From an uncultured Acidobacteriaceae bacterium (lineage in GTDB: Bacteria > Acidobacteriota > Terriglobia > Terriglobales > Acidobacteriaceae): a stretch of 64,000 bases of DNA. Location: contig CAIMKZ010000106.1 in NCBI GenBank assembly GCA_903842065.1, positions 1 through 64,000 on the forward strand, given 5' to 3'. The notes beneath the pieces were generated by a model, which saw only the letters and a program-made list of their open reading frames with translations, had not been told where the DNA came from and searched no databases. This document shows positions 1 through 64,000 of the stretch, in pieces. Position numbers and translations under genes: made by a program. Position 1 is the stretch's first letter. Each line of letters opens with the position of its first letter.

Positions 1-126
1 CAACTTCTACAGATTCTCAGTCTTACTCTGTTTGAGAAAACCCCGATTTTACGCGCACTTCAGCAGATTCACTCCCAAGCCGACCTACTAACTACCGCCA
101 ACCAACTGAATCTATTCGACTTTTAA
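1..126 (+). CDS. IS4-like transposase, C-terminal end only
   Basis: An open frame runs from the first base to a TAA at 124-126, giving 41 residues that begin QLLQILSLTLFEK and end NQLNLFDF. The LLQILSLTLFEK stretch and the short hydrophobic LFDF ending resemble the C-terminus of IS4-family DDE transposases as I recall them. The catalytic residues would lie upstream, outside the window, so the family call rests on the tail alone. The gene runs towards the truncated acetyltransferase and probably belongs to the insertion that broke it. Confidence 0.6.
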   Translation, partial: QLLQILSLTLFEKTPILRALQQIHSQADLLTTANQLNLFDF

Positions 127-135
127 CCGGACAGC
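1..135 (+). mobile_element. right end of an insertion sequence
   Basis: The transposase tail is followed after only a few bases by sequence that reads, on the other strand, as a normal hexapeptide acetyltransferase. The acetyltransferase loses its family pattern right after the codons for GDHC, near position 135, where W-I-G would be expected. The terminal inverted repeat probably includes ACCGGACAG at about 126-135. The left end, and therefore the inverted-repeat pair and target duplication, are outside the window. Confidence 0.5.
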
Positions 136-508
136 AGTGATCGCCTATATGTACTGGTGCGGGGCAAGCCGGCTGCAAGCGCATCGGAATGCCGAGCGCC
201 ATTCCATGGTTCTGTGTGTAGATAATCACTTGTGGTCCCATTAATACTCCATGTCCAATCACTACTTCGGCAGTGCTCCCTATGATGCAGTCCTCCCCGA
301 TCATGGAGTTATCGCCAATCGACACCTGAGATCCTCGGCCAAAACGCGCACGCGGCTTTACGATGACTTGTCTTCCACAGTACATGAAGATCCGCTTCAC
401 GAGAATTCTGTTCAGCCGTACGCCAATTGTGTCCGAATTGTCCGACGTCCGGATTCTGCTTGTTATTCCATAGTAGAAGAGAAGCGCGAGTTTACTAAGC
501 ATATGCAA
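92..508 (-). pseudogene. hexapeptide-repeat O-acetyltransferase, truncated by an IS
   Basis: The 138-residue product has left-handed beta-helix hexapeptide repeats (IGDNSMIGEDCIIG, VVIGHGVLMGPQVII) and the NHG segment, with its histidine, typical of maltose/colanic-acid O-acetyltransferases. Members of this family normally continue for about 50 more residues through GxxVVTKDVP-like and GNPAR-like motifs. Here the frame degenerates after GDHC into residues encoded by the adjoining IS end and stops at 92. It is the last gene of the polysaccharide locus in the window and would have acetylated a sugar of the polymer. It is probably inactive, since the C-terminal coils help form the trimer and the acyl-CoA site. 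Confidence 0.7.
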
Positions 509-631
509 TCTTTCAACTCAACATACAGCTCTTATCAGACTTATAATTGGTTACACGAACTGCCAATTCCGTACATTTCGTTTATGCCAATTACGATTGT
601 TGTAATACGAAGACGCGGGCGGGCTAATGTC

Positions 632-1735
632 TTAGTACAACTCTAGTATTTTCTCGCCAACATACCTGATCTGAGCTTCACTCAATTCGGGATAGATCGG
701 AAGGGCGAGCACTTCCTTTGCCGCGCTTTCAGATTCCAGAAAGTCACCTTCACGATAGCCAAGATCTTTAAAGCACTCTTGCAAGTGCAGCGGTTGCGGG
801 TAATAGATCTCTGTTCCAATGTCGGCGGCCTTCAGATGGGCAATCAACTCGTCCCTGCCTTCCGTACGGATTACGTACTGGTTGTAGATACTCACGGCAT
901 CTGCGTGTATCCAGGGAGTGACAATTGGCGCGCCTGCCAGGAGTTCATTGTACAGTGCAGCATTTCGTCTGCGAGCAGCCGACCACGCGTTAAGGTATGG
1001 CAGCTTTACCAGTAGAATTGCGGCCTGAAGTGGGTCAAGTCGGAAGTTCCCTCCAACAAATTTGTGAAAGTACTTCGGCTTTGCCCCATGTGAACGAGTC
1101 GTCAGCAGCCGCTCATAAAGTGCCTCATCGTCTGTAACTATCATGCCGCCATCTCCAGCAGCGCCAAGATTCTTGCTCGGAAAGAAACTGAAGCAGCCAA
1201 GGTTGCCGAAGCTGCCAGCCTTCTTCCCCTTATATGCAGATGAGATGGCCTGGGCTGCATCCTCTATTACGAAGAGATTGTGCCTGCGGGCAATCTCCAT
1301 TATCGAATCCATCTCACACATCTGGCCGTAGAGGTGCACAGGGATGATAGCTTTGGTGCGTGGCGTGACAGCTGCCTCGATCTTGGCAGGATCGATATTG
1401 TATGTGCGCCTATCGATATCAACGAATACGGGCTTTGCTCCTACGCGCGAAACACACCCGGCGGTGGCGAAGAAGGTAAACGGAGTAGTAATTACCTCGT
1501 CCCCTGTACCTATGTTGAGAGCCATCAGCGTCGCTAGGAGAGCATCGGTTCCACTCGATACGCCTACGCCGAAGCGACAGCCCGAAAGCTGAGCCACTTC
1601 TTCTTCTAACTTGGCAACCTTGGGCCCAAGTATGCAGACTTGGGAATCCAAGACATCGTTCACTGCCGCCAGAATATCTTCCTTCAGTGCAGCGTATTGA
1701 GTTTTCAGGTCGAGCAACGGGATTTTCATGGTCAT
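632..1735 (-). CDS. wbpE: DegT/DnrJ/EryC1 aminotransferase, WbpE-like
   Basis: A PLP-dependent sugar-nucleotide aminotransferase of 367 residues, the usual length. The PLP lysine is K188 in SFFPSKNLG, and the phosphate/pyridine-binding features SSGTDAL, EDAAQ and GDGG are intact. WbpE-like enzymes transfer an amino group from glutamate to C3 of UDP-3-keto-GlcNAcA. The start codon overlaps the stop of the upstream fused WbpB-WbpD gene by four bases (ATGA), which implies translational coupling and fits the pathway order: oxidation, amination, acetylation. DegT substrate specificity cannot be read from sequence alone; the WbpE call rests on this context. The enzyme is cytosolic. Confidence 0.82.
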   Translation of the reverse strand: MTMKIPLLDLKTQYAALKEDILAAVNDVLDSQVCILGPKVAKLEEEVAQLSGCRFGVGVSSGTDALLATLMALNIGTGDEVITTPFTFFATAGCVSRVGAKPVFVDIDRRTYNIDPAKIEAAVTPRTKAIIPVHLYGQMCEMDSIMEIARRHNLFVIEDAAQAISSAYKGKKAGSFGNLGCFSFFPSKNLGAAGDGGMIVTDDEALYERLLTTRSHGAKPKYFHKFVGGNFRLDPLQAAILLVKLPYLNAWSAARRRNAALYNELLAGAPIVTPWIHADAVSIYNQYVIRTEGRDELIAHLKAADIGTEIYYPQPLHLQECFKDLGYREGDFLESESAAKEVLALPIYPELSEAQIRYVGEKILELY

Positions 1736-3420
1736 TTGCCTTGTGAAGTCAACTTAGTTTTGAATTCGTCATAACTCTTGCTCCCTTTGGCCAGCTCCGC
1801 CGGCAAGGGAAGCTCTTCGTCCAGGTCGAGACAGCGTAGGATATTCGGTTCAACCTCTTTGTATCGATATCCGCTCTCTGGACATACCATTACGTCGTCG
1901 CACCCGGATTTACTGAGGCGGTGACCGTGGCGGCTCATCCAGCCAATCTGTCGTGCGGGATTGCCAACCAGAAGAGCGTAGTCAGGCACGTTGCTGACCA
2001 CTACGGATCCAGCGCCGATAAAACAATATCGTCCTAGATCAATTCCACATACGATGGTTGCGTTAGCGCCTACCGTAGCGCCGCGAAGGATTCGTGTCTT
2101 TTCATATAGTGAATGACGGTTGATCTGCGACCGTGGGTTGGTCACGTTGGTCAATACACAGGATGGACCCAGAAATACATCATCGCTGATTTCAGTTCCC
2201 GCGTAAACCGAGACGTTATTCTGGATTTTTACGTTGTCTCCGATAATTACGCCATCTGCAATCTGGCAGTTCTGCCCGAGGATACACTTCTTGCCGATGC
2301 GCGCTCCAGCCAGGACATGTGTGTAGTGCCAGATTTTGGTGCCTTCGCCGATTTGGCAGGGCTCATCAACAACTGCGCTAGGATGAACGAAGAAGGGCCG
2401 CTCGCTTTGCACTTGGAATTGGTCAAGGAATACCGTCTTCTGAGTAACCATGGATTCTTGACAAGCCGCTAGTATGCGAAGAACCCTAAGGCCTTCCTCC
2501 CCGTCGGTTAACGGACGACGTCGTGTCTGAATGCAGTCTAGGAACTCCATACACTCACTCTTGAGCGGCTCGTCGGAACTCACATCCACCGGTACTCCAT
2601 CAGCCTTGATCGCACTCGGTATGCGATCTTTCCATTCAACGCGATGAGGGTAAAGAATCAGCTTTTCAGCAGCAGTATCGTCAAAAACAGCCATCTGCTC
2701 AGAGCCGACAACAACTAGCCGCTGCTCCTTGAACGGGTGTAGCCAACTGACAAAGATATGCGCGCGCGCGCCATTTGGAAAACGGAACTGACTTACTGTG
2801 ACATCTGCAATATCATGGCTTAGGTACGCTCCTGCCTCACAGGAGACCGCCTTGGGATCCTCTCCCATGAGGCCTAACAGCACACTCACGTCGTGTGGAG
2901 CAAAGCTCCACAAGATATTCTCCTCGACGCGAATTTTTCCCATATTGAGCCGATTCGAATACACATAATCAATTCGGCCCAGTGTTCCATTACCAATAAG
3001 CTCACGCAGCTTCTTGATGGCTGGGTGGTATTGGAGAATGTGACCAACCATGAGGATGCGACCTGCTTGGTTGGCAATCTTTACCAGCTCGACGCCTTCA
3101 GAAACGCTCAGAGCAAGCGGCTTTTCAACAAATACGTCCTTTCCCGCCAAAAGCGCTTCTCTCGCCAATGTATAGTGCGTCGCAGCCGGTGTGGCAAGCA
3201 CGACACCACGAATCGCCTCGTCTTTGATAATGGTTTCAAAGGATGACGTTAGCTGAACAGCTGGGTACTTTTTCTCGATTTCTGTGCGTGATTCTGGTCG
3301 GCTTTCACAAACCCAACGCAGTGCACCTAGAGCCTCGAAGTTACGCACTAGATTCTTGCCCCAGTAACCGCTTCCAACTACAGCTACTTGAACCGACGAA
3401 CTTTGCTCGCTATTTGACAT
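1732..3420 (-). CDS. fused UDP-GlcNAcA 3-dehydrogenase (WbpB-like) and N-acetyltransferase (WbpD-like)
   Basis: A 562-residue bifunctional protein. Residues 1-335 are a Gfo/Idh/MocA oxidoreductase: NAD-binding GSGYWG at 16-21 and the catalytic-site EKP at 99-101. Residues about 345-490 are a left-handed beta-helix acetyltransferase with many hexapeptide repeats and the GNPAR closing motif. A short C-terminal tail carries a CPESGYRY segment. In Pseudomonas these activities are separate proteins, WbpB (C3 oxidation of UDP-GlcNAcA) and WbpD (3-N-acetylation); the aminotransferase acting between them is the next gene. The start is preceded by GGAAGAAGACA, a good ribosome-binding site. The product probably channels intermediates to UDP-GlcNAc(3NAc)A. 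Confidence 0.85.
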   Translation of the reverse strand: MSNSEQSSSVQVAVVGSGYWGKNLVRNFEALGALRWVCESRPESRTEIEKKYPAVQLTSSFETIIKDEAIRGVVLATPAATHYTLAREALLAGKDVFVEKPLALSVSEGVELVKIANQAGRILMVGHILQYHPAIKKLRELIGNGTLGRIDYVYSNRLNMGKIRVEENILWSFAPHDVSVLLGLMGEDPKAVSCEAGAYLSHDIADVTVSQFRFPNGARAHIFVSWLHPFKEQRLVVVGSEQMAVFDDTAAEKLILYPHRVEWKDRIPSAIKADGVPVDVSSDEPLKSECMEFLDCIQTRRRPLTDGEEGLRVLRILAACQESMVTQKTVFLDQFQVQSERPFFVHPSAVVDEPCQIGEGTKIWHYTHVLAGARIGKKCILGQNCQIADGVIIGDNVKIQNNVSVYAGTEISDDVFLGPSCVLTNVTNPRSQINRHSLYEKTRILRGATVGANATIVCGIDLGRYCFIGAGSVVVSNVPDYALLVGNPARQIGWMSRHGHRLSKSGCDDVMVCPESGYRYKEVEPNILRCLDLDEELPLPAELAKGSKSYDEFKTKLTSQGK

Positions 3421-3614
3421 TGTCTTCTTCCTGCTGTCACTTTCTTATGGAGCTGACAGCTGTTAAGTATCCGACATTTCGCCGCCCGATACCCAGTTTC
3501 CTACTGCAAGCATTTCTTGGCTGCTTACGTATTTATACGTGTAGTTCACTTGAATTCTATGAACACGACAGCACGGAATGACAATTCACTAAACTAGCAA
3601 TGTTGCTTCAATAG

Positions 3615-4682
3615 TCAAACAATGCGTCTAATGTATGGAATCTTCCCGATCATCAGCGTTATGGCAGCTGCCGCTCCAAATACGACCACTGCTTCGCAGG
3701 GGATCGATATTGCCGGGTTAAACGCAAGCGGCCCCATCTTGAGAATTCTAAAGAGGTCGATAAATACCATGTGCATTAGATATATCCCAAGTGTTGCCGA
3801 TGCGAGCGCTTGCTGTGTCTTCAGGCCTCCTATCGGCGATTCCCAGCGCCTCGCAAGTATGAACAGGATTGCAGACGTCATGATAACGGTTAAGCTTAAA
3901 TAGTTATAAAAATACATTCCGGCCGATGGGCCGAACTTTTTTCCCACTACAGCACATCCGACCGCGGAGAATGCCGCGATACCTACAAGGGTGACACATA
4001 GCTTCACGATCGAGTATTGGCGTTTGCTTGTTGATATCAAATAGCCAAGCAGAAGGTATGGAATATAAACAATAAACCAGTTAACAAACAGCTTTGAGGA
4101 GCCGATGCCGGACTCCCCGCTGACTGAATTGAGTATGGAGAATGCAAAGCCAATAACGAGCAGAACCCGCAACTCTGCACGAGAGCTATCTCTGATTATT
4201 TTCCGCAGGAATGGTATAAATAGATATAGAACTGCGATCATGAAAATGTACCACATGTGAGAAGCCGGATGACCGCCCACCAGTAGCCTTGCCAGCTGGA
4301 TCTTAGAGAGAGGCTCTCTATTCATTGTCCCCATATACTGAGCCCACGCGAGATAGAATAGAGACCAGAATAGTAGCGGAATCAATATTCGAGCGATGCG
4401 ATGCTTATAAAAGACTGCTATCGACTCGGCCTTGCCAGGGGCAAGCAGCAATGCACCACTTATCATCACGAAAACGGGAACCGACCATCGTACAAGAACT
4501 TCAAATATGTTTCCAGCCCACCAAGCAGACGTACCGAAGTCACGATTCAGAACTACGATAGCTGATACATGCAGTACTACGACAGCAAACGCGGCCGCAA
4601 TTCTGCAATTATTTAGCCAGTTTATTGTGGGTTTCTGTTCAGCCACGATTTTCCCTCTAGCACGATCTGCTGTGATTGGCAT
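3615..4682 (-). CDS. membrane acyltransferase, acyltransferase-3 family
   Basis: A 355-residue multi-pass protein with about ten hydrophobic segments. The first helix carries the family pattern LNNCRIAAAFAVVVLHVSA, whose histidine is the presumed catalytic residue of acyltransferase-3 enzymes such as OafA. Such proteins O-acylate (usually O-acetylate) lipid-linked or surface polysaccharide at the inner membrane. Base composition is visibly richer in A+T than the housekeeping genes to the right. It sits between the fused wbpB-wbpD gene and a soluble acetyltransferase, so polymer decoration is the likely role. Acyl donor and acceptor sugar are unknown. Confidence 0.8.
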   Translation of the reverse strand: MPITADRARGKIVAEQKPTINWLNNCRIAAAFAVVVLHVSAIVVLNRDFGTSAWWAGNIFEVLVRWSVPVFVMISGALLLAPGKAESIAVFYKHRIARILIPLLFWSLFYLAWAQYMGTMNREPLSKIQLARLLVGGHPASHMWYIFMIAVLYLFIPFLRKIIRDSSRAELRVLLVIGFAFSILNSVSGESGIGSSKLFVNWFIVYIPYLLLGYLISTSKRQYSIVKLCVTLVGIAAFSAVGCAVVGKKFGPSAGMYFYNYLSLTVIMTSAILFILARRWESPIGGLKTQQALASATLGIYLMHMVFIDLFRILKMGPLAFNPAISIPCEAVVVFGAAAAITLMIGKIPYIRRIV

Positions 4683-4754
4683 AGCTTTGCAATCGCATTA
4701 TGTGAAACTAGTCTTGTTACTACCCACATACCTAAGCATTTCTTGTGGCTACTT

Positions 4755-5333
4755 CTACGCAATTGGCCGCGCAGGTGAACCGGCTGATACCGAGGCGGCC
4801 TCTAGCGAGCGAGTAACAACTGAGCGCGCACCAACAATTGCCCCATCACCTATTACAACGCCTTTTAGCACAGCCACACCAACTCCAAGCCATACGTTAT
4901 TCCCAATCCGAATAGGGCATTTAACCATGTCTTGCTTGCACATCGGAATGTCCGGTTGACGTCCGTGATCCGCGTCAATAATGTAGCCGAACGGGGCTAT
5001 TAGGCAATCGCAGCCTATTACAACCTTCTTCTTGGCAATGACGGTACCGTATCTGCCTATGTATGTACGTGCACCGATCTCGACCGTGGCACCCTGTGCT
5101 GCTTCTACAATCACGCCTGAGCCGAATTGGGCATAGTCGCCGATGCGCACACGCTTCCCACCATAGACTCGCAGAAGCCCTTCGTATTTAATGCCTCGCC
5201 CAACGCATACCCCCGACAGACGGAGGAACAATTCGTTGTAGCACTTGAAGAAGAGACGGTCTCCCCCAGTACGCAGCAGTTCAACCCATCCTTGTACACG
5301 TATCAGATTGATTATTTTCGCGAGAATTTTCAT
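4755..5333 (-). CDS. hexapeptide-repeat acyltransferase (LbH family)
   Basis: A 192-residue protein with hexapeptide repeats from about residue 55 to the end (VRIGDYAQFGSGVIVE, VEIGARTYIGRYGTVI, IRIGNNVWLGVGVAVL, VVIGDGAIVGARSVV). A DADHG segment supplies the family catalytic histidine, and GSPARPIA closes the domain. The architecture is that of WcaF/Maa/CysE-like O- or N-acetyltransferases that act as trimers in the cytosol with acetyl-CoA. The N-terminal 50 residues have no repeats and may bind the acceptor. It is separated by 13 bases from the upstream glycosyltransferase gene, so both are in one operon. The substrate cannot be assigned. Confidence 0.8.
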   Translation of the reverse strand: MKILAKIINLIRVQGWVELLRTGGDRLFFKCYNELFLRLSGVCVGRGIKYEGLLRVYGGKRVRIGDYAQFGSGVIVEAAQGATVEIGARTYIGRYGTVIAKKKVVIGCDCLIAPFGYIIDADHGRQPDIPMCKQDMVKCPIRIGNNVWLGVGVAVLKGVVIGDGAIVGARSVVTRSLEAASVSAGSPARPIA

Positions 5334-5346
5334 TTGGTGAATTCAC

Positions 5347-6477
5347 TTAGCTCAAAGTACTAGTAGCTGCGGGCTTACTATCTCTCAACACACGCTCGTA
5401 AAGTGCTGTCATGTGCACAACTGAATGGCCCCATGAATATTTCTCGCGTACAACCTTCACATTTTCCAGCGCCTCGTGGCGGGCCGTTTCGCCGATTGCG
5501 ACCAGGATGCCGGCTGCGATAGCCTCTTCAGAGTGACCAACGAACTGAGCACGAACGCCAGACTCGCATAGAACAAGGTTTGCTGGAATGTGGCTCAGTA
5601 CCAGCGGTCGTCCAGCCGCTGCGGCTTCTAGCACCGAGACCGATAGGCTGTCGTGTGCCGGTATGGATACGACAGCGTCTGAGCGGACAACAATTGACGC
5701 AAGCTCCACTGCAGACAGCAGTTTGTCGACCACAATGACATTGTCTCCAAGACGCTCGGTGCGAATTTTCGCTATAACTCGCTCATAGTATGTGCTGTCA
5801 CGAAAGCCCGCCAGAATGATTGCCGTTAATTCCGGATGGCGTTCACGAAGCCTTGCTATAGCGCCCAAAAAGGCCAGAGTGTTGTAGGTTTCCTTGACGG
5901 ATCGGATTGCCAGTAACACGGGCCCGTGTCCCGAGCGAAGATCGATGGGCATCGACATCGCTCCTGTCTCTGGCGAAAATAGCTCGGTATCGACGCCCCA
6001 TGGAATCACATCGATCTTCACGCGCGGCACTCCGAGGCGGATCAGCGGATCCATCAGAGCCGTTGTTTCGATTGTGACGCTGGCAGCCTTGCGTAGACCG
6101 GGGGTTACAAATCGGCGAATCAGCGCAGTCCTTGGTCCGGTGGCAGACAGGGTCTTTAGCACGTCCGATCCCCAGGCTGAGAGCACTAGCGGTACGTCTC
6201 CCGCTGAGCGAGCGGCCAAACCTCCGTACCCTGTGAGGTAATGTCCATGCACTATATCCGGGTTAAACCCCACAACTAGTTTTCGGGCCTTGCGCAGAGC
6301 CAGAAAATATCCGAGTTTCCCAAGTCCCACCCCTGGCAAGCTCTCGACTCGCGCACCGCCGCACTCCCTGACGTGAAGTGTGAGAAGAAGAACCTTATGC
6401 CCTTCTTCCACTAGCGCAGAACACCATCTCTGCACATGGGGTGTTTCCGCATCTCCAAAGATACAAATCCGCATCAC
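5347..6477 (-). CDS. glycosyltransferase family 4 (GT-B fold)
   Basis: A 376-residue GT-B glycosyltransferase. The N-terminal domain opens with MRICIFGDAETPHVQRW and has the HGHYLTGYGG acceptor-side loop. The C-terminal domain holds the sugar-nucleotide site with SIPAHDSLSVSVLEAAAAGRPLV, a variant of the E-x7-E retaining motif in which SxSVLEAAA replaces the usual EGFGxxxLEAMA. It would add one sugar to the lipid-linked repeat unit on the cytosolic face of the membrane. A GTG at 6477 and an ATG at 6474 are both possible starts; AGGAAG lies about 7 bases before the GTG. Confidence 0.85.
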   Translation of the reverse strand: MMRICIFGDAETPHVQRWCSALVEEGHKVLLLTLHVRECGGARVESLPGVGLGKLGYFLALRKARKLVVGFNPDIVHGHYLTGYGGLAARSAGDVPLVLSAWGSDVLKTLSATGPRTALIRRFVTPGLRKAASVTIETTALMDPLIRLGVPRVKIDVIPWGVDTELFSPETGAMSMPIDLRSGHGPVLLAIRSVKETYNTLAFLGAIARLRERHPELTAIILAGFRDSTYYERVIAKIRTERLGDNVIVVDKLLSAVELASIVVRSDAVVSIPAHDSLSVSVLEAAAAGRPLVLSHIPANLVLCESGVRAQFVGHSEEAIAAGILVAIGETARHEALENVKVVREKYSWGHSVVHMTALYERVLRDSKPAATSTLS

Positions 6478-6524
6478 GAATCTACTTCCTAACTTGTAGC
6501 TAAGTTTACGTCAATAGCACACGA

Positions 6525-8021
6525 TTAGGAGATGGCTGCACGGCGCACAAGTACTCGACGAAGCGGCTGCTTCACTCCTGCCTCAGCCGACATTGGCAGA
6601 GAGGGCAGTATGAAAAACAGCGCAGAAAGTACTGTGCTGTTTTGAAAGGTGTCTCCAAACAGGCCCGTGAGGATAAGTCCCAGCAACATTCCTTCCAACG
6701 CGATCCCTCGATAACCGCCAAGCGATTTACCTTTCCGCCAAATGTTCAACAACATGTAGCACATCGTACACAGCATGATGAGACCGCCTTCCAAGGTTGC
6801 GCGGAGAAAAGTCTGGTGAGTGCCACCATAATCCGAGCTTCCCGCGGGCAGGTATTTTTCGATTAGATCCGGGCTGCGCTCCAATCCAACTCCGAATATC
6901 CCGTATGGAATTAGCGCTTGGGCGCCAGCCTTCCACTGCTCGATTCTGGCGCTTGCTGAACCTGTCTCAGCCAGATACCCAGTGTCCACTTGTGACCCGC
7001 CGAAGCTATAGAGATAGATTCTATTGTAGATCGAGTCCCAGAGAAGCCATGATGTTAGGATAACTCCCAGCAAGACCATGATTGCCGCCCAGCGCCTTTG
7101 TTTCGCCAGTCCTGTCTTCCGTACGTACCAGGCAAACGCAAGAATAGCGCCGAGATAAGCTTCCCGCGACAGGGTGAGAATCAGCGCACCGATCCCAGCT
7201 GCAATCAAGACGATCATAACTATCTTATTCACCAGTTTGGCGTGCGCAACCTCTCCTGCCAGAAACATCGTTGAGATGATCGTGAACTCCGCCAGTGAAT
7301 TTGGATTTCCGAACGGCCCGCTGATTCGCCAGCCGAAAGTGCCCATCCAGTCGCTAACGTCCTGAGAACTGTTAGTCGTGATCGTCCGGAACATCGCAAG
7401 ATATGCCTGCGGGAAAAAGTTCTCCAGAGCCGATATTGCAACTACTCCTGCAATCGTGGCAACAAAGACAGCTCGGCTGGCGGCTGCGTCCGCTTCATCT
7501 CGCAGGGCTACTCGCAAGAGAATGTAAAACAACATCGGTTCGGAGCCTTTCGCTAAAGCTCCCAAAGTGAAGACTGCTTTGTCCGGCGCTAATAGTATTG
7601 CCACTAATGCGGCTATCACATTGGCTAAGACAAACAGCACTACAGCCTGATCCATCGCTCTCCATCCGCCGAGTAAGGGGAGCTGGAAGGACATCCGGAG
7701 TGCTCCCAAGAGGACGATGAGCGATAGCAGCAGAAGCATTACGTCGCCGGCGCCCCACCCAAAAGTCATCGACCCCAAGCTGATTCCCGAGATCGATTTT
7801 GGCAGGCACGTGCTAGAAAAAAGTACAATGCCGCAAGCCACAATAGGCCGTGCCGCCCAGGCTGAGCCCACCAGAATGGCGAGGACTGGAATTGTCAGTA
7901 TTCCCGGCAGCCCAACCGACACACCTATAGTAATTACCACTCCAATTGCGGTTAATATTAGTGCCGTTTGCGGCGATAACTGCCCCGTTTGTTTAGTCAA
8001 TACAGCAATTTCGTTCTTCAT
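6525..8021 (-). CDS. O-antigen ligase/polymerase-like membrane protein (Wzy/WaaL type)
   Basis: A 498-residue integral membrane protein with about 11-12 predicted helices. It has a large periplasmic loop (about residues 330-395) between later helices, which carries RIEQWKAGAQALIPYGIFGVGLERSPDLIEKY, split here only for description. This loop-plus-helix layout, with the GxG...H segment that follows, is the Wzy_C/O-antigen ligase pattern. In a Wzx/Wzy locus with no other candidate, it is the best choice for the polymerase that joins repeat units in the periplasm. Its start overlaps the stop of the upstream glycosyltransferase by four bases. Wzy sequences diverge fast, so polymerase versus ligase is not settled. 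Confidence 0.8.
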   Translation of the reverse strand: MKNEIAVLTKQTGQLSPQTALILTAIGVVITIGVSVGLPGILTIPVLAILVGSAWAARPIVACGIVLFSSTCLPKSISGISLGSMTFGWGAGDVMLLLLSLIVLLGALRMSFQLPLLGGWRAMDQAVVLFVLANVIAALVAILLAPDKAVFTLGALAKGSEPMLFYILLRVALRDEADAAASRAVFVATIAGVVAISALENFFPQAYLAMFRTITTNSSQDVSDWMGTFGWRISGPFGNPNSLAEFTIISTMFLAGEVAHAKLVNKIVMIVLIAAGIGALILTLSREAYLGAILAFAWYVRKTGLAKQRRWAAIMVLLGVILTSWLLWDSIYNRIYLYSFGGSQVDTGYLAETGSASARIEQWKAGAQALIPYGIFGVGLERSPDLIEKYLPAGSSDYGGTHQTFLRATLEGGLIMLCTMCYMLLNIWRKGKSLGGYRGIALEGMLLGLILTGLFGDTFQNSTVLSALFFILPSLPMSAEAGVKQPLRRVLVRRAAIS

Positions 8022-9214
8022 GATTGGGTTGCCGCCTTCCGAAACGCCGCTTCGTAGCGACTCACCATAAGTGCTGAGGAAAACTCTTGTTCTGCTCTCC
8101 GTCGACCTTGCTGCCCCAGTACTTCTCGGAGTCCGGGGTCGGAGCCAAGCCGGAGAATCGCCTGTGCTAAAGACTGTGCATTTCTTGGCTCTACCAGATA
8201 GCCATTTACGTCATCCCTTATAAGCTCCGGGATTCCGCCGATCGCCGAACCTATAACAGGCCGCCGCGCCGCCATCGCTTCAAGCAATACCATCCCAAAC
8301 CCTTCGCGAACATATGTTGGGAGCACCACGACGTCAACCAATCTCAATAGTTGCGGTACGTCGTTACGGTTACCAAGGAAGGTCACTCGGTCGGCTATTC
8401 CAGACTCTTGCACTGTTTGCTCAAGCTTACGTTTGTACCAGTCGTCTTCGCCAAAGAAACTGCCGCCTACCAGCAGGAAGTTATAGCCGATCTGCTGGGA
8501 GACAATGCGGGCCGCCTCAAGAAAGGTCTCGTGCCCTTTGACGCCCGGGTACATATAGGCAAACATGGCAACTACTAGCCCTTGCCGAGGAAGCCCTATC
8601 TGCTCTCTCGTGATCTGTCCAGTGCTCTGGGCGGCATCGAAGCGTGCTATATCGAGTCCGTTGTAGACCGTCACCAGCTTTCGCCTCGGAATCCGACGCT
8701 CGGCCACGTAATCGGAGACATCGTCTGAGACCGTAGTCATCAGTGTATCGACCCAGTTGCTAGCCCTTTCCATGGCTATCATCGGCCAGGTCTCCAAATC
8801 AGGTCCATGAACCGTAGATACCACCGCTACGCCGCGCAACCCTGCCGCGGCCAGCCGGCCCAGGATCCGCGCGCGCATCAGATTCAGGTGCATCACATCA
8901 TACTTTTTTCTCTTGAGTAACTTGCGCAACTTCCAGATTGCTTTGATATCCAGAATTCGCTTGCCCAAGTACGATCCTGTAACCAGAGAGCTGCGGATGT
9001 TTATAATGTGCACCGGCATTTGTATGTCATTGGCGGCGGCGGACAGTCTCCCCTCGGCCGGTACCAGCAACTCAACCTTATGACCGCGTTCCCACAGTCC
9101 CTTAGCAGCCATCCAGGCGACAACTGGAGCGTCGGGGTGAGATGTAACCATCAGAATCTTCAACGGAGACTCGACGGCTGCTTGCCGCTCGCTGTCTCCA
9201 CTCGCTTGCATCAT
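8018..9214 (-). CDS. glycosyltransferase family 4/1
   Basis: A 398-residue GT-B enzyme. The N-terminal domain reads LKILMVTSHPDAPVVAWMAAKGLWERGHKV with the family VHGPDLETW loop. The C-terminal domain has the complete retaining-GT4 motif VREGFGMVLLEAMAARRPVIGS, whose two glutamates contact the donor sugar nucleotide. It is expected to extend the lipid-linked oligosaccharide in the cytosol. Its stop overlaps the start of the Wzy-like gene by four bases, so glycosyltransferase and polymerase are translationally coupled. A 197-base gap without genes separates it from the next gene upstream. Donor and linkage cannot be read. Confidence 0.87.
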   Translation of the reverse strand: MMQASGDSERQAAVESPLKILMVTSHPDAPVVAWMAAKGLWERGHKVELLVPAEGRLSAAANDIQMPVHIINIRSSLVTGSYLGKRILDIKAIWKLRKLLKRKKYDVMHLNLMRARILGRLAAAGLRGVAVVSTVHGPDLETWPMIAMERASNWVDTLMTTVSDDVSDYVAERRIPRRKLVTVYNGLDIARFDAAQSTGQITREQIGLPRQGLVVAMFAYMYPGVKGHETFLEAARIVSQQIGYNFLLVGGSFFGEDDWYKRKLEQTVQESGIADRVTFLGNRNDVPQLLRLVDVVVLPTYVREGFGMVLLEAMAARRPVIGSAIGGIPELIRDDVNGYLVEPRNAQSLAQAILRLGSDPGLREVLGQQGRRRAEQEFSSALMVSRYEAAFRKAATQS

Positions 9215-9411
9215 ATCCGGCTCCGGTACTTAGTCTATGGCTTATCTGAGACTTTACGATTGCCAGCCATGCTTCGGTACCTGGGCAACCAGTTAAATCG
9301 GGTGTTATAAGTGACTTGCGGGGAAATCATTTCAGCTGTTTCAGCATGTTGACAAGCAACACATGCTCAGCGTCTGCTCCTGCTCTGCCAACATGCATGA
9401 ACAACGGCGCG

Positions 9412-10785
9412 TTATTTTCGCCTCAATAATTTCTTAACTTCGCCGACCTCCATGCCCATTCGCGCCGACCAGGACATGACGTCTCTTCCCTTTGCGATAT
9501 TCTCCTGCATCTGTCGACGCCAGGGTTCATCGTCGCGCAACCTGACCAAGGCCTTGGCCAAATTACCGGGAAAGCCGGCGGGATCTACTACTATTGCATT
9601 ACTGTCCGGCTCCAGAACGCCTTCGGTCGATCCGTCCTTCAGCGTGCCTACAATCTTGCCGATGTGCAGCGCCTCAATGATCGGGTTTCCAAGATTCGAC
9701 ACGTTGTTCAGCGAGAGCAGACAATCGCACCCATTCAGGTACTTATTGATCGATCCATGGGGCATCCAGCCCAGGAAGCGAACATCTTCATTGAGTCCGC
9801 GCTGTCGCGCCTGCTCGATCAGGCCCAGCCGGGCCTCGCCATCGCCGATGATTGTCAGCAACCATCTGCGGTTCGGATCCAGCTCTTTGATTGCAGCCAT
9901 CAGATCCAGAGCCCGATCCAGACGTTTCCAGCCTATGACGCGGCTGGTCACAATCATCAGAAAGGCGTCGGCCGGGATCTGGTTCTCTTCCCGCCACATC
10001 TGGGGAGCGAATCCTGGAATCGGAAAGACATCGTGCGATACGCCGTTCATCCAAAAGCGAACGCGATCGAGATCGCACTTCAGCATCTTACAAACTTCGT
10101 ACCCAAGTGTTCCGTCGTTGGCCATCATCAGCAGATCGGGCCGAACGATCGTCATGGCAGTAGCATGCGCTGGAAATCGCCAAACCGAGTCGCCAGCTGC
10201 CAGGTAGGGATGCAGGACCGTACCCTGAAATCTCGTCACCAACGGCCGTCTTCTGGTTACTGCGCTTACAACACCTGCTAGCGACGCACCGTAGATCTCG
10301 TAGCCATAGACGGCATCGACCCGCCGGGTCAGGGCTAGCCACACAGCCTTGATGAATCCGCCGCTTAGAAACGAGATGAGGCTCGCGGCCTCCATCAGAT
10401 TTCCAAATCGACTCTCAACTCCGAAGTTCAGCGATGGGCTTGCGGCAACCGCGGCATTTCCGGCCGCCTGCCCGGACGATGCTTCACGTTTTCTAAACAG
10501 GCCGAGCAGGCCCGAGACCGCCTTCGCAAGGATTCGCAGCAGCGGCGTGAAGAAGTGTATCTCCACATGATCTCTGATGTCGTCCGGCAGTTCCGATGGA
10601 TCAAGGTGAATGGTGTCGCCGCGGGGTCTGCCCGTCAGAACCACAACTCTAAATCCGCCTTCGACGTACCCTCTGACCGTATTGAGAAAACTCTGATTGC
10701 CCGTCTTCAGAAAATCAAACTGCGTGAGAAAGAGGATTCGCTTTTCCCCGGGCGCTATCTCGGCAAGACTCTTCTCTGTAGCCAA
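9412..10785 (-). CDS. glycosyltransferase, GT4-like
   Basis: A 457-residue GT-B glycosyltransferase, longer than its neighbours because of an insertion of about 60 residues (roughly 95-160) in the N-terminal domain. The C-terminal domain is recognisable from MIVTSRVIGWKRLDRALDLM, a typical start of a GT4 donor domain, and from CDCLLSLNNVSNLGNPIIEALHIGKIV, where GNPIIEALHIGK replaces the usual EGFGLVxLEAMACG. The asparagine-rich donor loop suggests an unusual donor. It is one of three glycosyltransferases in the locus and probably adds one residue of the repeat unit. Confidence 0.8.
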   Translation of the reverse strand: MATEKSLAEIAPGEKRILFLTQFDFLKTGNQSFLNTVRGYVEGGFRVVVLTGRPRGDTIHLDPSELPDDIRDHVEIHFFTPLLRILAKAVSGLLGLFRKREASSGQAAGNAAVAASPSLNFGVESRFGNLMEAASLISFLSGGFIKAVWLALTRRVDAVYGYEIYGASLAGVVSAVTRRRPLVTRFQGTVLHPYLAAGDSVWRFPAHATAMTIVRPDLLMMANDGTLGYEVCKMLKCDLDRVRFWMNGVSHDVFPIPGFAPQMWREENQIPADAFLMIVTSRVIGWKRLDRALDLMAAIKELDPNRRWLLTIIGDGEARLGLIEQARQRGLNEDVRFLGWMPHGSINKYLNGCDCLLSLNNVSNLGNPIIEALHIGKIVGTLKDGSTEGVLEPDSNAIVVDPAGFPGNLAKALVRLRDDEPWRRQMQENIAKGRDVMSWSARMGMEVGEVKKLLRRK

Positions 10786-10873
10786 TTTCCTCGTCCTTCA
10801 ATTCTGAGTTTTCCGTGATGGCTCGCTGCAGGGCGCATCGCATGCAACGGCCGAGCGCTACAACCGCGAGGAG

Positions 10874-11956
10874 TTACCGCGCCAGCGAAAATACAGCTTC
10901 GCATATCAACTTAGCCGCCTGGCCACTTCCGTAGGGTGAACCTTCGCGGCCCTTCCGCCCAATTGCTTCGAGCAGCTCCGCGGCAATGGTTTCGGCGTGA
11001 AACGCGGTAACGAGCCGGTTCCACCCTAGATCGACCAACTCAATCCATTCGGTTTCGGTCCGTAAGGTAAGGCAGGGCACTCGGAAGAAGAATGCTTCCT
11101 TTTGAATGCCGCCGGAATCCGTGGCGATCGCGGCCGCGTGCTTTTCCAGGTTCACCATATCCAGGTATCCGACCGGATCGATGAAGATAACTCCGCCGCT
11201 GTTCTCCTGCACGCCGAGGTTCAATATCTTGCGTGTGCGCGGATGCAGAGGAACGATTACGGGGATCTCCTGGCTGGCACGTACCAACCCGGCGATGATT
11301 GCCTGTAAGCGTTCCGGGCTGTCGGTATTCTCAGCGCGATGAACCGTCGCCAGCACATACCGCCCTGGCTCAACTCCCAGGCGGCTCAGAATCTGGCTCT
11401 GCCGCATCGCTTTGGCTGCAAAATAGAGTGCTGCGTCGAACATCACATCGCCAACCAGAGATATCTTCTCCGCCGAAACTCCCTCGCTCACCAGGTTCCT
11501 TATCGCCAGTTCGGTAGGCACAAGCAGCAAGTCAGAGGCATGATCGGTAAGAATGCGGTTGATCTCTTCCGGCATAGCGCGATTGAACGAGCGCAGTCCG
11601 GCTTCGACGTGTGCCACCGGGATGTGCAGCTTGGTTGCGGCCAGCGCGCCAGCGATGGTTGAGTTCGTATCGCCGTAAACCAGCACGCACTCGGGCCGTT
11701 CGCGCAACAGCACCTCTTCGATGCCCTCCAGCATGCGACCGGTCTGCAAACCATGCGAGCCCGATCCAATCCGCAGGTTATAGCCGGGTTCCGGCATCTC
11801 CAGTTCGCTGAAGAACACATCCGACATGCCGGCATCGTAGTGCTGTCCGGTATGCACAACAACTTCCTGGTGGCCCGCACAGGAGCGCAAGGCATGAGAA
11901 ACCATGGCTGCTTTTACAAACTGCGGTCTTGCTCCTATTACCGAAACGAACTTCAT
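10874..11956 (-). CDS. wbpI: UDP-N-acetylglucosamine 2-epimerase family, WbpI-like
   Basis: A 360-residue non-hydrolysing UDP-sugar 2-epimerase. The N-terminus has GARPQFVKAA where WecB has GTRPEAIK; GARPQF is the form I associate with WbpI, which epimerises UDP-GlcNAc(3NAc)A to UDP-ManNAc(3NAc)A. Other family marks are VYGDTNST, HVEAGLRS, PEEINR and the uridine-site TDSGGIQKEAF. The genes for the preceding pathway steps are in the same locus, which supports the WbpI reading over WecB (UDP-ManNAc synthesis). The enzyme is cytosolic. Substrate specificity is inferred from context plus one motif. Confidence 0.83.
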   Translation of the reverse strand: MKFVSVIGARPQFVKAAMVSHALRSCAGHQEVVVHTGQHYDAGMSDVFFSELEMPEPGYNLRIGSGSHGLQTGRMLEGIEEVLLRERPECVLVYGDTNSTIAGALAATKLHIPVAHVEAGLRSFNRAMPEEINRILTDHASDLLLVPTELAIRNLVSEGVSAEKISLVGDVMFDAALYFAAKAMRQSQILSRLGVEPGRYVLATVHRAENTDSPERLQAIIAGLVRASQEIPVIVPLHPRTRKILNLGVQENSGGVIFIDPVGYLDMVNLEKHAAAIATDSGGIQKEAFFFRVPCLTLRTETEWIELVDLGWNRLVTAFHAETIAAELLEAIGRKGREGSPYGSGQAAKLICEAVFSLAR

Positions 11957-12000
11957 CTATCTTCCTTGTACCGATCTCGATGTCAGACGCGATCGTTGCG

Positions 12001-12630
12001 TTAAGAGCACTTTACCGGTGCCTGGCAAGCATCTGCACTCCGGCTGCTCGCGTCTTCCCCGGACCTTAAGTTCTTGATCAACTTCGCCGGTACGCCGCCA
12101 ACAACGCAATAGCCTTCAGGAAAGCTTCTGTTCACCACGGCCCCAGCTCCCACTACCGTGTGCGGTCCCAACTCTACTCCAGGCAGAATCACCGCATTCA
12201 TTCCGATCCAGCATTTCTCGCCGATCCGAATGTCCGCGGGGGGAAGATGCAGGTCAGGGTCCAGTGGATCGTGATTGGTGGTTATCAGGCCGACGTTGGG
12301 CGCGATATATGTCCCTCGGCCGATTGATATTCTTCCGCCATAACACTGGAAGTAACATCCTACTGTTTGGAAATTGTTCAGATCGTCGGGATCGAACGCG
12401 ATGTTTTCGGCTGGAGGGGAGACGATCATGAACGGGCTTACCGGCCAGGGAATATGCCGATTGAAGCCTAGTATCTTCTGAAACAGGATTCCGCGCAGAA
12501 GCCAGCGCCAGCCAATGCTCGTCTCATCAAAATGACGGCCTCGCAGATAGCGTGAATCGTAGAACAGCGATCCAATTCCGCGCAGAGCGGGCACCAGCGG
12601 AACAAGAAATCTCTTGGGAACTCGCCACAT
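12001..12630 (-). CDS. hexapeptide-repeat acetyltransferase
   Basis: A 209-residue left-handed beta-helix acetyltransferase. It shows ISIGRGTYIAPNVGLITTNHD (the asparagine-histidine pair carries the likely catalytic His), IRIGEKCWIGMNAVILPGVELGPHTVVGAGAVV and the closing VGGVPAKLIKNL. The first 80 residues lack repeats and resemble the acceptor-binding front of WbbJ/VatD-like enzymes. It could acetylate the 4-amino sugar predicted from the WbpM-like dehydratase and second aminotransferase of this locus, or O-acetylate the polymer; the sequence does not decide. It lies 12 bases downstream of the flippase gene, in the same operon. Confidence 0.8.
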   Translation of the reverse strand: MWRVPKRFLVPLVPALRGIGSLFYDSRYLRGRHFDETSIGWRWLLRGILFQKILGFNRHIPWPVSPFMIVSPPAENIAFDPDDLNNFQTVGCYFQCYGGRISIGRGTYIAPNVGLITTNHDPLDPDLHLPPADIRIGEKCWIGMNAVILPGVELGPHTVVGAGAVVNRSFPEGYCVVGGVPAKLIKNLRSGEDASSRSADACQAPVKCS

Positions 12631-12642
12631 TCTGTTTAGCCT

Positions 12643-13968
12643 CTACTCGACCTGAAGGGCATTCTTGCCCACGCATACTCCATAAGTTGTGAAGTAGGCG
12701 CAATAGCAAAGAGTCATAACTAATGAATAAACGCCAATAGCGCGAAGCGGATCGGGGTGACCAACCGCAAACCATGTAAACACAATCGCCATTGCAACCA
12801 GTCGCATAATGTCCAGTGCAAGTTGCAGACGCAGTTTACCGAGAATTGCAAGTGTCTGCGAGAGTGGACTATTGGTGAACTGAGCTAGAAAGAGCGGCGC
12901 CATAATTCCGAAATACTGGGCTGCGGGCTTCCAGCGGGCTCCGAACAGAATCGGCACCAGAGGCTGAGCAAGTATGGCGACAGGGACAATGACCACAACA
13001 CCGATGAGGAACAGCCATTTTGCGGTCGTCCAGAATCGCTGCTTCAGCAGATTGCTGGAGCTTCTGGCCCAGCGCGATGCCTCGGCAAGATACACCTGAG
13101 CCACAGCGTTCCCAAGCAGGCTCAAAGGAATCCCCATTATGCGCTGCGACAGCATAAAGTAGCCCGCTGAAGTAGTGCCCAGCACCAGCGCGATCATGCC
13201 CGCCGGGAGCGATGAGGAAACAGCCGTAAGAAGGCTAGACTGCGAGGACCACAGAGGATATGCGGCATACTCACGCGCAGTACCCAATAGCCTTCGCGGT
13301 GCCAGCAGCATTCCGCGCAGGATCTTAACCTGCTTCACCTTGCGCAGTAACGAGAAGATGCCCGCCGATTGGCTGATGATGGTGCTGATCGCCAGCCCGG
13401 CCGGACCTATCTTTAAAAAGCCTGCGGCCAATTGTGCAGCGGAGGACCCGATGCCCTGCTGCATCCTCGTGCTAGCGACTACGCCGTACGCTCTATGGCG
13501 TAAGGCCAGCATGCTCAGCACCTGGTAACAGCCGGTCAGAAACACTCCGATCGGGACCAGCAGCAGCAGTCGGGCTGCGGAACTATATCCGAAGTGCGTA
13601 ACCAGTAGGCTGGCGGCAGCAGGCTCCACCGCTTGCAGGAACAAACTTAATAATGCCGCTACATAGATTCCAATCGCAGCTAATTCCACTGCTTTGGTCT
13701 CGTCGTCCGGCATTACGATCGACAAGTCATAACGCAAATTCGCGATAGGCCCTATCAGGCCGAGTACCGTTGAAAAAATAGCGAATACGCCAAAGTCGGC
13801 AGGGGAATAGAGACGTGTAACGATCGGCGAGACCAGGATCGGCAGCGCCTGCGACAGCGCGGAACCGCTGAGCAGCAGCGTCACGCTTCTCAGTGTCGAC
13901 TGCTCAGACCGCCAAATTTTCCGCCAGAGCCTCATCGGCGTCTGCCAGAGTTGCGATATCGATTCCAT
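12643..13968 (-). CDS. Wzx-type polysaccharide flippase
   Basis: A 441-residue membrane protein with about 12-14 hydrophobic segments, of the polysaccharide-transporter (PST/MOP) family. The beginning (LLSGSALSQALPILVSPIVTRLYSPADFGVFAIF) is typical: a hydrophobic helix, then TRLYSPxDFGxF. It flips undecaprenyl-pyrophosphate-linked repeat units from the cytosolic to the periplasmic face, handing them to the Wzy-like protein encoded at 6.5-8.0 kb. Its presence, with Wzc, Wza and a Wzy candidate, identifies the locus as Wzx/Wzy-dependent rather than ABC-dependent. Confidence 0.88.
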   Translation of the reverse strand: MESISQLWQTPMRLWRKIWRSEQSTLRSVTLLLSGSALSQALPILVSPIVTRLYSPADFGVFAIFSTVLGLIGPIANLRYDLSIVMPDDETKAVELAAIGIYVAALLSLFLQAVEPAAASLLVTHFGYSSAARLLLLVPIGVFLTGCYQVLSMLALRHRAYGVVASTRMQQGIGSSAAQLAAGFLKIGPAGLAISTIISQSAGIFSLLRKVKQVKILRGMLLAPRRLLGTAREYAAYPLWSSQSSLLTAVSSSLPAGMIALVLGTTSAGYFMLSQRIMGIPLSLLGNAVAQVYLAEASRWARSSSNLLKQRFWTTAKWLFLIGVVVIVPVAILAQPLVPILFGARWKPAAQYFGIMAPLFLAQFTNSPLSQTLAILGKLRLQLALDIMRLVAMAIVFTWFAVGHPDPLRAIGVYSLVMTLCYCAYFTTYGVCVGKNALQVE

Positions 13969-14000
13969 GAAATGTTTGTCTTCGATCTCTTTGCCGGCTC

Positions 14001-15218
14001 CTATTGGCTGGCCGATTGCAATACAGCGTCGATCGCTTCACGTGTGGAAGCAATTTCATTCCTGCTCAATGTCGGGTGAACAAGGAACGTAATGCTGGTC
14101 TCGGACAGCTCGGCGGCAACAGGCAGGCGCGGCTCCGGCCTCCAGTTCTCCGGGAACGCCTTCTCAAGATACACTTCGCCACAACTGCCCACGTTGCACC
14201 GCACTCCAAGCGCCGTCAGCTCCGTCTGAATTCGGTCACGGCTCCATCCCGAGCGCAGTTTTTCAGGCCGCACAAAAGCATACAGCCGATAGTACGAATG
14301 CCGGATATGCGCGGCAGGCACTGGAACGCGCATACAGGAAAATGCACTCAGATGCGAGATCAGAGCCTCGGCGTTCCTGCGTCTGGCCTCAACCCAGCCA
14401 TCGAGCTTGCCCAGCTGAATCCGCCCAATTGCCGACTGAATTTCGGTAAGCCGCCAGTTGCTGCCGAACGACTCATGCAGCCAGCGAAATCCCGGCTGGT
14501 GCTCGCGCCGATAGACGGCGTCGTAGCTCTTGCCATGATCCTTGTAGGCCCAGGCGGCCTCGAACTGCTCGTCCGAGTTGAGCGCGATCAGGCCCCCCTC
14601 GCCGGCCGTGGTGATGATCTTGTCCTGACAGAAGGAGAAAGCGCCAATATCTCCGATCGATCCGACCGGACGTCCTTTATACGTTGCCCCGTGCGCCTGC
14701 GCGCAATCCTCGATCACCTTCAGGCCGTGCTCTTTGGCCAGGGCGGTGATCGCATCCATCTCGCAGGGCCACCCGGCAAGATGAACAACAATAATCGCCT
14801 TGGTGGCCGGCGTCAGAACTGCGCGGATCGATTCCGCGGTGATGTTCTGGCTATCGGGATCAACATCGGCGAAGACAGGCCGCGCACCGAGAGACACGGC
14901 ACAACTGGCCGATGCGATAAACGTACGCGGAGTGGTGACGACTTCGTCTCCGGGGCCAATGCCCAGTACGCGTAGCGCTAACTCAAGTGCCAGAGTTCCG
15001 TTTGCTAACGCAACTGAATGGCGGCGTCCGAGATAAGCCGCATACTCCCTCTCGAACTCCCTTCCTTCACTGCCCGTCCAATAATTGACCGCGCCGCTTT
15101 CAAGTACACGGTCTGCTGCATCCCGCTCATCCCGCTCATAGAACGGCCAGCGTCCGTTCCCTTCCGTGGGTGTAGGCTTAGCCTGATTTGCTTCGGAACC
15201 ACCTGATACTGGCAGCAT
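14001..15218 (-). CDS. DegT/DnrJ/EryC1 aminotransferase (second copy)
   Basis: A PLP-dependent sugar aminotransferase with the lysine in SFCQDKIITTAGEGG, EDCAQAHG and NGTLALELAL intact. It is clearly different from the WbpE-like protein of the same locus. The SFCQDK form and the AYKDHGKS segment are features I associate with C4 aminotransferases acting on 4-keto-6-deoxy sugars, so it may use the product of the WbpM-like dehydratase encoded at 19.4-21.4 kb. I chose ATG at 15218 because AAGGAAG precedes it at good spacing; a GTG (15239) and an ATG (15233) upstream are alternatives with poorer sites. About 405 residues. Substrate is inference. Confidence 0.8.
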   Translation of the reverse strand: MLPVSGGSEANQAKPTPTEGNGRWPFYERDERDAADRVLESGAVNYWTGSEGREFEREYAAYLGRRHSVALANGTLALELALRVLGIGPGDEVVTTPRTFIASASCAVSLGARPVFADVDPDSQNITAESIRAVLTPATKAIIVVHLAGWPCEMDAITALAKEHGLKVIEDCAQAHGATYKGRPVGSIGDIGAFSFCQDKIITTAGEGGLIALNSDEQFEAAWAYKDHGKSYDAVYRREHQPGFRWLHESFGSNWRLTEIQSAIGRIQLGKLDGWVEARRRNAEALISHLSAFSCMRVPVPAAHIRHSYYRLYAFVRPEKLRSGWSRDRIQTELTALGVRCNVGSCGEVYLEKAFPENWRPEPRLPVAAELSETSITFLVHPTLSRNEIASTREAIDAVLQSASQ

Positions 15219-15469
15219 TCCACTTCCTTGCATTCGCACCGGTTAAATGTTGGGGTCTGGATAGACTTTCGTCGCCGCTGCTCGTCATCTCATTCAGGCG
15301 GCTGCGCTCTGGATGAGAAGAACCATGCAGCTCCGCCCGGAATCAGAACTCCTCTTCCCGAAAATAGCGGAGAGTGGTTTTTTAGTCTTCCGAGTGGACC
15401 AGCGAAACTTCGTACTCAGCCGCGGCTCACTTTCACAGCCGCAGCTATCTCGCCTATGGCCAGAAATCC
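15219..15469. other. intergenic, no gene seen
   Basis: About 250 bases between the aminotransferase and wza-like genes. Overlapping short reading frames on both strands have no recognisable content. No clear terminator or promoter was found; the locus may be transcribed through. Confidence 0.5.
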
Positions 15470-16462
15470 TTACATGCCGCGATAGACTGTAGCGGAAGCG
15501 GCCGCCGACAGGATCGCCTGTGATCCGTTCAACGTTAGCTTCCATATGCTGGTGGGTATAAAGAGAACATCCGAGGGGCGTAGTGCAACATCGGTGCTCT
15601 TTCCTTGAACGATCTTCTTGTATGGCAGCGCAATGTGTACGACTGTACCGTCATCGTTGCGGCGCAGAAGATACACATTCCTGGTCGATGCCGTATTGGC
15701 AGTACCCATTGCCAGCGAGACCGCCTGCAGCATGGTAAGTTTTCCCTCGTCCTGCATCACGAATCCGCCGGCGCGATTTACGCCGCCCAGCACGTAAACG
15801 ATTCCCGCGCGCTTGACCAGAATCGTGTCCCCGGGATGCACCAGCACGCTTTGAACGTCTTTCGGGTCCGTGGATCGTGAATAGTGAATCTGCACTGGCG
15901 GATTGCCGGGCGTGGCACTCGTTATCTGCACCATGTCGCCAGCCAGATCGGTGGGCCCGCCGGCAAGTGCCAGTACATCGACCAGTTTCCGCGGCGCCAG
16001 GAGTGGATACTTTCCGGCTGAACCAACTTCACCCAGAATAGTTACTTCGGGAGCCGTGTATTCAGCGATCGAGAGCATAACCTGAGGATTGTTCAGTATC
16101 TTATTGTCGAGCAGTTTCTGCCTGATCGCAGAACTGGCTTCAGCGGCAGAGGCCCCCGCGACATGAAGCGATCCAATAAATGGTAATTGGATTTCGCCCC
16201 TCTCATCGACGCGATACGTACCGGAGTAGTCGGCATCGTCAAGCACATTCAATGCGAGCAGAAAGCCCGGAGCAATCCTCAGCTTATCGAAATCGGCGGG
16301 TACGGTAGTAACCGTATGGGTCCCCGAATCCGCCTGCGACCGATTCGTTCTTACCTCGTTTTGCAGTCTTTGCTGTAGTTCGATTTGCCCGCTGGCCGGG
16401 ACCCCTGAGGCCAGCAGAGCCAGCGCAGTCGCAAAGGAAACATAAATCAAGTTAGTCTTCAT
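15470..16462 (-). CDS. Wza-like outer-membrane polysaccharide export protein
   Basis: A 330-residue export protein when read from ATG 16462. It begins MKTNLIYVSFATALALLASGVPASG, a signal peptide without an obvious lipobox cysteine. A Poly_export domain follows (PGFLLALNVLDDADYSGTYRVDERGEIQLPFIGSL), then SLBB-type domains (VTILGEVGSAGKYPLL; VYVLGGVNRAGGFVM). It forms the periplasmic/outer-membrane channel working with the Wzc-like kinase. GAGGAGAAATCC is an ideal ribosome-binding site for this start, which overlaps the end of the wzc-like gene by 11 bases. A longer frame up to 16549 exists only because the repeat coding for the Wzc tail has no stops in the other frame. Confidence 0.9.
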   Translation of the reverse strand: MKTNLIYVSFATALALLASGVPASGQIELQQRLQNEVRTNRSQADSGTHTVTTVPADFDKLRIAPGFLLALNVLDDADYSGTYRVDERGEIQLPFIGSLHVAGASAAEASSAIRQKLLDNKILNNPQVMLSIAEYTAPEVTILGEVGSAGKYPLLAPRKLVDVLALAGGPTDLAGDMVQITSATPGNPPVQIHYSRSTDPKDVQSVLVHPGDTILVKRAGIVYVLGGVNRAGGFVMQDEGKLTMLQAVSLAMGTANTASTRNVYLLRRNDDGTVVHIALPYKKIVQGKSTDVALRPSDVLFIPTSIWKLTLNGSQAILSAAASATVYRGM

Positions 16463-18863
16463 TGGATTTCTCCTCACCGTAGTAGGAGCCATAGTGCTTG
16501 TAAGCCTTCCCATAGCCATAACCGTATCCATAGCCATATCCGTATCCATAGCCTTCAGGATCGAGAATTCGGCTTACGCGATTCAGTACAAAGCCGATTA
16601 TTGGAATGGAGTTTCTTTCGATCACCTGTGCGGCTCGTGCCAACTGCGGACGAGTTACTACGCCCGCGAGCGACACCCATATGGCTGCGTCCGCCTTCTG
16701 CGCAATTGTGATTGCGTCGGTCAGCAGCAGCGCCGGCGGGCTATCAACAAAGATCACGTCGTAAGACCCACGCAACCTCTCCAGCAACTGCTCGAACCCG
16801 CTGGAGCCCAGCATCTCCGAGGGCAGGGGAGGCTTAGGCCCGGCAGCCAGCACATCGAGAGTGGGTACGTAGATTCCGCGCGCAATTGCGTCGTCGAGTG
16901 ATATCGCACCGGCCAGCACATTGCTCAATCCAATTTCATTCGACACACCCAGTACATGCTGCATCGTCGGGCGACGCAGATCGGCCTCTACGATGATCAC
17001 TCTTTTACCGTGCTGCGCAAAGGAAACGGCCAGGTTCGCGCACATTGTTGACTTGCCCTCTCCGGGCATGCAACTGGTTACGAGAACAATCTGTGAGCCA
17101 CCGCTATGCCCTGCAAGCATGATCGAAGTGCGCAAGGATCGGAACGCTTCAGCAGCCACCGATTCGGGATGTTCCAGAATCCAGACTTTATAGGTTCCTC
17201 CCTCTTCGCTTTCTTCCACCTTGTGCTTTTCTTTTTCAGGCGAAGCGCCATAGGCGCCATAAGCACCATAAGTTGTACCGTATCCATACCCCTTCCCCGT
17301 GGCACCGAAATTGGGAATGATTCCGATCACCGGTATCGAAGTAATTTCTTCCACTTCAAGCGGTGTAACTACCGTTCGGTCCATGCTATCGGCGGCAAAT
17401 GCCAAAGCAATGCCAAGCACCAGGCCTATCAACAGGCCCAGGCCCATATTGAAAGTGCGCACCGGACGTATTGGCACCGACTGCGTCCGCGCTGGATCCA
17501 CCACTGTAATATTTGTCGCCTGGATTCCTGCCGATACATTCGCCTCTTGCAACTTAGTGTAGAGATCCTCGTAAAGGCGCTTCCGAGACATAGCCTCTTG
17601 GCTAAGTACAGCGAATTGCACTGCCTTTTCATTCAGCTTCGCGGCTTCAGCCTGTTGCTGATCGAATTGCTTTCGAACCAGATCCTCGGTTCGCTTTGCA
17701 AGTTGAAAATCGCCCTGTGCGCGCTTCGTGATCTCCTGTATTTCGTTCGAGATCTCTGCATCTATTGCATGGAGCTGGGTCTCCATGTCCTTGAGATGGC
17801 GGTTATTCTGCCCTAAGTTTGTTGCCGCTTGGGCGAGCGCGATCTTGAGCTGATTCTCCTGTTGTCGAAGTTGCAGCAGATTGGACAGCCCGCCGCCTTC
17901 GGTCAGTACTAGAGATTTGCTTTGCAGCGCCATCGGATCCTGAGCGAGGCCAACAATCACATCTCCCTCACCGCCGCTGACAATGCGGTAGATCGCCTCT
18001 TTCTCAATGCGGTTTGATTCCGCATTGGTCAATTCCGTGTTGAGCGCATCGAGCTTTTGAATCACGACGCTGTGGATCTCTCCGCCGCCGGAGGAACTGT
18101 CGCCGCCAGAGGCTTGAAGACTAAGTATTCCGGACTCTCTTTCGAAATCTGTAAGCCTCTTCTCCGATTCCTCTACATTCGACTTGAGTTCGGACAGCTG
18201 CTTGGTGAGCCAGTTAGATGCTTCCGCAGTTGCGTTGTAGTGGGACTGAAGATACTGACCCTTGTAGCTGTCGATGATAGCGTTGGCTATCGTCGCTGCC
18301 TGTGGAGCATCCTGACTTTCAAATGTCACCCTGATGAGACGTGTACCTCGCGTGGGTTGCACGCTCAGATGGCTCCTGAAGATTCGCAGCAATACCGTTC
18401 GCCTGACGGGCGATTGATCGAGAGGCACCGAAGCCTGAGGATCGGCACCGGGCCTAGCGGTGAACGGGGCTTGAGATGCAAGATTCAGCCGCTCAATCAC
18501 GTCAAGCGCCAGCGAGTCACCCTGAAGAATCGCTGTCTCTGTCTGGAGATCGGTCTGAAAGTCTCCTCCGGACGACAACTGCTGACCCAGTGCATCCTGT
18601 AGGCTCAGGTCGAGTGAACCGCCGCTGCTCTTGTTTAGCTCAATCGTCGCTGTAGCCTCATACACACGCGGTGTCATCGAAGTAATGATGAAGGCCGCAA
18701 CCAGGCAAAGCAATACTGAAGAGATGATCCAGAATCGACGACGAACCAGTACGCGCATGAGGTTTCGCAGTACATGATCGCTCGGTGCAGCATGACTGAT
18801 ACCAGCCAGCTCCGACCCTGCTGATTGCTCTGTTCTAAGGAGTGGGGTTTCGCTGTTTCTCAA
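16452..18863 (-). CDS. Wzc-like chain-length determinant and BY-kinase
   Basis: An 803-residue bacterial tyrosine kinase with fused chain-length domain. Transmembrane helices lie at about 43-63 and 472-492, enclosing a periplasmic Wzz domain with long coiled coil (about 210-430). The cytosolic kinase has Walker A CMPGEGKST (598-606), Walker A' VIIVEADLRR (622-631) and Walker B VIFVDSP (703-709). The C-terminus is extremely tyrosine-rich: seven consecutive Gly-Tyr pairs from residue 771, then four more tyrosines, the cluster that autophosphorylates in this family. A second Tyr/Gly-rich stretch lies at 524-540 just before the kinase. It controls polymer length and export with Wza. No partner phosphatase gene (Wzb) was seen. 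Confidence 0.93.
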   Translation of the reverse strand: MRNSETPLLRTEQSAGSELAGISHAAPSDHVLRNLMRVLVRRRFWIISSVLLCLVAAFIITSMTPRVYEATATIELNKSSGGSLDLSLQDALGQQLSSGGDFQTDLQTETAILQGDSLALDVIERLNLASQAPFTARPGADPQASVPLDQSPVRRTVLLRIFRSHLSVQPTRGTRLIRVTFESQDAPQAATIANAIIDSYKGQYLQSHYNATAEASNWLTKQLSELKSNVEESEKRLTDFERESGILSLQASGGDSSSGGGEIHSVVIQKLDALNTELTNAESNRIEKEAIYRIVSGGEGDVIVGLAQDPMALQSKSLVLTEGGGLSNLLQLRQQENQLKIALAQAATNLGQNNRHLKDMETQLHAIDAEISNEIQEITKRAQGDFQLAKRTEDLVRKQFDQQQAEAAKLNEKAVQFAVLSQEAMSRKRLYEDLYTKLQEANVSAGIQATNITVVDPARTQSVPIRPVRTFNMGLGLLIGLVLGIALAFAADSMDRTVVTPLEVEEITSIPVIGIIPNFGATGKGYGYGTTYGAYGAYGASPEKEKHKVEESEEGGTYKVWILEHPESVAAEAFRSLRTSIMLAGHSGGSQIVLVTSCMPGEGKSTMCANLAVSFAQHGKRVIIVEADLRRPTMQHVLGVSNEIGLSNVLAGAISLDDAIARGIYVPTLDVLAAGPKPPLPSEMLGSSGFEQLLERLRGSYDVIFVDSPPALLLTDAITIAQKADAAIWVSLAGVVTRPQLARAAQVIERNSIPIIGFVLNRVSRILDPEGYGYGYGYGYGYGYGKAYKHYGSYYGEEKSNED
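16513..16554 (-). repeat. six-base coding repeat for the Gly-Tyr tail
   Basis: Seven consecutive GGN-TAY hexamers encode the Gly-Tyr tail of the Wzc-like kinase. Such a short in-frame repeat can gain or lose units by slippage without changing frame, changing the number of phospho-acceptor tyrosines. The repeat also keeps an alternative frame free of stops, which explains the artificial N-terminal extension of the wza-like frame. Confidence 0.8.
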
Positions 18864-19360
18864 GGTGCTTCCTTCAATTGTGTTTGCAGGCTTGCCCGTT
18901 TCAACTTCTGATCCGGACCGAGCTACTGCATTTTGTTGAACTTTCTGACATTAAATATCAGAAATAGTTTGTTGACTACACGGATGCTATTCTCTTCGTC
19001 GAAATGTCTAGGTTGTCCAGCAATCGGCCTGCGCTCATGCTCCACATTTCTGTTCGGTGGCCCAGGTGGCAGAATGTGGGCTTGACCCGGGCTAAGTGAC
19101 GCATATAGGCCGGTGATCTGTCCGCGCGGCTCGCGAGCTCATATCAAATTCCATATTCATTGGCTAGCAGTCCCCCTCACGGTTTTCGGGATGCAACTGA
19201 GACTGTTCGCTAGGCTCTTTTGAATCTTTGCAATCCGGATTCTGTATCCGTTCCATCTTTTTGAGTTGCAGTTGCAGCAGCGCAGTAATTGACTTTGATC
19301 GACTTAGCGAACACCCGTGATGCTTTGAGCACTTACTTCGCGCTTTTCTCGACTGCTCAG
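18864..19360 (-). other. long leader upstream of the wzc-like gene
   Basis: Nearly 500 bases without a convincing gene, between the WbpM-like and Wzc-like genes. It is rich in A+T and has inverted repeats: TTTCTGA/TCAGAAA at 18942-18964 and GTTCGCTA/TAGCGAAC at 19205-19212 and 19305-19312. The latter could close a stem of about 100 bases in the transcript. A promoter or RNA control element for the wzc-wza part of the operon is plausible; I found no standard riboswitch. Confidence 0.4.
18942..18964. promoter_or_regulatory. inverted repeat, possible operator
   Basis: TTTCTGA and TCAGAAA face each other across nine A/T-rich bases about 80-100 bases before the wzc-like start codon. TTTTGTTGA and GTTTGTTGA repeats flank it. 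It could bind a dimeric regulator or fold as a small hairpin. Function is not shown. Confidence 0.35.
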
Positions 19361-21394
19361 CTAGCCCTGATGCTTTGCGTCAGGCACTTGTACGGCATAT
19401 TCTTCGCACCCGTCCGGCGATTCGCCTTTGGCGTCCATCATCTGCAGCAATTCTCTTCTTGGCTGATACTCAGGGATTATTCTCTTCAACTCAGCCATAA
19501 GACGGGCCGTATCGCGGCTCTCCACTATATTCTTAAGCGCATCAATCAGAGCCAATGATCCGCTGAACCCAATTCCTCCGACGCAGCTATAACTTCGGAT
19601 CTTCTCGTGCGCGGTCATCACAAGAGTCTCATTATAGGCAGTAAGCTCCTCATACAGTTTTTCACCCGGCCGCAGCCCGGAATATTGTATCTGGATATCG
19701 ATATCCGGACGCAGGCCCGAGAGGATGATCATATCTCTGGCGAGATCGGTAATCTTAACCGGCTCTCCCATATCGAGAACGAAGATCTCCCCTCCCCTTC
19801 CTAAAGAGAAGGCCTGCAGTACCAGCTGGGAGGCTTCGGGGATGGTCATGAAATATCGGGTTATATCGGGATGCGTGACGGTAACAGGACCACCCTTGGC
19901 AATTTGCTCTCTAAAGATCGGAACGACGCTACCGTTACTGCCCAGTACATTTCCGAAACGCACGGAAACAAAGCGTGTCTCAAATTGATTATGGAGAGAC
20001 CCGGCCAATAATTCGGCGACTCGCTTGGTTGCGCCCATCATGCTTGTGGGCCGTACAGCCTTGTCTGTCGAGATCATGACAAAGTCTTCTACGCCATATT
20101 TTGCCGATGTCATCGCTACGTTCCATGTGCCAAAAATATTGTTCTCGACCGCCGAGAAAACATGCCTTTCCATAAGTGGCACGTGCTTGTACGCAGCCGC
20201 GTGATATACCACCGAAGGCCTGTAGATTTTCAGCAGCCTTTCCAGGTCGTCTTGGCGGGTGACGTTGCCAATCTCGGGGTAGAACTTCAGATCGGCGCAG
20301 CTGTTCCTCAACTCGCGGTCGATGTGAAACATCGGCGTCTCTGCGATATCGAATCCCACCAATGCCGCTGGCTCAAACTGCGTAATCTGCCGGCAAAGCT
20401 CGCTTCCAATCGAGCCGGCCGCGCCGGTAACCAGAATCACTTTCCCTTTGATCTGGGCCCGAATTCCTTCCAGGTCCAGCTTGACCGGTTGCCGGCCCAG
20501 AAGATCGTCAACCGCGACCGGCCTGATTTGCTTACCCAAATCCGCGCCGACTATCAATTCCGCCAGACCAGGAACGGTCTTGTACTCCACTTCCGCATTC
20601 AGGGCAAAGCGCAGAATCCGCGCCATCTGCAGACCGGAGGCAGAGGGAATGGCGATGAGTACCTTTCTGATCCCGTACTTGGCAACCACCGCAGCAAGCG
20701 ATTCTCCCGGGCCAAAGATCGGCTTACCCTGCAGCACAAGGTGCGCCTTCGACAGATCGTCGTCGATGAACCCGATCACCTCACAGCCCAGCGATTGATT
20801 CTGGCGCAACTCCCAAAGCAGCGCCAAACCCGCCGCGCCGGCGCCATAGATCAGCGTGCGCGTTCGCTCTCCCCGGGACCGGCGCAGTTTTTCCGCGGTC
20901 ATAACTGCACGAACCAGGAAGCGCATTCCGATCGTCAGAAAGCATGCGAGCATGCAGTCAATAATCAATACCGACCGGGGCACTCGCGGCGCTCCGAAGA
21001 ACTGACCAAGCACTCCGGCAGAAACCAGCGATGCTGCTGTCAGAGTTGTCATGATGCGGATTGCGTCATGGGAAGAAACAAGCCTCCAGTTTCTTCTTTC
21101 CTGGCGTACAACCAGAAACGCAACACTTTGCACAAGCAGCCACACAAGGATCGCTGCCTTCATTGAGGCGCGATACATCGGTGGAACATTTCCATCAAAC
21201 CGCAGCTGAAATGCCAAGTATCCTGAGAGCGCAAATGCACCCCAATCCAACAGATACGCGACCGCACGTTGCTGTAGGACCTTCCAGTAAATTTGACTAT
21301 TCCCTGGGCGAATTGACACGATCTTCTCCTGCCTGGTTGCGCGGCTCATCTGTGGATTCTGGATGAACTGCAGAGAGACTACCCCGGCCAACAT
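19361..21394 (-). CDS. membrane sugar-nucleotide 4,6-dehydratase, WbpM/FlaA1 family
   Basis: A 677-residue protein with four N-terminal membrane helices (about 45-165), a first Rossmann-like domain (GAGAAG at 185-190) and a second SDR domain with NAD(P)-binding TGAAGSIG at 323-330. At 441-457, ISTDKAVRPTSMMGATK has Met in place of the usual SDR tyrosine (M453-x3-K457), as in WbpM-type dehydratases. These convert UDP-GlcNAc (or a related UDP-HexNAc) to the 4-keto-6-deoxy form at the inner membrane. With the second DegT aminotransferase it predicts a 4-amino-4,6-dideoxy sugar in the polymer. The ATG at 21394 has a weak ribosome-binding site; an ATG at 21349 is an alternative. Confidence 0.9.
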   Translation of the reverse strand: MLAGVVSLQFIQNPQMSRATRQEKIVSIRPGNSQIYWKVLQQRAVAYLLDWGAFALSGYLAFQLRFDGNVPPMYRASMKAAILVWLLVQSVAFLVVRQERRNWRLVSSHDAIRIMTTLTAASLVSAGVLGQFFGAPRVPRSVLIIDCMLACFLTIGMRFLVRAVMTAEKLRRSRGERTRTLIYGAGAAGLALLWELRQNQSLGCEVIGFIDDDLSKAHLVLQGKPIFGPGESLAAVVAKYGIRKVLIAIPSASGLQMARILRFALNAEVEYKTVPGLAELIVGADLGKQIRPVAVDDLLGRQPVKLDLEGIRAQIKGKVILVTGAAGSIGSELCRQITQFEPAALVGFDIAETPMFHIDRELRNSCADLKFYPEIGNVTRQDDLERLLKIYRPSVVYHAAAYKHVPLMERHVFSAVENNIFGTWNVAMTSAKYGVEDFVMISTDKAVRPTSMMGATKRVAELLAGSLHNQFETRFVSVRFGNVLGSNGSVVPIFREQIAKGGPVTVTHPDITRYFMTIPEASQLVLQAFSLGRGGEIFVLDMGEPVKITDLARDMIILSGLRPDIDIQIQYSGLRPGEKLYEELTAYNETLVMTAHEKIRSYSCVGGIGFSGSLALIDALKNIVESRDTARLMAELKRIIPEYQPRRELLQMMDAKGESPDGCEEYAVQVPDAKHQG

Positions 21395-21807
21395 GAAAAA
21401 CAGGTTGCATGGCCCTATTTGCCGGCATGTATCTGATCTTGGAACTCAACTCGGAGGTTTTTCTGTGTCGCGACGAGCGGTCAGCTCTTTCATGCCGCTT
21501 TTGTACAGCCTGCCGGTCGGGCAACAGTAGGTATCCAGCAGGTAGAGCCCCTATTGCGGGGCTGCGTTTCGGCACTCAAATTATATCCAGCCATCCCGCC
21601 GCTGTTCTGCCTGACCAGACCCCAACCGCGTGCAAGCGTTTGGATTGTTGCCATTCATCGCCGAATCGTAACGCCTGCGCACCCTTAATGCGCTGTTCCG
21701 TCCAGCCGGATAGACTTTTCCTGCATTTCGCCGCAAAGCAACTCCCTGCATCCGGCCGAGTTCGTTTCCTGCCTTACCACAGCCTCGCGCGCGGCCTCAC
21801 CTGCGCC
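21395..21807 (-). promoter_or_regulatory. structured leader upstream of the WbpM-like gene
   Basis: A gene-free stretch of 413 bases. On the minus strand a perfect TATAAT box lies at 21585-21580. Two strong hairpins follow at once: AGCCCC/GGGGCT at 21563-21546, then CCTGCTGG/CCGGCAGG (21542-21535 with 21516-21509). A transcript starting about seven bases after the box would have a leader of about 180 bases ending at the WbpM-like start. The -35 region is not convincing. It may be an internal promoter with an RNA regulatory element; I could not match it to a known riboswitch. Confidence 0.4.
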
Positions 21808-23163
21808 TCATCCCTGCACTATCTTTTCGCGGCCATTTTTGACCTTTCCGGTCGCGTTCCTTGTGTCCAGTACCATCTTGGAGTGCTCGACGATGAAATC
21901 GCAATCGAAGCAGTCGTGATCGGTCAGGATCAGCGCGGCATCGGCGTTAGCCAGTTCGGCAGCGGTCAATTCCCCTACCTCGCGCCCGGGCAGACCTCCA
22001 TAACGATGCGAGACATAGCCCGTGACGTAGGGATCGAAGTATGAGATCTCGGCGCCGCGGTCGGCCAGAATCTTCAGGATCTTGATGGCCGGTGACTCGC
22101 GGCAGTCATCTACGTTCTTCTTGTAAGCCAGACCCAGGGCCAATATCTTTGCGCCCCTCAGTGCCGTCTTTCTGTCCGACAATCCCTCCGCAAGGCGATT
22201 CACCACCTCGTAAGGCATGTCGGTATTTACCTCACCCGCCAACTCGATAAAGCGTGTCGTAAAGTCGAACTCACGCGCTTTCCATGACAGGTAGAAGGGA
22301 TCGACCGGAATGCAGTGCCCGCCCAGGCCGGGCCCCGGATAGAACGCCTGGAAGCCGAACGGCTTCGTCTTGGCAGCGTCGATCACCTCCCAAATATTCA
22401 GGCCCATCCTCTGGCACAGCATCTTAAGCTCGTTGACCAGGGCAATATTCACACAGCGGTAGATGTTCTCGAGTATCTTCGCCATTTCAGCCGCTTCGCT
22501 GGACGAGACTGGAACAATGCTGTCGAATACGCCGCTATAAAACGACTCCAAGGCTTGGCGCGAGGACGGATCGTTGGCGCCCACCACTTTTGGAATCGTC
22601 CTGGCAGAAAAGTCCGGATTGCCGGGATCCTCTCGCTCCGGCGAGTAACCGACGAACAACTCCTCGCCGATCTTCAAGCCAGACTGCTCGATAATGGGTA
22701 CAACCACCTCGGTAGTCGTGCCCGGATATGTCGTGCTCTCCAATATCACAAGCTGGCCCGCGCGGAGATGCGGCACAAGCGACTTGGCCGTCTCCCGTAC
22801 CGCGGTCAGATCGGGCTGACGTGTATTGTCGAGAGGCGTCGGAACACAGATGCTGATCGTATCCGCCTTCGACACCTGGGAGAAATCCGCGGTGGCGGTA
22901 AACTGGTCGCCCTGGCGCATTCCCTGAATCACCGCGTTCGGGAAATGCCGGATATAGCTTTCTCCCTTCATCAGCTTGTTTATCTTGGCTGCGTCGATAT
23001 CCAGCCCGAGAACGCGAATCCCCCTGGATGTGAACAGTTGAGCCAGCGGGAGACCTACGTATCCAAGGCCAACAACACCAGCAACCAGCTGCCGGTCCCT
23101 GGCCTTCTGCAAGAACTTTTCAAGATGAGAACTGCGTGTCGAATCTGCCATTGATATGTCCAT
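21808..23163 (-). CDS. wbpA: UDP-GlcNAc 6-dehydrogenase, WbpA-like
   Basis: A UDP-sugar dehydrogenase of about 451 residues. It has N-terminal NAD-binding VVGLGYVGLPLA, the central domain signature ILENIYRCVNIALVNE, and the catalytic cysteine in GPGLGGHCIPVDPFYLSWKA. The FTTRFIELAGEVN stretch after it is typical of WbpA, which oxidises C6 of UDP-GlcNAc to UDP-GlcNAcA, the first step towards diacetamido uronic acids. The products needed for the later steps are encoded in the same locus. ATG 23163 is preferred over an in-frame TTG at 23169; another ATG lies at 23151. Cytosolic. Confidence 0.88.
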   Translation of the reverse strand: MDISMADSTRSSHLEKFLQKARDRQLVAGVVGLGYVGLPLAQLFTSRGIRVLGLDIDAAKINKLMKGESYIRHFPNAVIQGMRQGDQFTATADFSQVSKADTISICVPTPLDNTRQPDLTAVRETAKSLVPHLRAGQLVILESTTYPGTTTEVVVPIIEQSGLKIGEELFVGYSPEREDPGNPDFSARTIPKVVGANDPSSRQALESFYSGVFDSIVPVSSSEAAEMAKILENIYRCVNIALVNELKMLCQRMGLNIWEVIDAAKTKPFGFQAFYPGPGLGGHCIPVDPFYLSWKAREFDFTTRFIELAGEVNTDMPYEVVNRLAEGLSDRKTALRGAKILALGLAYKKNVDDCRESPAIKILKILADRGAEISYFDPYVTGYVSHRYGGLPGREVGELTAAELANADAALILTDHDCFDCDFIVEHSKMVLDTRNATGKVKNGREKIVQG

Positions 23164-23260
23164 TGTCAATTTGATTAAGTGACGCCGCAGCGCCAGAATG
23201 ACTCTGCGTATAGAGCAAACTTCCTCACATGCAAGCGTGGCTACACGGGCCCCATACAGA

Positions 23261-23872
23261 CTATTGCCTCAGAGAACTCCTCATTGCCGGCTCATTTCGT
23301 CCGGCATAGGATGCCCGGTCCCTCACCGGCAACTCCGCCTCAACAGGCGAGACCATTGACGCAGGAACCTCGACCGCGATACTGCGCATCAGTTGCTCGA
23401 CCGTGACAATCACCCGGAGGCTGTTCTTGTTGCGAATCAGAACCCCCTCCATGCCGGTAAGCGGTCCGGAACAAATCAATACCCGCTGCCCGACTGTCAG
23501 CAGGGGATGAGGCTCGGCTACACCCTCGGCCACGCCACGCCGTAATGCCTCAATCGTTACCTCGGAGATCACCGCAGGCTCTCCGCCAGTACCCGACACC
23601 AGCGCCACAACCCCCGGTACGTCCAGAACCCGGCAACGATCCGTGCGGGCGATTTTGACAAATAGATAGCCCGTAAACAGCGGCAACTCCACTGTCACTC
23701 GCGACCCATCGCTCCACTTTCGATTTACTTTGTAAAGGGGAAGAAAACTCTCGATGCCGCGGTACTCAAAGTGCCGAGACACTGACTTCTCGTGTCGCGG
23801 ACTCGTGTACACAGCCAGCCAGTTGGCCGACTTCAACAGCTCGAGATTGGCGGGTTTTGAAGATCGGGTCAT
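23261..23872 (-). CDS. UpxY/NusG-family transcription antiterminator
   Basis: A 203-residue specialised NusG paralogue. The NGN domain covers about residues 15-115 (NWLAVYTSPRHEKSVSRHFEYRGIESFLP ... LFTGYLFVKI ... VPGVVALV), and a KOW domain about 122-170 (VGQRVLICSGPLTGMEGVLIRNKN). UpxY and RfaH-like proteins load on RNA polymerase in the leader of long surface-polysaccharide operons and suppress premature termination. It is the first gene of the 24-kb minus-strand operon, exactly where such regulators act in cis in Bacteroides capsule loci. A last 25-residue tail is basic and not part of either domain. Confidence 0.87.
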   Translation of the reverse strand: MTRSSKPANLELLKSANWLAVYTSPRHEKSVSRHFEYRGIESFLPLYKVNRKWSDGSRVTVELPLFTGYLFVKIARTDRCRVLDVPGVVALVSGTGGEPAVISEVTIEALRRGVAEGVAEPHPLLTVGQRVLICSGPLTGMEGVLIRNKNSLRVIVTVEQLMRSIAVEVPASMVSPVEAELPVRDRASYAGRNEPAMRSSLRQ

Positions 23873-24025
23873 GGGGGATAACCGTCAAATTTGGGTAAAG
23901 CTTCGCCGTCCTCACTTGGGTGGGGCTTTTTTCAGAACAAGGATACACGAACAGGCAAAACTACTGCCTTCTCGCTTGAAGCAGGTAGACGGCCCTTCAT
24001 ACCTCGGCTTATCGACCGGAACCCA

Positions 24026-24083
24026 AATAACCGCTAAACGGGCTATTCTGGTCCAATTTGGATGTTCTCAATAAACCGCTAAA
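24026..24083 (-). promoter_or_regulatory. direct repeats and palindrome in the operon leader
   Basis: Two near-identical copies of AATAAmCCGCTAAA (24025-24038 and 24070-24083) lie 45 bases apart, with a perfect palindrome TCCAATTTGGA (24052-24062) between them. All lie just downstream of the candidate promoter of the antiterminator gene, so they would be transcribed at the beginning of the operon RNA. They could be repressor sites or a loading site for the NusG-like protein. No classical ops/JUMPstart element was seen. Confidence 0.4.
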
Positions 24084-24086
24084 GAA

Positions 24087-24114
24087 ACTATAACAGTCGA
24101 GTGTGAATAATCAA
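24087..24114 (-). promoter_or_regulatory. candidate sigma-70 promoter of the polysaccharide operon
   Basis: On the minus strand TTGATT (24114-24109) and TATAGT (24092-24087) are separated by 16 bases. This gives 4/6 and 5/6 matches to the sigma-70 consensus. Transcription would start near 24080 and leave an untranslated leader of about 210 bases before the UpxY-like gene. Confidence 0.45.
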
Positions 24115-24612
24115 CAAACAACACCACTTCCGCAAGGAATCTGTCCAAACAACTGACAAGACTGTCATGTCCTCTTAGGCCACTGGCATCTCTATATGTC
24201 ATGCTTCTCATTCTTAGATGCGGCAAACCGTTCGGAAGTTCGTTCAATTTGCGTATCGCCATCTGAATAGACGATATACACGCTGTCCGAAACTCAGGTA
24301 CTACCGAATATCTCCGGTATCGCCTCGGCGTCCGAACCCGGCTGCACCCCTAAGCCTCCTTCTACGGGCTTCTGAACCCGCCCTCAAACAAGTACATCGG
24401 ACAGAAGATAATCTTCATTAGCCGCCCGGCTTGCTCAGTTCAACGAGGGTAACGTCTCAAACGGCTCTTTCCGGTCTACCGGCATCCTGCGGCGAGAGAC
24501 CCCGGCTCGGAGCGTTCGCACCCCCGAAAATGCAAGCGCTTCGTTTGGCGCCAGACACTGCATCGCCCGCGTACACCCATACGCATCTCCCACATCACGC
24601 TTCGGGAATAGA

Positions 24613-25776
24613 ATGGCAATGGGAGAAACCAAATTGACCGCCCATATTTACATGGATGCCAATGCCACGACACCTCTGGCACCTGAGGTCTTTCAGGCCA
24701 TGCGCCCATACTGGATCGACCAGTTCGGCAACCCTTCCTCGATCCACATGCAGGGCCAACAGGCCCACTCCGCCATAGACCAGGCCAGAGAATCCGTCGC
24801 GGCGCTGTTCGCCTGCGGCGAGGCCGATGTCATCTTCACCGGCGGCGGTACCGAGGGCGACAACTCCGCCATCTTCGGTATGATGCGCACGGGCGACCAC
24901 CTCATCACCACCTCCATCGAGCACCGGGCCGTCCTTCAGCCGGCCGAGAGGCTGGCCGCGCGCGGTGTGGACGTCACCTATATTGATCCGCAGCCCAAAG
25001 GTGCAATCTCAGCAGAGGCGGTCCGCGCGGCGATCACACCCCGCACCCGGTTGATCAGCGTGATGCTGGCCAACAACGAGACTGGCGTATTGCAGCCCGT
25101 CGAAGAGATCGGCAGGATCGCGGCCGAAGCCGGCGCATACTTCCATACCGATGCCGTACAGGGCGCAGGCAAGGTGCACCTCGATGTCAATCGCATCGGC
25201 TGCCACCTGCTCACCGTCAGCGGCCACAAGTTTCACGGCCCCAAGGGCGCGGGCGCCATGTACGTCCGCCCAGGCACACCCATCGAGCCGTTCATCCTGG
25301 GCGGCAGCCACGAGCGCCGGCTGCGCGCCGGAACGGTAAACGTTCCCGCCGTCGTCGGACTCGCCAAGGCCGCCGAACTGGCCCTCGCCAGCCTCACCGA
25401 CGGCACTGAACAACGCCTTGTCCGTCTGCGTAACCGCCTGGAATCCGGCCTCCTCGCCATCGACGGAGCCGCGGTCAATGGAGCCGGCGCGCCCCGAACG
25501 GCAAACACCACAAACATCCGATTCGACGAAGTCGATGGCGGAGCGCTAATGATCGCCCTCGACCTCAAGGGTCTTGCCGTGAGCGGAGGTTCGGCATGCC
25601 ACTCCGGCGCCGTCGAGCCCAGCCATGTGCTCTCGGCCATGGGCCTCGATAAGCACGCCGCCAACTCGAGCATCCGTTTCAGCCTGCTGCGCACCGCCAC
25701 GGATGAAGACGTGGATCGCGCGCTCGATATCATCAGCGAGGCCGTAAAAAAACTGCGGTCCCTGGCGCCGGCCTAA
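24613..25776 (+). CDS. cysteine desulfurase (IscS/NifS family)
   Basis: A 387-residue PLP enzyme that takes sulfur from cysteine as a persulfide. The PLP lysine is K206 in SGHKFHGPKG; the aspartate/glutamine pair is in HTDAVQ; the persulfide cysteine is C329 in SGGSACHSG. The start MYMDANATTPLAPEV-like segment is typical of the family. The length and SACHSG loop fit group I enzymes. The tRNA thiolase gene mnmA follows 24 bases after it, so this enzyme probably supplies its sulfur, as IscS does in other bacteria. No iron-sulfur scaffold gene is adjacent. ATG at 24613 gives the longest sensible N-terminus; ATG at 24619 is possible. Confidence 0.92.
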   Translation: MAMGETKLTAHIYMDANATTPLAPEVFQAMRPYWIDQFGNPSSIHMQGQQAHSAIDQARESVAALFACGEADVIFTGGGTEGDNSAIFGMMRTGDHLITTSIEHRAVLQPAERLAARGVDVTYIDPQPKGAISAEAVRAAITPRTRLISVMLANNETGVLQPVEEIGRIAAEAGAYFHTDAVQGAGKVHLDVNRIGCHLLTVSGHKFHGPKGAGAMYVRPGTPIEPFILGGSHERRLRAGTVNVPAVVGLAKAAELALASLTDGTEQRLVRLRNRLESGLLAIDGAAVNGAGAPRTANTTNIRFDEVDGGALMIALDLKGLAVSGGSACHSGAVEPSHVLSAMGLDKHAANSSIRFSLLRTATDEDVDRALDIISEAVKKLRSLAPA

Positions 25777-25800
25777 CCCCGCCAGCACCGCTAACTCCGC

Positions 25801-26943
25801 TTGAAAACAGCACAGGAGTCAGTTATCGCCGAACCATCCACCATCGCCGTCGCCATGTCCGGAGGGGTCGACTCCTCGACGGTTGCGGCTATACTTGCCC
25901 GCGACCGCGGCGATACCGTAATCGGCCTCACCTTGCAGCTCTGGAATCAGAACCGCCTCGCCGGCCATCCCGGCATTCCCGACACGCCGAAGGCCGGACG
26001 CTGCTGCTCGCTCGACGATGTCTACGACGCCCGCCGCGTCGCCGTGCAACTTGGCATCCCTTATTACGTCGTAAACCAGGAAGATCGCTTTGAGCAGGAC
26101 GTCGTCCGACCCTTCGTCGAGGAGTACCTCGCCGGGCGGACCCCCATCCCCTGCTCGCTCTGCAACAACCACCTCAAGTTCGACCAGCTCCTCAAAACCG
26201 CCCGCTCCATCGGCGCCGACTCCATCGCAACAGGCCACTACGCTGTAAACGAGTTCGACCCGGTCCGCGGACGCTGGCTCCTCAAGCGTCCCGCCGATCT
26301 GGCCAAGGACCAGACCTACTTCCTCTTCGGACTCACCCAGGACCAGCTCGCCCACACCCTCTTTCCCCTCGGCCACATGACCAAGCCCGAGGTTCGCGAG
26401 GCCGCACGCCGCCATGGCCTCCGCCTCGCCGAAAAGCCCGACTCCCAGGAGATATGCTTCATCCCCAACGGCGACTACAAGCAGTTCATCGCCGCCTACC
26501 TCACCGAGCAGGGCCGCCCCATCCCCGACACCGCGGGCGAAATGGTATCCGCTGACGGCAAAGTCCTCAGCCACCACGACGGCATCGAAAACTTCACCAT
26601 CGGCCAGCGCAAAGGCCTGGGAGTCCCGTCACCCTCCCCGCTCTACGTCATCCATATCGACCCGGCCAGCCATCGAGTTACGGTGGGAGACGACGCAGAT
26701 CTCACTACACGCACCCTGCGCGCCCGGCAACTGAACTGGATATCTGTCCCTTCGCTCGCCGGCCCCATGCGCGTTCGCGCCAAGATCCGCCACCGGCATG
26801 AGCCGGCCTGGGCCACCATCGAGCCAGTGGAAGACAACAAGGTGCTCGCCACATTCGACGAGCCGCAGCGAGCCGTCACTCCGGGGCAGTCGGTGGTCTT
26901 CTACGATGGCGATGAGGTCGTCGGCGGCGGATGGATCTACTGA
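25801..26943 (+). CDS. mnmA: tRNA-specific 2-thiouridylase MnmA
   Basis: A 380-residue enzyme that thiolates U34 of tRNA Lys, Glu and Gln. It has the PP-loop ATP site AMSGGVDSS at 18-26, the nucleophile C118 in PCSLCN and the second catalytic C219 in SQEICF, with the C-terminal beta-barrel domain (GLGVPSPSPLYVIHID). The start is a TTG at 25801; the only nearby ATG (25855) falls inside the PP-loop strand and would remove an essential part of the fold. It follows the cysteine desulfurase gene, and the pair makes a short sulfur-relay operon. Confidence 0.95.
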   Translation: MKTAQESVIAEPSTIAVAMSGGVDSSTVAAILARDRGDTVIGLTLQLWNQNRLAGHPGIPDTPKAGRCCSLDDVYDARRVAVQLGIPYYVVNQEDRFEQDVVRPFVEEYLAGRTPIPCSLCNNHLKFDQLLKTARSIGADSIATGHYAVNEFDPVRGRWLLKRPADLAKDQTYFLFGLTQDQLAHTLFPLGHMTKPEVREAARRHGLRLAEKPDSQEICFIPNGDYKQFIAAYLTEQGRPIPDTAGEMVSADGKVLSHHDGIENFTIGQRKGLGVPSPSPLYVIHIDPASHRVTVGDDADLTTRTLRARQLNWISVPSLAGPMRVRAKIRHRHEPAWATIEPVEDNKVLATFDEPQRAVTPGQSVVFYDGDEVVGGGWIY

Positions 26944-26981
26944 TTTGAACTGGAACCGCAGCCAGGATGCGGCTTCTGATT

Positions 26982-27548
26982 CTATCCCCGGTACGGGGGC
27001 GCGGGCCGAGGAGCCTCGTAGCTATCCTCGTCTTCAAAAACAGAATCCTGCTTCGGCGTCGCCGCGGCGCTTGCCGGAGCAGCCTCACGCAGCGTCTCCA
27101 CGGTGGCCTTTACTGAAGCAAGCAGGCCCGAGAGCTGACGCATCGGCTTGGCAACCACATCGGAGACGTAGACGCCCACCTTTTCCACGCGATCCAGAAT
27201 CGTGCTCAGTATGCCGTCGATGCGGCTTACCTGGACGCGTGTCCGCTCGATGATATCGTCGGCAGCAAACTGCACGTTGGCGGTCTGCGCGCGCAGCGAC
27301 TTTAAGATCACAGCCAGGTCGGCGGCCGCGCCTTCGATCTTCGGAGCCACATTCTCGACGATCGCGCGCGTCCTGTCGACGATCGGCATGATGCTCGTCC
27401 GGTAATCTTCCAGTTCCTCGCGTATCGAGCGAACCGCCCCGCGGGCAACCACCACAACCGCGATCAGAAAGATCGTCTGTAGCACGATGGCAAGCACTAC
27501 TGCCCCAAACAACGCCAGTTGGATGGTCTGCGGGTCGGAAAATGACAT
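26982..27548 (-). CDS. DUF948-like membrane-anchored coiled-coil protein
   Basis: A 188-residue protein with one N-terminal membrane helix (about residues 10-36). A long helical stretch rich in V, I, D and R follows (ARGAVRSIREELEDYR...), and the tail is proline-rich and probably disordered. The pattern resembles DUF948 proteins, which are of unknown function and often sit beside YtxH-domain genes, as here. GAGGTG stands before the ATG. The protein is probably exposed to the cytosol with its coiled coil. A role in envelope stress is only a guess from the neighbour. Confidence 0.7.
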   Translation of the reverse strand: MSFSDPQTIQLALFGAVVLAIVLQTIFLIAVVVVARGAVRSIREELEDYRTSIMPIVDRTRAIVENVAPKIEGAAADLAVILKSLRAQTANVQFAADDIIERTRVQVSRIDGILSTILDRVEKVGVYVSDVVAKPMRQLSGLLASVKATVETLREAAPASAAATPKQDSVFEDEDSYEAPRPAPPYRG

Positions 27549-27660
27549 CGTACACCTCGCTCAAAGCGCACTCGCGCCCGGAAACTAGAGACCGGGCACC
27601 AGCCTGTGCCGCACCTTCTAGTACCGTGACCGCGTGATTATGTAATAGTGCCCATAAACC

Positions 27661-27705
27661 TGGGTGCCCCAGGTCTCGATTTTGAGACCTGGGAAAGCAC
27701 GAATC
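27661..27705. repeat. family A palindromic repeat
   Basis: GGTGCCCCAGGTCTC and GAGACCTGGGAAAGCAC face each other across ATTTT. This is the first of about ten related units from here to 60.4 kb, all with a hairpin of the type CCAGGTcy/rgACCTGG and often with a conserved flank resembling CTCTCAACCCACCACAAA. Confidence 0.8.
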
Positions 27706-27720
27706 TCCGCAGTCATTGCA

Positions 27721-28164
27721 CTAGTACTCGTGGGTCTCGGGGCTCAGATTGCCGTTCGTTCCGGTCGTCGTCTTATAAGCCTGACGGCCAGCATCGACAG
27801 CCGCGCTCACCCGGATCGTCTGATCCGATACCAGGCTCTTGCCGCGCTCCACAAACTCTTCCCACTGCGCCCGGCCGCGATCCACTACTTCACGGCCCTT
27901 GTCGACGTACTCGCCTACCTGATCCTTGCTCTTGTCGACAATCGTGCTCACCTGCTCCTTGCTCTTATCGACAAATGCGCTCACATTCTCGGCTGCCGCG
28001 CGGCTCTTTGCCTTTAGAAACTCCGCGCCCTCGCGGGCCCCGGTTGAGAGGTCCTCGCGCGTCTCGCGGCCGCTCTTGGGCGCATACAGGATGCCGACCA
28101 GCGCACCCACGCCGATTCCGGCCAGGAACCATGCCAAACCGTTCATCTTGCTTTCGTCTGCCAT
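27721..28164 (-). CDS. YtxH domain protein
   Basis: A 147-residue protein. The N-terminal helix LAWFLAGIGVGALVGILYAPKSGRETRE is the YtxH signature (glycine-rich membrane helix followed by LYAPKSGxExR). The rest is a charged amphipathic helix with repeats of the form DKSKEQVxxxVDKSKDQV, an 11-residue-like periodicity seen in apolipophorin/LEA-like proteins. YtxH proteins are linked to general stress in Bacillus, but the molecular role is unknown. A strong GGAGG site precedes the ATG. The DUF948-like gene is its downstream neighbour on the same strand. Confidence 0.85.
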   Translation of the reverse strand: MADESKMNGLAWFLAGIGVGALVGILYAPKSGRETREDLSTGAREGAEFLKAKSRAAAENVSAFVDKSKEQVSTIVDKSKDQVGEYVDKGREVVDRGRAQWEEFVERGKSLVSDQTIRVSAAVDAGRQAYKTTTGTNGNLSPETHEY

Positions 28165-28282
28165 GTCTCAATCCTCCTCTTCGCCGCAATGCCCAAGCCA
28201 GCGAAATCGACTCCAGTGTACAGCAAATCTACTTTGAATGCTGTATCTTGCCGGAAATTGAAGGCTCCGGACCTCTGTCCAC

Positions 28283-31246
28283 TTAACTTCCGCCTTCCGA
28301 GCTCCGCGCCAGCGCCTCGGCAAAGTGCACCGCTTCCCTTTGCCCCAACTGCCGTATCTGCTCCCGGCAGCTGAATCCGTCGGCCACAATCACCGTCTCA
28401 GCGCCGGCCCGCTCAATAGCCGGCAGCAAATCCTGGCTCGCGATCCGCTTCGAAACCTCGAACTTCTCCCGCTCAAACCCGAACGGACCCGCCATGCCGC
28501 AGCAGCCGGCCTCGATCGCCTCAACTTCAGCCCCGGCCCTGCGCAACAGCGCGACCTCACTTCCCGGCCCGCCAAAAACCGCCTTGTGGTGGCAGTGCCC
28601 GTGTACCAGAACACGCATGCCGCTCAACCGGCCTTCCGCAAACCCCGGTGCCTTCTCAGCCAGCCAGTCGGCCAGCAGCCACACCAGCCCCTGCATCTTC
28701 TTCGCCCGCTCGTCGTTCGGAAACAGCTCCGGCAGCTCGTCCTTGAAGACGCTCGCGCAGCTCGGCTCAAGAAAGATGAACGGCAGCCCGGCATCGATCT
28801 GGGGCGTCATCTTCTCAAGCACATTGGCCAGATACTCCCGCGCCGCCCCCAGAAACCCGAAGTCGTAAAGCGCGCGCCCGCAGCAGATATGCCCTCGCGG
28901 CACTTCCACAGCGAACCCCGCATCGCGCAGCACACTCTCGGCAGCCTTCAGAGTCGCCGGATGGTAGTAGTTGTTCCACGTATCCGGCCACAGAAGCACT
29001 TTCTGCCCAGCCGCCTGCGCTTCCCGCGCCACAACACCTGCACTCCGCTCCCACAGCGCCGTATAACTCTTCCCCGCCAGCTTCGGTGTCGTTCTCTCCG
29101 CCGCAATCCCCGCGAACCGCTTGAACAGCGACCCCGTCACCGGCCCCGTCAACATCGCGTTTGCAATCGCCGGAGTCAGCGCGCCCAGCCGGGCCAGCTT
29201 GTCGGCAAACCCGAACAGATAGTGCCGCAGCGGATGCACTCGCCCCTTGTAGTGCTGAGCCAGAAACTCAGCCTTGTACTGCGTCATGTCCACCTGCACC
29301 GGACACTCCGTCTTGCAGGCCTTGCAGCTCAGGCACAGATCGATCGCGTCCAGCACCGCGTGGCTCTCAAACCCCTCCTCGCGCAGCGATCCGGCCATCA
29401 TCTCCCACAGCAGCCGTGCCCGGCCCCGCGTCGAGTACTTCTCCTCGCCGGTTCCGCGATAGCTCGGGCACATCACCCCGCCCTTGGCGTTGCGGCAGGA
29501 ACCCACACCTACACACCGTTCGGAGGCGCTCTCAAACGATCCATGATCCCGCGCAAACACAAAGTGCGTCTCCGGCTCCAGATGCTGCTCGCCCGGCTCG
29601 TGCGGCTTGTGCCGCAGGTTCTCCACCGGGTCGTAGACGCGCACCGCATCCGACAGCTTGCCGGGATTCATCCGGTTGTCCGGGTCCCACAGCGTCTTGA
29701 ACTCGCGGAAGGCCTCCACCAGCTCCGGCCCAAACATCTTCGGCAGCAGCGCAGCACGCGCCTGCCCGTCTCCATGTTCGCCGCTGAGCGACCCTCCGAA
29801 CGACACCACCAGATCTGCCGCCCTATCCAGAAACTCCCTGAACTTCCGCACGCCCTCGGCCGTGTTGAAGTCGAAGTTCACGCGCATGTGGATGCAACCC
29901 TGCCCGTAGTGTCCGTAGAACGGCGAACTATAGCCGTACTCCGCCATCAGCCGGTCGATGCCGCGCAGATATTCGCCCACGCGCTCCGGCGGCACCGCCG
30001 CGTCATCCCAGCCCTCGTATCGGTTGGGTTCTCCCGGCACAAACACCACCGCGCCCAGTGACGACTCGCGAACATGCCACACCGAAACCGCTTCTTCTTG
30101 CGTGCAGATGTGCGCAGACGGGCTACCCGGCCACGACTTCGCCGCGCTCACCACCGCTTCGGCCTTTGCCCTCGCCTCAACGGCCGAATCCGCCCCCATC
30201 TCCACCAGCAGAAAGCCGGCGCCCTCAGGCAGCTTCTCGATGTCGCGAAGCCGCAGCCCCTTGCGGCGCATAAAGTCCACCAGCTTCCCGTCGAAACCCT
30301 CGAGGCCAATCGGCTTGTGTTCCAGAGCCTGCACAACCGCGTCCGCAGCCACGAATGCATCCGCGAATCCCAGAACCACCAGCAGCCGGTGCTGCGGACT
30401 CTTGGTCAGGTTCACCGTCGCGCTCAAAATATTGACGCACGTACCCTCTGAGCCCACCAGCGCCCGCGCCACGTTGAAGCTCCCCCCGGGCAGCAGCTCG
30501 TCCAGGTTGTACCCCGACACCCGCCGCGGAATCTGCGGAAACTTCTCCTCGATCAGCTTTGCGTAGCGCTCGCCGATGCTCTTGAGCCCCGCGTAGATCT
30601 CGCCCTTCCGCCCGCCCGCGCGAATAATCGCGTCCAGCTCCGCAGGTGTCGTCGGCCCCACCGTCATTCTCGTGCCGTCATAAAGAACCACGTCCATCGA
30701 CTCGACGTTGTCAACGGCCTTGCCGCCCATCAGCCCGTGTACGCCGCAGCTGTTGTTGCCCAGAATCCCGCCCAGCGTACACCGCGCATGAGTCGCCGGA
30801 TCGGGCGCGTAGGTCAGCTGATACACCTCCGCCGCCTCGCGCAATCGGTCCAGCACAATCCCCGGCTCAATCGTGGCCTGCTTCTTCTCCGGTTCAAGAC
30901 CCAGCAGCCCCTTCATGTGGTGCGAGTAGTCAAAGACCACCGCCACATTCACGCACTGCCCGGCAAGGCTCGTGCCCCCGCCGCGAGGCAGAATCGCTGC
31001 ACCCGTGGCCCGGCAAGCTGCAATCGCCGCCTCCACGTCCGCCTCGTCCCGCGGATACACCACGCCCACCGGCAGCTGACGGTAGTTCGAAGAGTCGTTG
31101 GCATAAAGCGCGCGCGAGCCAAGGTCGAACCGCACTTCGCCGCGAACACTTTTCTTGAGCAGCGCCTCGAGCTCGCCATGCGCCGAAAACCCCTCATGCG
31201 AAAGAGGAGAAAATTCTGAAGCCGCAGATATTTCGGAAGTAGTCAC
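28283..31246 (-). CDS. FAD-linked and Fe-S 2-hydroxyacid dehydrogenase (YdiJ/Dld type)
   Basis: A 987-residue fusion. Residues about 40-260 are the FAD_binding_4 domain (PRDEADVEAAIAACRATGAAILPRGGGTSLAGQCVN), and about 270-540 the FAD-oxidase C-terminal domain (HGDGQARAALLPK). A ferredoxin-like domain follows with CVGVGSCRN...CPSY and CLSCKACKTECPV. The C-terminal part has CCG motifs (HICCGRAL, GHCHHKAVF, EAGCCGMAG) as in GlpC/heterodisulfide reductases. E. coli YdiJ, a D-2-hydroxyglutarate dehydrogenase of similar size, has the same layout; D-lactate is another possible substrate. Electrons would pass from FAD through the Fe-S clusters to the quinone pool. The start is a GTG at 31246. Confidence 0.88.
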   Translation of the reverse strand: MTTSEISAASEFSPLSHEGFSAHGELEALLKKSVRGEVRFDLGSRALYANDSSNYRQLPVGVVYPRDEADVEAAIAACRATGAAILPRGGGTSLAGQCVNVAVVFDYSHHMKGLLGLEPEKKQATIEPGIVLDRLREAAEVYQLTYAPDPATHARCTLGGILGNNSCGVHGLMGGKAVDNVESMDVVLYDGTRMTVGPTTPAELDAIIRAGGRKGEIYAGLKSIGERYAKLIEEKFPQIPRRVSGYNLDELLPGGSFNVARALVGSEGTCVNILSATVNLTKSPQHRLLVVLGFADAFVAADAVVQALEHKPIGLEGFDGKLVDFMRRKGLRLRDIEKLPEGAGFLLVEMGADSAVEARAKAEAVVSAAKSWPGSPSAHICTQEEAVSVWHVRESSLGAVVFVPGEPNRYEGWDDAAVPPERVGEYLRGIDRLMAEYGYSSPFYGHYGQGCIHMRVNFDFNTAEGVRKFREFLDRAADLVVSFGGSLSGEHGDGQARAALLPKMFGPELVEAFREFKTLWDPDNRMNPGKLSDAVRVYDPVENLRHKPHEPGEQHLEPETHFVFARDHGSFESASERCVGVGSCRNAKGGVMCPSYRGTGEEKYSTRGRARLLWEMMAGSLREEGFESHAVLDAIDLCLSCKACKTECPVQVDMTQYKAEFLAQHYKGRVHPLRHYLFGFADKLARLGALTPAIANAMLTGPVTGSLFKRFAGIAAERTTPKLAGKSYTALWERSAGVVAREAQAAGQKVLLWPDTWNNYYHPATLKAAESVLRDAGFAVEVPRGHICCGRALYDFGFLGAAREYLANVLEKMTPQIDAGLPFIFLEPSCASVFKDELPELFPNDERAKKMQGLVWLLADWLAEKAPGFAEGRLSGMRVLVHGHCHHKAVFGGPGSEVALLRRAGAEVEAIEAGCCGMAGPFGFEREKFEVSKRIASQDLLPAIERAGAETVIVADGFSCREQIRQLGQREAVHFAEALARSSEGGS

Positions 31247-31322
31247 AAAGAAATGTTAGCGCGATGCAGCTCTCAGCACTGTGACCGCCGTCCCTCAGTC
31301 CCTCAAACGCTACAATCTCCCC

Positions 31323-32210
31323 ATGCCCCTGGTCTCCCTTGACGGCGTCTCGAAGACCTACCCCCGCCGCGCCGGCCTGCGCACCACCGAGCACGCCGTC
31401 GTCGACCGCGTCTCGATCTCCATCGAGCCCGGAGAGACTCTCGGCCTCGTCGGCGAGTCAGGCTCCGGCAAAACCACCGTGGCCCGCATGATCCTCGGCC
31501 TCACCCGGCCCACCAGCGGCACGGTCCTCGTCGACGGCATCGACATCGCCCGAGCCGCGCGCGCCCAGCTCCACCGCCTGCGCCGCCAGATGCAGCCTGT
31601 CTTTCAGGATCCCTATGCCGCCCTCAACCCGCGCATGAAGGTCGCCGACATCGTCACCGAACCGCTCGTGATCCACGGCCTTGATGGCTATGATTCAGGG
31701 TGCCCCACCCTCGGGGTCCCCACAGACAGGTCTTCGTCTGTGGGGTGGAGACTCGCCGCGCCGTTGTCTTTGCGGCTAGGGTGGGGTCGGAAGAACGCAA
31801 CTCTCCGCGCCCGCGCCATCGATCTGCTCAAACAGGTCGGTCTCGACGAGTCCGCACTCGACCGCCATCCCCACCAGTTCTCCGGAGGCCAGCGCCAGCG
31901 CATCAACATCGCCAGAGCCCTCGCGCTCCGTCCCCGGCTGCTCATCCTCGACGAGCCGGTCTCGGCCCTCGACGTCAGCGTCGGCGCGCAGATCGTCAAC
32001 CTGCTCCGCCGTCTCCAGCGCGAGCATGGGCTCACCTACCTGTTCATCTCTCACTCGATGCCGCTGGTCCGCTATCTCAGCTCACGCATTGCGGTCATGC
32101 AAAACGGCCGCCTCGTAGAAACCGGCGAGGCAGAAGCCCTCTGCGCAAACCCCAGCGAAGCCTACACACGGCAACTCATCGCGGCCACGCCCGAGCTGCC
32201 GACCGCCTAG
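31323..32210 (+). CDS. peptide/nickel-type ABC transporter ATPase with a repeat-derived insertion
   Basis: An OppF/DppF-like ATPase. Walker A is GESGSGKTT, the Q-loop is in [14 protein letters not shown], the signature is FSGGQRQR, Walker B is LLILDEP and the switch histidine is in FISHS. Between IHGL and [12 protein letters not shown], where family members have only a short linker, lies an in-frame insertion of about 40 residues ([11 protein letters not shown] ... [10 protein letters not shown]), encoded by a palindromic repeat unit. It sits between Q-loop and signature, in the helical subdomain. No permease or partner ATPase is adjacent, so this is an orphan. ATG 31323 ([13 protein letters not shown]) is preferred; a frame open from 31281 adds 14 residues. 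Confidence 0.85.
31698..31790. repeat. nested palindromic repeat inside the ABC ATPase gene
   Basis: An outer stem CCCCACCCT (31703-31711)/AGGGTGGGG (31778-31786) encloses a perfect inner hairpin CCCCACAGAC (31718-31727)/GTCTGTGGGG (31736-31745). It starts with GGGTGCCCCA like the family A units between genes. It has no stop in the reading frame of the gene and adds residues rather than breaking it. Confidence 0.8.
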
Positions 32211-32242
32211 TGTCCTGAAACTGAAGTCCGCGTCAAAACAAT

Positions 32243-32310
32243 CTGTCATCCTGAGCGAAGATTGGCGCGGATTCTGCGCCAATCGCAGTCGAAGGACCTG
32301 CGGTTGTTCT
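32243..32310. repeat. family B repeat (TGTCATCCTGAGC type)
   Basis: The unit has a conserved start TGTCATCCTGAGCG, a variable hairpin ATTGGCGC/GCGCCAAT, and a conserved end AGTCGAAGGACCTGCGG. The same start and end occur in the insertion within trmFO at 55.8 kb. It lies in the intergenic space after the ABC ATPase gene. Confidence 0.8.
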
Positions 32311-32396
32311 TCAACGAACTTCAGATCGCCACACTGCGGCCACGCCTGAACTGCCCGTCGCTTAAGTTTCTTACAGCTTAATTTTTGTACGGATTT

Positions 32397-32440
32397 GGGT
32401 GCCCCAGGTCCCGCTTTTGGGACCTGGGAAAGTACGAATC
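32397..32440. repeat. family A palindromic repeat
   Basis: GGGTGCCCCAGGTCCC/GGGACCTGGGAAAG with a short loop CTTTT. It is nearly identical in layout to the copy at 27.66 kb, including the trailing AAAGyACGAATCT. The stem bases differ but compensate, so the hairpin is kept. Confidence 0.8.
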
Positions 32441-32462
32441 TATGCGGTCATAAGTACTGGAT

Positions 32463-33176
32463 CTACTTCGCCTGCGGCTGAGCCGCCGGCGCAGCCGGTG
32501 GCGGAGTAGCGCCTGTGCCTACCGGCGCTATCGCCGGATGCGATGCGGGCATCGCTGGCATATCGGCCACCCCCACCAGCTCCACATCAAATACCAGATC
32601 GGCCTTGGGAGGAATCACCGGAAGCCGACCCAGCTCGCCATAGGCCAGCTCCCAGGGAATAAAGATCCGCCGCTTGCCGCCCACGCGCATCCCCTCCATC
32701 CCCCGGTCGAATCCCGGAATCAGCCGCCCCACCCCCTGCGGGAAGGTCAGAGGCTGGGGATCGCCCAGTACCGGCTTGCCTTCGGCATCCACTGCCGGAG
32801 CGCCGTCCTTCATCACCGGCATCCTGTGGTCGTAGGACGAGTCAAACTTCTTGCCCGTGCCCGCAAAGTAGCCGGAATACTGCACCGAGTACACCTTGCC
32901 CGGCTCAGCCAGCGCGCCCGTCCCCACCTTGATATCGATGTAACGCTCGGTGAACAGCGGCTTGGGAAATGTGCGAACAGCCGGCATGTCGGGAACCGGC
33001 TTTGCCGCAGCCGGAACCTTCGCCACTGTCGCGGGAGCCTTCACTGTTGCCGCTGGAGCCTTCGCCGCTGTCGCCGGAGCCTTGGCGGGATGGTTTGCCG
33101 GGGGCGCGGCAGGCTTGCTCGCTGCCTGACCAAATACAACCGAAGCCGTAAACAGAAGAACAACTGCAAGTCTCAT
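32463..33176 (-). CDS. FKBP-type peptidyl-prolyl isomerase, exported
   Basis: A protein of 237 residues from ATG 33176. It has a signal peptide (MRLAVVLLFTASVVFGQA), a low-complexity Ala/Pro/Lys linker of repeated KAPA(T/A) units, an FKBP domain (about 95-205: VYSVQYSGYF, KFDSSYDHRMPV, GVGRLIPGFDRGMEGM, RIFIPWELAYGE) and a Pro/Ala-rich end. The FKBP core carries an insertion after FDSSYDHR (MPVMKDGAPAVDAEGKPVL). It would help fold proteins in the periplasm. The frame stays open to 33317, but the signal peptide fixes the start at 33176. Confidence 0.9.
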   Translation of the reverse strand: MRLAVVLLFTASVVFGQAASKPAAPPANHPAKAPATAAKAPAATVKAPATVAKVPAAAKPVPDMPAVRTFPKPLFTERYIDIKVGTGALAEPGKVYSVQYSGYFAGTGKKFDSSYDHRMPVMKDGAPAVDAEGKPVLGDPQPLTFPQGVGRLIPGFDRGMEGMRVGGKRRIFIPWELAYGELGRLPVIPPKADLVFDVELVGVADMPAMPASHPAIAPVGTGATPPPAAPAAQPQAK

Positions 33177-33382
33177 CGGGGTCCATTCTCCATCGTGCGT
33201 TTCCTTCGGGAGTGTATCAAGCGGGAAGCGGACTGCACTATCCGGCCAGCAGATTTCAGCCTGTACCGTAAATCCCCCACGCGCCCTTTCGTGCCTACAG
33301 TGTGGCAAATTTGCCACAGACCGCCTCCCCTCTTATCGGCTAATCTGTTGGGGATTTCCCTCCCCTGGGAACGAGGAGCGTT

Positions 33383-34306
33383 TTGGCCCAACCTGTGCAG
33401 TTTGAGCAAACGATCGCCGCGCCGGTTGAGTTCTCCGGCGTCGGCCTGCACTCCGGCGCTCCGGTCAACATGCGCCTGCTGCCCGCCCCGGCCGGATCCG
33501 GCATCGTCTTCCGCCGCACCGACCTCGACAACTTCGAGATCGCCGCCACGGTCCGCAACGTCGCCAAGGTCAGCTACGCCACCAGCCTCATGCGTCAGGG
33601 CGTGCTCATCTCCACCACCGAACATTTGCTCTCGGCTCTCATCGGAATGGGCGTAGACAACGTCATCGGCGAGGTCGACAACCTCGAACTGCCCATCCTC
33701 GACGGCAGTGCTCTGCCTTACGTCGAGGCTTTTCAGTCCGCCGGCATCAAACCGCAGCGCCGCCGCCGCGAGGTCATCCGCATCCTCTCCCCCGTCGAGG
33801 TCCGCGAGGGCGACAAGTTTATCGGTGTCTATCCCGGCACCGGCTACCAGGTCAGCTACGCCATCCACTTCCCTGCGCCCATCGGCCCGCAGGAGGTATG
33901 CATCGATCTGGCAACCGAAACCTACGGCGCCACCATCGCCCCGGCCCGCACCTTCGGTTATCTGGCCGACGAGCAGAAGCTCCGCGACATGGGTCTGATC
34001 CGCGGCGCAAGTTCTGAGAACGCCATCATCCTCGGCCCCGAAGGCCCGCTCAACGGCCCTCTGCGCCTGCCCGACGAGTATGTGCGCCACAAAGTGCTCG
34101 ACCTCATCGGCGACCTGGCCCTGGCCGGACGACGCATTCAGGGCCGCGTAGTTGCTGAACGAGCCGGACACGCCATGCACACCGCCCTGGTCTCGCGCCT
34201 CATGAAGGACCGCTCAACCTGGGAGCTGGCTTACATCGCCGAGCCCGAGCCGGAGGCGGCGCTCCAGCCAGACAGCGACGTCGCTAACGCTCATGCTGCC
34301 GTGTAG
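33383..34306 (+). CDS. lpxC: UDP-3-O-acyl-N-acetylglucosamine deacetylase LpxC
   Basis: A 307-residue enzyme of the committed step of lipid A synthesis. The zinc ligands are H81 (STTEHLLSAL), H236 and D240 (RHKVLDLIGDL), and the catalytic histidine is H263 (RAGHAMH). Positions match the E. coli enzyme within two residues. The start is TTG 33383 with ACGAGGAGCG upstream at good spacing. It shows that the cell makes lipid A and is a diderm. It is divergent from the FKBP isomerase gene. A G+C-rich inverted repeat follows the stop. Confidence 0.95.
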   Translation: MAQPVQFEQTIAAPVEFSGVGLHSGAPVNMRLLPAPAGSGIVFRRTDLDNFEIAATVRNVAKVSYATSLMRQGVLISTTEHLLSALIGMGVDNVIGEVDNLELPILDGSALPYVEAFQSAGIKPQRRRREVIRILSPVEVREGDKFIGVYPGTGYQVSYAIHFPAPIGPQEVCIDLATETYGATIAPARTFGYLADEQKLRDMGLIRGASSENAIILGPEGPLNGPLRLPDEYVRHKVLDLIGDLALAGRRIQGRVVAERAGHAMHTALVSRLMKDRSTWELAYIAEPEPEAALQPDSDVANAHAAV

Positions 34307-34318
34307 CAAAAAGTCCGT

Positions 34319-34356
34319 GTGCGTCCCTGCATTATCCGGCCACTGCAAGGACGCAC
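34319..34356. repeat. inverted repeat after lpxC
   Basis: GTGCGTCC (34319-34326) faces GGACGCAC (34349-34356), extended inside by CTGCA/TGCA. It could act as an RNA hairpin after lpxC, but no T-run follows, so it is not a standard terminator. ATCCGGCcacTGCAAG in its loop region returns at about 34395 as ATCCGGCtcaTGCAAG. Confidence 0.5.
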
Positions 34357-34433
34357 CGGCGGCCTGGATTTACACTTGTAATGCCCGTTCTCTATCCGGC
34401 TCATGCAAGTCAAAATAGGAGTGTCATAATACC

Positions 34434-35075
34434 GTGAACCGGTTCTCAGCTTTGATCGTGCGTTTTTGCCTGCTGGCGCTTTGCGTGGTGAACCTTGTCA
34501 TCCTCGGTCAGCGTCTGAGCCCCTTGAGTTCCCTTCTCAACGTTGACAGTCAGGTGGCCTCTACCTACGACCCGATCGTTTGCCTGGCGGTCTATACGCT
34601 GGTAATGTTCTGGGCCGGCGGTATTCGCAGTGAGGGTTTTGCTAAAGCCGTCCGCATCAGCTCCATCCTGGGCGCAGTCGCGGGCCTGCTGCTCATCGCG
34701 CACATCACGCTGCCCTCGCTCCCTGACCGTACCCATGTGCTCATGCACATTGGAATCCTGGTGGGCTCCGCCATCCTCTGGACTGCGTCGTGCATCCTCG
34801 GCTCCAAAGCCGCCGGCCACTTCGGCGTAGGCATCGTCTCCGGCATCTGGAGCGCCATGGTGAGCGCGCTCTTCGCCAGCGGCATGATCCTGTGGAAGAT
34901 GTCGCCCGATGTTATCGGATCTCCATTTCAGAGCCATACGGTCTTCGCGGTCGTACTCAATTCGCCGCCCGCAATGTCGCTGGCCTACGGGCTCAGTGCC
35001 TCCACCGGGTATCTGCTCATCTGTCCGCTGGCAGGACTTGTGCTCGGACTCATCTGCGCCGTCGGCCTCGAGTAG
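34434..35075 (+). CDS. hypothetical membrane protein, about six helices
   Basis: A 213-residue protein with about six hydrophobic segments, starting FSALIVRFCLLALCVVNLVILGQRL and ending LLICPLAGLVLGLICAVGL. I recognise no family. The GTG at 34434 follows AGGAGTGTCATAATACC; the spacing is long but no better start exists. Two copies of ATCCGGCnnnTGCAAG lie just upstream. It lies between lpxC and an AsmA-like gene, both envelope genes, but no function can be stated. Confidence 0.65.
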   Translation: MNRFSALIVRFCLLALCVVNLVILGQRLSPLSSLLNVDSQVASTYDPIVCLAVYTLVMFWAGGIRSEGFAKAVRISSILGAVAGLLLIAHITLPSLPDRTHVLMHIGILVGSAILWTASCILGSKAAGHFGVGIVSGIWSAMVSALFASGMILWKMSPDVIGSPFQSHTVFAVVLNSPPAMSLAYGLSASTGYLLICPLAGLVLGLICAVGLE

Positions 35076-35212
35076 CGCCCACAACGCATCGTTCTAACCG
35101 ATTTCTTCCTAAATGGGCGGCGCTGCCGCCCTTTTCCGGCATACAATTCTCGTCGGGTGCTCCCGCTCCCCAGTGGAGCGCCTTCCAGCTCGCAGCGTGG
35201 AGGATCTCCGTC

Positions 35213-36856
35213 ATGACTAGTCAGGAATGGCAACAACCCCAAAACAAATCGGGCAAGCGCTGGATCGTCGTGCTCGCCGCCATTGTCGTGGTGCTCCTCG
35301 CCGCAATCGCCCTGGTGCCGGTCTTCTTCAATGCAGACTCCTTCCGGCCCAAAGTCGAAGCCCAACTCACCGCCGCGCTCGGCAGACCGGTCACCATGAG
35401 CCATCTCGGCCTGTCGCTCCTCTCCGGCAGCCTGGTGGCCGACAACGTCACCATCGCCGACGATCCCGCATTTGGCGGCTCGCCCTTCTTTTCCGCCCGA
35501 TCCCTGCACATCGCGGTCAACATGCGCGAACTCCTGCTTCATCGCCAACTGCACATCGCGGGCTTCACCGCCGACTCGCCCTCTATCCGCCTCATTCCCG
35601 GCAAGCAGGGTGCGTGGAACTATTCAACCCTGGGCGGCGCAAGCAAGACTTCCGAATCCACTACACCCACTGACCTGAGCGTCGATCGCTTCGAGATCAA
35701 GAACGGCAGCCTGACCGTCGCGCCGCTCTCGTCCAAAGGCAATCCTGTCGTCTACAACCACGTCGATCTGGTCGTGGAGCATCTGTCGCTCTCGACCCCC
35801 ATGCCCTTCACGCTCACCGCCAACCTGCCCGCCGGAGGCACGCTGAAGCTTACCGGAACGGCGGGCCCAGTCGCCCAGCCTGACGTAGCCAGGACGCCGA
35901 TTCAGGCCTCCTTCTCCGCAAAGAACCTCGACCCTGTCGCCGCAAACCTCATCGAGCCCGGCTCCGGTGTTGCGATGGTTGCGGACATCGACGGGCAGGC
36001 CGCCTCCGACGGCAAGACCCTCACGGTAAACGGCAAAGTGAAAGCCTCGCGCCTCAGGCTCGCGGCCAATGGCAAACCGGCCACGCAACCCGTCAACCTC
36101 GATCTCTCCATCTCAGAGGATCTCGGCGCGGAGTCCGGCAAGGTTCGAGACATCGCCATCCACACTGGACCGCTCGCCGCGCATCTGAAAGGCGCATTCC
36201 AGATGAACGATGCGGGCGTCGTGCTCAATCTGCATCTCGCCGCGCCCAGCCTGCCGGTCGATGCGCTCGTTGACCTGCTCCCCTCGGCTGGAGTCACGCT
36301 CCCCACCGGATCGTCGCTCCACGGCGGCACCCTCTCCGCCAATCTCGATATCACCGGCCCGGCCGATTCGCCGCGCATCACCGGACCCATCGAGATCGAC
36401 AACACCGAGTTGGTCGGCTTCGATCTGGCCACAAAGATCCAGGGACTCATGAAGCCTCTCGGCTCCTCGCCCGGCGGCGGCACCGCAATTAAGCTGCTGC
36501 GCTCCGATATCGTTAACACCGCGCAGTTAACCAAGTTCGACAATCTCTTGCTCGATGTCCCCAACCTCGGCACCGCCACCGGAGGCGGCACGGTATCGGC
36601 CGCCAACGATCTCAACTTCGAGGTAACCGCCAAACTCGCCGCAGCCGACCCGGCCAGCATCGGCGCAAGCCTCCTGAGTTCAGCCGCAGGCCTCACCGTA
36701 CCCATCACCGTCACCGGCAACGCTTCCAACCCCTCCATTCACGTCCATGCCGGAGCGCTGCTCAAACAAAATGCCAACTCCCTGCTCAACGGCATCAAGA
36801 GCGGCGATACCAAATCCGGGCTAAGCGGTTTGTTGAATTCGCTCATCCACAAATAG
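35213..36856 (+). CDS. AsmA-family envelope protein
   Basis: A 547-residue protein from ATG 35213, which follows a strong GGAGG site. It has one N-terminal membrane helix (WIVVLAAIVVVLLAAIALVPVFF). The AsmA pattern follows: FRPKVEAQLTAALGRPVTMSHLGLSLLSGSLVADNVTIADDP, and then long beta-rich repeats of the TamB/YhdP type, with the AsmA_2 segment near the C-terminus. Family members bridge the periplasm and influence lipid transport or outer-membrane assembly. The frame is open far upstream (to 34790), but that part overlaps the previous gene and has no codon sense. It is followed by repeat sequence. Confidence 0.85.
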   Translation: MTSQEWQQPQNKSGKRWIVVLAAIVVVLLAAIALVPVFFNADSFRPKVEAQLTAALGRPVTMSHLGLSLLSGSLVADNVTIADDPAFGGSPFFSARSLHIAVNMRELLLHRQLHIAGFTADSPSIRLIPGKQGAWNYSTLGGASKTSESTTPTDLSVDRFEIKNGSLTVAPLSSKGNPVVYNHVDLVVEHLSLSTPMPFTLTANLPAGGTLKLTGTAGPVAQPDVARTPIQASFSAKNLDPVAANLIEPGSGVAMVADIDGQAASDGKTLTVNGKVKASRLRLAANGKPATQPVNLDLSISEDLGAESGKVRDIAIHTGPLAAHLKGAFQMNDAGVVLNLHLAAPSLPVDALVDLLPSAGVTLPTGSSLHGGTLSANLDITGPADSPRITGPIEIDNTELVGFDLATKIQGLMKPLGSSPGGGTAIKLLRSDIVNTAQLTKFDNLLLDVPNLGTATGGGTVSAANDLNFEVTAKLAAADPASIGASLLSSAAGLTVPITVTGNASNPSIHVHAGALLKQNANSLLNGIKSGDTKSGLSGLLNSLIHK

Positions 36857-36860
36857 AGGG

Positions 36861-36944
36861 AACTCTCAACCCACCACAAACATGGGTGCCCCGAGCCTGC
36901 CCTGAGCGCAGCCGAAGGGGCCCTCGCCTTTGGAGACCGGGGAA
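36861..36944. repeat. family A repeat, compound copy
   Basis: The flank AACTCTCAACCCACCACAAACAT leads into GGGTGCCCC, then a G+C-rich stretch with CTGAGCGCAGCCGAAGGGGCC and CCTTTGGAGACCGGGGAA. Two palindromic modules appear to have been combined or inserted one within the other. It lies between the convergent AsmA and TonB-like genes. Confidence 0.65.
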
Positions 36945-36989
36945 CTCCCCTCAAACCAGCCCCGACGCGCCGCAGACGCAATCCCCCGC

Positions 36990-37688
36990 TCAGTCCAGCC
37001 GGAAGACTACGTTCACCGTCGTCTCCACCTCAATCGGCGCACCGTTCAGCAGGTAGGGCCTGTAGCGCCAGTTGCTCACCGCATCCAGCGCGGCCTGCCG
37101 CAACATCGGCGGCCCGCTATCGACGCGCAGATTCTCAATCGTGCCGCTGCGCGAGATCGTCGCCTCCAGCACCACCGTGCCCTGTGTCCGCGTCTCCCGC
37201 GCGATCACCGGATAGACGGGCAGCGTCTTGTGAATCAGCAGCCCTTCTTCCATCGAACTGGGAACACGAATGGTCCGCTGTTCCGGCCCGCGCACGACGT
37301 TCGCCGCTTCGCCCGTGCCAAACGCATCGCTCGCGGGCGGCAACGGCCCGGCGAAATCGGCCGTGTTGATCGCAAGCGGCGTTTCGGCTCTTTCGGGAAT
37401 ATAGATATTCGTGGGAATCTGTCGCGGCGCGTGGATGCCCATATCCAGAACAGCCGGCGTGATGCGTACTGCTTCGGTGCGCACGAGAGGCTTCGGCTCC
37501 TCCACCTGAATCGCCGGCGCATCCAGCAGGAACGCGCCCACTACCCGGGGAAGCATATGCGGGTAGAGCAGTGGAACCATCACCAGCGCTGCCACGGCCG
37601 TGGTTTCAACAAACGATGCCGCAATCAGACCTGCACGGCTGCGGCTGCGGATTCTTCCAGCGGATGCGAAAACGGAGTCTTCAAACAT
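36990..37688 (-). CDS. TonB-like energy transducer
   Basis: A 232-residue protein. It has an N-terminal membrane helix (IAASFVETTAVAALVMVPLLY), a Pro-containing periplasmic linker, and a C-terminal TonB domain from about residue 155 (LIHKTLPVYPVIARETRTQGTVVLEATISRSGTIENLRVDSGPPMLRQAALDAVSNWRYRPYLLNG). The typical G-x-V-x-L and W-x-Y-x-P landmarks are present. It may transmit proton-motive energy to an outer-membrane receptor. No ExbB/ExbD or receptor genes are close. GGGAGG precedes the ATG. Confidence 0.85.
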   Translation of the reverse strand: MFEDSVFASAGRIRSRSRAGLIAASFVETTAVAALVMVPLLYPHMLPRVVGAFLLDAPAIQVEEPKPLVRTEAVRITPAVLDMGIHAPRQIPTNIYIPERAETPLAINTADFAGPLPPASDAFGTGEAANVVRGPEQRTIRVPSSMEEGLLIHKTLPVYPVIARETRTQGTVVLEATISRSGTIENLRVDSGPPMLRQAALDAVSNWRYRPYLLNGAPIEVETTVNVVFRLD

Positions 37689-37847
37689 GGCCTGCCTCCC
37701 GCGGGTCTTTCAGGGAGGAGCGGCGCACTTCGCCTCTTGGCTCCGCGCGCCATCTTCCAGCGCCGCGGCCCCTAAGGCCCTCCGTTCATCCCCTTCATAA
37801 CCTGCACACTCCTGTAGACACCGGCACTCGGCAAACTGTTCCCAACC

Positions 37848-37924
37848 ACTCTCAACCCACCCCATACATTGGGTGCCCCAGGTCTGGATTTTCAGATCTG
37901 GGAGAGATCACCTCTCAACCCGCC
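37848..37924. repeat. family A palindromic repeat
   Basis: CTCTCAACCCACCCCA and CTCTCAACCCGCC flank GGGTGCCCCAGGTCTG/CAGATCTGGGAGAG with loop GATTTT. It directly precedes the methyltransferase gene and creates a spurious N-terminal extension of its frame. Confidence 0.8.
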
Positions 37925-37947
37925 TGCCCTCGTGCTATGGTTCCCAA

Positions 37948-38709
37948 GTGAGCGCAACAAAGCCTAAAGCCCGCAGCCGCCTGACCGGCCTCTCCGTAAA
38001 GACCGGCCTCATCAGCCACCCCTTCGACCTTGAGAACGGCGTCCGCACCAGCGGCCTGGTCGCGGCCCGCGATCTCGGCACCGGCCACCGCCACCAGCGC
38101 CACGCCACCGCCTACTACGCCATCGCCCCTTCGGTCTTCCACTCGCTCATTGCGCGCTGGCGCCGCACGCGCGGCGTAGCTCCGCTTGAGGAGTACACCT
38201 TCATCGACCTCGGCGCGGGAATGGGTCGCGCCATGCTCATGGCCGCGGAGATGCCCTTCCGCGCCGTCCTCGGCGTCGAGTTCCAGTCCAGTCTGGCGCG
38301 GATCGGCCGCAACAACATGGCGCAGTGGCGCGCCACCGGCCGCGCCCAGGCTCCCATGCGCATGTACTGCTGTGACGCCGTCGAGTTCCCGCTCCCCGCC
38401 GGCCCCTGCGTGGTCTTCCTCTTCAACCCCTTCGGCGAACCCGTAATGAAGCGTCTCCTCGCGCGCTGGAGCACCGCGCTCAAAGGCCGCGAGGGCCAGC
38501 TCGATCTGCTCTACGTCAACAACGAACAGGACCGCCTCCTGCGCATCACGCCAGGCTGGCACCGGCTCTTCTACGGACCCATCAAGCGATCGAAGTTCGA
38601 TCTCGCCGCCGACCGCAGCATCCTCTACAACCAGCCCGGCGCAGAGTACGCCGCACACACCTTCGAGGACTGCGCCATCTACCGATGGAAAGGCAGCACC
38701 CTCAAGTAG
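37948..38709 (+). CDS. class I SAM-dependent methyltransferase
   Basis: A 253-residue protein from GTG 37948. It has a Rossmann fold of the SAM-methyltransferase type: motif I FIDLGAGMGRAMLMAA, motif II VLGVEFQSSL, a later VVFLFNPFGEPVM in place of the catalytic loop. The FNPFG segment occurs in a group of proteins of unknown substrate. The frame is open upstream to 37873, but that part is the family A repeat. No obvious operon partner: it stands between the TonB-like gene (opposite strand) and the kinase gene 76 bases downstream. Confidence 0.8.
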   Translation: MSATKPKARSRLTGLSVKTGLISHPFDLENGVRTSGLVAARDLGTGHRHQRHATAYYAIAPSVFHSLIARWRRTRGVAPLEEYTFIDLGAGMGRAMLMAAEMPFRAVLGVEFQSSLARIGRNNMAQWRATGRAQAPMRMYCCDAVEFPLPAGPCVVFLFNPFGEPVMKRLLARWSTALKGREGQLDLLYVNNEQDRLLRITPGWHRLFYGPIKRSKFDLAADRSILYNQPGAEYAAHTFEDCAIYRWKGSTLK

Positions 38710-38785
38710 CGCGATGTGCCGGCCTCCCTTGCCCCAGCGCCCGCGAACTGCTAGCCTCTTTGTACTCTGAAGTCGGAGCAGGCTC

Positions 38786-39772
38786 TTGAGCAAAGCGCAC
38801 CTGATCCTCGGAATCGGCGAACTGCTGTGGGATATCCTCCCCCGGCCGCACGCGGGCGGTGTCGAGGTTGACGTTCCCATCCCCGGCCAGCACGCGAACG
38901 CCAAAGGCGTGGCGCTGCTCGGCGGCGCTCCGGCCAACTTCGCCGTCATGGCCGGCCGCCTCGGCGATCACACCGCCGTCTTAAGCCGCATCGGCCGCGA
39001 CGAGCTGGGCCGCAAGGCCCTGGACTACCTCGACCCGATGCCCGTCGATACCGGCTCGCTACAGATCGATCACGAACGGCCGACAGGCATCGTGACCGTC
39101 GCATTCGAGAACAATGAGCCTCGCTACACCATCCACCAGCCCGCCGCCTGGGACTTTTTCGAACTCTCGGACGAGTGGGTACAGAGAGCCGAGCGAGCCG
39201 ACGCCATCTGCTTCGGCTCGCTCGCCCAGCGCAGCCGCGCATCGCGGCAGACCATTCAGGAACTCGTCTCGGAGTCTTCGTCTAGCTGCGTCCGCGTCTT
39301 CGACGTGAACCTGCGCCCGCCCTTCCTGTCGGCAGAGGTCATCGAGGAGTCGCTCGAACTGGCCACTGTGGTCAAGATGAACGACGCCGAGCTGCCCCGG
39401 GTGCTGGAACTGCTCGGTATCCCCATTGATAGCGAAGCAGACCTGCGACCCGGCGCCGAGCGCCTTCTCAACGAGTTCCCCGAACTCAAGCTGATCGCCA
39501 TCACCCGCGGCGCGAACGGCAGCATGCTCGTGGCCCGCGACGAGTGGGACGATCACCCCGGCTATCCCGTCAACGTGGCCGACCCCATCGGCGCGGGAGA
39601 CGCTTTCACCGCCGCGCTCACCCACTACATGCTGCGCGGCGCCTCGTTAGCCAGGCTCAACGAAGCAGGCAACCGCTGGGGCGGATGGGTAGCCTCGCAG
39701 TCCGGCGCAATGCCCGCCCTCCCCGACGAACTCCGCCGTCAGATCGCCGCCGCCATCGAAGAAGAAGACTGA
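38786..39772 (+). CDS. PfkB-family sugar kinase, fructokinase-like
   Basis: A 328-residue ribokinase-fold kinase. The N-terminal segment ILGIGELLWDILP and GGAPANFAVMAGRLG bind the sugar. The C-terminal ATP and anion-hole motif is PIGAGDAFTAAL, whose aspartate is the catalytic base. GELLWD at the start is typical of fructokinase-like members. It would phosphorylate a hexose in the cytosol. TTG 38786 is the start; CGGAGCAGG precedes it. It is followed by a tandem repeat and mqnC. Confidence 0.87.
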   Translation: MSKAHLILGIGELLWDILPRPHAGGVEVDVPIPGQHANAKGVALLGGAPANFAVMAGRLGDHTAVLSRIGRDELGRKALDYLDPMPVDTGSLQIDHERPTGIVTVAFENNEPRYTIHQPAAWDFFELSDEWVQRAERADAICFGSLAQRSRASRQTIQELVSESSSSCVRVFDVNLRPPFLSAEVIEESLELATVVKMNDAELPRVLELLGIPIDSEADLRPGAERLLNEFPELKLIAITRGANGSMLVARDEWDDHPGYPVNVADPIGAGDAFTAALTHYMLRGASLARLNEAGNRWGGWVASQSGAMPALPDELRRQIAAAIEEED

Positions 39773-39774
39773 AG

Positions 39775-39829
39775 GGTCTTTAGGTCTTTAGGTCTTTAGG
39801 TCTTTACGTCCCTAGTCCCTAGTCCCTGT
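39775..39829. repeat. tandem octamer repeat upstream of mqnC
   Basis: Four perfect copies of GGTCTTTA (39775-39806) are followed by CGT and two and a half copies of CCCTAGT, ending ten bases before the mqnC start codon. The number of units could vary by slippage and would change the distance between promoter and start. Confidence 0.8.
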
Positions 39830-39840
39830 AAAATCAAGCT

Positions 39841-40887
39841 ATGCCGATCTCGCGCCAGCAAGCGCTCGACTACTTCCTCTCCCCCGATCTCCTCGGCCTT
39901 GGCTTTGAGGCCGATGCCGTCCGCCGCCGCCTCCATCCGGAGGGCGTGGCCACCTACATCATCGATCGCAACATCAACTACACCAACTACTGCACCGAGC
40001 ACTGCACCTTCTGCGCCTTCTACCGGCCGCTCAAAGGACCGCAAGCCGCCGAAGGCTACATCCTCGACTTCGCCACGATCTACGAGAAGATCGCCGAGAC
40101 CATCGAGATGGGCGGCACCGGCGTACTCATGCAGGGCGGCATCCATCCCGACCTCAAGATCGACTGGTTCGAGCGGCTCTTCACCGGCATCAAGCAGCGC
40201 TTCCCTCAGATATGGCTCCACTGCCTGTCGGCCTCTGAGATCCTCGCCATCGCCGAGTACTCAAACCTCGACCTGCGCACCACCATCGCCCGTCTGCGCG
40301 ATGCAGGGTTGCAGTCGATCCCCGGCGGCGGAGCCGAGATCCTCGATGACGACGTGCGCGCCCGCATCGCCCGCCTCAAGTGCCGGACAGAAGATTGGTT
40401 GAGCGTCCACCGCACCGCGCATCAACTTGGCATGAGAACAACCGCCACCATGATGTTCGGCGTCGGCGAGACCTTCGACCAGCGCATCAACCACTTCGAA
40501 GTGATCCGCAAACTACAGGAAGAGACCGGCGGCTTCACGGCCTTCATCCCCTGGAGCTTCCAGCCCAAACACACCGCCCTCGGCGGCAAGGGATGGGAAG
40601 AGGCCACATCGGTCGAATACTTGAAGACCCTCGCCATCTCGCGCCTGTATCTCGAGAACATCGAGAACGTGCAAGCCAGCTGGGTTACGCAAGGGCTCAA
40701 GGTGCTGCAGATGGGCCTGCACTTCGGCGGCAACGACGTGGGCTCGGTGATGCTCGAAGAGAACGTGGTGAAGGCCGCGGGCACTTCGAACTGCACAACG
40801 GAAGAAGAGCTGCGCCGCCTCATCCGCGACGCCGGCTTCAAGCCTGTCCAGCGCGACACGCTCTATCGGACGATGTTCCTGAGCTAG
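39841..40887 (+). CDS. mqnC: cyclic dehypoxanthine futalosine synthase MqnC
   Basis: A 348-residue radical SAM enzyme of the futalosine route to menaquinone. The cluster cysteines are C51, C55 and C58 in NINYTNYCTEHCTFCAFYRP, the CxxxCxxC form. GGIHPDLKI, LHCLSASEI and SIPGGGAEIL are MqnC/MqnE family marks; the DRNINYTN start favours MqnC over MqnE. It closes dehypoxanthine futalosine to the cyclic form. Its other pathway genes are not in the window. Its stop overlaps the convergent hypothetical gene by four bases. Confidence 0.92.
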   Translation: MPISRQQALDYFLSPDLLGLGFEADAVRRRLHPEGVATYIIDRNINYTNYCTEHCTFCAFYRPLKGPQAAEGYILDFATIYEKIAETIEMGGTGVLMQGGIHPDLKIDWFERLFTGIKQRFPQIWLHCLSASEILAIAEYSNLDLRTTIARLRDAGLQSIPGGGAEILDDDVRARIARLKCRTEDWLSVHRTAHQLGMRTTATMMFGVGETFDQRINHFEVIRKLQEETGGFTAFIPWSFQPKHTALGGKGWEEATSVEYLKTLAISRLYLENIENVQASWVTQGLKVLQMGLHFGGNDVGSVMLEENVVKAAGTSNCTTEEELRRLIRDAGFKPVQRDTLYRTMFLS

Positions 40888-41327
40888 CTGGCAGACCCAT
40901 GCTCACGCTGTCTGGAACCCCGTTGTTCGTGAAACCAGAGTCGCGCAGAAAAGTCCTCGGCTCCTGGGGTTCCAGGGATCCGAAGATCTTTGCGTAATTC
41001 CCAAATCAACCTGGAAATCCGGGCATTATTCTCTTCGCGAGGGTTATCGGAGTTCATGGAGGCGATCAGCGATTGGAGCGATGCCAAAACGCCACGTGAG
41101 CCAATCAGATCTAGCGTATTGCATTCTTTCAGGAAAACCCGATGAGTCTCCGGGTTCGGCGGCCCTACATTTGCGCTCAGCGCAGCTAAGAATTCTTTGT
41201 ACTGTTCATACTTCCATTTGCGCCAGTCAGCTTCCCGTTCTTTCCTCTTTGTGAAGAGATAGCTTAAAGCAGCCACAATCACAGCAGTTGTTGCCGCGAT
41301 TGCTTCGACGATCACAGACACGTTCAT
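40884..41327 (-). CDS. hypothetical protein with one membrane helix
   Basis: A 147-residue protein. The N-terminal helix (VIVEAIAATTAVIVAALSYLF) is followed by a strongly basic TKRKEREADWRKWKYEQYKEF and an amphipathic helical region. It resembles many small membrane-anchored proteins of unknown role found in accessory regions. The gene is A/T-richer than mqnC. Its 3' end overlaps mqnC in convergent orientation, which suggests a late arrival. The next gene on the other strand is a BrnT-like toxin gene 50 bases away. Confidence 0.55.
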   Translation of the reverse strand: MNVSVIVEAIAATTAVIVAALSYLFTKRKEREADWRKWKYEQYKEFLAALSANVGPPNPETHRVFLKECNTLDLIGSRGVLASLQSLIASMNSDNPREENNARISRLIWELRKDLRIPGTPGAEDFSARLWFHEQRGSRQREHGSAS

Positions 41328-41376
41328 AGCGATTCACTATACTCCATCCAAGACCCATGAGGGAGTAAGATTCGCT

Positions 41377-41661
41377 GTGTACGAATGGGACGAAGCCAAG
41401 CGCGAAGCGAACCTGCGCAAGCATGGGCTCGACTTCGACGACGCAGATTCTGTCTTCGAGAATCCGAACAAGATCACGTTCGCTGTGTCTGGCCGCGCGG
41501 AACCGCGGTGGCGAGATATAGCGCTGGTTGAGTCGTGTGGGACAGTTTTTGCCCTCGTTTACACCGTTCGCGGGTACAATATACGTATCATTTCGTTCCG
41601 CAGAGCTTCGCGGAGGGAGAGGCGAGTCTATGACCATCTCCGGCCAAACAAGCAGAACTGA
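41377..41661 (+). CDS. BrnT-family toxin-like protein
   Basis: A 94-residue protein of the BrnT family. The start YEWDEAKREANLRKHGLDFDDA and the later GRAEPRWRDIAL, VYTVRGYNIRIISFRRASRRERRVY match the family (WDxxKxxxNxxKHG at the N-terminus; R-ISxRxAxxxER-Y at the C-terminus). BrnT proteins are RelE-fold ribonucleases that act on translation and are neutralised by BrnA. GTG 41377 follows GAGGGAGTAAG. The next gene overlaps it by 32 bases, the arrangement expected for a toxin-antitoxin pair. Confidence 0.83.
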   Translation: MYEWDEAKREANLRKHGLDFDDADSVFENPNKITFAVSGRAEPRWRDIALVESCGTVFALVYTVRGYNIRIISFRRASRRERRVYDHLRPNKQN

Positions 41662-41857
41662 TTGGGCATGGGTCAAGAAGCAGATTGCGGAAGACGCGCC
41701 AATCCCCTATGACCCGAATGATCCAGACGACGGCCCTTACGATCCCAACGACGATGCGGCGGTTGATCGTTTCCTCACAGAAGCCAATCTTGTCCGCCCT
41801 GTGCCCCAGACGCCTGGAGTCAAACGGGACAATGAACGGATACCCAAAGCCTCGTAA
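41630..41857 (+). CDS. putative antitoxin partner of the BrnT-like protein
   Basis: A 75-residue acidic protein from ATG 41630, which follows CGGAGGGAGAGG. It contains TDWAWVKKQIAEDAPI and the repeated PYDPNDPDD/PYDPNDD. TDWxxV is compatible with the N-terminal, toxin-wrapping part of BrnA-like proteins, but there is no ribbon-helix-helix DNA-binding end, so it would not autoregulate in the usual way. The 32-base overlap with the toxin gene supports a functional pair. The antitoxin role is inferred from position. Confidence 0.6.
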   Translation: MTISGQTSRTDWAWVKKQIAEDAPIPYDPNDPDDGPYDPNDDAAVDRFLTEANLVRPVPQTPGVKRDNERIPKAS

Positions 41858-41907
41858 CCTGATTTTTCCGGCTTAGCCGCATCTGAGTGCTTCCTGCGGC
41901 GAACCGA

Positions 41908-42873
41908 TTAGCTGAGCGAAGCCGCGCTCTGACTGGCCAGAGCCGACCGGTACCACTCCACCATCTTCCCCAGGCCTTCCCTGAAGCCGACCTTCGGCTC
42001 GTAGCCCATCAGCTCGCGAGCCAGGCGGATATCGGCCATCGAATCGCGGATATCTCCCGCGCGCGGCTCCGTATAAGCCGCGGGGCCGGCGTATCCGGTC
42101 AACTCCTGCAGCATCGCGTAGGCCTCATTCAGAGCTATGCGCGTGCCGGCGGCCAGGTTGATCGCCTTACCTGACACCTTCTCGGCCGGGGCCGATGCTG
42201 CCAGAAGGTTGCCCTCAACCACGTTGTCGATATAGGTAAAGTCGCGGCTCTGCGTGCCGTCTCCGTAGATCGTGGGCTGCTCGCCGGTCAGCATCTCGCG
42301 GCAGAACAGCGCCAGAACGCCAGAGCGCAGGGAATCTCCCTGCTGATATGGCCCAAAGACATTGAAGTAGCGCAGCACCACCGTCTCCAGCCCATACATG
42401 CGCTCAAAGACCCTCATGTACTGCTCGCAGGCCAGCTTGGCTACCGCGTAGGGAGAGATCGGAGATGGCGTCAGACCTTCATGCTTGGGCAGTTCCGGCG
42501 ATTCGCCATATACCGAAGACGTTCCGGCAAAGATCACTCGCCGCACGCCGGCATCGCGTGCCGCAACCAGCAGGTTGAGCGTGGCCGTGACGCTATGCAG
42601 ATTGGTTGCAATCGGATCGATCACCGAGTTCGGCACCGACGCAAGGGCCGCCTGATGAAAGACAACCTCGACGCCCCGGCAGGCCTGTTGGCAGGTGGGC
42701 AGGTCCGTCAGGTCGCCCTCGATGAACTCCATCTGCTCGAGTCCAACTAAATTGGCCCGTTTCCCTGTAATGAAGCTATCGATACCTCTAACGCTATCCC
42801 CGCGGGCAACCAGTTCGGCGGCAATGGAACGGCCGATAAACCCGGCGGAGCCTGTAACCAGATACTTCGCCAC
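41908..42873 (-). CDS. NAD-dependent sugar-nucleotide epimerase (extended SDR)
   Basis: A 321-residue extended SDR. The NAD site is VTGSAGFIG and the catalytic pair is Y-x3-K in SPYAVAKLACEQY, with SSVYG supplying the serine/threonine. VVLRYFNVFGPYQ and DFTYIDNVV are typical of UDP-glucose/UDP-GlcNAc 4-epimerases of the WbpP/WbgU/Gne group. It probably interconverts UDP-GlcNAc(A) and UDP-GalNAc(A). The gene lies 18 kb from the polysaccharide locus but could supply it. GTG 42873 follows CGGAGATTAT. Confidence 0.87.
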   Translation of the reverse strand: MAKYLVTGSAGFIGRSIAAELVARGDSVRGIDSFITGKRANLVGLEQMEFIEGDLTDLPTCQQACRGVEVVFHQAALASVPNSVIDPIATNLHSVTATLNLLVAARDAGVRRVIFAGTSSVYGESPELPKHEGLTPSPISPYAVAKLACEQYMRVFERMYGLETVVLRYFNVFGPYQQGDSLRSGVLALFCREMLTGEQPTIYGDGTQSRDFTYIDNVVEGNLLAASAPAEKVSGKAINLAAGTRIALNEAYAMLQELTGYAGPAAYTEPRAGDIRDSMADIRLARELMGYEPKVGFREGLGKMVEWYRSALASQSAASLS

Positions 42874-42973
42874 ATAATCTCCGAAATTCTCTTCGTATCG
42901 ATCTCATGATATCACCGGGCTAGTGGCGTTCCAGGGCGCAGACGCGGCCATGCGCGATGCGGCTTCATCCAAC

Positions 42974-43570
42974 TCAACCCTCGGCCAGCTTGTGGCCAAG
43001 CTGCCGGGCGCGCTCGAGTTCCCGCTCGGTGAGCACGTAGTGGGGCTTGTTCGCAACCAGGCCCATCCACATGGAGCCCACCGGCTTTGCGCCCAGCATT
43101 GCGGCCGTGAGCCGGAGCGCTCTTGCCGCGCCCGTGGCTATGGGAATGAAGATTCCCGGCGCTGCCGAGGAGGCAATCAATACGGCCCTGCGTGTGGCCT
43201 TGCGGCGGCGCGACTTGGGAGCGTTCTGCCCCCACGGCCAGAAGGCCAGACCCACCAGCCGCTCCATCCAGCGGCGGAAGATCGCAGTAACGTTGTAGCA
43301 ATTCACAGGCGAAGCCAGCACGATGGCATCGGCCGCGTCGAGCTCTTTGAGCATCGGCTCCAGATCGTCTTCCTGAAGACAATGTCCGCGCTCCTCGCCC
43401 TGTGTCTGCATGCAGCCCCGGCAGTTGATGCAGAACTCGATGCGCTGCTCGCGAAGGTGGAAGACCATTGTCTCCGCACCCTTCTCACGCGCGCCTGCAA
43501 GAACCGCATCGACTGCCTGCTCGATGGTGCCGCCCTTGCGGTAGCTGCCACAGACCGCTACGACCTTCAT
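42974..43570 (-). CDS. NADPH-dependent FMN reductase / iron-sulfur flavoprotein-like
   Basis: A 198-residue flavodoxin-fold protein. VCGSYRKGGTIEQAVD is the FMN phosphate loop, and ASPVNCYNVTAIFRRWMERL the second flavin-binding segment. A cysteine-rich CINCRGCMQTQGEERGHC lies in the position where iron-sulfur flavoproteins bind a cluster, but one ligand spacing differs, so metal binding is uncertain. It reduces small substrates or quinones with NAD(P)H. A strong GGAGG precedes the start. Stands alone, divergent from the lipoprotein gene. Confidence 0.82.
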   Translation of the reverse strand: MKVVAVCGSYRKGGTIEQAVDAVLAGAREKGAETMVFHLREQRIEFCINCRGCMQTQGEERGHCLQEDDLEPMLKELDAADAIVLASPVNCYNVTAIFRRWMERLVGLAFWPWGQNAPKSRRRKATRRAVLIASSAAPGIFIPIATGAARALRLTAAMLGAKPVGSMWMGLVANKPHYVLTERELERARQLGHKLAEG

Positions 43571-43658
43571 GAGAACCTCCGTCGGCCTTCGCGGGAATCT
43601 GGCTGCGCCGCTCCCGGGCCGCTGTTATCTGCGACCAGTGTACTGCTATCCTTGATTC

Positions 43659-44213
43659 GTGATCTTTCCCGGTAAAACCAAAGGACTTATCGCTCTTGCA
43701 CTGATTCTGCCTCTGCTTGCGGCGTGCCGCAAGCAGGAACAGGCGGTACAAGGCACCGTCAAGGGCATCGAGCAGGCCGCGGTCAACGCCGAGCAGAAGG
43801 CGCAGGCCACGGCCAGCGAACTGGACAGCCAGCGGGACGAGCTTGAGAAGATCCCCCTGCCCACCAAGAGCATGTTCGCCGGCGTGCGCGAGGCGTCGCA
43901 GTGGGCCAATCCCTTCCTGTCGGTCGGTCCAGAGTTCGCAACCCTGCGCATCGCAAAGGCCGACGCCGGACAGGCAGCGTCCCCGAAGTCTCAGACAGTC
44001 CGCGGCCAGCAGTCCCAGGTAAAGATCGAGGACCTGGCCCAGGCCATCACCGCCATCCCGGCAGAAGCCTGGAGGTATGGGCGGGTGATCGCAGTCGAGG
44101 AGTCTCCCGATGCCGCCGCCAAGGCTCGGCCGGCAGTGCGGCGCAACGTGGTGGCCGTGATGCGCAAGCTGAACGACCTGGGCGTGGTGGTGGAGGAGTG
44201 GCCGAGGCGGTAG
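43659..44213 (+). CDS. putative lipoprotein
   Basis: A 184-residue protein starting with GTG. The signal sequence ends in the lipobox LLAAC (residues 18-22), which would lipidate C22. A helical, Gln/Glu/Ala-rich coiled-coil segment follows (QAVNAEQKAQATASELDSQRDELEKI-like), then a small globular part with no family I recognise. It is probably anchored in the envelope. Not part of an obvious operon. Confidence 0.65.
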   Translation: MIFPGKTKGLIALALILPLLAACRKQEQAVQGTVKGIEQAAVNAEQKAQATASELDSQRDELEKIPLPTKSMFAGVREASQWANPFLSVGPEFATLRIAKADAGQAASPKSQTVRGQQSQVKIEDLAQAITAIPAEAWRYGRVIAVEESPDAAAKARPAVRRNVVAVMRKLNDLGVVVEEWPRR

Positions 44214-44647
44214 GGAATAGGGATCAGGGATATAAACACTTTTAAGTGATTGAATATAAATAACTTATTTGTATTTTTCTTGATGCGTCTCGCCTGTTTC
44301 CGTAGTGCTTGCGGCTGAAGTAGCACTTTCTTTTTCGGGCAACATAAGATTATCAAAATAAAACGACTTTCCTTTTTTGCGTCGCGTAAGTGTTGATTAT
44401 AAAAGATTTAATTCTTAAGTGCATGAATCGAAACGAATTACACTCTTCAATGGACCAGATTCCCTGTCGTTTCCACTTGTGAACAATGCAAGTGCATAAA
44501 AACAAAAAGAGTTACGTATCACAGAATCCATAAGTACAGATTCTAAAAGAGTTAGAGATTCTTTGGCCCACTGGCATTTTCTCCCAGCAGTCTTGGTGGT
44601 CTCCTCACTTTCCAGTGTGCAACAGAGTAGCGTAATTCTCTGCAAGT
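44214..44647. other. A/T-rich gene-free interval
   Basis: This 434-base stretch is much richer in A+T than either neighbour. It contains ACACTTTTAAGTGATTGAATATAAATAA-like sequence (44235-44265, paraphrased) and a hairpin AGTGCT/AGCACT (44304-44327) followed by TTCTTTTTC, which may be a weak plus-strand terminator. The only frame of note, 44415-44645 on the minus strand, has no recognisable content. It may be a remnant of foreign DNA. Confidence 0.5.
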
Positions 44648-45562
44648 TCAGATTCCCCGACGCAGTTTGGCGGCACGGACGGTGTTGGCCATGAGCATCG
44701 CTATCGTCAGCAGGCCGACGCCGCCGGGGACCGGCGTGTAGGCCGAGGAGATCTCAAAGGCTTTGGGGTGGATGTCGCCGACGAGGGTGGAGCCGCGCTT
44801 GGCGAAGGTGGCTTCCCGCTTGGCGTCGCCCGCAAAGAAGCGGTCGAACTCCTCGCGGGTGGTGAGGCGGTTGATGCCGACGTCGATCAGCGTAGCGCCG
44901 GGGCGGACCATGTCGGCAGTGACGAAGCCCGGGCGGCCGATGGCGGCGACCAGGATGTCGGCCCGGCGGGTGTGCTCAGCAAGGTCTTCAGTCTTCGAGT
45001 GGCAGATGGTGACGGTCGCATTCTCGTGGAGCAGGAGCATAGCGGCGGGCTTGCCGACGATGTCGCTGCGGCCGAGGACGACGGCGTGCTTTCCGGCGAT
45101 GGGAATGTGGCTGCGCTTCAGAATCTCGATCACGCCCGCCGGGGTGCAGGGGGCGAGAGCGGGGCGCCCTGCCTGGAGACGGCCGGCGTTGATGGGGTGG
45201 AAGCCGTCCACATCTTTCGCTGGGTGGATTGCATCCAGCAGATTTTTGGAGTCGATTTGTGGCGGAAGAGGCAACTGGATGAGAATGCCGTCGATGTCGT
45301 CGCGATGATTCAATTGCTCGACCAGTTCGAGCATCTGAGCCGTGGTGACGTCGGATGGCGGGGTGATGAGGTCGCTCGATATACCCAGCTCTTCGCAGGC
45401 GCGGACCTTGCTGCCGACGTAGATCTCGGATGCCGCCACGTTGCCGACCAGCACCGCGGCCAGACCGGGACGGATGCCGCGTGAAGCGAGCGCACGAACC
45501 TCTTCGGCCACTTCCTGCTTGATCTGCGCGGCAATCGCCGCTCCGTCGAGAACCTTCGCCAT
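44648..45562 (-). CDS. folD: methylenetetrahydrofolate dehydrogenase/cyclohydrolase FolD
   Basis: A 304-residue bifunctional enzyme of one-carbon metabolism from ATG 45562. The N-terminal MAKVLDGAAIAAQIKQEV, the catalytic Y-x3-K in EIYVGSKVRACEELG, QLPLPPQID and the C-terminal SDIVGKPAAMLLLHENATVTICHSKT / TPVPGGVGLLTIAMLMANT are all family signatures. It interconverts 5,10-methylene-, methenyl- and 10-formyl-tetrahydrofolate. Its methylene-THF product is also the carbon donor of TrmFO encoded at 54.7 kb. The frame is open 51 codons upstream, but that part is a family A repeat. Confidence 0.95.
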   Translation of the reverse strand: MAKVLDGAAIAAQIKQEVAEEVRALASRGIRPGLAAVLVGNVAASEIYVGSKVRACEELGISSDLITPPSDVTTAQMLELVEQLNHRDDIDGILIQLPLPPQIDSKNLLDAIHPAKDVDGFHPINAGRLQAGRPALAPCTPAGVIEILKRSHIPIAGKHAVVLGRSDIVGKPAAMLLLHENATVTICHSKTEDLAEHTRRADILVAAIGRPGFVTADMVRPGATLIDVGINRLTTREEFDRFFAGDAKREATFAKRGSTLVGDIHPKAFEISSAYTPVPGGVGLLTIAMLMANTVRAAKLRRGI

Positions 45563-45630
45563 CGTACCCCCAAAAGACAATCGTAACGCGGAGGGGGGTC
45601 GTGGCTTGTTGAGAAGGGCTGTTTGAGGGT

Positions 45631-45694
45631 CGATCTTTCCCAGGTGCCCAAATGCAAGGCACCTGGGGCAGCCGAGATTTGTGGTGGGTTGAGA
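45631..45694. repeat. family A palindromic repeat (inverted orientation)
   Basis: CTTTCCCAGGTGCC/GGCACCTGGGGCAG with loop CAAATGCAA, followed by ATTTGTGGTGGGTTGAGAC, the reverse complement of the CTCTCAACCCACCACAAA flank. It lies just upstream of folD and artificially extends its reading frame. Confidence 0.8.
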
Positions 45695-45791
45695 CCAGGG
45701 CCGCCTGACGGGCAATACATTCTTTATTCCAGAAGCATTATCCGGGCGCTATAATTCACCCTCAATGCAATGCGAGAAAGGTGGCTCCGCG

Positions 45792-46289
45792 ATGCTTCGT
45801 TCCGGTTCCCTCAGGTTGGTGATTTTTCTTGCTCTTTGTACTTCGCTGTTTTTTGGCGGCCTGCCGGCTCACAGCCAGACAACGACCAACATCAACAAAG
45901 TCGTGAGCCTGTTGCAGACAGACCAGTACGACTTCAAGACCACCCGTTCCCCCTCGGTCTGGACCGTCGATTTCAAAGGTGAGCACATGGGTGCTATCAA
46001 GGTGATAGTAGCCCTGGGCGAAGGCGACGATGCGCTGCTGGTTATCTTTGTCACGGCGGTAGAAAAGCGTCGGCTGCCCGTAACGACTGATTTCATGCGC
46101 ACACTCCTGGAGCAGACTCACAACTACGACCGCGTCAAGATCGAGTACGACCACGACGGGGATCTTTCTGTGCGCATCGACTCGTCACTGCGCGTTACCG
46201 ACGCAAAGGAGTTCCGTGTAATTGTCGATCAGGTCAAGAACGCCTCGGATGAACTTTACGGCACCATCGCGCCGCAGTTGCTGAACTAA
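45792..46289 (+). CDS. secreted YbjN-like protein
   Basis: A 165-residue protein from ATG 45792 (AAAGGTGG precedes it). Signal peptide LRLVIFLALCTSLFFGGLPAHSQ is followed by a domain with LLQTDQYDFKTTRSPSVWTVDFKG...IKVIVALGEGDDALLVIFVTAVEKR, which resembles the YbjN/type-III-chaperone-like fold. Such proteins are of unknown function, some acting as sensory or chaperone-like modules. It ends shortly before a strong terminator. A start at 45765 is less likely. Confidence 0.65.
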   Translation: MLRSGSLRLVIFLALCTSLFFGGLPAHSQTTTNINKVVSLLQTDQYDFKTTRSPSVWTVDFKGEHMGAIKVIVALGEGDDALLVIFVTAVEKRRLPVTTDFMRTLLEQTHNYDRVKIEYDHDGDLSVRIDSSLRVTDAKEFRVIVDQVKNASDELYGTIAPQLLN

Positions 46290-46324
46290 CCGAGCGCCGG
46301 ATCAGGCGCGTTTGGACGATGAAT

Positions 46325-46358
46325 AATGGCTGCCCCTGATGCGGGGCAGCCATTTTTT
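46325..46358 (+). terminator. intrinsic terminator
   Basis: AATGGCTGCCCC (46325-46336) pairs perfectly with GGGGCAGCCATT (46343-46354) across a six-base loop, followed by TTTT. It ends the transcript of the YbjN-like gene. Confidence 0.9.
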
Positions 46359-46443
46359 GTGGTGGGTTGAGAGGGGCTGGTTTAGGTTGTGCTTTCCCAG
46401 GTCTCAAAATCGAGACCTGGGACACCCATTTCTGTGGTGAGTT
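46359..46443. repeat. family A palindromic repeat
   Basis: TGTGGTGGGTTGAGAG, then GTGCTTTCCCAGGTCTC/GAGACCTGGGACACCCA with loop AAAATC, then TCTGTGGTGAG. It immediately follows the terminator of the YbjN-like gene and lies between it and the convergent ARPP-1-like gene. Confidence 0.8.
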
Positions 46444-46468
46444 TGGATGGGGGAGACCGTGAGTGTTT

Positions 46469-47758
46469 TCAGTACATGATGTATGGGCGGTCGGGGCCGG
46501 GGTTGGTTGGGGGCATGGGCTCGACGATGGGGCGGCGGAAGATGGGCTCCGGACTGGGCTTCACTGCACTGCCGCCGCGCAGTCTCATGCGGCTCAGATG
46601 CACGTCATACGCCGCGCCGGGGAGCAGCGATTCAAGGACGAAGGTCTCGATCTTTGCGCCGTGGTACTGGTGATAGCGGTAGACGCCGGGCTCGCCCTGC
46701 GCGGTCTCTGAGCCGGTGATGGGCGCGTTGAGAAAGCGCGCGGCGTCGGCGACTGTTGGCTTGGCGCGGTCGTCGCCTGCGGTGAGGCTCTCTGCCGCAT
46801 AAGAGCGGACGAGCTTGGTCCAGTAGCGGGCGAGCAGATCGGTGTTGGCAAAGACATCGGCCCAGACGATCTGGCCGTGGACGGCAACGACAACTCCGAC
46901 GGCGTGGGTGGCGCGAAGTTTGGCAAGCACCTGCTCGCTCGCACCGACGATGGGCGCGGCGGCCTGATCGACGCGCTCGCTGACGGCCTCAGCCTGCATG
47001 ACCTTGGCGTAGCTGGTTGTGGAGCCGGCCTCTGGCGCTGCCGGTGCCATGGCAGCTACGACACCCGCGACGGAGTTCCACACCTGCTGCTGATCGGCAG
47101 CGGCCATGGCGCGCTCGCGGACGCTGGGCTGCACCATAAGGCCTCGGGCGGCGGACTTGGACGATGCGCCGAAGGTGGCCGAGGACTCGGTCCAGCGGCC
47201 GTGCTCGATGCAGAAGACAGAAAGATCGACGGGGTCGGCTCCGGGAGGCACGATGCGGTCGGCGGCGACGATGCGATCCTGCTTGCCGCCGGTGACGATC
47301 TCGCCGGCCAGCAGCAGCAGCGGCCGTTTGGAGTGGTTGATGAGGACAAGGGTGTTGACTTGATCGCCGAACTCGTACTCGGGGATGCGAACTTCGCCGC
47401 GGGGACGGACCATTCCGCGGGCGCGGCCGGCCTCAGTAATCTCAACCTCGCCGCTCTTGAGGCCCTCGTCGAGGGTGAGGAAAGGTGTCTCTGCGGGGTT
47501 TTTGCCGCCGTTGGGGACGACGGGGAAGAGGAGCAGGTTGCCGCTCTCAAGCGGAGCGAGGATGCGGTAGGGGCTGGATTTGAATTCGCTGGGCGCGTCG
47601 GTTTCCGCTGTGGTCTCCGCGGCGGCAACGACTGAGGGATCGGTCATAGATGCGTCGGCGAGTGCCGGGTCGGCCTTGGGCGCGCCCTTGTAGGAGAAGA
47701 ACCATACGGCGAGAACTACCGCCATCGCGGCAATTGCAAATCGGTTGAGGTGTTTCAT
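46469..47758 (-). CDS. ARPP-1-domain-like protein
   Basis: A 429-residue protein from ATG 47758, which follows GGAGGAAAGCG. One N-terminal membrane helix (FAIAAMAVVLAVWFFSYKG) is followed by a domain of about 300 residues with YRILAPLESGNLLLFPVV, NHSKRPLLLLAGEIVTGGKQDRIVAADRIVPPGADPVDLSVFCIEHGRW. This matches the ARPP-1 family (named from association with stress/phosphatase domains), whose function is unknown. The VTGGKQDR...CIEHGRW stretch is its most characteristic part. The gene is divergent from the sigma-factor gene only 51 bases away, so both may share control. Confidence 0.78.
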   Translation of the reverse strand: MKHLNRFAIAAMAVVLAVWFFSYKGAPKADPALADASMTDPSVVAAAETTAETDAPSEFKSSPYRILAPLESGNLLLFPVVPNGGKNPAETPFLTLDEGLKSGEVEITEAGRARGMVRPRGEVRIPEYEFGDQVNTLVLINHSKRPLLLLAGEIVTGGKQDRIVAADRIVPPGADPVDLSVFCIEHGRWTESSATFGASSKSAARGLMVQPSVRERAMAAADQQQVWNSVAGVVAAMAPAAPEAGSTTSYAKVMQAEAVSERVDQAAAPIVGASEQVLAKLRATHAVGVVVAVHGQIVWADVFANTDLLARYWTKLVRSYAAESLTAGDDRAKPTVADAARFLNAPITGSETAQGEPGVYRYHQYHGAKIETFVLESLLPGAAYDVHLSRMRLRGGSAVKPSPEPIFRRPIVEPMPPTNPGPDRPYIMY

Positions 47759-47809
47759 CGCTTTCCTCCACATCTTCTTTTTGAGGGGCCTTGATTTGGC
47801 CTTTGCACC

Positions 47810-48799
47810 GTGAACGGAGGGCGCAGGGTTTCTTGCAGAGTATTTTTCGAGTATCTTTGGGGCGTGGGTGTGACGCCGCTCGAATCCGCGCGAGAGAACC
47901 TGGCCGATGTGGCCGCCGAGGTGGCGTGCGCGGTGGATTCCGGGCTGCTCGGCGAGCTTTGGCGGACCTCGGAGACGCGCGCCTGGGGGCTGGAGCGGAG
48001 CGAGTTCGAGGAGATTGTTTGCGCTGTAGGGCGGCGGGCGAACTTCGGGTTGGCTGCGGGCGAGCGGGCCGGAAAATCTGCGCAGAGAGAGTTTTATCTG
48101 GGACTGCGGTTGGACGATCTGGTGCTGGCGCAGAGTTGCGCGAGGGGCAACGAGCAGGCATGGCAGCAGTTTGTGACAGCGCATCGTGAGCCGATGCGGC
48201 GGGCAGCGATTGCGATCACCGGCAGCGCTTCGCGGGGAGCGGATCTGGCCGACCTGTTGTGGGCCGAGCTATACGGGCTGAATGAGCGGGACGGAGAGCG
48301 GGTGAGTCCGCTCAAGAGCTATCGCGGACGCGGCTCGCTGATGGGCTGGCTGCGGACGATCCTGGCCCAGCGGCATGTGGACCAGTGGCGGCGGACCGGG
48401 CGCGAAGAGGCTCTGGACGGCATGGATCCGCCTGCGGCAGAGACGGATACGCCTGCGCCGCCCGAAGATACAGACGCGCTGGGCCGGGCGGTGGCAGATG
48501 CGATCGCGAAGTGCGCGGCCGAGGAGCGGTATCTGCTTGCGTCGTATTATCTCGATGGGCAGACGCTGGCCGAGGTGGCGCGGGTGCTTGGCGTGCATGA
48601 GGCAACGGTAAGCCGGCGGTTGCAGCGGGTGGTGAAAGGGATTCGCAAGCAGGTGGTGCGAAACCTCGAACGGCAGGGGCTGAGCCCGAGGCGAGCGCGG
48701 GAGGCTCTGGAGACCGATCCGAGAGATCTGGATGTGAATTTGAAAAAACTTCTGCAACAAACGCAGGTTGAATCGTTCCAAGATAGAGCAGGCGGATAG
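47810..48799 (+). CDS. sigma-70-family RNA polymerase sigma factor
   Basis: A protein of up to 329 residues. Region 2 is at about 100-185 (LVLAQSCARGNEQAWQQFVTAHREPMRRAAIAITG ... SPLKSYRGRGSLMGWLRTILAQRHVDQWRR). Region 4 is at about 235-290 (RYLLASYYLDGQTLAEVARVLGVHEATVSRRLQRVVKGIRKQV) with a normal helix-turn-helix. An extra N-terminal part of about 90 residues precedes region 2. The next gene, nine bases on, encodes its likely anti-sigma factor. GTGs at 47864 and 47870 are alternative starts; none has a strong ribosome site. Confidence 0.83.
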   Translation: MNGGRRVSCRVFFEYLWGVGVTPLESARENLADVAAEVACAVDSGLLGELWRTSETRAWGLERSEFEEIVCAVGRRANFGLAAGERAGKSAQREFYLGLRLDDLVLAQSCARGNEQAWQQFVTAHREPMRRAAIAITGSASRGADLADLLWAELYGLNERDGERVSPLKSYRGRGSLMGWLRTILAQRHVDQWRRTGREEALDGMDPPAAETDTPAPPEDTDALGRAVADAIAKCAAEERYLLASYYLDGQTLAEVARVLGVHEATVSRRLQRVVKGIRKQVVRNLERQGLSPRRAREALETDPRDLDVNLKKLLQQTQVESFQDRAGG

Positions 48800-48808
48800 A
48801 GAAGGCGG

Positions 48809-49807
48809 ATGAACCAGAGAACACAATTCGACGCGCATCCCGAGGCGGAGGTTCTGAACGGCTTTGCCGAGCAGGCGCTTGGCGCGGCTGAGCGGGAGCT
48901 GGTGCTGGGGCATCTGGCGGTTTGCGCGCGCTGCCGTGAGGTTGTAGCTCTGGCCGCTGAGGCTGCGGCGGCGGAGATGCCGGTTGCGGTCGCTCCCGCG
49001 CGGAAGGCGTGGTTCGGCTGGCGGATGGCGTGGGCTCCGGCGATGGCGCTGGCGGCGGTGGCCGTGCTGGCGGTGTTTGTCTACGTGCGTCACCGGGATG
49101 CGGCCTTGCAGATGGCGCAGATCGAGGCTCCGGTGAAGCCGTCTGCGGAGCTTGGAGTGCCCGCGCCAGGTCTGGTTGCAGTTGCGCCAGTGGAGCAGGC
49201 GCAGGTCACGAGGCTAGCCGAGGTCAAAAAAGCGCCTGAGCCCGTGGTGTATCAGAGCGCCAGCGCGGGAATGATGTCGGAGGTGAACTCTGTTGAAGCG
49301 GCTGCGCCGCCGCCCGCTCCAATGGTTGAGACAGCGGACAAGGCGGCTTCATACCAAATGGCGGAGGTGCGGGCGTTCGATCAGGCCTCTGCTGCGCGCG
49401 ATGCGGCTCAAGCCGAAGCGCAGTCAGCGCGCGCAACTCAATCGCGCATGAAGATGGCGGCGGCCTCCGCTGCTCCGATGGAGATGGCGGGAGCAAGTAC
49501 GGCGCCTGCCCCGGCGATGCGCGCGATGGCCGCGGCACCAGCGGCAGTGCGGCAGATAGCTACACTTCCCAGCGGACAGACGATCGTCTCTTCGGCGTCG
49601 AGCGGCGCGTTGACGGTTGCGATCGATGCGGGTGGAGAAGTTTTTGTGAGCCGGGATCGCGGGCAGCATTGGGACGCTGTGAAGCAGCAGTGGACGAGCC
49701 GCGCCGTACACGTCGAGTGGAAGGCGGCTGCGGCTGCATTTGAACTTGCAAATGACCAGAAGCGCATCTGGGCGAGTACCGATGGCGCCATCTGGACTCA
49801 GCAATAA
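48809..49807 (+). CDS. zinc-finger anti-sigma factor with a large periplasmic part
   Basis: A 332-residue protein. The N-terminal cytosolic zf-HC2-like domain has H-x3-C-x2-C in GHLAVCARCREVV (residues 35-47), typical of ZAS anti-sigma factors. One membrane helix lies at about 75-95 (APAMALAAVAVLAVFVYV). An Ala/Met/Pro-rich linker of about 150 residues follows, and the C-terminal segment (SGGEVFVSRDRGQHW...RIWASTDGAIWTQ-like) has two S-x-D-x-G-x-x-W units of the BNR/YCF48 beta-propeller type. Cotranscribed with the sigma factor, it would hold it inactive until an envelope signal arrives. The propeller fragment is too short for a full propeller. Confidence 0.8.
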   Translation: MNQRTQFDAHPEAEVLNGFAEQALGAAERELVLGHLAVCARCREVVALAAEAAAAEMPVAVAPARKAWFGWRMAWAPAMALAAVAVLAVFVYVRHRDAALQMAQIEAPVKPSAELGVPAPGLVAVAPVEQAQVTRLAEVKKAPEPVVYQSASAGMMSEVNSVEAAAPPPAPMVETADKAASYQMAEVRAFDQASAARDAAQAEAQSARATQSRMKMAAASAAPMEMAGASTAPAPAMRAMAAAPAAVRQIATLPSGQTIVSSASSGALTVAIDAGGEVFVSRDRGQHWDAVKQQWTSRAVHVEWKAAAAAFELANDQKRIWASTDGAIWTQQ

Positions 49808-49888
49808 GAATTCTCTTACCTGACGCACCGCAACAGGGCGAATCGCGATCGACTCTCTGCCGATGAAGTGGTTGGGAGTCTCTTCACC

Positions 49889-50746
49889 ATGCAGACATCA
49901 GAAACAGTGAATCGCAAGACGGCGATGCCATGGGCTCATCTGCGGTTGCCGCCCTTTCCTCAGGTGGCGCTGAAGGTTTTGCAGGCGGTGAACTCTGAAA
50001 ATGTGGCGCTGCCAAAGCTGTGCGAGTTGATCTCTGCCGATCCGGCGTTTGCCGCCGAGGTGCTTACGGTGGCCAACTCGGCGCTGTACTGTCCGCGCTA
50101 TCCGTCGGGCAGCATCTTGCAGGCGGTAACGGTGCTGGGAGCAAACACGCTTCAGGGAATGTGCATCACCGTGGGCGTACGCGCCTATCTGGGCAAGACG
50201 ATGAGCGAGCCGGCGATGCGCGGCCTCTGGCGGCACAATCTGGCCACGGCGCTGATCGCCGAGCAAATCGGGGCGCATGGAATCGGAGACAAGAACATCG
50301 CGTACACGGCGGGGATTCTGCACGACATGGGGCGGATCGCACTGGCGGTGATTCAACCAAAGAAATACGCGGAGATGTTGAACGCGTATCGCGGTGCGCC
50401 GGTAGGACTTCTCGAAGACGAGCGCGCGCTCTTTGGCAAGGACCACTGCGAGACGGGAAAGCAGTTGGTGAAGGAGTGGAAGCTGCCTACAAGCTTTGCG
50501 GCGGCCGTCTCAGGCCATCACGAACCGCGCCGCACCGATGGCGCGTGGGACCTGGCTGAGTTGACCAAAGTGAGTTGCAGAATGGCCGATGTGGCTGGCT
50601 TCCCGGCCTGCGCCGGGTGCGAAACGGCGGAGTACGGCGAGTTGCTGGAGCAACTGCCGGCACGGGAACGGAGACTATTCCACTCCGAGCTCGAACCTCT
50701 GAGTGCGGAGATCGCTGCCGCGATCAAGGCGGTAGAGGCGCTGTAA
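49889..50746 (+). CDS. HDOD domain signalling protein
   Basis: A 285-residue protein consisting of one HDOD domain (LPPFPQVALKVLQAV; LISADPAFAAEVLTVANSALY; GILHDMGRIALAVI; SGHHEPRR). The domain is related to HD phosphohydrolases, but HDOD proteins usually lack the metal-binding residues; here HDMGR and GHH do resemble active-site motifs, so activity cannot be excluded. HDOD proteins take part in signalling linked to motility, stress or cyclic nucleotides. ATG 49889 is preferred to a GTG at 49868. Confidence 0.87.
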   Translation: MQTSETVNRKTAMPWAHLRLPPFPQVALKVLQAVNSENVALPKLCELISADPAFAAEVLTVANSALYCPRYPSGSILQAVTVLGANTLQGMCITVGVRAYLGKTMSEPAMRGLWRHNLATALIAEQIGAHGIGDKNIAYTAGILHDMGRIALAVIQPKKYAEMLNAYRGAPVGLLEDERALFGKDHCETGKQLVKEWKLPTSFAAAVSGHHEPRRTDGAWDLAELTKVSCRMADVAGFPACAGCETAEYGELLEQLPARERRLFHSELEPLSAEIAAAIKAVEAL

Positions 50747-50764
50747 CGGATCGCGCCCTGAAGT

Positions 50765-51247
50765 TCAGGACCGCTTGCGCTTGTAGTCGCCGCTCTTGCC
50801 GCCGGACTTCGATTCCAGACGCAGGTCGCGGATGACGATGCCCTTGTCCAGAGCCTTGGTCATGTCGTAGACGGTGAGAGCCGCAATGCCCGCTGCGGTG
50901 AGCGCCTCCATCTCAACGCCGGTGGGGCCGGTGGTGGATGCGGTGGCGCTGATACTGACGCCGCCCTTCGCTATCTCCGCGCGCACGTCTACATGCGAGA
51001 GCGCCAGCGGGTGGCACATGGGAATGAGTTCGGAGGTGCGCTTGGCCCCCTGAATGCCTGCGATGCGCGCCACTTCGAGCGGGTCTCCCTTGGGGTTCGA
51101 GGGCAGCGCGGCCAGGACCGCGGCCGACAACTCGACGAAGGCCGAGGCCGTGGCGGTGCGGCGCGTGAGCTTCTTATTGCCGACGTCGACCATGCGCGCC
51201 TTACCGGCTGCGTCGTAGTGCGATAGCTTGTTAGCGGCCTTTGGCAT
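50765..51247 (-). CDS. moaC: cyclic pyranopterin monophosphate synthase MoaC
   Basis: A 160-residue enzyme of molybdenum cofactor synthesis. It has ARMVDVGNKKLTRRTATA at the start, the substrate-pocket ELIPMCHPLALSHVDV with the conserved Cys-His, and VEMEALTAAGIAALTVYDMTKALDKGI with the catalytic aspartate and lysine region. It forms cPMP from the MoaA product. GAGGTG precedes the start. The gene lies nine bases after moeA in one operon; moaA and the other genes are elsewhere. Confidence 0.95.
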   Translation of the reverse strand: MPKAANKLSHYDAAGKARMVDVGNKKLTRRTATASAFVELSAAVLAALPSNPKGDPLEVARIAGIQGAKRTSELIPMCHPLALSHVDVRAEIAKGGVSISATASTTGPTGVEMEALTAAGIAALTVYDMTKALDKGIVIRDLRLESKSGGKSGDYKRKRS

Positions 51248-51256
51248 CAGATCACC

Positions 51257-52498
51257 TCAAAAAAGCAGAATGCGGACTTCCGTGCCGGCTTCGATGACGT
51301 CCTGTTCTTCGGGCAGGACGAGGAAGCAGTTGGAGCGGGCGAAGGTGGCAAGATCGCCGGAGCCCTGCCAGAACAGGCGTTCGACCGTGGGCCACTGGTT
51401 GGCCGCGCCGAAGGTGCAGTGGGCGGGCATAAAGCGTGTAAGCGCAGGATCGTGTTTGGCGCGCTTGCCCAGCCGAGCGGTTGCGAAGCGCGGGCCAATG
51501 TCGGTGCGTCCGGCCAGCGCGGAGAGGACCGGCGCGGCGAAGAGCAGAAATGTGGCGGCAGAGGATATGGGATTGCCGGGCAAACCCCAAAAGCACTTCG
51601 TTCCGTTCTTGCTTTGGAGCGTGGCAAATACCGTCGGCTTGCCGGGCTGGATGCGGACGCCGGTGAAGTGGAAGCGGAAGCCGGCGCGTTCGAGCGCAGG
51701 CTCGACCAGATCGTACTTGCCTGCCGAGACTCCGCCCGTGGCGAGTACAAGATCTGCCTCAAGTGCCTGGGCGATGGCGGCGTTAAGGGCCTCTTCCGTG
51801 TCGGCAACGGTGGGCAGCAGCCAGGGGTCGCCGCCAGCCTGCGCAACAAGCGCGGCCAGCATGGGGCCGTTCGAGTTGCGAATCTGGCCGGGCGCGGGCG
51901 ACTGATCAACGGGGACGATCTCATCGCCGGTACACAGAATCGCCACGCGGGGCCGCGTGTACACATCGAGTTCCGGATAGCCGGAGAAGGCGGCGAGAGC
52001 GATACTGGCCGCGGTGAGTGCAACGCCGGGAGCGAGGATCGTGTCTCCGGCATGGGCCTCTGCTCCCGTGGGAACGTAGTTGTCTCCAGATGCAATCGTG
52101 CGCGGAGCAAGCAGGCGGACTGTGCCGTTAGCGACCTCGACGTGCTCGATCATGACGACGGCGTCTGCGCCTTCGGGAACAGCGGCTCCGGTCATGATCT
52201 CCCAGGCAGAGTTGGGGGGCAGCGGGCCGGAGGGTGGGTCGCCTGCGCGGGTTGATCCAGCTATACGCAGAGGCTGATTGAGGGAGGCCTCGGCAGCGCG
52301 GACGGCAAATCCATCGCGGGTGGAGCGAGGAAAGGAGGGTTGGTCGCGGTCGGCGACGAGGGGCTGGGCGAGGATGCGGCCTTGAGCCTGGTGGAGCGAA
52401 ACGCGCTCAGTGCGGGGCGCGGCATCGCGCAGGAGAGCTTCGGCGTGCATGCGTACAATCGCAGAGGCTTCGTCGAAGCTAAGCAGAGTGGAACCCAT
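51257..52498 (-). CDS. moeA: molybdopterin molybdenumtransferase MoeA
   Basis: A 413-residue enzyme from ATG 52498 (MGSTLLSFDEASAIVRMHA). It inserts molybdate into adenylylated molybdopterin. Motifs include RSTRDGFAVRA at the N-terminus, the central AILCTGDEIV and ATGGVSAGKYDLV with the family glycine/serine/aspartate pattern, and GLPGNPISSAATFLLFAAP. Domain IV is at the C-terminus. The frame stays open 37 codons upstream without support. First gene of the moeA-moaC unit; upstream lies a bidirectional hairpin. Confidence 0.94.
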   Translation of the reverse strand: MGSTLLSFDEASAIVRMHAEALLRDAAPRTERVSLHQAQGRILAQPLVADRDQPSFPRSTRDGFAVRAAEASLNQPLRIAGSTRAGDPPSGPLPPNSAWEIMTGAAVPEGADAVVMIEHVEVANGTVRLLAPRTIASGDNYVPTGAEAHAGDTILAPGVALTAASIALAAFSGYPELDVYTRPRVAILCTGDEIVPVDQSPAPGQIRNSNGPMLAALVAQAGGDPWLLPTVADTEEALNAAIAQALEADLVLATGGVSAGKYDLVEPALERAGFRFHFTGVRIQPGKPTVFATLQSKNGTKCFWGLPGNPISSAATFLLFAAPVLSALAGRTDIGPRFATARLGKRAKHDPALTRFMPAHCTFGAANQWPTVERLFWQGSGDLATFARSNCFLVLPEEQDVIEAGTEVRILLF

Positions 52499-52561
52499 AG
52501 ATTCGATTGTAGAAGATGAACGGCACGCGCCCGATGAGCCAGAGCACGCGAGCCAATACAC

Positions 52562-52592
52562 AAAAGGCGTCCTCCGAAGAGGACGCCTTTTT
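52562..52592 (-). terminator. intrinsic terminator of the TPR gene
   Basis: AAAAGGCGTCCT (52562-52573) pairs with AGGACGCCTTTT (52580-52591) across CCGAAG. A-run on one side and T-run on the other make it work in both directions; on the minus strand it ends the transcript of the TPR protein gene, whose stop is 22 bases upstream. Confidence 0.88.
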
Positions 52593-52613
52593 GCAGGTAA
52601 AGCTAACACAAAG

Positions 52614-53804
52614 CTACTTCTTGGTGGGGGCCTTGTAGGTAGTGGTGACCTTCTGTCCGGCCGAAGCGAGGATGCCGTTTACGTCGGCGGCGAACGGGCC
52701 GGTGGGGGCCAGTTCGAGGTACTTCTGGTAAGCGGCGATGCAGTCCGGAGGCAGAACCATCTGCGAGGTCTTGGGGTCGATGGTGGCGTTGCCAACCAGC
52801 GCGTTGCCCTTGAGGTAGTAGAGGATTGCGTCGTTCGGGGTGATGGCGATGGCCTTATCCGCAACCGTGGCCTGGGCAGCGGTGTTGCCCAGCTGGTAGT
52901 AGATAATGGCTTCGTTCTTGAGGTAGGTGCCGCCGCGGGCGGGATCGGCCTTGGCGGCTTCGTCATAAGCGGCCTGGGCTTCGTCGGACTTGCCGGTGCG
53001 GGCATAGACCTCGCCGAGGCCGGCCTGGGCCTGTCCAATGACTTCGCCGCGAGGCTTCTTGGAGGCGCTCTCGATATCGAGGGCCTTCTTGTAGGTGGCG
53101 ATGGCGTCGTCGTTCTTCTTGAGACCGAACTGCGCGTAGGCAAGGTTGTTCCAGAGCAGCGGCTCGTCGCCCTTGGCGTTCGTGTCCGTGGTCATCAGGC
53201 TCTCGATGTCGGTGTACTTGGCGGTCTTGATCTCGAGGGTCTTGGCGTCGATGTTGGCCTTGGAGGCGCCTGCGCCGAGCTGCTGGGCGGCGGTCTGGGC
53301 GGCGATGTCGATCTCGTGCTTGTCGGTGTTGACGGTCTTGAGGTCGGCGTTCAGGTGGGCGATCACGGCGTTAGCCTGAAGCGCCGCGGCGTTGGTCTTC
53401 TTCAGTTCCTCAAGCTGCTTGCGCTGCTCGGGAGCCATCTTGTCGATGAACTCCTGGCGGGACATGTCGATGTTCTGAAGCAGATCCTGCCCGGCAACGA
53501 GCTTGACGCCCTTGACGGAGTCGACCATCTGGTCCTTGGGTGTATCGACGTTGCGATAGATGAGGTAGTAGGTTCCCACGGCGAACTCGCCGGAGAAGAC
53601 GCCTTCGGCGCCGACGGGCATATCGAGCTTGGACGACGTGCCATCGGTCGACAGGCTTACCGTGCCGGAACTCTGGGGCTGGCCCGTGGGGTTGAGGACC
53701 TGGCCGTGAACCTTGCCGGTGGCGACGGCGGCGGGAGCCTGCGCCATAACAGGCAGAGCGGCGAGAGCCAGAAGGCCTGCCATAAGAACGAGGGTGCGTT
53801 TCAT
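52614..53804 (-). CDS. exported TPR protein with carboxypeptidase-regulatory-like domain
   Basis: A 396-residue protein. It has a signal peptide (MKRTLVLMAGLLALAALPVMAQA) and an N-terminal beta-sandwich (KVHGQVLNPTGQPQSSGTVSLS ... GEFAVGTYYLIYRN) like CarboxypepD_reg/transthyretin-like domains. A coiled helical link follows, and then three to four TPR units (PLLWNNLAYAQFGLKKNDDAIATYKKALDI; GQAQAGLGEVYARTGKSDEAQAAYDEAAK; AIAITPNDAILYYLKGNAL). This arrangement is frequent in Acidobacteria. AAAGGAGAAAACG precedes the ATG. It is probably a periplasmic scaffold; partner unknown. The alternation of sandwich and TPR suggests protein binding. Confidence 0.8.
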   Translation of the reverse strand: MKRTLVLMAGLLALAALPVMAQAPAAVATGKVHGQVLNPTGQPQSSGTVSLSTDGTSSKLDMPVGAEGVFSGEFAVGTYYLIYRNVDTPKDQMVDSVKGVKLVAGQDLLQNIDMSRQEFIDKMAPEQRKQLEELKKTNAAALQANAVIAHLNADLKTVNTDKHEIDIAAQTAAQQLGAGASKANIDAKTLEIKTAKYTDIESLMTTDTNAKGDEPLLWNNLAYAQFGLKKNDDAIATYKKALDIESASKKPRGEVIGQAQAGLGEVYARTGKSDEAQAAYDEAAKADPARGGTYLKNEAIIYYQLGNTAAQATVADKAIAITPNDAILYYLKGNALVGNATIDPKTSQMVLPPDCIAAYQKYLELAPTGPFAADVNGILASAGQKVTTTYKAPTKK

Positions 53805-54183
53805 CGTTTTCTCCTTTGAGCCCGGATGCTGCCATCCGCAGGCTCAGAAAAACATTCTTCCTGCGCTGGGGTGCGACTTCGTCCCTTCAGCGCAATCTGC
53901 ATCCGGTTAGTAAAAACCCGGGTTCAGCCGGAAACTCTCGCTCCGGCAAAATCAATTGGGCTTCCGCGGCGGACATGCCCCGCCCCGTGCGTGCTGGGGC
54001 GCCTCAATACCTGACACGGGGCCTGGAGACTGGTACAAGACTCAAGTTAAATCGTCTCCAGCCTACACGACAAGCAGAAACGCACAGCCCAACCGGGCCG
54101 GCGGCATACGCCAGTCTAATTGATATCGTACCGGGTCAGGATGAAGCTGTCGTGTGGCGCGTATCACACCCTAAAATGAATAT
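53805..54183. other. intergenic, promoter region for two divergent genes
   Basis: About 380 bases between the TPR gene (leftwards) and the GNAT gene (rightwards). It holds an imperfect hairpin GAGCCCGGATG/CATCCGCAGGCTC near 53818-53846 close to the TPR start. No gene, no repeat of the families listed and no clear promoter box were identified. Confidence 0.45.
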
Positions 54184-54663
54184 ATGTCTACTACGATCCG
54201 GGCCGCGACGCCGGCCGATGTTCCGCAGATTCTGGCCTTTATCAAGGGGCTGGCGCACTATGAGCGCGCACCCCACGAGGTAACCGCCACCGAGGAGGGG
54301 CTGCTGCGCGACGGATTTGGCCCCCAGCCCATCTACCACTGCCTGATCGCCGGCCACGATGGGGTTCCGGCCGGGTTTTCGCTGTTTTTCTTCAATTACT
54401 CGACCTGGAAGGGCAAACCCGGCGTGTACCTCGAAGATATTTACGTGGAACCCGAGCACCGGGGCCGGGGGATCGGCAAGGCGTTGCTTGTGGAGACGGC
54501 GAAATTCGCCGTCGAACACGGCTGCGAGCGGATGCAGTGGGAGGTTCTGGACTGGAACACCCCGGCCATCGATTTTTACCGGGCCATGGGCGGCGAGTTT
54601 CTTGACGAGTGGCGGAATGTGCGGCTGAGCGGCGATGCGCTGAACCGGCTGGCGGTCGCTTGA
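54184..54663 (+). CDS. GNAT-family N-acetyltransferase
   Basis: A 159-residue GNAT enzyme. The start IRAATPADVPQILAFIKGLAHYER and the acetyl-CoA motif A LEDIYVEPEHRGRGIGKALL (R/Q-x2-G-x-G/A) are clear. The WEVLDWNTPAIDFYRAMGGEF end is typical of the spermidine/diamine acetyltransferase (SSAT) subgroup, which suggests a polyamine or amino-acid-like substrate. Cytosolic. No operon partner: a family A repeat follows, then trmFO. Confidence 0.87.
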   Translation: MSTTIRAATPADVPQILAFIKGLAHYERAPHEVTATEEGLLRDGFGPQPIYHCLIAGHDGVPAGFSLFFFNYSTWKGKPGVYLEDIYVEPEHRGRGIGKALLVETAKFAVEHGCERMQWEVLDWNTPAIDFYRAMGGEFLDEWRNVRLSGDALNRLAVA

Positions 54664-54728
54664 GGGTTATGCTTTCCCGGGTCTCAAAATCGAGACCCGG
54701 GGCACCCAGATTTGTGGTTGGTTGAGAG
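54664..54728. repeat. family A palindromic repeat
   Basis: GCTTTCCCGGGTCTC/GAGACCCGGGGCACCCA with loop AAAATC, followed by ATTTGTGGTTGGTTGAGAG. It starts at the stop codon of the GNAT gene and runs up to the trmFO ribosome site. Confidence 0.8.
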
Positions 54729-54747
54729 AGAGAGACGGGGTTCGGTT

Positions 54748-56268
54748 TTGAGGATACGCATCATTGGCGGAGGACTGGCTGGCTCGGAAGCAGCGCTGAC
54801 GGCGGCGCGGATGGGCTGCGAGGTCGATCTCTACGAGATGCGGACCGAGACGCGTTCAACACCGGCGCACAAGACTACGGATTTCGGCGAGCTGGTCTGT
54901 TCAAACTCACTCAAGAGCGAGAGCGAGAACACCGCTCCCTGGCTGCTCAAGCAGGAGATGCGGCGGCTGGGTTCGGCGCTCATCAAATTCGCTGACGAGA
55001 CGGCGGTTCCGGCGGGCCATGCCCTGGCTGTCGATCGCGTCGAGTTTTCGCGGCGGGTGACGGCGGCTATCGAGGCCGAGCCGAAGATTCGGGTGATTCG
55101 CGAAGAAGTGACTTCGCTTGAGGGAGATGGGCTGGCTATCGTGGCCAGCGGGCCGCTGACCTCCGATGCTTTGAGCCGTGAGATCGAGCGGCTGACGGGC
55201 GCGGAACATTTAGCGTTTTACGATTCCATTTCGCCGATCGTCGAGACCGACTCGATCGACATGGAGCGCGTCTACATGGCCGCGCGGTGGGACAAGGGCA
55301 CCCCCGACTACATCAACTGCCCCATGGATCGCGAGGAGTACGACCGCTTCTACGACGCGCTGATCGGGGCCGAAGCCGCCGAAGCAAAGGAGTGGGAGAA
55401 GGCCGAGTACTTCCCACCCCAAGCGCCAGAAGCGGGCGCTCGGGGGCCCCGGTACTTCGAAGGCTGTCTGCCTATCGAGGTGCTGGCCCGGCGGGGCAAG
55501 GATACTCTGCGCTACGGACCGATGAAGCCGGTGGGGCTGCGCAATCCGCGCACCGGCAAGACCCCCTGGGCTGTGGTGCAACTGCGCAAGGAGAATCTGC
55601 GCTCCGATAGCTACAACCTGGTGGGCTTTCAAAATCACCTGAAGTGGGGCGAGCAAGCACGGGTCTTGCGTCTGATTCCCGGTCTCGAGAATGCGAAGTT
55701 TCTGCGCTTCGGCCAGATTCATCGCAACACGTATATCTGCGCGCCCGCGCTTCTCGACAACTTACTGCGCCTTATACCCAGCATCTGTCATCCTGAGCAA
55801 ATCACGACAGTTTGTCATCCTGAGCAAGGTAATAAAGTTTGTCATCCTGAGCGGAGTCTGGATCGCGAAGCGTTCCAGACGGAGTCGAAGGACCTGCGGT
55901 TGTCTTTCCCGCCCCACTCAATCCTCTTCGCCGGCCAGCTCGCCGGCATCGAGGGCTACACGGAGTCGATTGCAACGGGGATGCTGGCTGGCCTCTATGC
56001 GGCATCGCTAGCGCGGGGAGTGGAGCCGGAGCCGGTCCCCCGCACCTCGGCCCTCGGCTCGCTCGTCAACTACATGACCCGCGCCGAAGCCAAAAACTAT
56101 CAGCCCGCCAACATGACCTTCGATCTCCTCGAACCGCTCGAAGAAGAGACCCGCAAAAAACTCCGCGACAAAAAGCTCCGCCACAAGATGCAGTGCGACC
56201 GTGCGCTTGAAGCGTTCGAGACGTGGCGGGCGGAGTTCGAGCAAAGGCTGGGGACAAGCCAGGTTTGA
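54748..56268 (+). CDS. trmFO: tRNA (uracil-54) methyltransferase TrmFO with a repeat-derived insertion
   Basis: A 506-residue FAD enzyme that uses methylenetetrahydrofolate to make T54 in tRNA. It has the N-terminal dinucleotide site IIGGGLAGSEAALTAARMG, FGELVCSNSLKSESENTAPWLLK, and the C-terminal FAGQLAGIEGYTESIATGMLAGLYAA. Normal TrmFO proteins have about 435-470 residues. Here about 45 extra residues lie between LLDNLLRL and ILFAGQ (about 343-388), containing three CHPEx units encoded by family B repeats (55786-55909). TTG 54748 is the best start; the 12 codons before it are family A repeat. The insertion is in a surface loop just before the conserved FAD segment. Confidence 0.92.
   Translation: MRIRIIGGGLAGSEAALTAARMGCEVDLYEMRTETRSTPAHKTTDFGELVCSNSLKSESENTAPWLLKQEMRRLGSALIKFADETAVPAGHALAVDRVEFSRRVTAAIEAEPKIRVIREEVTSLEGDGLAIVASGPLTSDALSREIERLTGAEHLAFYDSISPIVETDSIDMERVYMAARWDKGTPDYINCPMDREEYDRFYDALIGAEAAEAKEWEKAEYFPPQAPEAGARGPRYFEGCLPIEVLARRGKDTLRYGPMKPVGLRNPRTGKTPWAVVQLRKENLRSDSYNLVGFQNHLKWGEQARVLRLIPGLENAKFLRFGQIHRNTYICAPALLDNLLRLIPSICHPEQITTVCHPEQGNKVCHPERSLDREAFQTESKDLRLSFPPHSILFAGQLAGIEGYTESIATGMLAGLYAASLARGVEPEPVPRTSALGSLVNYMTRAEAKNYQPANMTFDLLEPLEEETRKKLRDKKLRHKMQCDRALEAFETWRAEFEQRLGTSQV
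55786..55909 (+). repeat. family B repeats inside trmFO (three tandem starts)
   Basis: Three copies of TGTCATCCTGAGC occur at about 26-base intervals (55786, 55813, 55840). The last is followed by a hairpin GTCTGGA/TCCAGAC around TCGCGAAGCGT and by AGTCGAAGGACCTGCGG, exactly as in the intergenic copy at 32.2 kb. The reading frame is kept throughout and contains no stop. Confidence 0.88.
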
Positions 56269-56298
56269 GGGTATTTGTTATCCCCGGTTCCAAGGCCG

Positions 56299-56358
56299 GC
56301 TGCCCCAGGTGCCTCGCATTTGGGCACCTGGGATAGATCGACTCTCAACCAGCCACAC
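56299..56358. repeat. family A palindromic repeat
   Basis: CTGCCCCAGGTGCC/GGGCACCTGGGATAG around TCGCATTT, followed by GACTCTCAACCAGCCACAC. It lies just downstream of trmFO. Confidence 0.75.
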
Positions 56359-56660
56359 GAAAGAAGCAGGGGCTTTCTATCAGGGCACGACTTCTGTCGT
56401 GCCGAACCATGCCTCAACTTCCACTGGGCTTTAGCCCCTGCGGACCGCGCCCCGATCATCTGCAACGAAGCTGTGCCCCGTTCATCGCGGTCATATCGCG
56501 ATGAGCGGGAGGAATTGGGTTCGTGCTCTCCCACTCAAAACGGTCGCCGCGCCTGCCCGCCGTGGCGGGACGACCGCGTTTTGAATGGGGCACAGACGCG
56601 TCATGCAACCATGAAGTGTGAAGGAACGGGACGGGCCACCTGCCCTACCTTCCCATCCGC
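56359..56660. other. intergenic repeats between trmFO and the channel gene
   Basis: About 300 bases of mixed palindromic units: GGGCACGACTTCTGTCGTGCC (56383-56404, a near-perfect hairpin), GGGCTTTAGCCCCTGCGG (56428-56445) and inverted CGGTCGCCGCGCC segments near 56540. An open frame across it (56275-56943, plus) has no coding character. No gene is supported. Confidence 0.55.
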
Positions 56661-57547
56661 AATTCCTCCATTCTTGTTTGGATTTCTTCGAGCAGTTGAG
56701 TATCGTCCTGATACAAACCAATTCCCGCTACCTTTATCGCATTCTCCGTCCGCTGCATCCGATCAGCCTCGTTTATCTTCCGCTCGGACGAGAGTTCCTG
56801 ACGGCGACTCAGTATCCAAGATGTTGAAGTCGCTAGAACCACGGCGAGGACAAATAGCGCGACAACAATCTCAGTGCATACAAGCAATTTTGTTGACATG
56901 CTATCTGGGTAGAAGTCGCCATAACCCACCGTTGCGAAAGTGACCAGGGAGAAATAGACCGAAGACGCAAGTTCCAAGTCCTTCGAAAATGCAAGTAGAT
57001 GGATGGTTGTCAGCGAGAGGTAAATAGCAGCGTATCCGAGTACGACGCAAGCAATCGCGTTTGCAAGAAGCGAGAAAAGTGAAACGGGATCCTGAATTGA
57101 GGGCTCGAATGAATACTCCCGAAACGGACCAGCTGACCCCATGTATTGAGTTTGCACATCAACGCCGGAACCATAGAGGACTTCTCCCAACAGGCAAACC
57201 GCCAACCCGAGACCGGAGAGCACCGCGATAGAGCCTGCTATAGCCGAGGAGATGAACCAAGATGCCCAATACAAGACCAGCGAGGATGCAGCGAACGCTA
57301 AGCTCGCGCGGGAGAATAATCGACGAGTGCGTAGAATCCCCAAACGGTGGGGTCTCCTTTGACCGGAGACAAACTTTGGGACTGCTCTGGCCAGGCGTTC
57401 GACCTCACTGATGCGACGGCCCATGACATCCTTGTATGCCTGCCGAAATGTCGGATCCTTGGGGTCGATGCTATCCGGCAGTTTGTCGCCGAGCGTATGA
57501 AAGAAGTCGTCGCCGATTTCCTCAGGCGATTCAATTTTAGGATTCAT
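56645..57547 (-). CDS. two-pore-domain-like potassium channel protein (Ion_trans_2)
   Basis: A 300-residue membrane protein from ATG 57547. An N-terminal cytosolic part of about 85 residues is followed by two hydrophobic segments (LAFAASSLVLYWASWFI; AGSIAVLSGLGLAVCLL). Then comes a pore module: helix, pore loop with selectivity filter TVGYGD in YFSLVTFATVGYGDFYP, and helix LVCTEIVVALFVLAVVLATS. A C-terminal helical tail (about 45 residues) follows. There is a single pore domain, so four copies would form the channel. No RCK/TrkA domain is attached. The start lies next to a family A repeat; upstream extension to 57679 is repeat sequence. Confidence 0.85.
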   Translation of the reverse strand: MNPKIESPEEIGDDFFHTLGDKLPDSIDPKDPTFRQAYKDVMGRRISEVERLARAVPKFVSGQRRPHRLGILRTRRLFSRASLAFAASSLVLYWASWFISSAIAGSIAVLSGLGLAVCLLGEVLYGSGVDVQTQYMGSAGPFREYSFEPSIQDPVSLFSLLANAIACVVLGYAAIYLSLTTIHLLAFSKDLELASSVYFSLVTFATVGYGDFYPDSMSTKLLVCTEIVVALFVLAVVLATSTSWILSRRQELSSERKINEADRMQRTENAIKVAGIGLYQDDTQLLEEIQTRMEELRMGR

Positions 57548-57593
57548 CGGGTTGAGTTTAGCCCGACTCGAACCACTTGTCACTCTGATTGAC

Positions 57594-57676
57594 GGGTGCC
57601 CACGGTCTCGATTCACCTTCCAAAACCACAACTCGGGTGCCCCCGGTCCCTCGCCTTCGGGGACCGGGGAAGCATC
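57594..57676. repeat. family A repeat, compound copy
   Basis: GGGTGCCCACGGTCTCGATT, then AAAACCACAACTCGGGTGCCCC, then CGGTCCC/GGGACCG around TCGCCTTC and GGGGAAGC. Two units in tandem, the first broken. It lies directly upstream of the channel gene. Confidence 0.7.
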
Positions 57677-57745
57677 CACCCCAAATCCCCGCCCCGCCCG
57701 CTAACCCCGCCAGCACCGCTAACTCCGCTATTTTTCTCCCCCCCC

Positions 57746-57797
57746 TTGCCGATTAATTCCACCAAACGCGCATACTGGTCCTCAAGAGTCGCGCAAT
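57746..57797. repeat. family C repeat
   Basis: TTGCCGATTAATTCCACCAA continues as ACGCGCATACTGGTCCTCAAGAGTCGCGCAA. A nearly identical copy lies at 63827-63877 and two shorter ones at 62.9 kb. No obvious hairpin; the conserved 50 bases suggest a recently spread element or a conserved non-coding function. Confidence 0.8.
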
Positions 57798-57993
57798 CGG
57801 CTCCCCTGCGTCCGTGGTCCGGGCAGCAAGGACGCGCAAAACCAGCTGCAAAGTATTGATATAGGGGTACATACAAAACAAAGTCTTTGTTTTCTGCCGC
57901 TTGCGGCGATACTCCCTCCGCAGGCCGTTTATTTTGTTGTACATGCGCCCGATGGATAGGGGGCCATCGTGGCCAGTTTCCGCAAAAAGCAAA

Positions 57994-58015
57994 GGGGGAG
58001 GCGCATGCCTCCCCC
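57994..58015 (-). terminator. terminator of the pit operon
   Basis: GGGGGAGGC (57994-58002) pairs with GCCTCCCCC (58007-58015) around a four-base loop. On the minus strand the hairpin is followed by TTTGCTTTTTG. It lies 19 bases beyond the stop of the phosphate transporter gene. Confidence 0.85.
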
Positions 58016-58033
58016 TTCGCCGCCGGCTTTCGT

Positions 58034-59044
58034 TTACGCGTGCATTCCGAAGAGCGCCGCAACGCTATAAATCGTCCACGCAATCAGCGCTGCGCCGGGA
58101 ATGGTGAACACCCAGGCCCAGGCGATGCTGAAGGTCTTGCTCCAGCGCACGGCCGAAACGCGGCTCACCGCCCGCGTGCCGGAGATGGCGCCGGTAATCA
58201 CGTGCGTGGTGCTGACCGGGATGCCGAGAAAGGTCGAAAGAAAGATGCTCGACGCGCTCGCAAATTCGGCGCTGAAACCGTCCAGCGAGCGAAGTTTCGC
58301 AATGCCGGTGCCCATGGTCTTCATAATCCGCCATCCACCGAAGAGCGTTCCCAACCCCATCGCGCCGTAGGCCGAAAGCGCGACCCACAACGGAATGCTG
58401 AAGGTGGGAATGAGCTTTGCGGAAAAAAGCAGGCCGGCGATGATGCCCATGGTTTTTTGCGCGTCGTTGCCGCCGTGCCCCAGGCTGTAAGCTGCGGCAG
58501 AAAGCAGTCGCACGCGCTTCAGCCACGGGTTCACGCGCGATGGCGGCGCTTTGCTCCACTCAATCATCCAGGTGGAGAAGGCCAGCATCAGCCCGCCCAA
58601 AACGAACCCGATGAGCGGCGCAAGAACGATGAACACAAGCGTCTTCGACCATCCTCCGGGAAGCAGAACGCCGAAGCCCGCCTTGGCCACCGCCGCCCCC
58701 GCGTACGCGCCGATGATGGCATGAGAAGAACTGGTCGGGATTCCGAGCACGAGCGTGATGATATTCCACGCAATTGCGCCCAGCAGCCCGGCAAGCACCA
58801 CAAACGGGGTCACGGCATGGATGTTTATCATGCCGCTGCCGATCGTCTTCGCCACCGCCGTCCCGAAGATCAAAAATGCGGCCACGTTCCAGAACGCGGC
58901 CCAGACGACCGCCTGAATCGGCGAAAGCACCCGCGTGGCAACGATGGTTGCCACGGAGTTCGCGCTGTCATGCATGCCGTTTGTAAAGTCAAAGCCCAGC
59001 GCAACGGCCACAATGATACCGACTAGCAATACCTGATGGCTCAC
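58034..59044 (-). CDS. inorganic phosphate transporter, Pit family
   Basis: A 336-residue protein with about ten membrane helices. It contains the duplicated PHO-4 signature: GFDFTNGMHDSANSVATIVATRVLSP near the N-terminus and AAYSLGHGGNDAQKTMGIIAG in the second half, both with the conserved aspartate/asparagine. It is the low-affinity phosphate/proton symporter type. It starts with GTG three bases after the stop of the DUF47 gene, a tight operon. Terminator downstream. Confidence 0.93.
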   Translation of the reverse strand: MSHQVLLVGIIVAVALGFDFTNGMHDSANSVATIVATRVLSPIQAVVWAAFWNVAAFLIFGTAVAKTIGSGMINIHAVTPFVVLAGLLGAIAWNIITLVLGIPTSSSHAIIGAYAGAAVAKAGFGVLLPGGWSKTLVFIVLAPLIGFVLGGLMLAFSTWMIEWSKAPPSRVNPWLKRVRLLSAAAYSLGHGGNDAQKTMGIIAGLLFSAKLIPTFSIPLWVALSAYGAMGLGTLFGGWRIMKTMGTGIAKLRSLDGFSAEFASASSIFLSTFLGIPVSTTHVITGAISGTRAVSRVSAVRWSKTFSIAWAWVFTIPGAALIAWTIYSVAALFGMHA

Positions 59045-59047
59045 GCT

Positions 59048-59710
59048 CTAGCTCCACTTGATGGCAATGCCCTCGATCCGGTTCGCCGCCACCTGGAAGG
59101 CGTCGACGATCTTCTCGAGATTATTGATGCAGCGCGTCATGGCCAGAACCTTCAGCGTGATCACGGAGTCGGCATCGTTCGGGAACAGATCGTTAAGCCG
59201 CTCCCGATTGCTGGTAAACAGCGTGTGAACGCTGTCTTTATACAGAACGTCGGCCTCATGTTCGATGCCGCGAATCTTTTCGACAGCATGCGCCAGCTCG
59301 GCCACGTACTTGCGCCGCTCAAAGACCGAGAGCAGCCCCTCCAGCTCATCCGCGGCTCCCTGAATGAGCGAGACAAACGCGTCCATGATCGGCGGCTTTT
59401 CCGTGATGCCGTAAAGATACGTATCCTGCACGGCCCGGTTGATCAGGTTCACAATCTTGTCCAGCTCCAGCATCAGCGGATGAATGTCTTCCCTATCGAG
59501 CGGCGTGTTGAACGTCTCCGCCAGCTCGTAGGTAAGCTTGCGGACGACGGCGTCCCCTTCCCGCTCAATGGCTTTCGCGCGGGCGCTGTACGCTTCAATA
59601 TCGCTGAACCGGTTCGCAAACTCCGCAAACAAATCCGAGGCCTTTTTGATCACCGTTCCCTGAGTCATGAAGAGCTCAAAAATAGTGCTTTTTTTGGGCA
59701 GCAAAGACAC
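59048..59710 (-). CDS. DUF47 / PhoU-like Pit accessory protein
   Basis: A 220-residue, all-helical PhoU-like protein (FELFMTQGTVIKKASDLFAEFANRFSDIEAYSARAKAIEREGDAVVRKLTYELAETFNTPLDREDIHPLM, here described in parts: FAEF...IEREGD...TPLDREDIH). REDIH and HEAD/EHEAD-type motifs resemble the metal-binding motifs of PhoU. Such proteins pair with Pit transporters and are thought to regulate them. The GTG start follows AGGAGGGC. It is the first gene of the two-gene unit. Confidence 0.9.
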   Translation of the reverse strand: MSLLPKKSTIFELFMTQGTVIKKASDLFAEFANRFSDIEAYSARAKAIEREGDAVVRKLTYELAETFNTPLDREDIHPLMLELDKIVNLINRAVQDTYLYGITEKPPIMDAFVSLIQGAADELEGLLSVFERRKYVAELAHAVEKIRGIEHEADVLYKDSVHTLFTSNRERLNDLFPNDADSVITLKVLAMTRCINNLEKIVDAFQVAANRIEGIAIKWS

Positions 59711-59762
59711 GATATGCCCTCCTGGAGTTCATTCTAATATTCCCGTTTCCGTGATTCGCAGG

Positions 59763-60018
59763 AAGCAGGGGCCAACGGAGGGAGCAGGGGCCAACGGAGG
59801 AAGCAGGGGCCAACGGAGGGAGCAGGGGCCTTCAGGCCCCTGAATCAGGCGCGTCCAAGCGGGGCCTTCAGGCCCGGGCCTTATTTTCTATTCCCTGAAT
59901 TTCAGAACTGACACCCAGCTCTCGCATCTTCGGAGGAAGCAGGGGCCAACGGAGGGAGCAGGGGCCTTCAGGCCCCTGAATCAGGCGCGTCCAAGTGGGG
60001 CCTTTAGGCCCGGGCCTT
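59763..60018. repeat. family D repeats, two copies
   Basis: Tandem GGAAGCAGGGGCCAACGGAGG units (59763-59830) lead into a hairpin AGGGGCC TTCAGGCCCCT and ATCAGGCGCGTCCAAGCGGGGCC. A shorter second copy follows at 59935-60018 with almost the same order, including TTCAGGCCCCTGAATCAGGCGCG. The copies are separated by about 55 bases ending in CTTCGGAGGAAGC. They fill the space behind the Pit operon promoter. Confidence 0.8.
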
Positions 60019-60105
60019 GTCTTCTATCGTCAGGCGAGAGGCCGTGCCGGGGTTGAAGGATTCGTGCGGGATTCAACAACAGGCTTTGTATCCGGGCACG
60101 ACTTA

Positions 60106-60256
60106 ACAGGCTGCGGAAAAAATCAATTTGTGATGCGGTTTTGAAAGGGCACGGATTTATCCGTGCCGTAAACGCCACAAAATCAACGCGGCTTTAGCCG
60201 CTGAGGGATGCTTTTCAAGGCTTTCGCTTTGTATTAGGAGTTTTTCCGCAGCCTGT
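60106..60256. mobile_element. MITE-like element with perfect terminal inverted repeats
   Basis: ACAGGCTGCGGAAAAA at the left (60106-60121) and its exact complement TTTTTCCGCAGCCTGT at the right (60241-60256) bound 151 bases with no open frame. TTA stands immediately outside both ends, a possible 3-bp target duplication. Inside are smaller hairpins (GGCACGGATTTATCCGTGCC; CGGCTTTAGCCG). The flanks GGGCACGACTT and TAGCCCCTGCGGGCC look like the two halves of a palindromic unit seen whole near 56.4 kb, so this is probably an insertion into a repeat. Confidence 0.65.
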
Positions 60257-60573
60257 TTAGCCCCTGCGGGCCGGTGCCCCGGTCCTACGCAAAGAAGCTG
60301 AGCCCCGTGTTTCACGATTCTGTGCGATGAGCGGGCGGGGTGGATTTGCGGTTGATGGAGAAGGGCGGGCCAGGTTTGATGGTGTGTGTATCCCAGGCCC
60401 CAAAGATGAGGGACCGGAGGCACCGTCACTTGTGATTCGCCCAGGTCACTGGGATCGTGGCCAACTACCTGTTTAAGTATGTTAGCCGGCATAGCTACTC
60501 GCTTTGGCTAATCCTCGCACCGATACTTTCTATGATATAAATCCATATATCAAAAAAGCGGGAGGTAGATGCG
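60257..60573. other. intergenic repeat remnants and upstream region of the hypothetical module
   Basis: It contains a degenerate family A unit (TATCCCAGGCCCC ... GAGGGACCGGAGGCACC, 60390-60424). An A/T-rich stretch follows (60520-60570) with TATGATATAAATCCATATATC, and a GGGAGGTAG ribosome site before 60574. No further gene. Confidence 0.5.
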
Positions 60574-60951
60574 ATGTGGGTCTTTACTCGCTACGGGTTT
60601 TTCTCGATTGCGTGTGCAAACGGCAAGGACGGCGAAATTGATGAAAATACCGTAATGATCCGCGCCCGTTCCCGCGAGCACTTGGAGAACTTGCGCGAAC
60701 GCTTCTCAGATACCCATATAGCTGCCGCGCAGATTCTAAGCGACAAAGGAACTGATTACAAATTTCGCGTCATCATCCCAAAAGCTGAATGGGCATTGAT
60801 AATTTCCCAATTGGCGACGGAACAGACTTGGTCGAACTTCAAGAACGAGGCTTCACGATTCGCTCGCGCTAAACATACTTCGAATCGGTACATTAACGCT
60901 CTCCATGACATCTGGCGTGTCATGGCCGACTTTCAGTTTGAGAATCAATAG
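60574..60951 (+). CDS. small hypothetical protein, first of a two-gene module
   Basis: A 125-residue basic protein beginning MWVFTRYGFFSIACANG. The pattern MW-FT-YGFxSI, then RARSREHLENL, DYKFRVIIPKAEW and a C-terminal Y-x-NAL-x-D-IW-RVM is, as I recall, shared by small proteins of unknown function in many phyla. No membrane helix or signal peptide. GGGAGGTAG stands five bases before the ATG. It is followed by a nuclease-like gene 37 bases downstream on the same strand. A/T-richer than the housekeeping genes. Function unknown. Confidence 0.65.
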   Translation: MWVFTRYGFFSIACANGKDGEIDENTVMIRARSREHLENLRERFSDTHIAAAQILSDKGTDYKFRVIIPKAEWALIISQLATEQTWSNFKNEASRFARAKHTSNRYINALHDIWRVMADFQFENQ

Positions 60952-60988
60952 GAAGAAGGAAACTGTACCTGAAAGGAGCTGCTTCAAA

Positions 60989-61837
60989 ATGAGAATTAAG
61001 CCGCACATCTTCAAGTCGACAATCCCGCCTGATGGTCCGCATGGCCCCCATTTCGCAAGATCGAAGCGAATTCAAAAGCAGTTGGAGACCATTTGCTTAC
61101 ACTGGTCAGAATATCTATGCACATACATCGAAACTACAAGTCCCCTATTTGGAAACCCTGAGATACCATGGCAGAATACCGAACGTGCGATCATCAGCAC
61201 ACTTGCAGCATCTATCATTCGCAATTCTCCGGGATCCATCGCTTTGGAAGAAGCGCGCGTCGCGAAGCCGGGCCAGAAACAGAACGATGCCGCAAACAAG
61301 GCGGGGAATTCTGGCCGGTGCGACCTGTGGATAAATATTCCCTGCGAAAAATCGAAGGCATTCACTTTCTACCTCGAAGCCAAAAAGGTAAAGCGGGGAA
61401 AGAGTGCGGCGGGCCTTCTTCATTTTCTCCATGGTCGGAACGGAGTTAGCAGAATCTTCAGAGACTACATGAAGTACCATCCCGGAGTTCTCACTAAGCG
61501 GAGCGCGTCTCAACCCAAGCGAGATCATTCGCACTATGTCATTGGTATGTATGTAATTCCTGTGGATAAAGCCGTGACCGACTTCAAGGAGATCGAGAAG
61601 GTTCTTCACAAAGCTTTTGAAACGCGCCGAGAACTAAAGATGGGAAGCTCCTCCCGGCAAAGCGCTAAGAGCAAATACCGGAACATGAAACGCTATCCGA
61701 CAGTTGCTCTGTGCGTGATTGGTGATTCTCTGACCGACAAACAGGACGGGTTTATCGCAACATTCACGATCCTTGGTGCGACGCGCGATTTGTGGACAAA
61801 AAAGAAGCCGGCGGACAAGGCCGCCGGTTTGCCCTAA
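60989..61837 (+). CDS. hypothetical protein with a PD-(D/E)XK-like motif
   Basis: A 282-residue protein from ATG 60989, which follows GAAAGGAGC. Residues 65-132 show the order expected of the restriction-endonuclease fold: a glutamate in helix TERAIISTLAASII (E65), an aspartate before a beta strand in GRCDLWI (D112), and E-x-K in FTFYLEAKKVK (E130, K132). If right, it is a metal-dependent nuclease. The remainder, with RIFRDYMKYH, HYVIGMYVIPVDKAVTDF and RYPTVALCVIGDSLTD, has no family I recognise. It forms a unit with the small gene upstream. Ends in an inverted repeat CCGGCGG/CCGCCGG. Confidence 0.6.
   Translation: MRIKPHIFKSTIPPDGPHGPHFARSKRIQKQLETICLHWSEYLCTYIETTSPLFGNPEIPWQNTERAIISTLAASIIRNSPGSIALEEARVAKPGQKQNDAANKAGNSGRCDLWINIPCEKSKAFTFYLEAKKVKRGKSAAGLLHFLHGRNGVSRIFRDYMKYHPGVLTKRSASQPKRDHSHYVIGMYVIPVDKAVTDFKEIEKVLHKAFETRRELKMGSSSRQSAKSKYRNMKRYPTVALCVIGDSLTDKQDGFIATFTILGATRDLWTKKKPADKAAGLP
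61808..61830 (+). terminator. possible terminator overlapping the end of the nuclease-like gene
   Basis: CCGGCGG (61808-61814) pairs with CCGCCGG (61821-61827) around ACAAGG, followed by TTT. The hairpin lies within the last codons of the gene, and the short T-run makes it weak. Confidence 0.45.
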
Positions 61838-61882
61838 TTTGTTCGGCGAGACCGTCTAATTGGCCTGCGACGATTGCCTGTC

Positions 61883-62653
61883 TCAAGCGATGACTTGAGT
61901 GCACGAACGAATGTAAACAATGTCGGGCTGCAAACCCAATGTTTCGAGCTGCGCTGACTCATACCTGGGCAAGCGCCCGAACCTCTCGAGGTATTCCGTA
62001 AGCCTGCTGGTCGCATCCGTCAAGCGTCCTAGCTTGCTAAGTGCCAATAGAATATTTTCAAGCGCTAGCGGATATGGCTGGGATGATTTATTTTCATCAT
62101 CGTCCGCAGGCCCCTTTAGATAACAAGCGTGCTCAAACCAGGCGAGCGCTTCCTCATATTCTCCGAGCAGGTAATGCGCCCACCCGATATTGTTTAAGCA
62201 ATCACGGTGGAGTTCGATACTTAGAGTGTCAGGGTACTCAAGCGCTTGAGTGAAGGCTGTCAACGCGTCTCTGTGCTTGTCCAGAGCATTCAGCAGAAAG
62301 CCGAGCTTTGCGAGTCTTTCTCCATTGTCAGGTTCAGCTTCTGCCGCGATTTTCGCCTCTGGAAGCGATTCCTCGGCGTTGGAGAGAGTCTGCTTGAATT
62401 CTTCTACGGCCTCAATTAGCTCGGCGACAAGAGTAACCGGCGCCTCCTTGTCACACATAGCGAGCAAGGCGACTGCCAAATTGAACCCCCGAACAGCCGA
62501 ATTTCCTTGTCTGAGGAAACTAAGCTCGATTATTGGATTGTCTATCTTCTGAATATCAGAGGCCGATATTGACTCTTCGAGTTTGTCGAATCCTTCATCA
62601 GTGGTTCCGAATATCCCCTTCAAATAATTCGAGGCCCAAATATTTTCCAGCAT
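61883..62653 (-). CDS. TPR-repeat protein
   Basis: A 256-residue cytosolic protein. It starts at ATG 62653 because TCAGGAG stands seven bases before it, whereas the in-frame TTG at 62659 overlaps that site. Two or three TPR units lie in the middle (ERLAKLGFLLNALDKHRDALTAFTQALEYP; HRDCLNNIGWAHYLLGEYEEALAWFEHACYLKG) with a final LALENILLALSKLGRLTDATSRLTEYLER. The N-terminal 100 residues are unrelated. It is convergent with the nuclease-like gene. It may be a binding platform, with partner unknown. Confidence 0.7.
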   Translation of the reverse strand: MLENIWASNYLKGIFGTTDEGFDKLEESISASDIQKIDNPIIELSFLRQGNSAVRGFNLAVALLAMCDKEAPVTLVAELIEAVEEFKQTLSNAEESLPEAKIAAEAEPDNGERLAKLGFLLNALDKHRDALTAFTQALEYPDTLSIELHRDCLNNIGWAHYLLGEYEEALAWFEHACYLKGPADDDENKSSQPYPLALENILLALSKLGRLTDATSRLTEYLERFGRLPRYESAQLETLGLQPDIVYIRSCTQVIA

Positions 62654-62659
62654 CGACAA

Positions 62660-63249
62660 TCTCCTGACGAATCCATAGTTGCCTGTGGTGAATTAGAGGA
62701 ATGTCCCAATCATATACCCGGCTGATCTGTAGAATTCAGGCTGGTGCCCCAGCCAACCGTTTTCAAGTCCAGCCCACCACCACCGTTCATACCCCATCCA
62801 TCGCAGTCGCCCCGCCACGGCGGGCAGGCGCGGCGACCGCGATGGGTGGGAGACCACAACCCTCACGCCCCCCCGAAACAATCCCCTCCCCGCCTTGCCG
62901 GTTAATTCCACGAAACGCGCAACGATCATTCCCAGCAACTTCCGGTTCACCACCCCGTTGCCGATTAATTCCTGCCCACGCGTATCCTGAAAGTGCACCG
63001 ATTCTCCCTCGACAGAGGCCGCAAAACGGGGCAGCCTGTAAGCCCTTTATATTCTGCACTTACATAATAAAAACAGGTAAACCTTTTATTTTGACAATCT
63101 TGCGCATTTTGTGCTCAATATTTTTGCGCGCGATATAAATGGATTTTTTTCATATACTTATGCGAGGTTGAACCGGACTCCTCGCCTTTATGAACCGGGT
63201 GAGCACTACGTTTGCTACTATGGACTTCAAATAGAGGCAGGCACACGGT
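62660..63249. other. 590-base repeat-filled interval
   Basis: It contains CGCCCCGCCACGGCGGGCAGGCG-type palindromes (62805-62850), two short family C copies (62895-62922, 62958-62990) and then an abrupt A/T-rich stretch (63050-63160). The latter contains TTTTATTTTGACAATCTTGCGCATTTTGTGCTCAATATT (described, 63085-63123) and looks like a promoter region for the next genes: TTGACA is visible at 63092-63097 with TTGTGC/CAATAT downstream. Frames over the repeats are not credible genes. Confidence 0.5.
62895..62990. repeat. family C repeat, two short copies
   Basis: TTGCCGGTTAATTCCACGAA ACGCGCAAC at 62895-62922 and TTGCCGATTAATTCCTGCCC ACGCGTATCCTG at 62958-62990 share the first 15 bases of family C and then diverge. 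They are about 60 bases apart and probably derive from deletion of full units. Confidence 0.7.
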
Positions 63250-63531
63250 ATGGAGTGTAGTCAGGTCTACTTTTCCCGTCATGCGGTGGAGAGATTGTTT
63301 CAGCGGGGCATTTCGGCTGAAACGATCTCTGAACTGCTGCTGTCGGGAGAGGTCATCGCCAGCTATCCTGAAGACAAGCCATATCCCAGCGTGCTGCTGC
63401 TGGGATTCGCGGAGCAGCAACCCGTTCATGCCGTGGTTGCACGCGATCCGGCGACGAGCTCATGCTATTTGGTGACGGTGTACCGTCCGGATCCTATGCT
63501 GTGGGGGTCCGGCTTCAAGACCCGGAGATGA
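63250..63531 (+). CDS. DUF4258 protein, toxin-like
   Basis: A 93-residue protein of the DUF4258 family: FSRHAVERLFQRGISAETISELLLSGEVIASYPEDKPYPSVLLLGF followed by HAVVARDPATSSCYLVTVYRPDP. The S-x-HA-x-x-R-x-x-QRGI start and V-T-VY-P end are typical. The fold is related to RelE/BrnT-like ribonucleases, so a toxin role is plausible. The next gene starts inside its stop codon (ATGA), and encodes a YgiT-type zinc-finger protein, the usual antitoxin neighbour. Confidence 0.8.
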   Translation: MECSQVYFSRHAVERLFQRGISAETISELLLSGEVIASYPEDKPYPSVLLLGFAEQQPVHAVVARDPATSSCYLVTVYRPDPMLWGSGFKTRR

Positions 63532-63770
63532 GTATGGAGACAAACATGACGTGCGTTCTCTGCAAGACAGGACATCCCGAGCCCGGCTCGGCGACCGTGA
63601 CGCTCGAACGAAACAGCACGGTGGTCGTTTTCAAAGATGTTCCCGCGGACGTATGCCCGAACTGCGGTGAATACTATCTCTCCGCAATTGTCACCGAACG
63701 AATCTGTAAGCAGGCCGAAGAGGCCGTCAAGCGCAATGCCGAGGTGGAAGTCCTGCGGTATGCGGCGTAG
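63528..63770 (+). CDS. YgiT-type zinc-finger protein, antitoxin-like
   Basis: An 80-residue protein with two CxxC pairs, CVLC (residues 9-12) and CPNC (about 43-46), which form the MqsA/YgiT-type zinc finger. No C-terminal helix-turn-helix as in full MqsA is present, so this is the short form. ATG 63528 overlaps the stop of the DUF4258 gene by four bases (ATGA), a coupled pair; ATG 63534 is an alternative. It probably neutralises the DUF4258 protein. Confidence 0.8.
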   Translation: MSMETNMTCVLCKTGHPEPGSATVTLERNSTVVVFKDVPADVCPNCGEYYLSAIVTERICKQAEEAVKRNAEVEVLRYAA

Positions 63771-63826
63771 TCCATTCCCACGTGCAGCAAACAGGTCTCG
63801 ATTTTCAGCCTTCCCCACCTCCCAAG

Positions 63827-63877
63827 TTGCCGGTTAATTCCACGAAACGCGCATACTGGTCCTTAAGAGTCGCGCAA
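63827..63877. repeat. family C repeat, full copy
   Basis: TTGCCGGTTAATTCCACGAA, then ACGCGCATACTGGTCCTTAAGAGTCGCGCAA. It matches the copy at 57746-57797 at all but a few positions over 51 bases. The remaining sequence to the window end has no gene. Confidence 0.8.
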
Positions 63878-64000
63878 GATTCGAAATGCGGTACGGACAG
63901 GGGCTCCCCGCTGCATCAGGTCCCCAAAAAACACAGTTTTGCATCGGCTACGTCACGAATTGCATGCACAACGGACACTGTATTTTCGAGTCTATAATTA

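Follow-up and report, generated by a model that had tools for sequence, protein, structure and literature searches.

Excerpts of the Rickettsia literature (PMC2229807) describe palindromic repeats, termed RPE, in 19 reading frames; a guanylate kinase with an insert was active and its substrate affinity was altered. Intragenic REPs of the GTAG and CGTC families are described, in the passages of PMC3733652 used here, within open reading frames, such as those for tRNA pseudouridine synthase and tRNA synthetase, in several bacteria; clusters of these REPs encode 43–82 residues, and recB of two Xanthomonas was hit at approximately the same site. According to these passages the CGTC repeats lack linkage to transposase genes, and acidobacterial TIRYTs have already been described. 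In REPtrons and TIRtrons (RAYT, TIRYT), inverted repeats lie beside Y1 transposase genes (excerpts of PMC3733652 and PMC2817692). Lagging-strand targeting is documented for relatives of IS200/IS605 (excerpt of PMC6006769). Since the Rickettsia elements it has been asked whether bacteria regularly gain new protein segments from mobile hairpin repeats. Here, an in-frame repeat was analysed in the trmFO gene of a soil acidobacterium (genome G000) and in the same gene of its genus.

The trmFO gene and its family-B insert

The window, i.e. the whole stretch of DNA that was analysed (64,000 nucleotides), belongs to contig 106 of the genome and carries the following features in and around trmFO.

54748..56268, + strand: trmFO, product FADH2-oxidising methylenetetrahydrofolate--tRNA (m5U54) methyltransferase (NCBIfam, TIGR and PDB matches); start codon uncertain, TTG 54748 or TTG 54712
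54676..54707, − strand: family-C hairpin directly upstream of trmFO
55408..55452, + strand: second, smaller in-frame expansion of trmFO (YFPPQAPEAGARGPR), hairpin-forming and common to four loci of the genus
55777..55917, + strand: expanded stretch of trmFO, about residues 344–390 (boundaries approximate); in most relatives this place is a turn only a few residues long
55786..55812, + strand: 27-nt unit 1, family-B head TGTCATCCTGAGC plus 14 nt, read as CHPEQITTV
55813..55839, + strand: 27-nt unit 2, family-B head plus 14 nt, read as CHPEQGNKV
55840..55908, + strand: complete family-B element, hairpin and conserved 3′ end (CHPERSLDREAFQTESKDLRLSF)
56298..56332, + strand: family-C variant hairpin directly downstream of trmFO
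56381..56440, + strand: family-E element downstream of trmFO, of the type found in trmFO of G003 and G062
32244..32312, + strand: family-B copy outside trmFO, the other one in the window

The original prediction had placed three TGTCATCCTGAGC starts and one full hairpin unit inside a conserved tRNA-modification enzyme. The host is TrmFO, matched by NF003739 (E 1.2e-179) and TIGR00137 (E 8.1e-165) in NCBIfam and by PDB entry 3g5q (E 9.8e-115), and both the family-model match and the conserved residues place it in the family. C51 and C240, which we take to be the catalytic cysteines, are among the columns that are invariant in an alignment of 43 TrmFO sequences. Between this genome and six loci of the same genus, third codon positions of the trmFO core vary 2.7–3.4 times as often as first positions and 4.7–5.2 times as often as second positions. 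On comparative sequence grounds, the gene outside the insert is under purifying selection and the enzyme is retained despite the insert. The end branch of this TrmFO (0.65 versus a median of 0.19) is the longest in the genus except for that of G063 (2.09, with an odd composition); relaxed constraint could account for it.

The exact TGTCATCCTGAGC sequence occurs in the window at 55786, 55813 and 55840, as had been predicted, and also at 32244. With up to one mismatch, 0.09 matches would be expected in the window and four were reached by none of 100 shuffles, which rules out a chance origin of the cluster. The three trmFO heads are spaced 27 nt apart and all lie in the trmFO frame, where they are read as CHPEQ, CHPEQ and CHPER. 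The element that begins with the third head has an intact hairpin (GTCTGGA...TCCAGAC), the RNA fold of 55840–55914 is calculated at −27.5 kcal/mol, and its 3′ end GTCGAAGGACCTGCGGTTGTCTTTC is conserved in other family-B copies of the genome. From HRNTY to AGQxxG the protein has 76 residues here and 32–34 in uninserted relatives. The gain is thus approximately 44 residues, close to the predicted figure of about 45 with three CHPEx units.

A structure model of the loop had been proposed as a check. In the AlphaFold model of this TrmFO (mean pLDDT 81.8), residues 351–358 and 361–385 have pLDDT values below 50, and most of the insert is accordingly predicted as a low-confidence loop. The model is rough, because its best structural match (TrmFO 3g5s, E 7.9e-46) gives TM-scores of only 0.57/0.67 and an r.m.s.d. 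of 9.7. In the solved Thermus enzyme 3g5q, residues 324–330 form the gap between the matched stretches. Adjoining trmFO is an open reading frame (56645–57679, − strand) containing TVGYGD, presumably a potassium-channel-like motif.

The same loop across the genus

Of 80 genomes of the genus searched for TrmFO, 77 gave a match; 73 of them yielded 75 readable loops, G003 and G101 having two loci each. The count excludes G024, G030, G067, G072, G077, G092 and G098, where the match was missing or incomplete. The motif search did not recover G092, whose match coordinates leave no space for an insert. Close TrmFO relatives at the named loci are Acidobacteriaceae, for example Terracidiphilus gabretensis, together with many metagenome bins.

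The distance from HRNTY to EGY is 36–38 residues in 62 of the 75 loci and 49–128 residues in the other 13. A recognizable repeat is present in 12 of these 13 expanded loops, that of the window included. Family B is clear in G000, G016, G035 and G093 and degenerate in G023 and G100; family C occurs in G029 (with A), G102 (with D) and G069; family E occurs in G003 and G062, in the latter apparently with another palindrome nested; and family D occurs in G101. When each insert was shuffled 300 times in two-base blocks, with seven motifs tried, no more than two shuffles equalled its family tag. The remaining loop, that of G086, is expanded without a family tag. Inserts of all families fall within a few codons of one turn, ahead of the strand that leads to AGQ, and in the comparison from HRNTY to AGQxxG the uninserted relatives have a tight, repeat-free turn. 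Neither a target-site duplication nor an exact empty site is readable.

An ancestral TrmFO segment was rejected as the source, the residues being absent in 62 of the 75 genus loci. The original prediction would also have fallen had relatives carried the same residues without repeat similarity; this was seen in none of the 75 loci, the G086 insert coming nearest to it.

Other TrmFO expansions of at least 15 residues are few in the genus, with two loci at position 128 and four, including G000, at position 222. The position-222 expansion is perhaps family D; the stretch at 55408..55452, compared by eye, perhaps bears a weak resemblance to that family. On the Granulicella/Edaphobacter side, loci L130 and L138 hold a B-like VILS...SKDPEG segment in frame in a different TrmFO loop, before YFEGC. 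In the G062 gene (L155) a palindrome (CAGGCTGCGGAAAAACTC...GAGTTTTTCCGCAGCCT with CGGGGGTTTCAACCCCCG hairpins) is seemingly nested in the E element; TrmD of G010 and G004 has a similar GGGGFNPRI segment.

Repeats, transposase genes and orientation in the genome

The exact 13-mer TGTCATCCTGAGC has 58 copies (40 + 18) in the 4.09-Mb genome and its reversed-pattern control has none. In the 44 family-B copies with both ends (the trmFO copy lies outside this set) the ends are constant, and the middle has 4–34 nt of variable sequence. A stem of at least 6 bp is formed in 31 of the 44 copies by 22 different stems (mean 6.4 versus 3.4 in shuffles); the palindrome is kept through sequence change, as in REPs. 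The middle measures 14, 23 or 32 nt, in steps of nine, in 27 of the 44 copies. The CGTC tag is absent from family B among 58 exact and 28 one-mismatch heads, and GTAG, by eye, from the constant B ends. Families C and E have 166 and 37 genome matches, respectively, with up to one mismatch (controls 0), and are high-copy in the manner of REPs; no GTAG tag was seen by eye in the hairpins inspected for C, D and E. At L008 and L025 extra B heads stand in tandem before a full B element, as in trmFO, at spacings of 36 and 25 nt; a 25-nt spacing would break a frame.

The original prediction had proposed a genome-wide search for both repeat families inside genes. Family B lies in frame in six genes of this genome according to family models: TrmFO, PriA, an ABC-F ATPase, TrmD, QueE and the tail of YbeY, beyond its domain match. 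The PriA, ABC-F and YbeY copies were placed by family models alone. Six is a lower bound, because of the 86 B heads in the genome (58 exact, 28 one-mismatch) 75 were examined, all exact ones included, and the copies outside the six genes were only partly checked for coding. The Pfam scan comprised eight frames, namely six over B copies, L207 and the ABC ATPase of the window; no family was assigned to L016, L008, L012, L185 or L018, and L017 matched below the cut-off only. Two candidates were set aside: in L207 (signal peptidase) the Pfam match ends at or before the one-mismatch B site, and the L200 match looks by eye like chance.

Two sites in one window had been taken as a sign of a general repeat-to-peptide process, the second being an ABC transporter ATPase, and this companion case is real.

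31260..32207, + strand: ABC transporter ATPase open frame with in-frame repeat (Pfam ABC_tran, E 2.5e-35; the matched stretch 49–234 spans the insert)
31699..31787, + strand: family-D repeat (GGTGCCCCACCCTCG...CGGCTAGGGTGGGGT) with family A (CACAGACAGGTCTTCGTCTGTG) nested, within the ABC ATPase (limits approximate)

The general process gains support from the five further conserved genes with B in frame, from the 62 TrmFO loci without the residues and from repeats in TrmD and QueE loops of sister species. The motif search for QueE was passed by 10 of 30 fetched loci, and in three of the ten thus read, namely G000, G099 and G025, the loop contains B translated as AQDD. In this respect QueE and TrmFO resemble the Rickettsia cases, with an in-frame insert in a conserved gene that is absent from relatives. 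In QueE of G086 the loop is longer but shows no clear tag, and the QueE loop of G000 (L029) has a C-type segment (SQVPKCEGPGAP) in addition to B and is approximately 67 residues above the shortest loops. For TrmD, all 30 fetched loci were read by at least one motif search, with 8 of 30 and 7 of 30 unmatched in two of these. B is present in G000, an exact head in G060 and a degenerate B (up to three mismatches) in G002; D or E tags occur in 11 of 23 matched loci, by loose motifs without a shuffle control.

Among 31 B copies, the three forward frames are stop-free in 29, 31 and 0 copies and the three reverse frames in 24, 12 and 21. The frames used are CHPE in TrmFO of the genus and VILS in Granulicella-side loci, and the reverse-strand copies in PriA, ABC-F, TrmD, QueE and YbeY give AQDD or a near form in the cases read. 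This usage, as far as sequences tell, fits selection among open, polar frames.

Nine Y1-transposase matches were found in the genome. The GGCTGCCCCAGGTGCC variant of C flanks the Y1 genes of L065 and L067 in inverted copies and C itself flanks L069, a fragment; the L066 gene is flanked by inverted E-type repeats that share only the GGGCTTTAGCCCCTG half of E, and the L068 gene by inverted D repeats. The NCBIfam scan took in six of the proteins, leaving out L062, L064 and L065. L066, L067 and L068 scored above the cut-off of NF047646 (REP-associated tyrosine transposase), L069 scored below it, and L061 and L063 are of IS200 type. Inverted copies flanking a RAYT gene, as in REP/TIR systems, were thus found for C, D and E. 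Next to intact RAYT genes, C and E occur as variants of the forms present in trmFO: the intact C-flanked genes bear the GGCTGCCCCAGGTGCC variant and the exact C type of the trmFO inserts flanks the fragment. The D sequence in the ABC ATPase of the window is nearly identical to that flanking the RAYT gene of L068. Family B lies on both sides of none of the nine Y1 genes in this genome, so that it lacks this REP trait here; one degenerate B head is near L068.

The orientation of B agrees in 63 of 82 within-contig pairs versus 41.0 expected, a value reached in 0.005% of 20,000 coin-flip draws (P = 5e-5). The strand carrying the element has a mean GC skew of −0.087, and in 46 of 54 copies outside the window the skew is not positive (C-rich). 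On contig C100 the skew is clearly positive to 40 kb, near zero or mixed at 40–100 kb and negative at 100–220 kb; the sign change at 40–100 kb is probably near the replication terminus, and B and C flip orientation across it. The C matches of C100 (up to two mismatches) point one way in 20 of 23 cases before ∼60 kb and the opposite way in eight of eight after 125 kb, with none between, and the B copies (two before ∼60 kb, four after 125 kb) are oriented as C in six of six. The three C exceptions each lie 21 nt from an opposite-strand match and are probably the reverse arm of one hairpin. The strand of long open reading frames on C100 shows no matching change.

Orientation of B and C thus mostly tracks the polarity of GC skew, which is what single-strand HUH transposition would predict; the exceptions include the trmFO neighbourhood. 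Around trmFO (48–56 kb, + strand) the skew is +0.13, opposite to the general trend, and C copies nearby point both ways. On the contig with PriA, all seven other exact B copies run opposite to the one in that gene; the nearest exact C is oriented differently from six of 35 B copies, and eight of 32 neighbouring B pairs are discordant.

Origin of the inserts and comparison with known systems

The explanation that we favour, with a probability of roughly 0.78, is that a mobile hairpin repeat landed in frame in an indel-tolerant turn of trmFO and was kept as nearly harmless. The insert would be a copy of a short hairpin-forming mobile repeat with two extra heads, these 27-nt units having arisen by later local duplication or further insertion. 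Families C, D and E would be moved by the adjacent Y1/HUH transposases via single-stranded DNA at the replication fork, and B may be mobilized likewise in trans, or by a transposase that was lost or not recognized. Insertions would arrive widely and selection would purge those in genes; the survivors there would be in-frame, stop-free, polar copies in loops, linkers and tails. Which frame is translated, CHPE or VILS forward and AQDD reverse, would depend jointly on the strand of the gene and the polarity of replication. The in-frame hairpin and the unrelated repeats in the same loop of sister species suggest that such elements repeatedly lengthen conserved enzymes.

The number of insertions was estimated on a tree of 87 TrmFO cores. 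On separate starred branches, C-bearing G029 falls with G099 and G097, and C-bearing G102/G069 with G064, G101 and G003b, all of these partners being uninserted; two C origins follow. The E inserts of G003 and G062 are possibly a single event (support 75/7). The B carriers are poorly resolved, with four changes on the best tree, and one old B gain followed by losses is as possible as many gains. If a single origin is counted for each of B, D and E in addition to the two forced for C, the sequences imply that the turn was entered at least five separate times, a count that gene exchange between species could alter. These groupings bear on a single ancestral TrmFO insertion that diverged in place, with later elements nested within it and no repeated fresh hits. 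We regard this as unlikely: the two C branches, the tight turn of uninserted loci with no trace of a repeat and the many precise in-frame losses required all weigh more than the similar LRL-x-P junction ahead of the insert in G000, G035, G093, G023 and G086 and the nesting, which by eye seems real (G062 palindrome inside E; G029 A inside C).

Improbable to a somewhat greater degree is that the loop peptide is useful, in regulation, interaction or stability, with the repeats held by positive selection. The enrichment at one turn and the hits in several tRNA-modifying enzymes (TrmFO, TrmD and QueE) would suit this, but PriA, ABC-F and YbeY are not tRNA modifiers, and the inserts vary between species in sequence, length and family, are absent from 62 of 75 loci and are of low confidence in the model. 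Families E and D also keep their frame in different proteins (E gives QGTTSVVP both in TrmFO of G003 and in TrmD of G064; D gives SPTH..DGAP in TrmFO of G101 and APTL..KDGAP in TrmD of G087), although shared frames could stem from stops in the other frames, as shown for B only. We give equally little credence to the trmFO site being a sequence-specific transposase target that receives more arrivals; several families do lie within a few codons, but the junctions vary by several codons and the B-like segments of L130 and L138 are in another TrmFO loop. An assembly or binning artefact, which the original prediction had named as an outcome that would undo it, is scarcely credible: many genomes are metagenome bins and G003 and G101 each hold one inserted and one uninserted TrmFO locus, but none of the 13 open frames that contain an insert has an internal stop, the assemblies are separate (L088, L090, L099 and L101 are named), and independently assembled genomes hold related or different repeats at the same spot.

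Beyond in-frame landing of a nearly harmless repeat, a bolder proposal is that the repeats are adapted to translation, with stop-free, polar elements surviving in genes, replication polarity picking the frame and the TrmFO, TrmD and QueE loops serving as shared landing pads. We consider this doubtful. If true, transposases would drive a standing supply of peptide modules in the lineage, with new segments being tried in a few enzyme loops.

In-frame palindromic repeats in proteins are an already known kind of element, represented by the Rickettsia RPE and intragenic REPs. The resemblance to the RPE lies in short palindromic repeats placed in frame in conserved genes (excerpts of PMC2229807); the differences are other sequences (RPE-4 and RPE-6 both have the CGTC tag, excerpts of PMC3733652), another phylum and one enzyme loop that here carries several families in different species. 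From the GTAG/CGTC intragenic REPs the present case differs in that family B has neither tag and the other families and the genus are different, and it goes beyond them in comparing many species at one site with several families. As in REPtrons and TIRtrons, C, D and E stand in inverted pairs beside Y1 genes; unlike them, three repeat types lie by different transposase genes in one genome, copies are inside host genes of the genus, and B is without such a gene. Orientation is tied to replication as in IS200/IS605 (excerpt of PMC6006769), but the repeats here are short and non-autonomous and their polarity is read from GC skew only.

The literature was covered by title and abstract, with subscription journals mostly outside its scope. 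Within it, the family-B sequence is not described (papers matching TGTCATCCTGAGC concern animal or human subjects), and none of the titles or abstracts deals with repeats in TrmFO or with a multi-family site. The results suggest that repeats can be the source of recurrent peptides such as CHPER...ESKDL, VILS... and AQDD in this group's proteins. At least four families in one enzyme loop, beside uninserted sister genes, provide natural pairs for questions of insertion cost, arrival (transposase, strand) and usefulness. Judged by those titles and abstracts, what is new relative to the known systems is the B–E families themselves, the entry of four of them into one enzyme turn in many species, and the joint evidence from transposase genes and polarity.
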